Shown here piece after piece: positions 1-36,841 of a stretch of DNA of 36,841 nucleotides. Every line of letters begins with the position of its first letter. The first letter of the stretch is position 1. The position numbers and the translations under genes are program-made. The notes under the pieces are model-generated. The model saw only the letters and a program-made list of their open reading frames with translations, did not search any database and was not told where the DNA came from. The stretch is from Oceanicaulis sp. (GTDB taxonomy: Bacteria; Pseudomonadota; Alphaproteobacteria; Caulobacterales; Maricaulaceae): positions 1 to 36,841 of the forward strand of contig JAFIEB010000014.1 in the NCBI GenBank assembly GCA_020832735.1, in the 5' to 3' direction.

Positions 1-939
1 TGTCAGGGCCAGCGCGCCGGCGCCCACGGCCAGCCGGCCGGTCAGGGGATTGGCGCTGGCGGCGGCATTGCGGACGCCCGCCCGCAGGGTCGCGCCCCCG
101 GCGCCGACCCCGGCCGCTTCGGTGGGGGTGGCCCGGCCGCCGAGGATCGAGCCCAGAACCGCCGTGATCAGCACCAGGGGCGGCAGCAGCGCGGCGAGTA
201 TCCGGCCCCAGTCGGCCTTGACCTCGCTTGGCGGCGCGGGCGGCGCGGCGGCGGGCCGGGTGATGGCGACGAACACCTGATAAAGGATATAGGCGCCCAC
301 CAGCATCAGGCCGGGGATCAGCGCGCCGGCGAACAGATCGCCCACAGAAATGATGTCTGGCGAGAAAACGCCCTGGCGGCGCTGCGCGTCGGAATAGGCC
401 GAGGAGAGCTGATCGCCCAGCAGCACCAGCACGATGGAGGGCGGGATGATCTGGCCCAGCGTGCCCGACGCGGCGATCGTGCCCGAGGCGAGGCCCGGGT
501 CGTATCCGCGCTTGAGCATGGTGGGCAGGGACAACAGGCCCATGGTCACCACCGTGGCGCCGACAATGCCGGTGGAGGCGGCCAGCAGCGCGCCGACGAT
601 CACCACCGATATGCCGAGGCCCCCGCGCACGGCGCCGAACAGCGCGCCCATAGCCTCGAGCAATTCCTCGGCGATGCGCGATTTCTCCAGCATCACGCCC
701 ATGAAGACGAACAGCGGCACGGCCACCAGGATCGCCTTGTCCATCTCCATGATGTTGCCGTAGATGCGCTGCGGAAACGCGCGCAGGTGCAGGGGATCAA
801 ACAGGTCCAGCGCCAGCCCGATCAGCGCGAAGAGGATCGCCACGCCCGCCAGGGTGAACGCCACCGGATAGCCGCGCAGCAGCGCCGCGAAGGCGGCGGC
901 GAACATCACAAACGGCAGGAGATCAATCAGCCAGTCCAT
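1..939 (-). CDS. dctM: TRAP transporter large permease DctM (3' part cut by window edge)
   Basis: This is the large, ion-coupled membrane subunit of a tripartite TRAP uptake system. It moves substrate delivered by the periplasmic binding protein across the inner membrane. The visible 313 residues begin MDWLIDLLPF and are very hydrophobic, with many membrane segments. They carry typical DctM stretches: PLFVFMGVMLEKS, a glycine/alanine-rich GALLAASTGIVGATV, SGTIAASGTLGQIIPPS and GRATPTEAAGVGA. The ATG at 939 lies three bases after the end of dctQ. About 100 further residues should lie beyond the left edge. It is the last of three genes in the order dctP-dctQ-dctM, so the operon encodes a complete transporter. 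The family call is secure, while the substrate can only be guessed from dctP. Confidence 0.93.
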   Translation of the reverse strand, partial: MDWLIDLLPFVMFAAAFAALLRGYPVAFTLAGVAILFALIGLALDLFDPLHLRAFPQRIYGNIMEMDKAILVAVPLFVFMGVMLEKSRIAEELLEAMGALFGAVRGGLGISVVIVGALLAASTGIVGATVVTMGLLSLPTMLKRGYDPGLASGTIAASGTLGQIIPPSIVLVLLGDQLSSAYSDAQRRQGVFSPDIISVGDLFAGALIPGLMLVGAYILYQVFVAITRPAAAPPAPPSEVKADWGRILAALLPPLVLITAVLGSILGGRATPTEAAGVGAGGATLRAGVRNAAASANPLTGRLAVGAGALALT

Positions 940-942
940 GGC

Positions 943-1725
943 TCAGAGCTCCTGTTTGGCGTATTCGCCTTGGGCGGGCGGCGCCGGGCGTCCGGCCAGG
1001 GTCAGCGCGGCGCGCGCCGCCATGGATGCGCCCTGAAAGATCATCATCACAGCGAAGACCGGGATCAGGGTCTTGAGCAGGAAGACGAGCGGCAGGCCGT
1101 CGCTCTCGCGCGAGCGCTCCAGAATGCGCCAGGCCGATCCCACATAACCGCTGGAGGTCATCAGGATCAGCCAGCACATCGGTATCAGGGCGAGATAGGT
1201 TCCAGCCAGGTCGGTCCAGGCGCGTCCTCGCTCAGAGAGCTTGCCGTAGAGGATGTCGACCCGCACATGGCCGCCCTGCAATAGCGCGGCCGCGCTGGTC
1301 AGCAGGAATAGCGCCGAGTGCAGATAGATGACGCTTTCCTGCAGGCGCGTGAAGGACAGGCCGAACACATAGCGCTGCACCACGATCACGGCGGTGACCA
1401 CCACCAGCGCCAAGGCCGCCCAGCGGGCCATGTCGGCGATGGCGGTGTTCACCGTATCAATGGCCAGAGCGCCCCGGCGCAGCATCGCCGAGGCCGGCGC
1501 GGGCAGTCCGGCGAAGCGCCCCCAGATGCCGGCGATCAGAGGCAGGGCCAGCAAGGGCGACAGGATCAGTCCGATCCAGCTCAGTCCTGCGCCGGCTTGA
1601 CGCCCGAGGGTTGGAAGATTGGCCTGAAGCCACGCGCCGATGGCGCCGCCTGACGCCGCGTCCGCGCCCAGTCCCGCCAGGGTGGCGCCCAGCAGAATCA
1701 GGAGCAGCGCGTCGCCTGCGCGCAT
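943..1725 (-). CDS. dctQ: TRAP transporter small permease DctQ, with N-terminal extension
   Basis: This is the small membrane subunit that joins the binding protein to DctM. The DctQ-like core runs from about residue 85 to 250: a first helix ending VVQRYVFGLSF, an RLQESVIYLHS stretch, HVRVDILYGKLSERGRAW and two further helices. The protein is 260 residues, against roughly 160-200 for most DctQ proteins. The surplus is an N-terminal part of about 80 residues with two hydrophobic segments (about 5-22 and 48-66). The start at 1725 sits five bases after the dctP stop and has a GGGGG-rich stretch upstream, which favours the long form. An internal ATG at 1485 would give a standard-length protein but has no clear ribosome site. 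Family is certain and the start is less so. Confidence 0.88.
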   Translation of the reverse strand: MRAGDALLLILLGATLAGLGADAASGGAIGAWLQANLPTLGRQAGAGLSWIGLILSPLLALPLIAGIWGRFAGLPAPASAMLRRGALAIDTVNTAIADMARWAALALVVVTAVIVVQRYVFGLSFTRLQESVIYLHSALFLLTSAAALLQGGHVRVDILYGKLSERGRAWTDLAGTYLALIPMCWLILMTSSGYVGSAWRILERSRESDGLPLVFLLKTLIPVFAVMMIFQGASMAARAALTLAGRPAPPAQGEYAKQEL

Positions 1726-1729
1726 GGCG

Positions 1730-2851
1730 TCAGCCCCCCAGGATCATGTCGCGGCGCTGCAGATAGGGGCCCTCGGAGATCGAGCTCCAGGCCCGCATCA
1801 CACGGCGCGCCTCGATATAGCTGTCATAGACGCGCCGGGTGAGGGCGTCATTGCGCGCGCTGTCGGCGACGACCTGTTCGGAGACGCGCCCGATCTCGCT
1901 CCATATCTCGTCGGAGAAGTCGCGCAGCTGCACGCCGTGGCGGGTGCGCAGGGTCTCCAGCGCCAGGCCGTTCTGATAGGTGAACTCGGCCACGCTCTGA
2001 TTGTTGGCCGCGCGGCAGGCGGCGCGCACGATGGCCTTGTGGTCAGACGACAGCGATTCCCAGACGCCCCGGTTGATGCCAACCGCCAGCGCTGCGCCGG
2101 GCTCATGGAAGCCCGGGCCGTAATAGTACGGCGCCTCGCGGTAGAAGCCGAACGCCATGTCGTTCCAGGGTCCGACCCATTCGGTGGCGTCGATCGAGCC
2201 TGATTGCAGCGCCTGATAAATCTCCCCGCCAGACAGCGCCACGGCGGCGCCGCCGAGCTCGCGAATGACGTTCCCGGCGATGCCCGGAATACGCATGCGC
2301 AAGCCGCGGAAGTCAGCAATCGTGTTGATCTCGCGCTTGAACCAGCCGCCCATCTGGTGGCCTGTATTGCCCGCCTGGAAGGCGATCAGGTTGAACTGGC
2401 CGGCCAGTTCGTCCCACAATTCCTGGCCGCCGCCATACTCCACCCAGCCCATGATCTCGGTGGCGGTGAGCCCCATCGGCACCGAGCAGAAGAAATTGTA
2501 TGCCGGCGAGCGGCCCTGCCAGTAATACTCCGCCGCGTGATACATGTCGGCGACGCCGCCGGAGACCGCGTCAAACACCTCGAACGCGCCGACGATCTCG
2601 CCGGCGCCGTGGACGCGGATATCCAGCTCGCCGCTTGACATCTCGCGGATATAGTCCGCGGTGCGTTCAGCGGCCGTTCCCAAGCCTGGAAAACCCGCCG
2701 GCCAGGTCGTCACCATGCGCAGGCGCCGGGTGCGGCGGCGCGCCACGGCCGGCGCGGCCGGTCCGTTCTGGGTCCCGTTGTCCTGCGAGCATGCGCTGGC
2801 GGCGCCTGCAGCCGCGATAGCGGCGCCGGACAGGAATGTGCGACGGTCCAT
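1730..2851 (-). CDS. dctP: TRAP transporter periplasmic binding protein DctP (TakP-like, probably for 2-oxo/organic acids)
   Basis: This is the extracytoplasmic solute receptor of the TRAP system, 373 residues. The N-terminus (RR at 3-4 followed by TFL, then an alanine-rich segment ending in Cys21) looks like a Tat signal and may also be a lipoprotein signal. The body carries the DctP hallmarks: FRGLRMRIPG near 181-190, with the arginine that usually salt-bridges the substrate carboxylate, then GGEIYQALQSGSIDATEW. Glu224-Trp225 match the pair that binds the cation in TakP of Rhodobacter as I recall it. The EYYWQG, MGWVEYGGGQELWDEL and HEPG stretches also resemble the TakP/mannitol-chloroaromatic branch. 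Substrate is therefore inferred to be a 2-oxo acid or similar carboxylate. A GGGGGAGAG ribosome site precedes the ATG. Confidence 0.9.
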   Translation of the reverse strand: MDRRTFLSGAAIAAAGAASACSQDNGTQNGPAAPAVARRRTRRLRMVTTWPAGFPGLGTAAERTADYIREMSSGELDIRVHGAGEIVGAFEVFDAVSGGVADMYHAAEYYWQGRSPAYNFFCSVPMGLTATEIMGWVEYGGGQELWDELAGQFNLIAFQAGNTGHQMGGWFKREINTIADFRGLRMRIPGIAGNVIRELGGAAVALSGGEIYQALQSGSIDATEWVGPWNDMAFGFYREAPYYYGPGFHEPGAALAVGINRGVWESLSSDHKAIVRAACRAANNQSVAEFTYQNGLALETLRTRHGVQLRDFSDEIWSEIGRVSEQVVADSARNDALTRRVYDSYIEARRVMRAWSSISEGPYLQRRDMILGG

Positions 2852-2902
2852 TCTGGTCTCTCCCCCGAAGTCTCAGATCATTGTGTCAACGCCGCGCGGT
2901 GA

Positions 2903-3667
2903 TCAGCCGGCGCGGCTCAAGGGTTCAGGCGCAGCAAGCCTGTCGCCGTCGGCCAGTTCGCGCCAGCCTGACGGCTCAAGCACCTCAAGCGGGTGATAGC
3001 GCGCCTTGTAATCCATCTTGCGGCTGCCCTGCACCCAGTACCCCAGATAGACGTAGGGCAGGCCGTCTTCGCGTGCGCGCGCGACCTGGTCCAGGATGAT
3101 GAAGGCGCCCAGGCTGTCGCGATCACGTTCAGGATCGAAGAAGGAATAGACCAGCGAGAAGCCGTCGCGCAGCCGGTCGATCAGCACGCAGGCGGCCAGC
3201 ACGCCGGCCTCGTCGCGGTACTCGACCATTTCGGTGCGCGCCGCGCCGTCCTCGACCATGGTGGCGAAGTCGAAGAAATCCATGCCCGCCATGTCCCCGT
3301 CGCCATGGCGCACGTCGAGATAGCGGCTCAGCAGGGCGTATTGCTCCGGGGTGGCTTCAGCATGGCGCGGCAGGCGCAGGAGCTGGGCGTTGCGCTTGAT
3401 GATGCGCCGCTGATTGCGGCTGGGCTGGAACCGGGCGGCGGGAATGCGCGCTGATTTGCATGCGGCGCATCGCTCGCAGGCGGGCCGGTACAGGATCGAC
3501 TGGGACCGGCGGAAGCCCGCGTGGGTGAGGGTATCGTTCAGGCCCGGCCCGTCCATCATGTCCACACGGGTGAACACCTTGCGCTCCAGCCGCCCGGGCA
3601 GGTACGGGCACGGCGAGGGCGCCGTGAGGAAGAAAGGCAGCTGACGGGTGGTGAAGTGTCGGGTCAC
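2903..3667 (-). CDS. bpt: Aspartate/glutamate leucyltransferase (Bpt)
   Basis: This enzyme transfers leucine from Leu-tRNA to N-terminal Asp or Glu of proteins, marking them for ClpS/ClpAP degradation (bacterial N-degron pathway, cytoplasm). The sequence has the family's N-terminal APSPCPYLPGR with Cys20 and a CERCAACKSAR cluster (Cys64, Cys67, Cys70). It also has FRRSQSILYRPAC, the C-terminal GNAT-like half with YSFFDPE, and YVYLGYWVQGSRKMDYKARY. I chose GTG at 3667 (254 residues, starting MTRHFTTRQLPFF). An AGGGA ribosome site lies just upstream and this matches usual family starts. A TTG at 3682 would add five residues. It lies 51 bases upstream of dctP on the same strand and may be cotranscribed with the TRAP genes. 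Confidence 0.93.
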   Translation of the reverse strand: MTRHFTTRQLPFFLTAPSPCPYLPGRLERKVFTRVDMMDGPGLNDTLTHAGFRRSQSILYRPACERCAACKSARIPAARFQPSRNQRRIIKRNAQLLRLPRHAEATPEQYALLSRYLDVRHGDGDMAGMDFFDFATMVEDGAARTEMVEYRDEAGVLAACVLIDRLRDGFSLVYSFFDPERDRDSLGAFIILDQVARAREDGLPYVYLGYWVQGSRKMDYKARYHPLEVLEPSGWRELADGDRLAAPEPLSRAG

Positions 3668-3702
3668 GGGCGTCCCTGCCAATGGCGTTTCCGGTCAGTC
3701 CT

Positions 3703-3731
3703 ATCCTAGCGCGCGCCCGTCTGGGCGGAAA
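3703..3731 (-). promoter_or_regulatory. Candidate promoter of bpt
   Basis: Read on the minus strand there is TTTCCG (3731-3726), a 17-base spacer and TAGGAT (3708-3703). Transcription would start near 3696, giving a leader of about 29 bases to the GTG start at 3667. The TAGGAT box matches four of six positions of TATAAT. The call rests on spacing and position only. Confidence 0.4.
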
Positions 3732-3751
3732 CGGCTAGCACTACATTCAGC

Positions 3752-5557
3752 TCACAGCGGCCAGAAGATCGGAATCACGATCACCGCGACCACAGCCAGC
3801 AGCACGTTAAGCGGCAAACCGATTCGCACGAAATCCATGAATTTGTATCCGCCCGCGTTATAGACCAGCGTGTTGGTCTGATAGCCGATCGGGGTGGCGA
3901 AGCTGGCGCTGGCGGCAAACATCACCGCCACTACGAAGGCGCGCGGATCCACGCCCATCTCCGCGCCCAGCCCCATGGCGATGGGCGTGAGCAAAATGGC
4001 GGCCGCATTGTTTGAGATCGTCTCGGTCAGCGCCGAGGTGATCGCATAGATGAGCGCCAGCACGGCTATGGGGCCCAGGCTGGCGGCGCGCTGGGCCAGG
4101 AAACCCACGATCAGCGCCGCCGCGCCGGTCTTTTCCAGCGCCAAGCCTACAGCCAGCATGCCGAAGATCAGCACCAGAATATTCCACTGGATGGAATCAT
4201 AGGCGTCCTTGGGATCAAGGCAGCCTGTTGCGATGACGACGCCCGCCGCGATCAGGGCCAGCGCCACGATGGGCAGCACGTCCAGCGAGGCCAGCGCCAT
4301 CACGGCCAGGATGGCGGCGATGGCGATAGGGGCCTTCTCACGCCGCCAGGGGCGGTCCTGCGGTTCGGCGAGATTGTTGAGAAGCCCGTCGTCAAACATG
4401 GTGCGCAGATCGCCCGGCGCGCCCTCCACCAGCAGGGTGTCGCCCACCTCCAGGCGCAGCGCTTCGCCCTTGCGCGACACGTTCTCGCCGCGCCGGTGCA
4501 CCGCCAGCACATAGACGCCATAAAGCCGCGCCAGGCCGAGCCGGCCGAGCGGGCGCCCGATCAGCCCCGAATTGGGGCCGATCACGCCCTCGCGCATCAC
4601 GGTTTCGCTGGTCTCGATGGGTTCGAACGCGTGACGCCCGCCCGTGACGCCCAGCGCCACGTCGCCCTGCTCGCGCAGGGACAGCATTTCGGACATGCGC
4701 GACTTGACCACGATCCGGTCGCCGCCCTCGATCACCACGTCGGACAGGGCGCGGCGCAGCGAGGTGCGCTTGCGGATCACGTCGACGATGGAGAAGCCCT
4801 GCTTGGCCGTCAGTCCGGCCTCGCGCAACGTCTTGCCCACCAGATCGGAATCCAGCGGCACCGCCAGATGGGCCAGGAAGCGCCGCTCCTTGGGATCGGG
4901 CAGCAGGCCCGCCAGCGTGTCGCGCTCGGGCAGGAGCAGCGGCCCGGCGATGGCCAGATAAACACAACCCACGCCCGCCATGATCAGGCCGGCGGCGGTG
5001 ATTTCGAACATGCCGAAGGCGGCCATGCCGCCGGTCTGGGCGACGCCGTCGACCAGCAGGTTGGTCGAGGTCCCGATCAGGGTGGTGGTGCCGCCGAAAA
5101 TCGCCGCGAATGACACCGGGATCAAAAAGCGCGACGGGGCGACGCCCAGCGACCGCGCGAGACCGATGGCCACCGGGATGACCACCACCACGATGGGCGT
5201 GTTGTTGATGAAGGCGCTCATCAGGATCACCCCGGCCATCAGGGCGATCAACGCCATGGCGGGATGGGAGCCCTTGGAAATGCGGAACACCAGCTTGGCT
5301 GCGGCGTCGATGACCCCGGTTCGCTCCAGCGCCGCCGACAGCACGAACAGTGCGGCCACGGTGATCGGCGCGGCGTTGGAGAATACCGACAGGGTTTCTC
5401 CGGCCGTCAGAATGCCGGTGATGAGCAGCAGGCCCATCGCCAGCAGGGCGATGATGTCAGGGGGCAGAATCTCGCGCGCGAAACCGAAGAACACCGCGCC
5501 GACCAGCGCCAGCACGAACACGATCTGCAGGGTTTCGATGGTGAACCAGTCAGGCAT
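3752..5557 (-). CDS. SLC13/DASS-type carrier with two RCK_C (TrkA-C) domains
   Basis: This is an inner-membrane secondary carrier of 601 residues. Two halves of membrane helices (about 1-215 and 405-600) flank a soluble insert. The halves carry the repeated asparagine motifs of the divalent anion:sodium symporter family: FINNTPIVVVV (about 117-127) with TLIGTSTN (159-166), and ETISNNAAAILLTP in the second half. The insert holds two RCK_C domains (about 225-298 and 320-392), each ending in a GGDRIVV or VGDTLLVEG strand. RCK_C inserts are common in SLC13-like proteins annotated as sulfate or other anion permeases and usually bind a regulatory ligand. Substrate cannot be read from sequence; sulfate, dicarboxylate or another anion are all possible. 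GGGGACAGG precedes the ATG. It stands alone between trpE and bpt. Confidence 0.88.
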   Translation of the reverse strand: MPDWFTIETLQIVFVLALVGAVFFGFAREILPPDIIALLAMGLLLITGILTAGETLSVFSNAAPITVAALFVLSAALERTGVIDAAAKLVFRISKGSHPAMALIALMAGVILMSAFINNTPIVVVVIPVAIGLARSLGVAPSRFLIPVSFAAIFGGTTTLIGTSTNLLVDGVAQTGGMAAFGMFEITAAGLIMAGVGCVYLAIAGPLLLPERDTLAGLLPDPKERRFLAHLAVPLDSDLVGKTLREAGLTAKQGFSIVDVIRKRTSLRRALSDVVIEGGDRIVVKSRMSEMLSLREQGDVALGVTGGRHAFEPIETSETVMREGVIGPNSGLIGRPLGRLGLARLYGVYVLAVHRRGENVSRKGEALRLEVGDTLLVEGAPGDLRTMFDDGLLNNLAEPQDRPWRREKAPIAIAAILAVMALASLDVLPIVALALIAAGVVIATGCLDPKDAYDSIQWNILVLIFGMLAVGLALEKTGAAALIVGFLAQRAASLGPIAVLALIYAITSALTETISNNAAAILLTPIAMGLGAEMGVDPRAFVVAVMFAASASFATPIGYQTNTLVYNAGGYKFMDFVRIGLPLNVLLAVVAVIVIPIFWPL

Positions 5558-5617
5558 GCCTGTCCCCGCGCCGGTACGGTTGCCGGATATCAGAAGCTAA
5601 ACGAGCCAGGCGCCTGA

Positions 5618-5636
5618 GCGCGAGAGATTTTCGCGC
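5618..5636 (-). terminator. Possible hairpin after trpE
   Basis: A perfect six-base stem GCGCGA / TCGCGC encloses a seven-base loop, about 13 bases past the trpE stop. It has no T-run on the transcribed side, so it is a weak candidate for an intrinsic terminator. It could instead be a simple stem that slows exonucleases. Confidence 0.3.
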
Positions 5637-5648
5637 CGCCTCTGCCCA

Positions 5649-7157
5649 TCACACAAAGCGCCAGGCCTCTGCGGCCGCGCGGAACAGGGCGCGGGCCTTG
5701 TTGACGGTCTCCTGACGTTCAGATTCCGGAACGGAATCAAGCACGACGCCGGCGCCCGCCTGAACATGCATCCGCCCGTCCTTGATCACGGCTGTGCGCA
5801 GGGCGATGCATACGTCCATGTCGCCCTGGGCGCCGAAATAGCCCACAGCGCCGGCATAGACGCCGCGCCGGTGGGGTTCGAGCTCGTCGATGATCTCCAT
5901 GGCGCGCACCTTGGGCGCGCCGGATACGGTCCCGGCGGGAAACCCGGCCATCAGGGCCGACACTGCGTCCTCACCCTCGGCCAGATCGCCCTCCACGTTG
6001 GAGACCAGGTGCATGACATGGCTGTAGCGCTCGACATTCTCGCGCTCGGTGACGCGCACGCTGCCCGGCCTGGCGACCCGTCCCACATCATTGCGCCCCA
6101 GATCGAGCAGCATGAGATGTTCGGAGCGTTCCTTGGGATCGGCTTTGAGATCGGCTTCGAATGCGGCGTCGGCTTCGGGCGTGGCGCCGCGCGGCCGGGT
6201 CCCGGCGATGGGCCGCACCGTGACTGTGCCGCCGCGCAGCCGCACCAGGATCTCCGGGCTGGATCCGGCGATGGCGAAACCGGGCAGGTTGAAGAAGAAC
6301 AAAAAGGGCGAGGGGTTGGTGCGCCTCAGCGAGCGGTACAGCGCGAAGGGCGGCGCGGTGAACGGCGCGGAGAAGCGCTGGCTGGCCACGACCTGGAACA
6401 CGTCCCCGGCGCGGATATAGCCGCGCGCGCGCTCCACCTTGGCGCGGAATGCGTCCTCGCTCATGTTCGCCGCCGGTTCGGCGGCTGCAGCGGGCGGTGC
6501 GCCTGAGGGCAGGGGGGCGGGGGAATCCAGACGATTAAACACCGCCTCGATGCGCCGGCTGGCGGCGTCGATCTGAAGGGCCGGGTCTGCGCCGGGCGCC
6601 GGGCGGACCGGCGCTGCGGCGAGGATTTCCTGACGCAGGGCGTCGAAAATCACCATCACGCGCGGGCGCACCAGATAGCCGTCAGGCGTGCCCAGCGGAT
6701 CGGCGGCGGCGTTCGAAGGCAGCGCCTCGGCCAGCCGCGCCATGTCATAACCCAGATAGCCGAACAGGCCCGCCGCCAGCGGCGCGACGCCCGACGGCAG
6801 GTCCATGGCGCTGTCGGCGATCAGGCGCCTCAGCGAGTCCAGCGGCGGCTCTTTGCAAGGCTCGAAGCGTCCTGGCGCTACGCCCGAAGCGGGCGCGCGC
6901 GCGATCTCGGACTGCTCGCCCTGACAGCGCCAGATCAGATCGGGATCAAGCCCGATGGCCGAATAGCGGCCGCGGTAGGCGCCGCCTTCCACGCTTTCCA
7001 GCAGGAAGGTGTTCACATGCGATGCGGCCAGTTTGAGATAGGCCGAGACCGGGGTTTCGAGATCATCCACGCGGCGCGCGGTCAGCAGCACCGGGCGGCC
7101 AGCCTCGAGTTCGGCGCGCGCAGCGGCCAGGTCAGGCGCAAAATCTGGATGGGGCAT
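5649..7157 (-). CDS. trpE: Anthranilate synthase component I (TrpE)
   Basis: TrpE converts chorismate to anthranilate, the first step of tryptophan synthesis, using ammonia supplied by TrpG. The 502 residues carry an N-terminal regulatory domain with LLES (52-55), the motif whose serine takes part in tryptophan feedback binding in the family. The chorismate-binding domain shows PIAGTRPRG, LMLLDLGRNDVGRVA, AGTVSGAPKVRAMEII and YAGAVGYFG. These point to a catalytically intact, feedback-regulated enzyme rather than PabB. It starts ten bases after the ppiD stop, so the two are probably cotranscribed. No trpG, trpD or trpC follows: downstream are a short gap and the SLC13 carrier, so its partner must lie elsewhere. 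No leader peptide or attenuator is visible. Confidence 0.96.
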   Translation of the reverse strand: MPHPDFAPDLAAARAELEAGRPVLLTARRVDDLETPVSAYLKLAASHVNTFLLESVEGGAYRGRYSAIGLDPDLIWRCQGEQSEIARAPASGVAPGRFEPCKEPPLDSLRRLIADSAMDLPSGVAPLAAGLFGYLGYDMARLAEALPSNAAADPLGTPDGYLVRPRVMVIFDALRQEILAAAPVRPAPGADPALQIDAASRRIEAVFNRLDSPAPLPSGAPPAAAAEPAANMSEDAFRAKVERARGYIRAGDVFQVVASQRFSAPFTAPPFALYRSLRRTNPSPFLFFFNLPGFAIAGSSPEILVRLRGGTVTVRPIAGTRPRGATPEADAAFEADLKADPKERSEHLMLLDLGRNDVGRVARPGSVRVTERENVERYSHVMHLVSNVEGDLAEGEDAVSALMAGFPAGTVSGAPKVRAMEIIDELEPHRRGVYAGAVGYFGAQGDMDVCIALRTAVIKDGRMHVQAGAGVVLDSVPESERQETVNKARALFRAAAEAWRFV

Positions 7158-7167
7158 GGATGCGCCG

Positions 7168-9081
7168 TTACAGATTGGGGTCGATGCGTCCGAGCGCCTG
7201 ATCGATCAGACGCGGGTCGGTGCGCACCGTGTAGGCCTCAAGAAGCGCGTTCTGAAGCACCATGGCCAGATCGTTTTCGAGCTCCTCCTGCATGGACTGG
7301 CGCAGTTCGGCGCCCGGCGTGGCGGGGCGCGGCGCGATGATCTCGTCCACGATGACGATCGCGCGCGTGCGCTGATCCCCGGCGCGCGCCGGGAAGGGCG
7401 CGGCGCGCGGCGCATTGAACGCCTGGCTCACCAGATTGCGGTTGAACGGGCCTGCCGACTCTTCGCGGCCGAGCGTGGCGATCTCCACGCTCACGCCGTC
7501 GCCGATCACGGCGGCTACGGCTTCCAGGCTGTCTCCGGCCTGAATGCGCTCCATGGCGTCATCCACGATGACCTGCAGGCGTTCGTCCACGGTGCGCAGG
7601 CGCCAGAACGCCTCGGCGTCCTCGCGCACTTCATCCACCGAAGGCAAGCGCGCAGTCTCGATCGAATCCACACGCGCCACCAGGTATTTGCCCTCGCCGT
7701 AAATCTCCAGCTCGCTGTCGAGCCCCGGCGTCAGGGAAAAAATCAGCTGCATGATGGCGTCGCCGCCTTCTTCCAGCAGGCTCGCAGCCGGGGCGCCGTC
7801 CACCGTGAAGGCGTTGGCGGTGAGATAGTCGAAACGCTCCACCGGAACGCCTGCAGCCTCGGCGGCCTCATCAAGATCAAGGCCGCTGCGGCGCGCATCC
7901 TCAAATGCGCCCATGGCTTCAAACTGGGCTTCTTCGGCCAGATCGACGGCGAGCTGCGAGCGCAGCTCTTCACGCATGTCATCAAGAGACGGCGGCGCCG
8001 GATCGACGGCCTGCGTGACCCTCACCACACGCCAGCCCAGGCGGCTGTCCACGGCGCGGATGTCGCCGGCGTCCATCTCGAACACGGCGGCGGCGATGGC
8101 GCGGTCGGGCACCTGGGACTGCTGCAAATCAGTGAAATTGACGCGTTCGGCCAGGCCATGCGCCTCGCGCACGCTGGCTACGGCCTGGCCCTCGGTCAGC
8201 ATGCGCGCCGCCGCTTCGGCGCTGTCCTGGTCAGGCGCGGCCCATTGTTCGTAGGAGCGCACCGCCGGCTCGGCCAGGTCGCCCTGGCTCAGGCGGAAAG
8301 CGTAAAGGTCTTCAATATCTTCCTCGCTCACCTGAACATCGCGCTCGAACAGCTCGGGCGCGAAGCGGATCAGCGTGAAGCGGCGCTGCTCGGGCCGTTC
8401 GAACACCCCGGCATTGGACTCGATGAAGGCTTCGAGCATCTCGTCATCAGGATCGCCGACATCACCGGCCAGGCGCGGCGGAATCAGCAGCGCGCGCAGG
8501 GCGCGGCGCTCATTGCGCCAAGCCTGGCGGTTCTGCACGAACAGCAGGGGGGCGTCGACGGCGTCAATGATGGCGTCGACGAACTGGCCCTGGCGCAGGC
8601 CGCGGGCCATGTCGCGCTCGAACTGGCGGTCAATCGAGGCGCCGGTATAGCCCGATTGCTGGAGCACTTCCACGAATGTGGCCTGGTCGAAACGGCCGGT
8701 GAACGGGTTCTGGAAGGCGGGAATGGTGCGGATGGACTCAAACACGGCCTGATCAGAGATGGACAGGCCCAGCTCGCCCGCCTTGGCCGCTAGCGCGGCC
8801 TGCAGCGTCATCTGCTGGACAATCTGATCGCCGAATCCGGCCGCGTCGGCCTCTTCACGCGTCAGGCGGGGATTGTCCATCTGCATCTGGCGCAGCTGCC
8901 GGTTGAACGTGCGTTGCAGGTCCTGGGCGCTGACGCGTTCGGTCCCCACGATGATGGCCGACGTGCCGCCCCCGCGGATGACGTCCGTCACGCCCCAGAG
9001 CGCGAACGCCGCGACCAGCAGAGCGATGATGATCCCGCCGATCAGCGGGTTCTTGGCCATATGACGGATAAGGGTGAGCAT
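7168..9081 (-). CDS. ppiD: PpiD/SurA-like inner-membrane folding chaperone (peptidyl-prolyl isomerase family)
   Basis: This is a 637-residue protein with a short cytoplasmic N-terminus, one membrane anchor (about 12-32, GGIIIALLVAAFALWGV) and a large periplasmic part. After the anchor comes a SurA_N-type chaperone region (about 38-180, with FNRQLRQMQ, QMTLQAALAAKAGELGLSIS and FQNPFTGRFDQATF). It is followed by a parvulin-like region ending in LGWRVVRVTQ. The parvulin core looks degenerate: the usual HIL start and GGDLG motif are not seen. A chaperone role at the Sec translocon therefore seems more likely than strong isomerase activity. I take ATG 9081 (MLTLIRHMAKNP), the usual family start. 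The frame stays open upstream across tpiA, but that extension is not credible. It is the first gene of the ppiD-trpE pair, divergent from tpiA. Confidence 0.88.
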   Translation of the reverse strand: MLTLIRHMAKNPLIGGIIIALLVAAFALWGVTDVIRGGGTSAIIVGTERVSAQDLQRTFNRQLRQMQMDNPRLTREEADAAGFGDQIVQQMTLQAALAAKAGELGLSISDQAVFESIRTIPAFQNPFTGRFDQATFVEVLQQSGYTGASIDRQFERDMARGLRQGQFVDAIIDAVDAPLLFVQNRQAWRNERRALRALLIPPRLAGDVGDPDDEMLEAFIESNAGVFERPEQRRFTLIRFAPELFERDVQVSEEDIEDLYAFRLSQGDLAEPAVRSYEQWAAPDQDSAEAAARMLTEGQAVASVREAHGLAERVNFTDLQQSQVPDRAIAAAVFEMDAGDIRAVDSRLGWRVVRVTQAVDPAPPSLDDMREELRSQLAVDLAEEAQFEAMGAFEDARRSGLDLDEAAEAAGVPVERFDYLTANAFTVDGAPAASLLEEGGDAIMQLIFSLTPGLDSELEIYGEGKYLVARVDSIETARLPSVDEVREDAEAFWRLRTVDERLQVIVDDAMERIQAGDSLEAVAAVIGDGVSVEIATLGREESAGPFNRNLVSQAFNAPRAAPFPARAGDQRTRAIVIVDEIIAPRPATPGAELRQSMQEELENDLAMVLQNALLEAYTVRTDPRLIDQALGRIDPNL

Positions 9082-9119
9082 GCGGTGGTTCCGGTCCCGA
9101 GCCTCTTGCAGGAACGGCG

Positions 9120-9148
9120 AACCTAGCCGGGCGCAGAGGGAGCGGCAA
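9120..9148 (-). promoter_or_regulatory. Candidate promoter of ppiD-trpE
   Basis: On the minus strand TTGCCG (9148-9143) is followed by 17 bases and TAGGTT (9125-9120). This gives a leader of roughly 30 bases to the ppiD ATG at 9081. The -35 box is the same as the one proposed for pyrB. No experimental support. Confidence 0.45.
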
Positions 9149-9172
9149 GCCGGGGGCGCGGCGCTTCCTGCA

Positions 9173-9201
9173 TTGCAGCCGCGCGGCGGCGCTGCTATCG
9201 C
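9173..9201 (+). promoter_or_regulatory. Candidate promoter of tpiA
   Basis: TTGCAG (9173-9178), a 17-base spacer and TATCGC (9196-9201) lie about 30 bases before the tpiA ATG. A strong AGGGAGGG ribosome site follows at about 9218-9225. The -10 box is a modest match. Confidence 0.35.
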
Positions 9202-9231
9202 TCGCGGCCCTGAACGCAGGGAGGGACGGCC

Positions 9232-9963
9232 ATGACGCGGCGCAAGCTGATCGCCGGGAACTGGAAGATGCACGGGCGGCGCGCCGATCTGGCCTGGGCC
9301 GCAAACCTGACCGGCCTGTTGGGCGCTGCGCCGCGCAGCGACATCCTGGTCTGCCCGCCTGCAACCCTTCTGCCGCTTATGTCGGAGCGCCTGCCGGACT
9401 TTGTCGCCACAGGCGGGCAGGATTGCGCCGCCGAGCTGGAAGGCGCGCACACCGGCGACATCTCCCCGCTCATGCTGGCCGATATGGGAGCGCGCTACGT
9501 CATCACCGGCCATAGCGAGCGCCGGCACGGGCATGGCGAAAGCGATGCGGTGGTGCGCGCCAAGACCATGGCGGCGCTGAACGCCGGTCTGACGCCCGTG
9601 GTGTGCGTGGGCGAAACCCTGGACCAGCGCCGGTCCGGCGAGGCCGAAACCGTGGTGCTGCGCCAGATGCTGGCCAGCGTGCCCGAGGCGGCGGCGGGCC
9701 GGGTGATCATCGCCTATGAGCCGGTCTGGGCCATCGGGACGGGCATGCACGCCAGCCCTGAAGACGCCGAGGCGATGCACCGCGCCATCCGCAACGCCTG
9801 GCGCGACGGCGACGGCGAGCAAGTGCGCATTCTCTATGGCGGATCAGTCAAACCGTCCAACGCGGCCGATTTCCTCTCGCGCCAGGAGATTGACGGGGCG
9901 CTGGTGGGCGGCGCGAGCCTCGATGCGGAAAGCTTCGCCTCGATAATCCGCGCCGCCGGGTAA
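9232..9963 (+). CDS. tpiA: Triosephosphate isomerase
   Basis: This glycolytic and gluconeogenic enzyme interconverts dihydroxyacetone phosphate and glyceraldehyde 3-phosphate in the cytosol. The 243 residues are standard length for the family. The active-site residues are all visible: Lys12 in GNWKMH, His94 in ITGHSERR and Glu163 in AYEPVWAIGTG, whose flexible loop follows directly. The C-terminal phosphate-binding segments ILYGGSV and GALVGGASL are intact. It is divergent from ppiD and followed after 75 bases by the receiver-domain gene. The ATG has a strong AGGGAGGG ribosome site. Confidence 0.98.
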   Translation: MTRRKLIAGNWKMHGRRADLAWAANLTGLLGAAPRSDILVCPPATLLPLMSERLPDFVATGGQDCAAELEGAHTGDISPLMLADMGARYVITGHSERRHGHGESDAVVRAKTMAALNAGLTPVVCVGETLDQRRSGEAETVVLRQMLASVPEAAAGRVIIAYEPVWAIGTGMHASPEDAEAMHRAIRNAWRDGDGEQVRILYGGSVKPSNAADFLSRQEIDGALVGGASLDAESFASIIRAAG

Positions 9964-10038
9964 GGCGTTCTTCAGACTTACGCTTTACAGTCAGCCACAT
10001 GTCCCAAGAGACCCGGGCAGCGGGCGTTGGAGTGGCGG

Positions 10039-11043
10039 ATGGCTGAGCTGGATTATGCCCGCGCAAGCGTGGCGTTGTTCGATCCCGTGCATGTGAACCT
10101 GCGCACCACGCGGTATGCGCTGCACGAGATCGGTTTTCGCGATATCGCGTCCCTGAACGTCCTGTCCGAGCTCAAGCGCCGTCTGCAGGACGACGCGCCG
10201 CATCTGATCGTCATCGAGACAGCCGATCACGAGAGCGAGGTGTTCGGCCTGGTGCGCGCCATGCGCGCCGGGGAAGAGTCCAACAATCCCTTCGCCGCAA
10301 TTTTGCTGACCACCTGGCGGCGCGACACGGGCCTGGTGCGCGAGGCGATCAGCTCGGGCGCCGACGATGTGATCATCCGGCCGTTCTCCACCTCGTTCGC
10401 TGAAGAGCGCATCCGCACCCTGGTCCGCGCGCGCAAGCCCTTCATCGTGACCAGCGACTATATCGGACCTGACCGCCGGCGTGATTCTGCGCGCGGTCCC
10501 GGAACGGCTCAATCCATTGAAGCGCCCAACGTGCTTCGCGCGGTTGTCGAGAATGATGAGGACGCGCTGATGCGCGCGCGCGCCTGGATTGACGAGGCGC
10601 GCCACACCGTGGACGGCGAACGCCTGCGCCGTCTGTGCATGCGCGTGATCATCGGCGCGGAAGCCGCCAGCGGCGAACTGAAAGCCGGCCGCACGCCGAT
10701 GATGGATGTGGCCGATTTCGAGCGCGGCGCGCGCGAGGTGCGCGCACGCCTGGCCCGCACCCGGTCAGCCGAGGCCAAGCGCGTCGCCCACGCCCTGTGT
10801 GAAGTGACGGTCGAGCTGCGCGAGCCGGGCGGCTTCACGCTGGCCAATCTCTCTCTGGCGCGCGAACTGGCCATGGCGGCCTATGTGGCCTATGCCGGCG
10901 ATGACGGCATGGAGCGCTCGGAGAAGGAAATCGAGACGGCGGTCCAGCTGCTCCAGCAACGCATGGCGCAGGCAGCTGCGCGCAAGGCGCAGCCCGATAG
11001 TGGCGTTGAAGATGCGGCTGAGCTAAAACGCGCGGCAAGCTAG
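10039..11043 (+). CDS. Degenerate CheY-like receiver-domain protein of unknown role
   Basis: The first 125 or so of 334 residues fold like a response-regulator receiver by pattern: VALFDP (Asp15), PHLIVIET, AAILLTTW, SSGADDVIIRPFS. Aligned by strand spacing to CheY, the phospho-acceptor Asp57 is Glu60. Thr87 is Thr91 or Thr92, and the conserved Lys109 is Arg114. The acidic pair is reduced to a single Asp15. Such a domain probably cannot be phosphorylated in the normal way and may be locked in one state or only bind partners. The remaining 200 residues are charged and helical, with no DNA-binding or enzyme motif I recognise. I chose ATG 10039, preceded by GGAGTGGCGG, over a TTG at 10027. No kinase gene is adjacent. 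Confidence 0.75.
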   Translation: MAELDYARASVALFDPVHVNLRTTRYALHEIGFRDIASLNVLSELKRRLQDDAPHLIVIETADHESEVFGLVRAMRAGEESNNPFAAILLTTWRRDTGLVREAISSGADDVIIRPFSTSFAEERIRTLVRARKPFIVTSDYIGPDRRRDSARGPGTAQSIEAPNVLRAVVENDEDALMRARAWIDEARHTVDGERLRRLCMRVIIGAEAASGELKAGRTPMMDVADFERGAREVRARLARTRSAEAKRVAHALCEVTVELREPGGFTLANLSLARELAMAAYVAYAGDDGMERSEKEIETAVQLLQQRMAQAAARKAQPDSGVEDAAELKRAAS

Positions 11044-11090
11044 CGCGCCAGCCTCCCGGCGCGGCGCATGAAACACGGGACCGCGCCGTC

Positions 11091-11480
11091 ATGATTGCAG
11101 TTCTACTTATCATCCACCTGCTGCTGATTGCAGCCATGGTGACCGTCATTCTGATGCAGCGCTCCGAAGGGGGCGCGCTGGGCATTGGCGGCGGCGGCCC
11201 GGGCGGCATGATGTCCGGCCGCGGTGCGGCCAACCTGCTCACGCGCACCACCATGATCCTGGGCGCGTTGTTTGTGGGCAACTCCATCCTGCTGGCGGTG
11301 CTGGCGAGCGTGGACGAGAGCGGCCGCTCGGTGATCGAGCGCATGGGCGACGAGCCCGGCGCGCAGCTTCCGTTTGATTTCTCCGGCCTTCCCGATGAGG
11401 AAGACGAGGCTGCGCCGATGCCCGCGGAGCCGGAATCGCCGCCTGCGGAAGACGACGAGCCCGAGATTCCCGGCCGCTAG
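11091..11480 (+). CDS. secG: Preprotein translocase subunit SecG
   Basis: SecG is the small accessory subunit of the SecYEG channel in the inner membrane and helps SecA-driven protein export. The 129 residues show the expected two membrane helices (about 2-20 and 54-75). The conserved loop between them is VILMQRSEGGALGIGGGGPG, and the second helix begins after LLTRTTMILG. The acidic, proline-rich C-terminal tail (about 85-129) is longer than in Escherichia coli but usual in alphaproteobacteria. It lies 47 bases after the receiver gene and 57 before panB. Confidence 0.95.
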   Translation: MIAVLLIIHLLLIAAMVTVILMQRSEGGALGIGGGGPGGMMSGRGAANLLTRTTMILGALFVGNSILLAVLASVDESGRSVIERMGDEPGAQLPFDFSGLPDEEDEAAPMPAEPESPPAEDDEPEIPGR

Positions 11481-11537
11481 GGCGCCGGTCAGTCCTTCAA
11501 CCAGCCGGGACCGGCGTTCCGGCGCGCGAGGCGAACC

Positions 11538-12365
11538 ATGTCGGCCCAGGCCAATTCCGAAGTCCGGCGCATCACGCCTCCACAGGTGCGCGCACGCAAG
11601 GGCGGCGAGCCCTTGGTATGTCTGACGGCCTATGACGCCCCGACGGCGGCGCTGCTCGATCCTCACTGCGATCTGCTGCTGGTCGGGGATTCGGTGGGCA
11701 TGGTGGTGCACGGCCTGCCCAACACCCTGCCGGTCACGCTGGAGATGATGATCCTGCATGGCCAGGCGGTGATGCGCGGGGCGAAGCGGGCGCTGGTGGC
11801 GGTGGACATGCCGTTTTCCACCTATGAGCGCTCGCGCGAGCAGGCCTTCGACAACGCCGCGCGCCTGCTGCGCGAGACCGGATGCCAGGCGGTGAAGGTT
11901 GAGAGCGGGGTGTATATCGCCGAAACCATCCGCTTCATGGCAGAGCGCGCCATCCCGGTCATCGGCCATGTCGGCCTGCGGCCCCAGGCGGCTCTGGCTG
12001 AAGGCGGGTTCAAGGCCAAGGGACGTGATGCGGCCAGCCGCGCGCGCGTGATCGAGGAAGCGGTGGCCGCCGACGAGGCGGGCGCCTTCGCCATCGTCAT
12101 CGAGGGCGTGGCCGAGGATCTGGCGACCGAGATCACCCAGCGTGTGAAGGCCCCGACCATCGGCATCGGCGCCTCGGCCGCCTGCGACGGGCAGATTCTG
12201 GTCACGCCCGACATGCTGGGCCTGTTCGACTGGACCCCGCGCTTTGTCAAACGCTACGCCGATCTCAAGGGCCAGTTCGAGGACGGCGTGAAAGCCTATG
12301 CCGCTGAAGTGCGCTCGCGCGCTTTTCCCGGCCCTGATCAGGTCTACAAGCCCAAATCGGGCTGA
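11538..12365 (+). CDS. panB: 3-methyl-2-oxobutanoate hydroxymethyltransferase (PanB)
   Basis: PanB makes ketopantoate from 2-oxoisovalerate and 5,10-methylene-tetrahydrofolate, the first committed step to pantothenate and coenzyme A. The 275 residues include LTAYDAPTAALLD, LLLVGDSVGMVVHG, VAVDMPF, KVESG, PVIGHVGLRPQ and TIGIGAS. The metal-binding residues match Asp51, Asp90 and Glu122, and the catalytic glutamate is probably Glu189 (VIEGV). The C-terminus FVKRYADL is typical. A GAGGCGAA ribosome site precedes the ATG. panC is not adjacent, so the pathway genes are scattered. Confidence 0.97.
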   Translation: MSAQANSEVRRITPPQVRARKGGEPLVCLTAYDAPTAALLDPHCDLLLVGDSVGMVVHGLPNTLPVTLEMMILHGQAVMRGAKRALVAVDMPFSTYERSREQAFDNAARLLRETGCQAVKVESGVYIAETIRFMAERAIPVIGHVGLRPQAALAEGGFKAKGRDAASRARVIEEAVAADEAGAFAIVIEGVAEDLATEITQRVKAPTIGIGASAACDGQILVTPDMLGLFDWTPRFVKRYADLKGQFEDGVKAYAAEVRSRAFPGPDQVYKPKSG

Positions 12366-12389
12366 ACCCGCATCAGCGGCAAGGGGTTG

Positions 12390-12418
12390 TTGCCCGTTCG
12401 GGGCGGCGCGGCTAGGGT
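12390..12418 (+). promoter_or_regulatory. Candidate promoter of the yfgM-bamB-der genes
   Basis: TTGCCC (12390-12395), 17 bases, then TAGGGT (12413-12418) sit in the gap after panB. They place transcription start near 12425, about 30 bases before the TTG start codon. The layout is the same as the promoters proposed for ppiD and pyrB. Confidence 0.4.
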
Positions 12419-12454
12419 CGCGCCAGATTTTGAAGCTCAATCCGGAGCCTTGCC

Positions 12455-13339
12455 TTGGCTGACGTTTTCGACGAAGTCGAAGAAGAACTGCGCCGCGAAC
12501 GCTATCAGGCCATGCTGCGCAAGTGGGGGCCCTGGGTGGCGGGCGCAGCTTTGGCCATCGTGCTGGGCGCGGCCGGTTACCAATATTGGACACATTCAAC
12601 GCGCCAGGCGGCGGACACTGCGTCCGACGCCTACCAGGCGGCCGCTTCGCTGTATGAGGCCGGCGCCTACAATGAAGCGGACGCCGCTTTTGCGGCGCTC
12701 GCCGAGAGCGGCCCGCGCGGCTATGCGACGCTGGCTCTGATGCGCCGCGCCGCCATCGCCCAGGCCGCGGGCGACGGCCGGGAGGCTGCGCGTCTCTATG
12801 AGGAGGCGGCCGAGCGTTCTCCCGAGCCCATTACCCGCGATCTGGCGCGTTACCGCGCTGTGCTGGCGCAGTTTGACGAGCTGTCGCTGGACGATCTCCA
12901 GCTGCGCCTGGAGCCGCTGACGCGCCCTGAGTCCGCGGTTGGACCGCTGGCGCGCGAGCTGATGGCGGCGGCCGCCCTGCGCGATCAGCGCTGGGATGAC
13001 GCCCGGCGGCGCTATGAATTGTTGACCATTGCGCTGGACGCGCCTCCGGGCATGCAGCGCCGGGCCCAGGAAGCGCTTGCTTTCATCGCCCAGAACGCGC
13101 CTTTGCCAGAGCCTGAACCTGCCGCGGCCGAAGACGCCGAAGCCGGTGACGGGGCGATGGACGCCGGTGCACAGGCGCAAGACGCAGACGACGGTGCGAT
13201 GGAGCTGCCCGAAACCCTGCGCCGCGTGATGGGCGAGGACGACGGCGCGCGGGACGATGATCCGCTAGAGGTGCTGCGCCAGATACGCGAACAAGATACG
13301 CCGGGCGAGGGGCCTGGCGGTGAGGAGGACGGGCGATGA
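12455..13339 (+). CDS. YfgM-like tetratricopeptide membrane protein (Sec-associated periplasmic chaperone)
   Basis: This 294-residue protein has a short charged cytoplasmic N-terminus (FDEVEEELRRERYQAMLRKWG) and one membrane helix (about 27-46). The periplasmic domain is helical and made of TPR-like repeats: AASLYEAGAYNEADAAFAAL, then RLYEEAAERSPEP and similar. The tail is acidic and low in complexity (about 215-294). In Escherichia coli YfgM associates with SecYEG and PpiD, and its gene precedes bamB and der. The identical order here is strong support. The start is a TTG at 12455 preceded by GGAG. The reading frame ends in ATGA overlap with bamB, which implies coupled translation. Confidence 0.82.
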   Translation: MADVFDEVEEELRRERYQAMLRKWGPWVAGAALAIVLGAAGYQYWTHSTRQAADTASDAYQAAASLYEAGAYNEADAAFAALAESGPRGYATLALMRRAAIAQAAGDGREAARLYEEAAERSPEPITRDLARYRAVLAQFDELSLDDLQLRLEPLTRPESAVGPLARELMAAAALRDQRWDDARRRYELLTIALDAPPGMQRRAQEALAFIAQNAPLPEPEPAAAEDAEAGDGAMDAGAQAQDADDGAMELPETLRRVMGEDDGARDDDPLEVLRQIREQDTPGEGPGGEEDGR

Positions 13340-14739
13340 GCCTTGGCAGACTGTTTCCGCTTGCGCTCGCCCTGTCGGCCGGCCTTGTCCTTTCCGGGTG
13401 CGGCGCTGGCGAACGCCTGAGCCGCATCAATCCGTTCGGCGGCGCCGAGCGCGACGATCCCAACGCGCCGGCGCGCGACCGGCGCGTGGCGGTTCTGCAG
13501 CTGGATGACCAGCTGGCCGCGCCTGAAGAAACCAGGACGGTGAACCTGCCGCGTTCCTATGTGAACAGCGCCTGGCCGCAATCGGACGGCTTTCCCACGC
13601 ACGCCATGCAACATACCCGCGCATCCGGCTCGCTGGAGCGCATCTGGCGGGTGGATATCGGGTCGGGGTCCAGCCGCGACCGGCGCGTGCGCGCCCGGCC
13701 GGTGATCTCGGACGGCGTCGTCTACGCCATGGATGCGGACGGACGCATCTCCGCGCGCGATCTGGACACAGGCTCCGAGCGCTGGCGCCGGCATGTGCGT
13801 GACGACCAGCGCACCTCAGCAGGCGGGTCCTGGGTGCCGTTCATGGGCGGATCGGGCCAGCCTCCGACGTTCGGCGGCTCCATCGGCTATGATTCCGGGC
13901 GCCTGTTCGCCCATACCGGGGGCCGGTTCTTCGTGGCGCTGGATGCGCGCACGGGCGACGAGCTGTGGCGCCGGTCCGCGCTGACGCCTTACCATTCCGC
14001 GCCCACCATTTCGGACGGGCGGGTCTTCGTGACCACCGATGACAACGAGCTGCTGGCCCTGGACGCCTCCACCGGCGAGGTCCTGTGGTCGCACCGCTCC
14101 ATCGCCGAGACGGCGCGCGTGCTGGCTACGCCGAGCCCCGCCGTGCTGGGTGAAACCCTGATCGCGCCGTACAGCTCGGGCGAGGTGGCGGCGTTGCGCG
14201 CGCCCAACGGCCGCGAGCTGTGGACCGAGGCGCTGACCCGCGCGGGCGGCCTGACGCCCATGTCCAGCATCAATGACATCGCGGCCAGCCCGGTGATCCT
14301 GGGCGACCGGGTCTACGCCATGAGCCATTCGGGCGTTCTGGCGGCGCTGGACCTGCGCACCGGCGAGCGCGCCTGGACCCTGCCTGCAGGCGGCATACAC
14401 ACGCCAGCCATTGCAGGCGATTATCTCTTTATCGTCACGACTGACGCCCAGATTGTCGCCATCGAGCGGCACACGGGCGAGGTGCGCTGGCTGACCCAGC
14501 TGCGCCAGTTCGAGAACGAGCGCCGCCGCCGCAACCGCGTGGCCTGGGCCGGGCCCGTGCTCGCCGGGGACCGGCTGGTGCTGGCGTCCTCACAGGGCGA
14601 GCTGGCCATCGTAGACGTTTCCAGCGGCGCGGTGACAGCCACGCGCAATCTGGGTGATCCGGTGTTCGCCGCGCCCGTGATCGCAGCAGAAACTGTCGTG
14701 GTGGTCACCAATAACGGCCGGCTGATCGCCTTGCGCTAG
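13336..14739 (+). CDS. bamB: Outer-membrane assembly lipoprotein BamB
   Basis: BamB is a beta-propeller lipoprotein on the periplasmic face of the outer membrane. It supports insertion of beta-barrel proteins by the BAM complex. The 467 residues start with a lipoprotein signal ending LSGC (Cys22). A region of PQQ-like blades follows from about residue 100, each with the DxxTGExxW type repeat: LDTGSERWRR, DARTGDELWRRS, DASTGEVLWSHR, DLRTGERAWTLP, ERHTGEVRWLTQ. Length is somewhat above the Escherichia coli protein, as usual in alphaproteobacteria. It sits between yfgM and der, the conserved order, and overlaps the yfgM stop by four bases. Confidence 0.93.
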   Translation: MSLGRLFPLALALSAGLVLSGCGAGERLSRINPFGGAERDDPNAPARDRRVAVLQLDDQLAAPEETRTVNLPRSYVNSAWPQSDGFPTHAMQHTRASGSLERIWRVDIGSGSSRDRRVRARPVISDGVVYAMDADGRISARDLDTGSERWRRHVRDDQRTSAGGSWVPFMGGSGQPPTFGGSIGYDSGRLFAHTGGRFFVALDARTGDELWRRSALTPYHSAPTISDGRVFVTTDDNELLALDASTGEVLWSHRSIAETARVLATPSPAVLGETLIAPYSSGEVAALRAPNGRELWTEALTRAGGLTPMSSINDIAASPVILGDRVYAMSHSGVLAALDLRTGERAWTLPAGGIHTPAIAGDYLFIVTTDAQIVAIERHTGEVRWLTQLRQFENERRRRNRVAWAGPVLAGDRLVLASSQGELAIVDVSSGAVTATRNLGDPVFAAPVIAAETVVVVTNNGRLIALR

Positions 14740-14778
14740 GCGCGTGGCGGCTGTCGGACCGATCCAACGGAGCGCCCG

Positions 14779-16197
14779 GTGAGACGCCTGCCCGCCCTTG
14801 CCATAGTCGGCCGTCCCAATGTGGGCAAGTCGACCCTGTTCAACCGTCTGGCGGGCAAACCGCTGGCGATCGTGGATGATCGCCCCGGCATCACCCGCGA
14901 CCGGCGCGAGGCGCGCGGCCGGCTGGGCGATCTTGATCTGCGCCTGATCGACACCGCCGGATATGAGGACGCGGCCACCGGCATCGAGGTGCGCATGCGC
15001 GCCCAGACCGAGCGCGCGCTCCAGGACGCCGATGTCTGCATCTTCCTTATTGACGGGCGCGAGGGCGTCACCGCGCTGGACCTGCGCTTTGCTGACGTGC
15101 TGCGCAAGGCCGGCCGCCCGGTGATCCTGGCGGTCAACAAGTGCGAGGGTGCGCGCGGGGATGCGGGGATCAACGAAGCCTGGTCGATGGGGCTTGGCGA
15201 GCCGGTGCCCGTTTCCGCCGCGCACGGGGAGGGGATGAGCGATCTCTTCCAGCGTCTGATCGCGGTGCTGGCGGACGTCAATCTGGACACCGCGCCCGCG
15301 CCTGGCGCTGACGCCGGTGCGCTCGCCGGAGAGGATGAGGCCTTTGATCCCGACGCCGAGAGCGAGCCGGACGATAGCGCGCCGCTGCGCATCGCAGTGG
15401 TCGGACGGCCCAATGTCGGAAAATCCACCCTGGTCAACGCCCTGATCGGCGAGGAGCGCGTGATTACGGGCCCGGAATCGGGCCTGACGCGCGACGCCAT
15501 TGCGGTGGAGTGGGAGTGGGAAGGGCGCCGGGTGCGCCTGCACGATACGGCCGGACTGCGCAAGCGCGGCAAGGTTGATGACCGGATCGAGCGCATGAGC
15601 GCGGCTGATACGCTGCGCGCCATCAAGTTCGCCGAGATCGTCCTGCTGCTGGTGGACGCCGAGCGCCCGTTCGAGAAACAGGACCTGACCATCGCCGACC
15701 GCGTGGAGACTGAAGGGCGCGGCCTGATCGTCGTCCTGACCAAATGGGACCTTGTCACCGACAAGCAGGCGCGGCTGGCCGAGATGCGCGAGGCGTTCGA
15801 ACACCATCTGCCCCAGGTCAAGGGCGCGCCGCTGATCCCGGTCTCCGCCGTGACAGGGCGCGGGCTCGACCAGATCATGCCCGCTGTCGCGGCGCTGCAC
15901 CGCAACTGGTGCGCCAAGGTCAAGACGCGCGATCTCAATGACTGGCTGGGCGAAATGACCCAGCGCCATCCCCCGCCGGCGGTGGACGGGCGGCGCGTCA
16001 AGGCGCGCTACATGGCCCAGACCAAGGCGCGCCCGCCGACCTTCGTGCTGATGGCGTCACGCGCCTCGCACCTGCCCGAAAGCTACAAGCGCTATCTGGT
16101 CAATGGGTTGCGCGAAGCTTTTGATCTGCCTGGCGTGCCGATCCGCCTGATCGTCAAGGCGGGCGCCAATCCGTATGCGAAGAAATCGAAGCACTGA
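14779..16197 (+). CDS. der: GTPase Der (EngA), ribosome assembly
   Basis: Der is a tandem GTPase needed for maturation of the 50S ribosomal subunit. The first G domain shows GRPNVGKS (11-18), PGITRDRR, DTAGYED and NKCEG. The second has GRPNVGKS (209-216), DTAGLRKRGK and TKWD. A KH-like C-terminal domain (about 360-472) ends in a basic KKSKH tail. An acidic linker (about 175-203) joins the G domains. The start codon is GTG, giving 472 residues, a normal length. It lies 39 bases after bamB and converges on rlmE with a 14-base gap that holds no evident terminator. Confidence 0.97.
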   Translation: MRRLPALAIVGRPNVGKSTLFNRLAGKPLAIVDDRPGITRDRREARGRLGDLDLRLIDTAGYEDAATGIEVRMRAQTERALQDADVCIFLIDGREGVTALDLRFADVLRKAGRPVILAVNKCEGARGDAGINEAWSMGLGEPVPVSAAHGEGMSDLFQRLIAVLADVNLDTAPAPGADAGALAGEDEAFDPDAESEPDDSAPLRIAVVGRPNVGKSTLVNALIGEERVITGPESGLTRDAIAVEWEWEGRRVRLHDTAGLRKRGKVDDRIERMSAADTLRAIKFAEIVLLLVDAERPFEKQDLTIADRVETEGRGLIVVLTKWDLVTDKQARLAEMREAFEHHLPQVKGAPLIPVSAVTGRGLDQIMPAVAALHRNWCAKVKTRDLNDWLGEMTQRHPPPAVDGRRVKARYMAQTKARPPTFVLMASRASHLPESYKRYLVNGLREAFDLPGVPIRLIVKAGANPYAKKSKH

Positions 16198-16211
16198 CCG
16201 GACGCGACCGC

Positions 16212-16940
16212 TCAGCCCCGGAATCCCTGCGCGATGAGGAAGGTCTCTGCGCTCTCGCTGCGGCTGGCGGGCGGCTTGTAGTGGCGTACCTTTTCAAACC
16301 GGCTTTTGAGCGCATCCAGCACGTCCTGCGAGGCGCCGCCCTGGAAAACCTTGGCGACGAACCCGCCGCCGGGTTTGAGAACGTCCATGGCGAAATAGGC
16401 CGCCGCCTCCACCAGGGCGACAATGCGCAGGTGATCAGTGGCCTTGTGGCCGGTGGTCCAGGGCGCGAGATCTGACAGCACCAGATCGGCCGGACCGCCC
16501 AGCGCGCGCTTGAGCGCGGCGGGCGCGTCAGGATCGGTGAAGTCCATTTGCAGCAGAATGGCGCCGGGAATAGGGGCCATTTCCAGAAGGTCGACGCCCG
16601 CGACATGGCTGGCGCCGCGCTTGAGCGCCACCTGGGCCCAGCCGCCCGGCGCGGCCCCCAGATCAGCTACCCGCATGCCCGGCCGGATCAGGCCGAACTT
16701 GTCGTCCAGCTCGGTCAGCTTGTAGGCGGCGCGGGAGCGGTAGCCTTCCTGGCGGGCTTTCGCCACATAGGGATCATTCAGCTGGCGGTTCAGCCAGAGC
16801 TGGGAGGAGTGCTTGCGCCCGCGCGCGGTCTTGACCCGGGTGCGCAGCTGCTTGGATGCGCGCGCATCCCCGCCTTTGGTGACCGGTCCCGACCGGCGGC
16901 GCCGGCGCGGTTCTTCCTCATCGTCTCCGGTCCCGCTCAT
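16212..16940 (-). CDS. rlmE: 23S rRNA 2'-O-ribose methyltransferase RlmE
   Basis: RlmE (FtsJ/RrmJ) methylates the 2'-hydroxyl of a uridine in the 23S rRNA A-loop using S-adenosylmethionine. The SAM-binding motif DLGAAPGGW is at 93-101. The catalytic tetrad is complete: Lys74 (AAYKL), Asp157 (LSDLAP), Lys197 (VAKVFQGG) and Glu232 (SAETF), with spacing close to that of the Escherichia coli enzyme. A basic N-terminal extension of about 35 residues, rich in arginine, probably helps RNA contact. Its ATG overlaps the stop of the Ppx/GppA gene, so the two are translationally coupled. It is convergent with der. Confidence 0.96.
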
Positions 16941-18052
16941 GATGCGTCCTTGCTTCTGCGCGCCCGGGTGCGTCCGCGCGTGCCGCGCCGGCGGCGCGGG
17001 CGCATCAGGCCGAGCAATATGCCCTCGCGCAGGCCGCGGTCCCCGACCCGAACGCGTTCGGTCGGCCAGGCGTCCATCACGGCTTCGTAAATGGCGCAGC
17101 CCGCCAGCACCAGATCAGCGCGGTCATCGCCGATGCAGCCCTCGCGCGAGCGCCCGGCCCGGTCCTGCACCGCCAGGCGCTGGCAGGCCTCGCGCGCCTC
17201 ATGGGTGCTCATCCACATCCCGTCGACCTTGTCGCGCACATAGCGCTCGAGATTGAGATGCACGCCTGCGACCGAGGTCACGGTGCCCGACGTGCCCACC
17301 AGATGAGCGCGTCCCTGCGCGAACAGGGGGCGAAGCTTGCGCGCGCCGCGCGGGGCGCGCAGATGCCGGGACGCGCAGGCTTTCATGTCCGCGTACCAGG
17401 CGGCGCGCTCGGCCGGGTCGTCCGGTTCGGGAAAACGGTCTGACAGCGTGACCACGCCCAGCGGCATGGTCGACCAGCCGCGCAGGGGCGGGCGCCCGCC
17501 CGATTGCAGCGCGCCGCGCGAGCGCCATTCGGCCAGATCCACCCAGCACAGCTCGGTCGATCCGCCGCCAATGTCCACCACCAGCGCCGCGTCCATGGCC
17601 GGATCAAGCAGATCCAGGCTGCCCTGCACGGCCAGGCGCGCCTCTTCTTCGGCTGTGATGATCTCCAGATCGAGCCCGGTGGCTTCGCGCGCGCGCTCCA
17701 GGAACTCCGCCCCGTTTTCGGCGGCGCGGCAGGCCTCCGTCGCGATGGCGCGCAGGCGGGTCACATTGCGGCGCTTGACCCGGTCGGCGCAGACGCTGAG
17801 CGACTCAAGGGCGCGCGTCATGGCCGGTTCCGACAACCGCCCGGTGGACAGGAGCCCTTCGCCCAGCCGCACAATGCGCGAATAGGCGTCGACCACGCGA
17901 AATCCGCCCGGCGTCTTGCGCGCCAGGAGCATGCGGCAGTTATTCGTACCGAGATCGATCGCGCCGTAGACCGTGTCGGCCGGTCCCTTGCGGGGCGGAC
18001 GCGCCGGTGGCGGGCGCGGCGAATCGGAGCCTGCGGCATCCTTCGCCATCAT
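16937..18052 (-). CDS. Ppx/GppA family phosphatase (exopolyphosphatase or pppGpp phosphatase)
   Basis: This is a cytoplasmic ASKHA-fold phosphatase of 371 residues that hydrolyses polyphosphate and/or pppGpp. Family motifs are [15 protein letters not shown] near residue 30, [14 protein letters not shown], a phosphate loop [27 protein letters not shown] and [14 protein letters not shown]. It is the short form without the C-terminal HD domain of Escherichia coli Ppx, as is common in alphaproteobacteria. Which substrate it prefers cannot be read. I chose the ATG at 18052, preceded by GGGGACGAAT. The frame stays open to a GTG at 18157, but that extension lacks family similarity. The C-terminus is very arginine-rich. 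It is coupled to rlmE and divergent from hspQ. Confidence 0.9.
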
Positions 18053-18246
18053 ATTCGTCCCCGTTGCGCCGTCCGGTCCGCAGCGCGCCTGCCTTGCGGG
18101 GCGCAGCCATCGGGGGACTTGTCCGGCGCTGACTTCAATTAATGACGAGAATAACACGGTTCGGGTTTCACGTAAGCCGGGCGCGGCGCCCCATGCTGGA
18201 ACCGGCGCGGAAATTGCTTATCTGGGATAGCAGGAGGCCTTGTGCG
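18053..18246. other. Divergent intergenic region between ppx/gppA and hspQ
   Basis: These 194 bases must hold promoters for both directions. I see an AT-richer patch at 18135-18156 and a TATCTG-like box shortly before hspQ (about 18221-18226), with only a poor -35 partner. A CCCCAT element at about 18190 resembles half of a heat-shock sigma-32 promoter but lacks a CTTG box at the right distance. No clear operator was found. Confidence 0.4.
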
Positions 18247-18597
18247 ATGACCCAGGCGGACGTCCCGCTCAGACATGCCAAATACGGTCCGGGCGACATT
18301 GTGCGCCACCGGCTGTTTCCGTTCCGCGGCGTGGTGTTTGACGTCGACCCCGAGTTCGCCAACTCGGAAGAATGGTGGCTGTCCATTCCCGAGGCGATCC
18401 GGCCGCACAAGGACCAGCCCTTCTATCACCTGCTCGCGGAGAATTCGGAGAGCTTCTACACCGCCTATGTCTCCGAGCAGAATCTGTTGCCGGACGCGCA
18501 TAACGGCGCCATCGGCCACCCGGCCGCCCAGGAATTCTTCGAAGGGTTCGACGGGGAACGCTATATCGTGAAATCACGCCCGGGCGGCGTGAACTGA
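18247..18597 (+). CDS. hspQ: Heat shock protein HspQ (YccV-like, hemimethylated-DNA-binding fold)
   Basis: HspQ-family proteins in Escherichia coli are heat-inducible, promote degradation of certain DnaA mutants and enhance the Lon protease. The 116 residues include the typical core: AKYGPGDIVRHRLFPFRGVVFDVDPEF in outline, NSEEWW, RPHKDQPFYHLLAEN and YVSEQNLLPD. The start is ATG 18247, preceded by a perfect AGGAGG at 18232-18237. An upstream in-frame ATG at 18142 would add 35 residues unlike the family. It is convergent with pleC and twelve bases from its stop. Confidence 0.92.
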   Translation: MTQADVPLRHAKYGPGDIVRHRLFPFRGVVFDVDPEFANSEEWWLSIPEAIRPHKDQPFYHLLAENSESFYTAYVSEQNLLPDAHNGAIGHPAAQEFFEGFDGERYIVKSRPGGVN

Positions 18598-18609
18598 CGC
18601 GCAGGCCTG

Positions 18610-21132
18610 TCAGGCGTGCCCGGCCGGCTGCAGGGCCTCCAGCTCGCCGTGACCGTCAGGAGCGATGACCGGACGGGCGGGCAGGGTGAACGAGACGGTC
18701 GTGCCCTTGCCCAGAACGGAATCAATCCGCAGCGTCCCGCCATGCAGCTCGATCAGCGATTTGGACAGCGCCAGCCCCAGGCCTGAACCCTGATGGCTCT
18801 TGGCGGTCTGGCTCTCGATCTGCTCGAAGGGCCGGCCCAGCCTGGGCAGATGTTCTTCGGGAATGCCGATGCCGGTGTCGGCTACTTGCAGCACGACGCC
18901 GTCGGCCGCGTCGAACCCGCGCACCTTCACCGTCCCGCCCTCGGGCGTGAACTTGACCGCGTTGGACATCAGATTGAGCAGAACCTGCTTGAGCGCACGC
19001 GGATCGGCCTCGATCTCGGGCAACTCTCCGGCCTCCACCGTCAGCGTGATGGATTTCTCCTCGGCGCGCGCGCGCATGATGCGCACGCATTGCTCGACCA
19101 CATCGCCGGGCAGGATGATTTCGGTCTGAAGCTGCATCTTCCCGGCCTCGCTCTTGGACATGTCCAGGATGTCGTTGATCAGGGACTGAAGGTGCTGGCC
19201 GGAGCTGAGAATATCGGAGACATAGCCCTTGTAGCGCGCGTCCCCGAGGGGGCCGAACATCTCGCCGGCCATGATTTCGGAAAACCCGTTGATGGCGTTG
19301 AGCGGCGTGCGCAGCTCATGGGACATGTTGGCCAGGAATTCGGACTTGGACCGGTTGGCTTCCTCGGCGCGCAGGCGTTCCTGCTGGTGGGCGCCGGCGA
19401 GCTCCTCAACGCGCGCCTGGCTGAGCTTGAGATTCTCCACAGTGCGGCGCAGGGCGCGCTCATTATCGCGCAGGGCTGTTTCCTGGGTTTTCAGGGCGGT
19501 GATGTCAGCGCCGACGCTAACCAGGCCGCCGTCCGCGGTGCGGCGTTCGGAATAGTGCAGCCAGCGTCCGTCGGAGAGCTCCAGATCGTAGGATTCAGCA
19601 CCGGCCTCGCCGTGCACGCGGGCGATGGCGCGCGCGGCCAGCACCTCTACGTCGCCATAGCTCATGCCCGGGCGCAGGGCGGTGTCCGGGAAACCGAAGA
19701 AGTCGCGGAACTTCCGGTTCCACAGCACCAGCCGGCGCCGGGAATCCCAGAGCACGAAGCTTTCAGTCATGGATTCCAGCGCGGCGCGCAGCCGGGTCTC
19801 GGCGGCCTGGACGCGCGCCTGGGCGCCCTTGCGTTCGGTGATGTCGATGGCCACGCCCACCAGCCGGCGCGTGCCGGCCATGATACGCCCGCGCATCTGC
19901 AGCCAGACCGGAAGCTGGGCCGAGCGCACCTCGACGTCGAGATCATGGGACTGGGCGGCGCTGCGCAGGGCCGCGCGCACCTTGTTGCGGTCCTCCTCGC
20001 TCAGCAGCAGCAGGAATTCCGGGCCTGACAACTCCTCTGCTTGCACCCGTCCCAGGACCTGGGCGAAGGATTCGGTCAGCAGCACGCTGTCGGTATCGAG
20101 ATCCCAGTCCCACACCCCGACCCGGGCGCCTTCCATGGCCAGGTGCAGGCGGTTCTGTGATTCGCGCAGCTTGCCTTCAGCCACGCCCAGCTCCCCGATG
20201 CGCTTGCGCAGCACCATGAACAGCGCGACCGACGCGCCCAGCGTGGCGGCGAACAGCAAGATGTTGAACAACAGGGTCTGGCGCCACTCGCCGCTGCTCA
20301 CTGCGCCCGGACCCAGGGTCAGGGCGTGCAGAGGCGCGCCCGAAACAGCGGCTGCGCCCAGCACGCTGTCGGACTCCCCCAGGCGCGCGCCATGCAGGGC
20401 GCCGCCACGCTCGGCCAGCCCGGCCACGGCGGCGGGATCAAGGCCGAACCGCTCGGCCGCCAGCGGCGCGCCCTCGAAAGGCGCCGCCGGGTGCAAGGCG
20501 ATCAGGCGTCCTGCGGCATCCGTCAGCAGGGCGATCTCGCCGGCCGCCAGACGCGGCAGCAGGGCGTCGGGATTGACCAGGACAAGCACCGCTCCGACTG
20601 CGCCGCCAGGCAGGCGCGCAGGATAGGCGGCCACTATGGGTGTTTCGCTTCCCGCGCGCACCGCCACGCCCCGGGGCTCGGCCAGGGCGGCGTCCGCAGC
20701 CGCGCGCAGGGCCGCGTGGGACGTGTCATGGCTGGCGATGATCCGTCCGCCCGGCAGCAGCAAGGCCGCCTCGTCCACCCAGGGCGAGCGTATCAGAGCG
20801 TCCAGCGCGGGCGCAGCGGCGCTGGCGGCGGCGTCCAGCTCGGGCAAGGTCTCAAGCTGGGCGGCGGTCAAGGCCAGAGCGCTGCGCACATCCGCCAGCC
20901 GGCCGGAAATGCGCTCGGCCAGAAAGGCTGAAGAGCGCGTCTGGGAGGCCTCCACCGCGGACTGGGCCGCGCGCCAGTCCTGATAAAGCTTGATCGCGAT
21001 GACCCCGCCGAACGCCAGCACAAAGCCCATCACCAGGGCCAGCGCCAGCCGCGATGAGGCGCCGCGGCGCAGGCTCTTGCCTGACAGCCCCGCACCCGTC
21101 CGGCTGCGCCTGGCGTCGCGTTTGCGAATCAT
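18610..21132 (-). CDS. pleC: PleC/PdhS-type sensor histidine kinase with periplasmic sensor and PAS domains
   Basis: This is an 840-residue membrane kinase. It has a first membrane helix (about 28-48), a periplasmic domain to about 285, a second helix (about 288-308) and a coiled linker. Two PAS-like domains follow (about 325-440 and 450-560, the first ending GVAIDITERK and the second SVGADITALK), then HisKA and HATPase_c. The phospho-histidine is His605 in ANMSHELRTPLNAINGF. The following SEIMAGEMFGPLGDARYKGY and LINDILDMSKSEAGKM are signatures of the DivJ/PleC/PdhS family, which acts on the DivK/PleD regulators of cell polarity. Caulobacter PleC is about 842 residues with its histidine near 610, so size and layout agree well. 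ATP-binding boxes (NLMSNAVKF, DTGIGIP, GSGLGLALS) are intact. PleC identity rather than a sister kinase is inferred. Confidence 0.85.
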   Translation of the reverse strand: MIRKRDARRSRTGAGLSGKSLRRGASSRLALALVMGFVLAFGGVIAIKLYQDWRAAQSAVEASQTRSSAFLAERISGRLADVRSALALTAAQLETLPELDAAASAAAPALDALIRSPWVDEAALLLPGGRIIASHDTSHAALRAAADAALAEPRGVAVRAGSETPIVAAYPARLPGGAVGAVLVLVNPDALLPRLAAGEIALLTDAAGRLIALHPAAPFEGAPLAAERFGLDPAAVAGLAERGGALHGARLGESDSVLGAAAVSGAPLHALTLGPGAVSSGEWRQTLLFNILLFAATLGASVALFMVLRKRIGELGVAEGKLRESQNRLHLAMEGARVGVWDWDLDTDSVLLTESFAQVLGRVQAEELSGPEFLLLLSEEDRNKVRAALRSAAQSHDLDVEVRSAQLPVWLQMRGRIMAGTRRLVGVAIDITERKGAQARVQAAETRLRAALESMTESFVLWDSRRRLVLWNRKFRDFFGFPDTALRPGMSYGDVEVLAARAIARVHGEAGAESYDLELSDGRWLHYSERRTADGGLVSVGADITALKTQETALRDNERALRRTVENLKLSQARVEELAGAHQQERLRAEEANRSKSEFLANMSHELRTPLNAINGFSEIMAGEMFGPLGDARYKGYVSDILSSGQHLQSLINDILDMSKSEAGKMQLQTEIILPGDVVEQCVRIMRARAEEKSITLTVEAGELPEIEADPRALKQVLLNLMSNAVKFTPEGGTVKVRGFDAADGVVLQVADTGIGIPEEHLPRLGRPFEQIESQTAKSHQGSGLGLALSKSLIELHGGTLRIDSVLGKGTTVSFTLPARPVIAPDGHGELEALQPAGHA

Positions 21133-21234
21133 GACGTCGAAAGTAAAGCGCGCGCTGGCGGTCCGTCCAGCACGGCGCGCCCTCAGGCGGCGTCGTTCTT
21201 CGCCCCTGACGCCCGCTTGTGGGCGGAATGAACC

Positions 21235-21795
21235 CTATCCGGCGGCGCGGACGGGCTCGGCGTCCTGGCCGGCTTGCGTGTCCGGTTTCGCCTTCACGGT
21301 GCGCACAGCGTCGCGGGCGCGCCTGGCCAGGGTGATCCAGTCGGGTCCGGCGTCAGGGTCTTCTGCGCCCAGGCGCGCCATGGTTTCGGCCAGCGCCAGC
21401 AGGCGGGGCGCCTGGACGATCAGGCGGGCCTGCTGTTCGATGCGGGCGGGATCGCGGTCATATTCGGCGCCGGGCACGCGCCAGCCGCCCCAGTTCTGCT
21501 CATCGGTGACCACCACAGGATAGGTGCCCGGCTGGGGGTGATGGGCGCATTCCTCGGGGGTCTGCCATTTGTTGCGGGCGCGCAGGAGCCGCCACTGGCC
21601 CGGTTCGCCTTGCTCCACCGCTTCCGCGCTGAGCTCGTCAGTGGTGAAATCGCGCCCCAGCCCGCAATCGTAATATATGCGCACCGGCTCCTCGACATCC
21701 TTCACCCATTGCGGCTTGACGCGCTCGATCAGCGCCCAGGTGCCCACCGGGCGCACGAATACGCGCTGATGCTTGTGAAAGACGGCTTTGGCCAT
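21235..21795 (-). CDS. Conserved-looking protein of unknown function beside pleC
   Basis: I do not recognise a named family for this 186-residue protein. The first 110 residues look like a well-formed small domain rich in aromatic and charged residues: AVFHKHQRVFVRPVGTWALI, EEPVRIYYDCGLGRDF, then NWGGWRVPGAEYDRDP. A helical part (about 120-165) and a disordered, alanine- and glutamine-containing tail follow. There is no signal peptide or membrane segment. I chose ATG 21795, with AAGGAG directly upstream, over a GTG at 21810. It lies between dprA and pleC on the same strand, about 100 bases before pleC, so it may be transcribed with pleC. A possible CtrA-type site lies upstream. Confidence 0.7.
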   Translation of the reverse strand: MAKAVFHKHQRVFVRPVGTWALIERVKPQWVKDVEEPVRIYYDCGLGRDFTTDELSAEAVEQGEPGQWRLLRARNKWQTPEECAHHPQPGTYPVVVTDEQNWGGWRVPGAEYDRDPARIEQQARLIVQAPRLLALAETMARLGAEDPDAGPDWITLARRARDAVRTVKAKPDTQAGQDAEPVRAAG

Positions 21796-21856
21796 GACGT
21801 GCTCCTTCACCAGGCAGCATCGCGCAGGCGTCTCAAATCCAGGTTAAGCCTCAAGG

Positions 21857-21871
21857 TAAAATGCGGGTTAA
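21857..21871 (-). promoter_or_regulatory. Possible CtrA-type site upstream of the unknown gene
   Basis: On the minus strand the bases read TTAA, seven bases, TTTA, matching seven of eight positions of the TTAA-N7-TTAA site of CtrA. A second TTAACC half-site lies 24 bases downstream at 21842-21847 on the same strand. The site overlaps the dprA stop and lies about 60 bases before the ATG at 21795. Chance occurrence is quite possible. Confidence 0.25.
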
Positions 21872-22998
21872 TCGTCCGGGTAGGCTGCGCGCACCAGCCC
21901 GCCTGGATCAATTTCGCATCGTCCCGCCAGCTCCAGCTCCACCAGCGCCGCCAGCACCGCGCCGGCGGGCGCGCCGGTCAGGCGGGCGAGCTCGTCCTTC
22001 GACACCGGGGCAGGGGAGAGCAATTCGGCGATGCGCTCGCGCACCGCGTCGGCGGCGTCCTCGCTCGCGCGCGGATCGGCCGGCCCGTCCTCGTAATCCC
22101 ATCCGCCCGGCTCCTTGAGGGCGGGCGGGCGGACGTTCTCAAGCACGGCGATGACGTCTTCGGCGCTCTCGATCAGGGCCGCGCCATCGCGCAGCAGGCG
22201 GTTGGTCCCGCGCGCACGCGGATCAAGGGGAGAGCCGGGCACGGCCATCACCTCGCGCCCCTGTTCGCCAGCCAGCCGGGCGGTGATGAGCGAGCCGGAG
22301 CGTTCAGCCGCCTCGACCACGACCACGCCCAGGGACAGTCCGGAAATCAGGCGGTTGCGGCGGGGGAAGTCGCGCGCCTGGGCGGCATAGTCTGGCGGCG
22401 TCTCGCTGACGATCAGGCCCTGGCGCGCGATGGCGTGGTGAAGCTCGTGGTGCTCTGGCGGATAGATGCGGGCCACGCCGCCGGCGACCACCGCCGCGGT
22501 GCCAGACTCCAGCGCAGCCGCGTGGGCTGCGCCGTCAATGCCGCGCGCCAGACCCGAGATCACCGTCACGCCGCGCCGGCCCAGCTCGCGCGCCAGATCA
22601 CCGGCGAAACGCAGGCCCACCGCCGAGGCGTTGCGAGCGCCCACAATGGCGCAGGACGGCTGGTCGTCAGGGTTGAGCGGTCCCAAAAGGGTGAGAACGG
22701 GCGGGGGCGGGTCGAGCGCAGCCAGCAGCTTTGGAAATTCCGGCTCGCAGGCGCAGACGAGGCGGGCGCCCAGCTCCTCATGGCGGTCCAGTTCGGCCTC
22801 GGCCTTGTCGCGTGTCACGATCTCAAAGCGTCCGGTGCGCCCGCCCCGGCGCGCCAGGCGCGGCAATTCGGCGATGGCGGCGTCCGGCGAGCCGTACCGC
22901 GTGATCAGCTGATAGAAGGTGACCGGTCCCACCCCGGAGGTGCGCGCCAGCCTGAGCCAGTCAAGCCGCCCGGCCCGGGTCAGGCGCGCAGCGTTCAT
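21868..22998 (-). CDS. dprA: DNA-processing protein DprA (Smf)
   Basis: DprA binds incoming single-stranded DNA and loads RecA during natural transformation. The 376 residues have an N-terminal helical domain with [18 protein letters not shown] and a Rossmann-like core with [39 protein letters not shown] and GSLITARLA. The C-terminal winged-helix domain (about 310-370) carries [23 protein letters not shown]. The usual GSR motif reads GAR here, as in many alphaproteobacteria. The ATG overlaps the plsY stop, so translation is coupled. Presence of dprA alone does not show competence. Confidence 0.95.
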
Positions 22999-23594
22999 GT
23001 CTTCGCGGCGCCGATGCGCGGCTCGGTCCCGTTGAGCAGCCGGGCGATGTTCTCGCGATGGCGCCAGTAGAGCGGCAGGGCGAGCAGCAGGGCGAGCAGC
23101 GCCACGTCATGACGCCCGAAGGCCAGCGCCAGGGCCGGCGCGGCGGCGGAGGCGGCCAGCGCCGACAGACTGGAAATGCGCATCAGCAGCGCCATGCCCA
23201 GCCAGGTAAAGCAGGTCAGCAATCCCACCGGCCAGGCCGCCGCCAGCATCACGCCGAGAAATGTCGCGACGCCCTTGCCGCCCTTGAATTTGAGCCAGAC
23301 CGGGAAGCAATGGCCGAAAAAGGCCGCGCCGCCCGCGATCAGGCCGGCTTCGGTGGAGTGCAGGAAGGTGAAGGCCAGGCAGGCCAGTCCGGCCTTGCCG
23401 CTGTCCAGGATGAGCGTGGCCAGCGCCAGATCCTTGCGGCCCGTGCGCAGCACATTGGTCGCGCCGATATTGCCTGAGCCGATGGTGCGGATATCGCCCA
23501 GCCCGGCCAGCCGCGTCAGCAGCAGGCCGAACGGAATGGAGCCGAACAGATAACCGCCCGCCAGGGCCAGCAGCACAAACGCATCAAATGGCAT
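22995..23594 (-). CDS. plsY: Glycerol-3-phosphate acyltransferase PlsY
   Basis: PlsY is an inner-membrane enzyme that transfers an acyl group from acyl-phosphate to glycerol 3-phosphate, the first step of phospholipid synthesis. The 199 residues carry the three conserved motifs: GSIPFG near 18 with [15 protein letters not shown], then [18 protein letters not shown] with the phosphate-binding glycine loop, and [13 protein letters not shown] near the C-terminus. About five membrane helices are expected. It starts three bases after the pseudo-dihydroorotase stop and overlaps dprA, so it sits inside a pyrB-pyrC'-plsY-dprA operon. Confidence 0.96.
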
Positions 23595-23597
23595 GGC

Positions 23598-24866
23598 TTA
23601 ACTCTCAGGTTGATGAATGATCGCCCCTTCCACGACCGTGATCAAGACCTTTCCGGTCAGGCGGCGCTGGTCGAAAGCGCTGGACGCGCTGCAGACGCGA
23701 TGGCGCGGGGCGTGGATCACAGGGGCGTCGGGATCGAAGACAATCAGATCGGCCGGCGCGCCCGGCGCAAGGCGCCCCTGATCAAGTCCGAACAGATCGG
23801 CGGGACCGGCCGTGACCGGCCACAGCGCCTCGATCAGGCTGAGCCGGCCTTCGGCGGCCAGGCTGAGAAGGGCGGGCAGCAGGGCTTCCAGATTGGCTGA
23901 TCCGGGCTGGGCCTCGGGGAAGGGGTGCGCCTTGGCCTCGCCGGTGCAGGCGCGGTGATCGGACACCACGGCGCTGATGGCGCCTGCTTGAAACGCGCGG
24001 ATCAGGGCCAGGCGGTCCTCCTCGCTGCGCAAGGGCGGCTCCAGACGGTAGCGGGCGTCAAATCCGCCCGTGTCCATCTCGTTGAACATGAGGTGGGTGA
24101 CCGGAACGGTGGCGGCCATGTCGAGATCGCGCGCCAGCGCCGATTCCAGCGCGCGCAGCGCCATGGCGGTGGTGATCCGGTCGAGCAGGATGCGCGCGCC
24201 GGTCAGTTCAGCCAGCACCGCCGCACGCTCAACCGCCAGGCGTTCGCCTGCCGCGGGCCGGGCGGGCAGGCCCATGCGCATGGACAGATCGCTTTCGGTG
24301 GCGCAGGTCCCGCGCGCCAGCGCAGCGTCCTCGCAGGTCAGCGCCGTCCAGGCGTCGAAGCCTCCGGCATAGGCCAGCGCCCGGCGCACCAGGCGGGTGT
24401 CAGGCTCCGGCCGTCCGCCATCACCGACATAGGCGGCGCCCGCGCGCAGCATCTGGCCGATCTCGCCCATCTCGCCGTCACCGTCGATGGCCAGTCCGGC
24501 GGGTATCAGGCGCACCGGGCTGGTCAGCGCGGCCGCGTCCACCGGCGCGAAATGCTCAGGCCGGGTGAAACCCGCGCCGCTGTCAGGCGCCAGGATCAGC
24601 GTGCCGATCCCGCCCGCCGCGGCTGCGCGCGCTGCAGCGTCAATGCCGCCCGCGCCGGAGCTGGCCGGATTGACCCTGCAACGCCCGTCAATGAGGGCAG
24701 GCGCCAGCACGGCGCCGTCCAGATCAATGACGCGGTCTCCCGGCTCGGGTTCGATATGGGCCGCGATTTCTGCGATCACGCCGCCGCGCACGCGCAGATC
24801 ACCGGTATCGTCATGCCGGGTGGCCGGGTCGATCAGGCGCGCGCCCCTGAACAGGAGCGTGCTCAT
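23598..24866 (-). CDS. pyrC: Catalytically inactive dihydroorotase homologue (PyrC' / PyrX)
   Basis: This 422-residue protein has the cyclic-amidohydrolase fold of dihydroorotase (RGARLIDPATRHDDTGDLRV, APALIDG, VTHLMFNEMD, AVVSDHRACTGEAKAHPF, LAPGAPADLIVFDP). The metal site is broken. The normal D-x-H-x-H motif reads Asp60-Gly-Arg62-Cys-Arg64, and the usual histidine of the HCED motif is Thr177. It therefore should not bind zinc or catalyse. In Pseudomonas and relatives such dead homologues act as structural partners of aspartate transcarbamoylase. The overlap of its ATG with the pyrB stop fits that role. A genuine dihydroorotase should be encoded elsewhere in the genome. Confidence 0.9.
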   Translation of the reverse strand: MSTLLFRGARLIDPATRHDDTGDLRVRGGVIAEIAAHIEPEPGDRVIDLDGAVLAPALIDGRCRVNPASSGAGGIDAAARAAAAGGIGTLILAPDSGAGFTRPEHFAPVDAAALTSPVRLIPAGLAIDGDGEMGEIGQMLRAGAAYVGDGGRPEPDTRLVRRALAYAGGFDAWTALTCEDAALARGTCATESDLSMRMGLPARPAAGERLAVERAAVLAELTGARILLDRITTAMALRALESALARDLDMAATVPVTHLMFNEMDTGGFDARYRLEPPLRSEEDRLALIRAFQAGAISAVVSDHRACTGEAKAHPFPEAQPGSANLEALLPALLSLAAEGRLSLIEALWPVTAGPADLFGLDQGRLAPGAPADLIVFDPDAPVIHAPRHRVCSASSAFDQRRLTGKVLITVVEGAIIHQPES

Positions 24867-25846
24867 GACGCGTCTCCCGTCTCGTCGTCATAGCGCTGGT
24901 TGGGCGAGGCGGCGCTGATCAGTTCCAGCACCGCCATGCGCACGGCCACACCGGCCTCGACCTGCTCCAGGATCACGGCCCGCTCGCGGTCATCGGCCAG
25001 GGCGCCGTCAATCTCCACGCCCCGGTTCATCGGGCCTGGGTGCATCACCAGACAGCCTGGCGCGGCCTGGTCGAGGCGGGCGTGATCGAGCCCGTAGAGC
25101 GCGCGGTATTCCCGGTCGGACGGGATCAGCCCGCCGCTCATGCGCTCGCGCTGGATGCGCAGCGCCATGACCGCGTCACAGCCCTCCAGCGCGTCATCAA
25201 GATCATGAAACACCTGAACGCCCCAGCGGTCAGCGTCCTCGGGCAATAATGTCGCCGGCGCGCACAGGCGCACATCGGCGTGCAGCATGTTGAGAAGCGC
25301 CACATTGGAGCGCGCCACCCGTGAATGCAGGATGTCGCCCAAGATCAGAATGCGCCGCCCGCCCACTTCGCCCCAGCGGCGCGTCAGGGTGAAGGCGTCC
25401 AGCAAGGCCTGGGTGGGATGTTCGTGCGCGCCATCGCCGGCATTGACCGTGGACACGCCGGTGACGCGCTCAAAGTAAGCCGCCGCGCCCGCGGCGCTGT
25501 GGCGCACGACCTGAATGTCCGGACGCATGGCGGCCAGCGTCAGGGCGGTGTCCTCCAGGCTCTCGCCCTTGGAGATGGAGGCGCTGCCGGCGGAGAAGTT
25601 GATCACGTGCGCGCCCAGGCGCTTGGCGGCGATCTCGAAACTGGCCAGCGTGCGGGTGGAGTTTTCGAAAAACAGATTGATCAGCGTGGCGCCGTCCAGC
25701 GTGCGTTCGGCGCGCACGCCCGCGCGGTTGTTCTCGAAATGGACGCCGGCGCGCTCGAATATCATGCGCACGTCGAGCGGATTGAGATCGCCGATGGACA
25801 CCAGGCTGGCGTGGGGAAAGTCGTAACTGAAACCGGTCCGGCTCAT
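24863..25846 (-). CDS. pyrB: Aspartate carbamoyltransferase catalytic subunit (PyrB)
   Basis: PyrB joins carbamoyl phosphate and aspartate in the first committed step of pyrimidine synthesis. Carbamoyl-phosphate residues are in FFENSTRTLASFE (Ser63-Thr66). Other motifs are INFSAGSASISKGESLEDT, NAGDGAHEHPTQALLDAFT, LILGDILHSRVARSN, MALRIQRERM and VMHPGPMNRGVEI. I chose ATG 25846 (327 residues, MSRTGFSYDF), which has GAGGG upstream. Longer in-frame starts at 25864 and 25900 are unlikely, because the latter lies inside the proposed -35 box. No pyrI regulatory gene is seen; the dead dihydroorotase follows instead. Confidence 0.96.
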   Translation of the reverse strand: MSRTGFSYDFPHASLVSIGDLNPLDVRMIFERAGVHFENNRAGVRAERTLDGATLINLFFENSTRTLASFEIAAKRLGAHVINFSAGSASISKGESLEDTALTLAAMRPDIQVVRHSAAGAAAYFERVTGVSTVNAGDGAHEHPTQALLDAFTLTRRWGEVGGRRILILGDILHSRVARSNVALLNMLHADVRLCAPATLLPEDADRWGVQVFHDLDDALEGCDAVMALRIQRERMSGGLIPSDREYRALYGLDHARLDQAAPGCLVMHPGPMNRGVEIDGALADDRERAVILEQVEAGVAVRMAVLELISAASPNQRYDDETGDAS

Positions 25847-25871
25847 GGGCCCTCGCGCATGCATCCGGCGC

Positions 25872-25900
25872 GGTATAGGCGTGTGCGGGCCGGGCGGCAA
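25872..25900 (-). promoter_or_regulatory. Candidate promoter of the pyrB operon
   Basis: On the minus strand TTGCCG (25900-25895), 17 bases, then TATACC (25877-25872). Transcription would begin near 25865, leaving a leader of about 20 bases to the ATG at 25846. Such a short leader leaves no room for an attenuator. Confidence 0.5.
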
Positions 25901-25934
25901 GACAGAGCTCCGCCGGAGCGGGGCGGGGCGCTTC

Positions 25935-25962
25935 CATTTGGTTTCAAATGTAACTAATTTAC
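25935..25962. promoter_or_regulatory. Palindromic AT-rich element upstream of hmgA (candidate operator)
   Basis: In a very GC-rich neighbourhood this patch holds two inverted repeats sharing one base. CATTTG, GTTT, CAAATG (25935-25950) is perfect over six bases. GTAA, five bases, TTAC (25950-25962) is perfect over four. A TAATTT box at 25955-25960 could be a -10 element for hmgA. The position, 32 bases before the hmgA start and between divergent genes, suits an operator for a regulator of aromatic catabolism, for example a MarR or IclR protein. The regulator is not in the window. Confidence 0.45.
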
Positions 25963-25993
25963 GCGCACAGACCGCTGCACGGGAGATCCCCTC

Positions 25994-27124
25994 ATGGCCC
26001 GCAAATGGATTTACGCCTCACGCACCGAAGGCACGGCCTCGCGCCAGGCCCATGCCGACATGCCGGAGGGCACCTATGAGCGCGAAATGAGCAAGGAGGG
26101 GTTTTTCGGCCCCGCCGCCTTCCTGCACCACAAGCGCCCGCCCCCCGGCTGGAGCAATTTTGAAGGCCCGCTCAAACCCCACGCCTTTGATCTCAACAGG
26201 CTGAACGCCGCCGAGGCCTCGCCCTGGGCGTCGTCGCAGGTGCTGTATAACGCCGCGTGCGAGGTCCGGTTCTGGAAGCTGGATCAGGCCATGCCGGCCC
26301 TGGCGCGCAATGGCGACGGGGACCAGATTCTGTTCATCCACCGCGGCGAAGGCGCGCTGTTCTGCGATTTCGGCCATCTGACGTTCGAGGCGGGCGATTA
26401 CATCGTGTTGCCGCGCGGGACCATGTGGCGCCTGGCGCCGTCAGGGCCTGCCGAAATCCTGATGATCGAGGCGACCAACAGCCATTACACCCTGCCGGAC
26501 AAGGGCCTGGTGGGGCCCCATGCGATCTTTGACCCGGCCATGTTCGACGTGCCCGCCATGGACGAGGCGTTCCGCGCCCAGCAGGCGGACGCCGACCATG
26601 AATGGCGCGTGGAGGTGAAGAAGCGCGGCCAGGTGAGCGTGATCACCTATCCCTACAACCCGCTCGACGCGGTGGGCTGGCATGGCGAGCTGCACCCGGT
26701 GCGCATCAATGTGCGCCATATCCGCCCGCTGATGAGCCATCGCTATCACGTGCCGCCCAGCGCCCACACGACCTTCCTGTCCGACCGGTTCGTGGTGTGC
26801 ACGTTTGCGCCGCGCCCGTTCGAGACCGATCCGGGCGCGCTGAAAGTGCCGTTTTTCCACAATAATGACGATTATGACGAGGTATTGTTCTATCACGCGG
26901 GCGATTTCTTCAGCCGCGACAATATCGATGCGGGCATGATGACCTTCCATCCGTCGGGCTTCACCCACGGGCCGCATCCCAAGGCATTGAAAAACATGCT
27001 CAGCCAGTCCAAACCGGCCACGGACGAGTATGCGGTGATGATCGACACCCGCGACCCGCTCAATGTGGGCGAGGGCGCGGCGGCGGTTGAGAATCCCGAT
27101 TATGTCAATTCGTGGAAGGGGTAG
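25994..27124 (+). CDS. hmgA: Homogentisate 1,2-dioxygenase (short bacterial form)
   Basis: This iron enzyme opens the ring of homogentisate to maleylacetoacetate in tyrosine and phenylalanine breakdown. The 376 residues form two cupin-like halves. Near the C-terminus are SHRYHVPPSAHTTFLSDRF, FFHNNDDYDEVLFYH and FHPSGFTHGPHPKA. His289, Glu296 and His325 are the likely iron ligands by comparison with the human enzyme (His335, Glu341, His371), with one extra residue between the first two. The form is about 70 residues shorter than the animal one, as usual in this bacterial branch. A GGGAG ribosome site precedes the ATG. fahA two genes on supports the pathway. A maleylacetoacetate isomerase gene and hppD are not in the window. 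Confidence 0.9.
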   Translation: MARKWIYASRTEGTASRQAHADMPEGTYEREMSKEGFFGPAAFLHHKRPPPGWSNFEGPLKPHAFDLNRLNAAEASPWASSQVLYNAACEVRFWKLDQAMPALARNGDGDQILFIHRGEGALFCDFGHLTFEAGDYIVLPRGTMWRLAPSGPAEILMIEATNSHYTLPDKGLVGPHAIFDPAMFDVPAMDEAFRAQQADADHEWRVEVKKRGQVSVITYPYNPLDAVGWHGELHPVRINVRHIRPLMSHRYHVPPSAHTTFLSDRFVVCTFAPRPFETDPGALKVPFFHNNDDYDEVLFYHAGDFFSRDNIDAGMMTFHPSGFTHGPHPKALKNMLSQSKPATDEYAVMIDTRDPLNVGEGAAAVENPDYVNSWKG

Positions 27125-27131
27125 GGGCGAT

Positions 27132-27794
27132 TTGATACCGGATCAGCTTAAGAGCGGATACGTTCAGTTCCGCGCCGAACGCTTCGAGCGCAAGCAACGC
27201 ATGTGGCGGCGTCTGGCCGAGGGCCAGTCGCCGCGCGTGCTGGTGATCGGATGCGCCGACAGCCGGGTCGATCCGGCGGCGATTTTCAACGCCGGACCCG
27301 GCGAACTGTTCATTGTGCGCAATGTCGCCAATCTGGTGCCGCCCTACGAGCCGGACGGCGCCCATCACGGCGTCTCGGCGGCGCTGGAATTCGCTGTGAA
27401 GTCGCTCAAAGTCGACCACATTGTGGTTCTGGGCCATCGCCAGTGCGGCGGCGTCCACGCAGCGGCTACAGGGTCAGCGCAGGGCACCCAGTTCATCGAA
27501 CGCTGGCTCGACCCGCTCTTGCCGGCCTGCGCCGAAGCGCGCGAGGCGCTGGGCGAGACCGCCAGCGAAGAAGATCTGTGCGATGATCTGGAGCTGCGCT
27601 CGGTGCGCCATTCCCTCAAACGCCTGGTCGGCTTTCCCTTTGTGGCCGAGGCTGTGGAGGCGGGCCATGTTTGCCTGCACGGCGCCCGTTTCGGGATCGC
27701 CGACGGCGTGCTGGAATGGATGGACGCGGACGGCGTGTTCCGTCCTGTGAGCGTTGATGATGCGGACCTGATCCGCGCGGAGGAAAACCCATGA
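27132..27794 (+). CDS. Beta-class carbonic anhydrase
   Basis: This zinc enzyme interconverts carbon dioxide and bicarbonate. The ligands are complete: Cys41 and Asp43 in VIGCADSRVDP, then His102 and Cys105 in VVLGHRQCGG. Arg45 pairs with Asp43, so a normal active site is expected. Other family segments are GYVQFRAERF, FNAGPGELFIVRNVANLVPP and HHGVSAALEFAV. The start is taken as TTG 27132, eight bases after the hmgA stop, with an AGGGG ribosome site. Longer frames run inside hmgA. The stop overlaps the fahA ATG, so it belongs to the hmgA-fahA operon. That is an unusual place for a carbonic anhydrase gene. Confidence 0.92.
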   Translation: MIPDQLKSGYVQFRAERFERKQRMWRRLAEGQSPRVLVIGCADSRVDPAAIFNAGPGELFIVRNVANLVPPYEPDGAHHGVSAALEFAVKSLKVDHIVVLGHRQCGGVHAAATGSAQGTQFIERWLDPLLPACAEAREALGETASEEDLCDDLELRSVRHSLKRLVGFPFVAEAVEAGHVCLHGARFGIADGVLEWMDADGVFRPVSVDDADLIRAEENP

Positions 27795-28804
27795 AACTCG
27801 CCAGTCTGAAGTCGAACGGCCGGGACGGACGCCTGGTGGTGGTGTCTCATGATCTCAACTGGTGCGCCGATGCGCGCCATATTGCGCCGACCCTGCAGGC
27901 GGCGCTGGATGACTGGACGCGGACCGAACCGGCCCTGCGCACGCTGGCGGAAGAGCTGGAGCGCGAAACCATACCGCGCGAGCGCTTCCATGAGCGCGAG
28001 GCGCTCTCGCCCCTGCCGCGCGCCTTTCAGTGGGCGGACGGCTCGGCCTACGTCAATCATGTGGAGCTGGTACGCAAGGCGCGCGGGGCGGAGCTGCCCG
28101 ACAGCTTCTGGACCGACCCGCTGATGTATCAGGGCGGATCGGACGCCTTCCTGGCGCCGCGTGAGGATATCCCGCTGGGCGATGACAGCTGGGGTCTCGA
28201 TTTCGAGGCTGAAGTCGCCGTGGTCACCGGCGATGCGCCGCAAGGGTGCTCGGTGGAGGAGGCGGCGCGCGCCATCCGCCTGATCATGATCCTCAATGAT
28301 GTCAGCTTGCGCGGCCTGATCCCGGGCGAGCTGGCCAAGGGCTTCGGCTTCTTCCAGTCCAAGCCGCCCACGGCGTTCTCGCCCGTGGCGGTCACGCCTG
28401 ACGAGCTGGGCGAGGCCTGGGACGGGCGCAAACTGCATCTGCCGCTGCGCTCCTGGCTCAATGGCGAGCTGTTCGGCGAACCCGACTGCCAGGTCGACAT
28501 GACCTTTGATTTTGCTCAGCTGGTCGCGCATGTGGCCAAGACCCGCCCGCTCACGGCCGGCACGATCGTGGGGTCGGGCACTGTCTCCAACAAGCTGGAC
28601 GACGGTCCGGGCAAGCCGGTCAGCGAAGGCGGGAAGGGGTATTCGTGCATCGCCGAGATTCGCATGATCGAGACGATCTATGACGGCGCGCCGAAAACGC
28701 GCTTCATGATCCCTGGCGATCAGGTGCGTATCGAGATGCAGGATGCGAAGGGCAAGTCGATCTTCGGCGCGATCGAGCAGCGCGTGGTGCGCTACGAGCG
28801 CTAA
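27791..28804 (+). CDS. fahA: Fumarylacetoacetase (fumarylacetoacetate hydrolase family)
   Basis: The enzyme cleaves fumarylacetoacetate to fumarate and acetoacetate, the last step of homogentisate breakdown. The 337 residues show the FAH fold: FQWADGSAYVNHVELVRKARG near 80-100, then MYQGGSDAFLAP, WGLDFEAEVAVVTGD with metal-binding acids, LIMILNDVSLRGLIPGEL, GFGFFQSKPPTAFSPVAVTPDEL and GTIVGSGTVSNK. It is the bacterial one-domain form rather than the longer animal enzyme. It overlaps the carbonic anhydrase by ATGA and converges on bfd with four bases between stops. Context with hmgA makes fumarylacetoacetate the likely substrate. Confidence 0.9.
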   Translation: MKLASLKSNGRDGRLVVVSHDLNWCADARHIAPTLQAALDDWTRTEPALRTLAEELERETIPRERFHEREALSPLPRAFQWADGSAYVNHVELVRKARGAELPDSFWTDPLMYQGGSDAFLAPREDIPLGDDSWGLDFEAEVAVVTGDAPQGCSVEEAARAIRLIMILNDVSLRGLIPGELAKGFGFFQSKPPTAFSPVAVTPDELGEAWDGRKLHLPLRSWLNGELFGEPDCQVDMTFDFAQLVAHVAKTRPLTAGTIVGSGTVSNKLDDGPGKPVSEGGKGYSCIAEIRMIETIYDGAPKTRFMIPGDQVRIEMQDAKGKSIFGAIEQRVVRYER

Positions 28805-28808
28805 ATCG

Positions 28809-29000
28809 CTATTCGGCCGGAACCATGTGGGCGGGCGCGGCGCCGCTGGCGGCGATCATGCGCGCCGCCTCTTCAAGGCAGCGCCCGCAGCGCGGTTTTG
28901 CCCCGCACGCCTTGAACGCAGACGCCGCATCGCGCGCGCCGTTTTCGGCGGCGGCCTTGAAGTCGCGGCATCTCAGGGCGTTGCAAAGGCAGACATACAT
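28809..29000 (-). CDS. bfd: Bacterioferritin-associated ferredoxin (Bfd)
   Basis: Bfd is a small [2Fe-2S] protein that reduces and releases iron stored in bacterioferritin when iron is short. The 63 residues carry the Bfd motif Cys4-x-Cys6, 31 residues, Cys38-x2-Cys41, with an extra Cys32 as in CGAKPRCGRC. I chose ATG 29000 (MYVCLCNALR), preceded by AAGG, which is the family start. An upstream in-frame start at 29051 would add 17 unrelated residues. The promoter region holds two Fur-like palindromes. bfr itself is not in the window. Confidence 0.92.
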   Translation of the reverse strand: MYVCLCNALRCRDFKAAAENGARDAASAFKACGAKPRCGRCLEEAARMIAASGAAPAHMVPAE

Positions 29001-29047
29001 GAGCGAGACCTTGTCTGGCCGGGGCTGCTGACCGCAGCCTTGCAGCC

Positions 29048-29060
29048 GCAAATCATTTGC
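29048..29060. promoter_or_regulatory. Fur-like palindrome 1 upstream of bfd
   Basis: GCAAAT, one base, ATTTGC is a perfect 13-base palindrome with the AATCATT core seen in many Fur boxes. It lies at or just after the predicted transcription start of bfd. The centre is 33 bases from that of the second palindrome, about three helical turns. Confidence 0.5.
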
Positions 29061-29066
29061 AAACGC

Positions 29067-29095
29067 ATAAAGCCCTGTTTGCGAATGATTGTCAA
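29067..29095 (-). promoter_or_regulatory. Candidate promoter of bfd
   Basis: On the minus strand a perfect TTGACA (29095-29090) is followed by 17 bases and CTTTAT (29072-29067). The start would be near 29060, with a leader of about 60 bases. The -35 box lies inside the second palindrome and the start point lies at the first one, an arrangement expected for repression. Confidence 0.5.
29079..29095. promoter_or_regulatory. Fur-like palindrome 2 over the bfd -35 box
   Basis: TTGCGAATGATTGTCAA is symmetric at six of eight paired positions about the centre at 29087 (TTG..AAT.ATT..CAA). It has the AATGATT core typical of Fur sites. It covers the TTGACA box of the bfd promoter. It could also affect the divergent lactonase gene, whose predicted -35 box begins 31 bases further on. 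Confidence 0.5.
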
Positions 29096-29125
29096 CCGCG
29101 CCCCTGCGCCCCGCTCATTTCTGGT

Positions 29126-29154
29126 TTTTCAGCAGTCGCCAAAGCCGCTAGAGT
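29126..29154 (+). promoter_or_regulatory. Candidate promoter of the paraoxonase-like gene
   Basis: TTTTCA (29126-29131), 17 bases, then TAGAGT (29149-29154). The ATG follows about 45 bases later, after a GGGGGTGAG ribosome site. Four of six bases match in the -10 box. Confidence 0.35.
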
Positions 29155-29201
29155 GAACGCCGTTAACCCGGACAGGCCGGGCGGTGAGGGGGTGAGACGT
29201 C

Positions 29202-30254
29202 ATGCGTTACTGGCTTATCGGACTGGGGCTGATCGCCGCGCTGATCGCGGCGCGCGTGGCCTATATCGTCATTCCTGCATCCGGCGCCCTGACGCCGGTC
29301 AGCGAGATCGGGACCGAAGACTGCCAGCGCGTGCCGGTGGCGCCAGGCACGGAGGATGTGACCATTGATCCGGTCACCGGCCTGGCCTTCGTCTCCGCCC
29401 AGGACCGGCGTGCAGGCGCAATGGCGCAAACCAATGGCATCTATGTGTTTGATCCGGCCGGGCCCGGGCGCGTGCGGCGCGTATCCAACGATACGCCCGC
29501 CGATTTCCGCCCGCACGGCATCAGCCTGTGGCGAGGCGAGGGCGCGGAGGGGTCGGAGCTCGCGCGCCTGTTCGTGATCAGCCATCCCGCCTCCGGCAGC
29601 CAGGTTCTGATCTTCGATATCGCGGACGACGGTTCGCTGACGCATCTCGAAACTGTCACCGATCCCGCCATCCGCTCTCCTAACGACGTGGTCGGGGTGG
29701 GGCCGCGCCAGTTCTACATCACCAACGACACCTATTTCGGCGATATGCCCATGGGCTATCTGGAGGCCTTTCTCGGCCTGCCGCTGGGCAGTGTGGCGTA
29801 TTTCAATGGCGAGACGGCGCGCATCGTCGCTGACGGCTTCATCTACACCAATGGAATCAATGTGAACGCCGCCGGCGACCGTCTCTACGTTGCCGCGTTC
29901 CTGGGGCGTGAGGTCCGGATTTTCGAGCGCAATGCGTCCGATGGCGCGCTGCGCCGGTTGGCCTCACACCGTATGCCCATGGGCGCGGACAATATCGAGA
30001 TCGGTCCCGACGGCGCGCTCTATGTCGGCGGCGGCGTCGATGTCTTCGCCTTCCTCGCCCACGCCGAAGACCCGGACGCGCTGGCGCCCTCCATCGTCAT
30101 GCGCCTCGATCCCGAAACGGGCGAGCGCCGGACCGTGTTCATGAATGACGGGTCACTGATCAATTCGGCCAGCGTGGGCGCGGTCCATGACGGACGCCTG
30201 GCGGTGGGCGCTGTGTTTGACGGCCACGTGCTGCTCTGCCCCTATGCCGGTTAA
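29202..30254 (+). CDS. Paraoxonase (PON)-family lactonase/arylesterase, membrane-anchored or exported
   Basis: This 350-residue six-bladed propeller enzyme resembles animal PON1. An N-terminal hydrophobic segment (3-25) is a signal or anchor, as in PON1. The calcium-site and catalytic residues of PON1 can be placed one by one. Glu51-Asp52 (GTEDVTID), His105 (RPHGIS), His128 (VISHPAS), Asn161-Asp162 (SPNDVV), Asn217 (TNGIN) and Asp263-Asn264 (ADNIEI) correspond to PON1 Glu53-Asp54, His115, His134, Asn168-Asp169, Asn224 and Asp269-Asn270. Cys41 and Cys346 match the PON1 disulfide, so it should act outside the cytoplasm. PON enzymes hydrolyse lactones and aryl esters. A homoserine-lactone or other lactone substrate is an inference. 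It is divergent from bfd and 26 bases before a crotonase-family gene. Confidence 0.85.
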   Translation: MRYWLIGLGLIAALIAARVAYIVIPASGALTPVSEIGTEDCQRVPVAPGTEDVTIDPVTGLAFVSAQDRRAGAMAQTNGIYVFDPAGPGRVRRVSNDTPADFRPHGISLWRGEGAEGSELARLFVISHPASGSQVLIFDIADDGSLTHLETVTDPAIRSPNDVVGVGPRQFYITNDTYFGDMPMGYLEAFLGLPLGSVAYFNGETARIVADGFIYTNGINVNAAGDRLYVAAFLGREVRIFERNASDGALRRLASHRMPMGADNIEIGPDGALYVGGGVDVFAFLAHAEDPDALAPSIVMRLDPETGERRTVFMNDGSLINSASVGAVHDGRLAVGAVFDGHVLLCPYAG

Positions 30255-30280
30255 CCGGCTGTACCAATAAAGGATTTTCC

Positions 30281-31057
30281 ATGACCGACGATATCCGTGT
30301 CGAGGATGCTGACGGCGTGCGCACCGTGCGCTTCAACCGCGCCGCCAAGAAGAACGCCATCACCCGCGCCATGTACACGGCGATGGCCGAGGCGCTTGAT
30401 GGCGCCAGCGCGGACGCGAATGTGCGCGTTGTGGTGATCGCCGGAACCGGGGGCGTGTTCACCGCGGGCAATGACCTTGTGGACTTCATGGAGGCGCCGC
30501 CGCATATCGGCGGGGCGGAGACGCCGCCCGTCGAGCATTTCATGCGCTCCCTGATGGCCTGCCGCAAGCCGGTCATCGCGGCGGTGGACGGCCTGGCCAT
30601 CGGCATTGGCGTGACCCTGTTGCTCCATTGCGATTTCGCCTACACGTCTGACCGGTCGGTGTTCCGCACGCCCTTTGTCGATCTGGCGCTGGTGCCGGAG
30701 TTCGGGTCATCGGTGCTGCTGCCGGGCCTGACCGGGCGCGCCGTGGCGGGCGAGCTCCTCATGCTGGGCGAAAGCTGGGATGCGGCGCGGGCCGAGCGTT
30801 ATGGCCTGGTCAACGCCGTGTTCGCGCCCGGCGCCCTTGAGGACGAGGTGATGGCGCGCGCCCGCACACTGGCCGCCAAGGCGCCTGAAGCCATGCGTCA
30901 GACCAAGGCGCTGATCCTGGCCGGTCAGGCCGCGTTGATGGACGTGATCCGCGCTGAAGGCGAAGTCTTCGCCCGACAGCTCTCGTCGGCCGAGTTCAAG
31001 GAAGCGGTCACCGCCTTCCTGGAACGCCGCCCGCCGGATTTCTCGAAGGCGGGTTAG
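30281..31057 (+). CDS. Enoyl-CoA hydratase/isomerase (crotonase) family protein
   Basis: This 258-residue acyl-CoA-modifying enzyme has the crotonase fold. The oxyanion-hole segments are GVFTAGNDLVDF (about 58-69) and AVDGLAIGIGVTLLLHCD (101-118). The catalytic-face segment reads FVDLALVPEFGSSVLLP. Only Glu140 is present as acid at the usual second position, and the PE of typical hydratases reads Val-Asp. A single glutamate in VPEFGSS is more like delta3,delta2-enoyl-CoA isomerases than bifunctional hydratases. The C-terminus ends RRPPDFS, common in these proteins. Exact substrate is unknown. It may be cotranscribed with the PON-like gene and converges on the unknown tail-anchored gene. Confidence 0.87.
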   Translation: MTDDIRVEDADGVRTVRFNRAAKKNAITRAMYTAMAEALDGASADANVRVVVIAGTGGVFTAGNDLVDFMEAPPHIGGAETPPVEHFMRSLMACRKPVIAAVDGLAIGIGVTLLLHCDFAYTSDRSVFRTPFVDLALVPEFGSSVLLPGLTGRAVAGELLMLGESWDAARAERYGLVNAVFAPGALEDEVMARARTLAAKAPEAMRQTKALILAGQAALMDVIRAEGEVFARQLSSAEFKEAVTAFLERRPPDFSKAG

Positions 31058-31060
31058 CGC

Positions 31061-32527
31061 TTAAAGCCGCATGCCCGCCACGATGCCCAGCGCCACCAGG
31101 CCGGCGGCGCCGACCACGATCAGCGCGCCATAGCCCACGCGCCGCCAGAACATGGCGCGGGCGAGATCGGCCTGGCGCGGATGGCGCGCGAAGGCGGCGG
31201 CGGGCAGCTCTCCGGCCATATCGCCTTCGGGATGGCTGGTGGCGGCGCCAGTGGCGAACTGGCTGAGCCGCGCCATCAAATCGACCGCCAGGCGCGCTGT
31301 GGCCTTGTCCTGCAGCTGCAGAAGCAGTTCGCCCTCGCCATGGCTCAGGCGCTTGCCGGCCATAGCCGTCGGCGTTTCGGTCCGTGTCAGCCTGGAATAG
31401 CGGCGCACTTCCTCTGTTTCTGCGTCATCGGCGTCAGTCTTGCCGGACGGCAGGCCGAACAGGACAAGCCGCATGACGAATTCGGCCAGATTAGCGCGTT
31501 CGAGAAGCTTCACCCGTTCGCTTCGCTCGATGCCATGGCCTTGCGCCAGAGCCTCGCCCAGGCGCTTGATCCGGTAGGCGGCCGCCAGCGGCTCCTCCAC
31601 GCCCTTGAGCGAGCCGGGCGCCGGCTTGGCGCGGCGGCTGGTCAGGAGGCCCAGGCGGCGGCGCGGCTCTCGCGGCGGCTTGGCCCGCACGAACGGGCCG
31701 CGCCCTACTCCGCCAAAACTTTTCAGGCAGGCGTCGAACGCCTGGCGCGCCGCGCGCACAGCCGCAGCATGGCGCACCTTGTCCGACAGCAGATCGGAAG
31801 AGAGCAACTGGTCGGCTTCCCAGAGCCGGCGTGCGGCGTTTCTCAGCGCCTCGGCGGCCGCCTGGGGATCGAACGCCACGCTTTCGCCGGACCGCTCCAG
31901 ATTGGCTTTCCGGCGCAGGGCCGCATCCGACTGAAGCTTCAACGAGAGCAGAATATGGTCGAACTGGCTGTCGCGGTCAGGCGGCCAGTCATTGCGCCGC
32001 CAGCGGCCAAGCTGGAAATACCAGCGCGACTGGCCCTGCTGCAGGCGCGAGTTCAGGTCCCGGCTGAAATCAAGCTGTTCCTCGCCCGGCAAGAGGTCGA
32101 AGAACATCTCCACGAAATCAAACACCAGGAGATTGGCCGCGAGGCCGTACGGGTCATCCTTGACCGGCTCGATCTCCGGCGGGCGCCCGGCATAGTCGAA
32201 CAGCCAGTCCAGACCCGCCAGCACCACTTCGGCGCGCGCGTGTTCGCTGCGCTGCTGGTAGGCGTCGGCCATGCGCTTGGCGGCCCGGCGCGGCAGGTCC
32301 TTGACCGCGCGCTGCTCATTGACGTTGTCGATGGCGCGCTTGACCTGGATGCGCATGTCGCTTTCGCGATCAATGTGCAGCTTCAGGCGCGCCTGGGGCG
32401 CCTCGCTGGTTTCCTCGGCCCACTGCTCCAGCGCGCGATAGTCATGCAGATGCAGGTCTTCGGAAAACAGATCCCCGCATCCGATGCGCGCCTGATAGCG
32501 CTGGCTGAACAGCTCGCTCACGCTCAT
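31061..32527 (-). CDS. Tail-anchored helical protein of unknown function, coupled to cca
   Basis: I do not recognise this 488-residue protein. It begins MSVSELFSQRYQARIGCGDL and is predicted mostly helical and charged. A conserved-looking tryptophan-rich section lies near 165-195 (RWYFQLGRWRRNDWPPDRDSQ in part). A basic, proline-containing linker (about 275-310) and an acidic spot near 370 follow. A single hydrophobic stretch of about 20 residues lies at the very C-terminus (about 466-486, YGALIVVGAAGLVALGIVAG). With no signal peptide this looks like a C-tail-anchored inner-membrane protein with a large cytoplasmic part. Its ATG overlaps the cca stop. It is the last gene of the DUF1285-nudix-small protein-cca operon and has codon use like its neighbours, so it is a real gene. 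Confidence 0.75.
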   Translation of the reverse strand: MSVSELFSQRYQARIGCGDLFSEDLHLHDYRALEQWAEETSEAPQARLKLHIDRESDMRIQVKRAIDNVNEQRAVKDLPRRAAKRMADAYQQRSEHARAEVVLAGLDWLFDYAGRPPEIEPVKDDPYGLAANLLVFDFVEMFFDLLPGEEQLDFSRDLNSRLQQGQSRWYFQLGRWRRNDWPPDRDSQFDHILLSLKLQSDAALRRKANLERSGESVAFDPQAAAEALRNAARRLWEADQLLSSDLLSDKVRHAAAVRAARQAFDACLKSFGGVGRGPFVRAKPPREPRRRLGLLTSRRAKPAPGSLKGVEEPLAAAYRIKRLGEALAQGHGIERSERVKLLERANLAEFVMRLVLFGLPSGKTDADDAETEEVRRYSRLTRTETPTAMAGKRLSHGEGELLLQLQDKATARLAVDLMARLSQFATGAATSHPEGDMAGELPAAAFARHPRQADLARAMFWRRVGYGALIVVGAAGLVALGIVAGMRL

Positions 32528-33753
32528 GCCGGGTCCTCCCGGCCGAGCAGCTGGCTGCGGGTGAGGGTGAAGCCGGAGTCGATCCAGCGCTCCTCAAGCG
32601 CGGCCAGGCGCGATCCCAGATCAGGTCCGGGCTGGACGCCGGCGCGGATGAGATCATTGCCGGTGACGGGAAGGCGCGGGCGGCGCCAGTTGGCCGCCTG
32701 CTCCAGAGCGTCCTGTGCATCCTCGCGAGTGCGCGCCTCGTCCAGGCGCAGCCGGTCTGCGACAGCTTCCGGGCCGAGATGGTAGAACGCGCGCTGAAGC
32801 GCCGGCGTGGCCATGCGCGCACGCACCCGTCCCGCCTGCACCGGCACTGGTCCGGTCATGGCGGCCAGACGGGCCCGTTCAGCCCGCGAAGCCTTCATGC
32901 GCTCGCACAGCGTCGCCACGGCGTCCCCATCCTGTCCCGCCAGCGCGGCCAGGCGCAAAAGCGCGTCGGGCCGGCGGGACTTCCCTCGATCCCTGTTAAT
33001 TAAGCTTAAGAAAAGCTTGAAGTCGAGACTTCCGGGCCAGAGCACCTGGAGAACGTGGCCTTTCTGCATCGCCTCGACGACCGGTCCGGGATCAGGCGCG
33101 CAGAGCAGGCGCTTGAACTCTTTCCAGACCCGTTCGGCCGACAGGGCGGCCAGGGCGTCAGCCTTCGCCTCGCAGGCGCGCCGCCCGGCCGGGTCCATGC
33201 CTTGGCCCATCCAGGCGCAAAAGCGGTAGAAGCGCAGGATGCGAAGATGATCCTCGGCGATGCGCGCCTCGGGATCGCCGATGAACGTCACGCGGCCGGC
33301 CCGCGCGTCGGCCGCGCCCTGAAAGGGGTCGAACAGGCTGCCGTCACGCCGGGCATAGACGGCGTTCATGGTGAAATCCCGGCGCGCAGCGTCCTCGGCC
33401 CAGTCGTCTGTGAAGGCGATGACGGCGCGCCGTCCGTCTGTCGCCACATCGCGGCGCAGGCTGGTGATCTCCATCGGCTGACCGTCCGCCACGGCGGTGA
33501 CCGTGCCGTGCTCCAGCCCGGTAGGGACCGCCTTGATGCCTGCAGCCTCAAGCGCCGCGATGACCGCATCGGGGCGCAGGCTTGTGGCGATGTCTGTGTC
33601 TCCGACCGGATCGCCGCGCAGGGCGTCGCGCACGCATCCGCCGACAAAGCGCGCCCGGTCGGCATCGCCCGGGCTGAGCGCGTCCATGACCGCGCGCGCG
33701 CGCGGCGACGTCATCCAGGGATGGTCGTGCGGATCAAGACGGACCTCTGCCAT
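32524..33753 (-). CDS. cca: CCA tRNA nucleotidyltransferase / poly(A) polymerase family (class II)
   Basis: The enzyme adds or repairs the CCA end of tRNAs using CTP and ATP. The 409 residues carry the nucleotidyltransferase core: FVGGCVRDALRGDPVGDTDIAT with catalytic Asp52 and Asp54, EITSLRRD, ARRDFTMNAVY, then IAEDHLRILRFYRFCAW and SAERVWKEFKRLL. A C-terminal helical part follows. No HD phosphohydrolase domain is seen. A poly(A) polymerase role cannot be excluded from sequence, but this form is usual for alphaproteobacterial CCA enzymes. It starts nine bases after the preceding small membrane gene and overlaps the unknown gene downstream. An AT-rich stretch lies near 32996-33018. Confidence 0.93.
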   Translation of the reverse strand: MAEVRLDPHDHPWMTSPRARAVMDALSPGDADRARFVGGCVRDALRGDPVGDTDIATSLRPDAVIAALEAAGIKAVPTGLEHGTVTAVADGQPMEITSLRRDVATDGRRAVIAFTDDWAEDAARRDFTMNAVYARRDGSLFDPFQGAADARAGRVTFIGDPEARIAEDHLRILRFYRFCAWMGQGMDPAGRRACEAKADALAALSAERVWKEFKRLLCAPDPGPVVEAMQKGHVLQVLWPGSLDFKLFLSLINRDRGKSRRPDALLRLAALAGQDGDAVATLCERMKASRAERARLAAMTGPVPVQAGRVRARMATPALQRAFYHLGPEAVADRLRLDEARTREDAQDALEQAANWRRPRLPVTGNDLIRAGVQPGPDLGSRLAALEERWIDSGFTLTRSQLLGREDPA

Positions 33754-33762
33754 CGCCGGCGC

Positions 33763-34059
33763 TCATCTAGGAGGATCGGAAGGTTCGCCGGGGTCTTCTT
33801 CGCGCTGGCGCGGACCCAGATGGCCCGGCGGGGTCGGGGTGCGCTCGATGCGTGGCGGGGTATGGCCCTCGCCGCGTTCGGTTTCGCCGGTGCTGAGCAG
33901 GGCCAGCGCGGTCAGGGTGATCAGCGCGGTGACAGCGCCAGCGGCCGACAGCCAGCCCAGCGGGGCCGGGCCTTCGATCCCGCGCATGCGGGCGGCTATC
34001 GTCCAGACAATAAACGGGATGATGAAGGCGAGGGCGGTAATCAGGATGATGCGGATCAT
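33763..34059 (-). CDS. Small two-helix membrane protein (DUF6111-like)
   Basis: A 98-residue protein with two membrane helices (about 2-21, IRIILITALAFIIPFIVWTI, and about 35-55) and a hydrophilic, proline-rich tail full of charged residues. This layout and the position between a CoA-pyrophosphatase-type NUDIX gene and cca match the DUF6111 family of alphaproteobacteria as I know it. No function is known to me. The ATG at 34059 overlaps the NUDIX stop. An in-frame start at 34170 lies inside the NUDIX gene and is not credible. Confidence 0.7.
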   Translation of the reverse strand: MIRIILITALAFIIPFIVWTIAARMRGIEGPAPLGWLSAAGAVTALITLTALALLSTGETERGEGHTPPRIERTPTPPGHLGPRQREEDPGEPSDPPR

Positions 34060-34733
34060 CGTGAGGCTTTCCCTGCGAATTGCGGACCCCCGGGGCGGCC
34101 CTCGGCATAGCGCCGCGACAGGGCGCGCAGCATGCCCGCCGTGGCGCCCCAGATATAACGCCCCTGCCATGGCATGGCGTAATAGCGCCGGAGCATGCCG
34201 CGGAATTCGCGCTCTTCCAGACGATGATTATCCGGATTCATGAGAAAGTCGAAAGGTGTCTCGAACACCTCGGCCACCTCGCCGGGGTCTGGAGTCAGGG
34301 TGAAACCGGCCTTTGTGACGCCCAGAAACGGCGTCACCTCGAAACCGGTCACGGTCTCATAGCTCTCCCAGCGCCCGATCAGGCTGATGCGCTCGGGCGC
34401 CAGACCGATCTCCTCGCGGGTCTCGCGCAGGGCGCATTCGGCCAGGGTCTCCATGCCCGCCATCTGGCGCCCGCCCGGAAAACTGACCTGGCCGGGATGG
34501 GCCTGCAGGTGATCGGCGCGCCGGGTGAACAACAGGCGCAAGGCGCCCGCCTCGCGCACTAGCAGCGCCAATACCGCCGCCGGGCGCAGCGTGCGCCCCG
34601 TCGGGGACGGCTCGCCGTTGAGATCGCCATCGCCATAGCGCGGCGATGAAACGCGCGCATCGACCGGGTCGAGAACCGATTCCAGCCGCGACAGGATGGC
34701 GTCGGCGTCAGGCGCCGCGCGCCGGGCGCTCAT
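34056..34733 (-). CDS. NUDIX hydrolase, CoA pyrophosphatase-like (NudL family)
   Basis: This 225-residue enzyme probably hydrolyses coenzyme A or related dinucleotide pyrophosphates. The family signature LQAHPGQVSFPGG (76-88) is present. It is followed by the Nudix helix with RE at 103-104 and EE at 107-108 (ALRETREEIGL). Spacing between the glycine pair and RE is one residue longer than the classical Nudix box, as in the NudL branch. The first acidic position of the box is not conserved. Neighbouring blocks RWESYETVTGFEVTPFLG and ATAGMLRALSRRY also fit. The ATG overlaps the DUF1285 stop and the stop overlaps the next ATG. Confidence 0.88.
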   Translation of the reverse strand: MSARRAAPDADAILSRLESVLDPVDARVSSPRYGDGDLNGEPSPTGRTLRPAAVLALLVREAGALRLLFTRRADHLQAHPGQVSFPGGRQMAGMETLAECALRETREEIGLAPERISLIGRWESYETVTGFEVTPFLGVTKAGFTLTPDPGEVAEVFETPFDFLMNPDNHRLEEREFRGMLRRYYAMPWQGRYIWGATAGMLRALSRRYAEGRPGGPQFAGKASR

Positions 34734-35314
34734 GGCGCCGGACCCAGCGCGAAGAAGGCGCCCCGGCTCCAGACCCCCATCACCTTGCGTCCCTGATCAT
34801 CCACGCCAGGCACGGCCAGTGCGGCCAGATCATAGAACGCCGCGCGCGTGATCAGCGCCTCCAGGCGGCCGCGCACATGGACATAGGGGTCAGGCTCTCC
34901 GTCCGGCCCGGGCTCCACCCGGATCGGGTGGTGCGGGCCGGCAGCGACGGCGTCGTCCATATTGGTCAGGAAGGCCAGATTCTGATCGCGGCCTTCGCCT
35001 TCATGATCGACGCGCACCGCCAGGAAGGGGGCTGCCTCGACCTGAATGCGGATCTTCTCCACCGGGGTGACCAGATAGGTTTCCCCGTCCTCGTCCTTGC
35101 GCAGGATGCGCGAGAACAGCCGGATCATGCGCTCGCGTCCGATGCGCGCGCCTTCGTGCCACCAGCTGCCGTCGCGGCGGATCACCAGATCCATCTCGCC
35201 GCAATACTCCGGCTCCCAGCGCTCCACCGGCGGATACCCTTTGGCGCCTCCCGCCGCCTCGGCGGCCTTGAGGATGGACTGCATTGCATCTTGGTCATGG
35301 TCAGGCGCGGCCAT
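34730..35314 (-). CDS. DUF1285 family protein
   Basis: A 194-residue soluble protein of the DUF1285 family, whose biochemical role is not known to me. Typical blocks are PPVERWEPEYCGEMDLVIRRDG, SWWHEGARIGRERMIRLFS, ILRKDEDGETYLVTPVEKIRI, then a second half with VRVDHEG, PYVHVRGRLEALITRAAFYDL and MGVWSRGAFFALG. I chose ATG 35314, which has a GAGGTG ribosome site. A longer in-frame ATG at 35380 would overlap the moxR start codon itself. It heads the operon with nudix, the small membrane gene, cca and the unknown gene, divergent from moxR. This gene order is common in alphaproteobacteria. Confidence 0.87.
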   Translation of the reverse strand: MAAPDHDQDAMQSILKAAEAAGGAKGYPPVERWEPEYCGEMDLVIRRDGSWWHEGARIGRERMIRLFSRILRKDEDGETYLVTPVEKIRIQVEAAPFLAVRVDHEGEGRDQNLAFLTNMDDAVAAGPHHPIRVEPGPDGEPDPYVHVRGRLEALITRAAFYDLAALAVPGVDDQGRKVMGVWSRGAFFALGPAP

Positions 35315-35378
35315 GGACACCTCGGCGGGCTGCGGCCATGTTTGGGCCGGACGGTCTTCTTCTAAAGGATTTAGGGTC

Positions 35379-36377
35379 ATGACCAGCACGATGAAAGACT
35401 CCGCTGACATTGCAGCGCGCGCTGACGCAGCCGCAGAACGCCTGGCCGCGGCGCGCGCCTCGATCGCGCGCTCCATCATCGGACTGGACGAAGTGGTCGA
35501 GCGCACGCTGGCGGTGATCCTGTCTGGCGGCCATGGCCTGCTGGTCGGCGCGCCCGGTCTGGCCAAGACCCGGCTGGTGCATGCGCTGGCCCTCGTGACC
35601 GGCCTGGACGACAAGCGCGTTCAGTTCACCCCCGATCTGATGCCCGCCGACATTCTCGGCTCGGAAGTGCTGGAGGAGGGGGCTGGCGGCAAGCGCGCCT
35701 TTCGCTTCATCCCCGGTCCGGTGTTTTGCCGGCTTTTGATGGCTGACGAGATCAACCGGGCGAGCCCGCGCACCCAGGCCGCTCTGCTGCAGGCCATGCA
35801 GGAAGGCTTTGTGACCATTGCCGGCCAGCGCCACGACCTGCCCAAGCCCTTCCATGTGCTCGCCACCCAGAACCCGATCGAGCAGGAAGGCACCTATCCT
35901 CTGCCCGAAGCCCAGCTTGACCGCTTCCTGATGCAGATCGACGTGCCCTATCCCTCCCGCGATGAGGAGCGCGCCATCCTGCTGGCCACCACCGGCACGC
36001 AGGAAGACCAGGCCGAGCGCGTGCTGTCGCCGGACGAGATTGCGGATCTGCAGCACCTGGTTCGCGCAATGCCCGTGGGCGAAGCTGTGCTGAACGCCAT
36101 TTTGACCCTGCTTGAACGGGCCAGGCCCGACAGCTCTGCGCACGCTGACGTGCGCGAGGGCGTAGCCTGGGGCCCGGGTCCGCGCGCGGGCCAGGCCCTG
36201 ATGCTGGCGGTGCGCGCCCGCGCCTTGCTGCAGGGACGCCTTGCTCCCTCCACCGAAGACGTCATCGCGCTGGCCGAGCCGGTGCTCAAGCACCGCATGG
36301 CGCTGACATTCGCCGCCCGCGCGGACGGCATGGCGGTGGAAACCCTGATCAACCGGCTCGCCGCCGAGGCGGCCTGA
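35379..36377 (+). CDS. MoxR-family AAA+ ATPase
   Basis: MoxR ATPases act as chaperones in the maturation of protein complexes, usually with DUF58 and von Willebrand-type partners encoded next door. The 332 residues carry Walker A GAPGLAKT (57-64), the preceding IIGLDEVVERTL, Walker B LLMADEINRA (Asp123-Glu124), sensor-1 VLATQNPIEQEGTYPLPEAQLDRFL, and a C-terminal lid domain with GPRAGQALMLAVRARALL. The ATG at 35379 is preceded by AAAGGATTTAGGG. The frame is open further upstream but over the divergent DUF1285 gene. It is followed after 26 bases by DUF58. Confidence 0.95.
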   Translation: MTSTMKDSADIAARADAAAERLAAARASIARSIIGLDEVVERTLAVILSGGHGLLVGAPGLAKTRLVHALALVTGLDDKRVQFTPDLMPADILGSEVLEEGAGGKRAFRFIPGPVFCRLLMADEINRASPRTQAALLQAMQEGFVTIAGQRHDLPKPFHVLATQNPIEQEGTYPLPEAQLDRFLMQIDVPYPSRDEERAILLATTGTQEDQAERVLSPDEIADLQHLVRAMPVGEAVLNAILTLLERARPDSSAHADVREGVAWGPGPRAGQALMLAVRARALLQGRLAPSTEDVIALAEPVLKHRMALTFAARADGMAVETLINRLAAEAA

Positions 36378-36403
36378 GCGCTCAAGGACACCCCATCGCG
36401 TCC

Positions 36404-36841
36404 ATGACACCGTTCCGTCAGACACCGCGGCATGAACCGCTGCGACGCGAAGCCGAACAGGCCGCATCGCGCTTTCCCGCCTTGCTGGCGGAGGCCGAGC
36501 GCATTGCGTCCAGCGTGGCGCTGGGCGCGCACGGGCGCCGTCAGGCCGGATCAGGCGAGACGTTCTGGGAGTATCGCCGCCACCGCGCCGAGGACGGGGC
36601 CCGGGCGGTGGACTGGCGCCGGTCGGCGCGCGGCGACCATCTGTTCGTGCGTGAAACCGAATGGGAGGCCGCCAACGCGGTCTATCTGTGGCGCGACGGC
36701 GCGCCGGGCATGTCGGCCTCCAGCCCCGGCGCGCCCGCCAAGCGCGACCGGGCCGCGGTGTGCCTGATGGCGGCGGCGAGCCTGCTGGTGCGCGGCGGCG
36801 AGCGCGTCTCCGCCCTGGGCGAAACCGGCCGCGCGCGCGGC
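36404..36841 (+). CDS. DUF58 domain protein (cut by window end)
   Basis: This is the first 146 residues of a DUF58 protein, the usual partner of MoxR. After a short N-terminal helix the text reads LGAHGRRQAGSGETFWEYRRHR, AEDGARAVDWRRSARGDHLFVRETEWE and AVYLWRDGAPGMSAS. This matches the DUF58 hallmark of the small alphaproteobacterial type (GxxFWxYRxYxxGDxxRxIDWRxSA). A von Willebrand-like fold with an altered metal site (here RDGAPGMS) is expected after it. The gene is open at the right edge, and proteins of this type are usually about 290-310 residues. Confidence 0.92.
   Translation, partial: MTPFRQTPRHEPLRREAEQAASRFPALLAEAERIASSVALGAHGRRQAGSGETFWEYRRHRAEDGARAVDWRRSARGDHLFVRETEWEAANAVYLWRDGAPGMSASSPGAPAKRDRAAVCLMAAASLLVRGGERVSALGETGRARG

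Follow-up and report, generated by a model that had tools for sequence, protein, structure and literature searches.

Bacterial PON-like (paraoxonase-like) lactonases acting on acyl-homoserine lactones have been on record since 2013, when they were reported by Bar-Rogovsky, Hugenmatter and Tawfik (doi 10.1074/jbc.M112.427922, as cited in PMC9878147 and PMC9927378), and one bacterial PON, PONX_OCCAL, hydrolyses acyl-homoserine lactones according to PMC9878147. The native substrates of PONs are still described as unclear (PMC9937041). We analysed a 36,841-nucleotide stretch of DNA, referred to here as the window, from the 2.8-Mb genome of an alphaproteobacterium whose genus includes genomes that match Alkalicaulis satelles and the MAG Oceanicaulis sp. 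PBR18_bin52; Alkalicaulis and Oceanicaulis are both in the Maricaulaceae. We take the OCCAL of PONX_OCCAL to be Oceanicaulis alexandrii, a member of the Maricaulaceae like the relatives of the window genome.

A PON gene is present in 14 of the 15 genomes of the genus, host included, and in the window it is an open reading frame of 350 codons with an ATG start, the position of which is kept in close relatives. Its product is 87% identical to the protein of PBR18_bin52 and 83% identical to that of Alkalicaulis satelles. The earlier note, made from the letters of this DNA, had called the product a paraoxonase and had proposed an arylesterase-family profile search and a structural overlay on PON1 and PON2 as checks; the profile search and a structural comparison bear the assignment out. 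The Pfam Arylesterase model (PF01731) scores 62.4 bits against a gathering cut-off of 21.3, and the SGL model (SMP-30, PF08450) also passes, at 29.6 bits against 26.3, below the Arylesterase score. With phmmer, PON1 structures are matched with E 4e-37 (residues 38-341), rising to 4.7e-64 and reaching PON1 residue 353 with a 31-sequence family profile; overall identity to PON1 (1v04) is 32%. An AlphaFold2 model built from an alignment (pLDDT 92.8, pTM 0.91) consists of an N-terminal helix followed by an all-beta domain. PON1 entries make up all ten of its best PDB matches in Foldseek (TMq 0.82-0.84, rmsd 2.3-3.1), followed by strictosidine synthases at about 0.6 and SMP-30/gluconolactonases at about 0.55. 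The closer kinship to SMP-30/gluconolactonases that the note had named as a possible refutation is not seen, as PON1 is the nearer by Pfam, phmmer and Foldseek alike. The window protein is a genuine member of the PON family, with a residue agreement with PON1 far beyond chance.

Table 1. Features of the PON locus and of related loci in a sister genus; residue numbers are those of the window PON, with PON1 counterparts in brackets.
Feature	Position	Strand	Basis
PON-family (arylesterase/paraoxonase) gene, probable lactonase, 350 aa	29202..30254	+	Pfam, phmmer, family profile, AlphaFold2 model, structural matches
N-terminal hydrophobic helix, residues 2-27, probable uncleaved signal-anchor	29205..29282	+	AlphaFold2 helix, Kyte-Doolittle-19
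Cys41, predicted disulfide partner (Cys42)	29322..29324	+	alignment, conservation
Glu51-Asp52, predicted catalytic-calcium and structural-calcium ligands (Glu53/Asp54)	29352..29357	+	alignment, conservation
His105 (His115)	29514..29516	+	1v04 alignment
His128 (His134)	29583..29585	+	1v04 alignment
Asn161-Asp162 (Asn168/Asp169)	29682..29687	+	alignment, conservation
Asn217 (Asn224)	29850..29852	+	alignment, conservation
Asp263-Asn264 (Asp269/Asn270)	29988..29993	+	alignment, conservation
Cys346, predicted disulfide partner (Cys353)	30237..30239	+	profile alignment, conservation
Crotonase-fold acyl-CoA enzyme, conserved partner, 26 bp downstream of PON, ECI2-like	30281..31057	+	synteny, Pfam, structure-sequence matches
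Sister-genus penicillin-amidase-family gene, L066	9500-11668	-	Pfam
Sister-genus penicillin-amidase-family gene, L070	5850-8108	+	Pfam
Sister-genus penicillin-amidase-family gene, L084	6116-8284	+	Pfam

Residue correspondences were taken from an alignment to the PON1 structure 1v04. All five ligands of the catalytic calcium have counterparts (Glu51, Asn161, Asn217, Asp263 and Asn264), as do the ligands of the structural calcium (Asp52, Asp162 and the backbone of Ile107, for PON1 Ile117) and the His105/His128 dyad, so that the residues needed for calcium-dependent lactonase chemistry are present, as had been claimed, and the 56-residue spacing noted between Asn161 and Asn217 is correct. The calcium side-chain ligands are invariant across 31 homologues, 30 of which also have the dyad. 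Together with the predicted fold, these residues suggest that the window PON is very probably a calcium lactonase.

The broader claim that all PON1 active-site residues are retained stands for the metal ligands and the dyad but not for the rest of the pocket. PON1 Cys284 and His285 are replaced by Gly277 and Gly278, Phe222 by Tyr215 and Thr332 by Ser324; Phe292 also differs, and Leu69 and Tyr71 align with Asp68 and Arg70, in a region beside a gap, where the 1v04 alignment is least certain. The organophosphatase pocket of PON1, looked for at His285, Leu69, Phe222 and Thr332, is therefore absent at these positions of the window PON. At the His285 position, 14 of the 31 homologues, window PON included, have Gly or Asn, and because this position is variable and the pocket lining is changed, the enzyme may accept a different range of substrates from PON1.

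Two further observations concern the same region and the wider family. Bacterial homologues have Gly, Asn or His at the His285 position, and His287 (30060-30062), which aligns with PON1 Tyr294, is invariant in 31 of 31 bacterial homologues and could be a substitute active-site residue. In order-level relatives there are PON paralogues that have lost both dyad histidines (L033, L035, L036, L037, L040, L042 and others) and retain the N-terminal cysteine and all or most of the calcium ligands. The dyad positions are Ile and Asp in L033 and Leu and Asp in L040, and L035-L037, L040 and L042 additionally carry a substitution at the position of PON1 Asp169; these paralogues are possibly PONs with non-lactonase or altered chemistry.

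Cys41 and Cys346 are the sole cysteines of the window PON and are invariant in the 31 homologues. Cys41 aligns with PON1 Cys42 in the 1v04 alignment, and Cys346 corresponds to Cys353 through the family profile, which aligns as far as PON1 residue 353; the pairwise alignment ends at PON1 349, and its simple extension places the Cys346/Cys353 pair one residue out of register. The N-terminal helix has a Kyte-Doolittle-19 maximum of 2.35, and its hydrophobicity is conserved in relatives. The two cysteines and the N-terminal hydrophobic stretch described in the earlier note are thus recovered, and the export it had proposed is supported as probable. The presence of just two cysteines, both invariant, together with the N-terminal hydrophobic helix points to an oxidising compartment, and the window PON is probably membrane-anchored and outward-facing.

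The PON gene and the crotonase-fold gene downstream of it form a unit (29202-31057) that is kept in 17 genomes, host included: every one of the 14 genomes of the genus that carry PON, plus three from two further genera. In 11 of the 17, few or none of the other flanking genes are shared with the window, and this persistence of the pair while its flanks change strengthens the link to the adjacent crotonase that had been suggested from the window sequence. The two genes may be co-transcribed. A promoter and terminator scan returned nothing useful. A PE(F/Y)G(S/A)S motif is conserved in the crotonase. Among named structures human ECI2 is a high-ranking match (E 1.7e-36), although the top hits overall are unassigned enoyl-CoA hydratases/isomerases. 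Within this superfamily, the motif and the rank of ECI2 presumably point to a delta3-delta2-enoyl-CoA isomerase, and the comparison suggests that the enzyme is ECI2-like in this sense. As it is expected in the cytosol whereas the PON is expected to face outwards, the two could be coupled only indirectly. Beyond the pair, a 488-aa protein encoded at 31061-32527 on the minus strand is 71-86% conserved in close relatives and has a C-terminal hydrophobic segment; searches of Pfam and NCBIfam gave no match to it.

Five other PON-bearing genomes of the same family, with about 50% PON identity, have no adjacent crotonase and carry other genes there. Three of these five belong to one sister genus, in which a penicillin-amidase-family gene lies directly before PON (Pfam about 293-295 bits) and a transporter-like gene follows it (MFS_1 157 bits in L070, the one tested). 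The closest matches of the amidase are cephalosporin acylases (E 9.5e-42), and the acyl-homoserine-lactone acylase PvdQ is also matched (8.8e-23); a lactonase-acylase pairing would fit degradation of acyl-homoserine lactones. The host genome has three penicillin-amidase-family genes, all on other contigs than PON.

We favour, with a probability of roughly 0.8, a reading in which the PON is an outward-facing lactonase that opens lipophilic acyl lactones, the product passing to fatty-acid catabolism with the crotonase-like enzyme. The PON would be a six-bladed beta-propeller anchored in the inner membrane and facing the periplasm, in which the catalytic calcium, held by the five ligands named above, would polarise the lactone carbonyl and the His105/His128 dyad would activate water for ring opening, while a second calcium (Asp52, Asp162) and a Cys41-Cys346 disulfide would hold the propeller closed. 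The substrates would most likely be external lipophilic acyl lactones, either acyl-homoserine lactones or hydroxy-fatty-acid lactones. After ring opening, the product would be broken down by fatty-acid catabolism, with the crotonase/enoyl-CoA isomerase-like enzyme encoded next door as a participant, and any quenching of neighbours' signals would be a by-product of the catabolism of foreign acyl lactones.

A second possibility, which we regard as tentative, is that the PON is a dedicated quorum quencher that destroys the acyl-homoserine lactones of competitors, with any carbon gain incidental. Turnover of the host's own signal was considered and is unlikely, since the host genome has no match to the LuxI family (in a profile search with a model that matches 18 of 142 alphaproteobacterial genomes) and none to the LuxR autoinducer-binding domain (an E. 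coli positive control was matched). These same results mean that a quencher would leave the host's own signalling undisturbed, and quenching of other organisms' lactones is plausible because PONX_OCCAL hydrolyses acyl-homoserine lactones (PMC9878147), although what a relative hydrolyses in vitro does not establish what the window PON does in vivo. The predicted outward orientation would suit a quencher, as would the sister-genus amidase neighbour, whose family includes PvdQ, but that amidase is nearer to cephalosporin acylases, and a CoA-pathway enzyme as the conserved partner in the window lineage is suggestive of catabolism.

It is very improbable that the PON serves aromatic catabolism by reopening a homogentisate lactone. 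In favour of this, the genes immediately upstream encode a homogentisate-dioxygenase-like protein, a carbonic anhydrase and an FAH-like protein, and PON1 accepts aromatic lactones such as 2-coumaranone. However, an opposite-strand BFD ferredoxin gene separates this block from PON in the window, and only the five closest relatives also have the block beside PON; the flanks examined in the remaining 11 PON-crotonase genomes lack its genes, except for one FAH homologue 8 kb away. This synteny speaks against a link between PON and the upstream cluster, which was rejected. The dioxygenase-like protein itself (25994-27124) scores 79.9 bits against an HmgA equivalog cut-off of 510.75 and, being so far under it, is probably a divergent relative.

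A sugar lactonase of the SMP-30/gluconolactonase type, to which the passing SGL score and the shared propeller superfamily could point, is scarcely credible and was rejected, as the Arylesterase model and the PON1 structures score far higher (62.4 against 29.6 bits; TM 0.83 against about 0.55), the dyad, the ligands of the second calcium and the pair of cysteines are as in PON, and an N-terminal hydrophobic helix is present.

The acyl-lactone catabolism that we prefer could be extended to the Maricaulaceae, with PON opening the lactone in a dedicated acyl-lactone catabolic module whose partners would differ by lineage, being either an ECI2-like isomerase or a penicillin-amidase-family acylase and MFS transporter. 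We consider this generalisation unlikely as it stands; if true, a PON enzyme would have a native role in metabolism. In the host, a small bacterium, the one close PON gene is paired with that of an acyl-CoA enzyme in a conserved unit of two genes, so that native substrates could be sought in a simple genetic system.

Among known systems, mammalian PON1 (1v04, 3sre) shares with the window PON its fold (TM 0.82-0.84), all calcium ligands, the His115/His134 dyad, counterparts of Cys42 and Cys353 and an N-terminal hydrophobic helix. It differs in that the two proteins are only 32% identical, His285 and Cys284 are both replaced by Gly, Tyr294 corresponds to an invariant His, and the paraoxon-hydrolysing pocket is not conserved. 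The SMP-30/gluconolactonase family (PF08450) belongs to the same six-bladed propeller superfamily, but the match in sequence and fold is much weaker, and to our knowledge its members have neither an N-terminal anchor nor a terminal cysteine pair. PONX_OCCAL is likewise a bacterial PON-family protein from the same bacterial family, a comparison made by family resemblance. With bacterial PON lactonases known from 2013 onwards, the window PON has little novelty, and as a well-preserved ordinary member it adds, pairing apart, a further sequence to a known family. What is new here is the crotonase pairing conserved across 17 genomes and the amidase pairing in a sister genus, and it is this association of a PON with an acyl-CoA enzyme, or with an amidase, that is the feature worth following.
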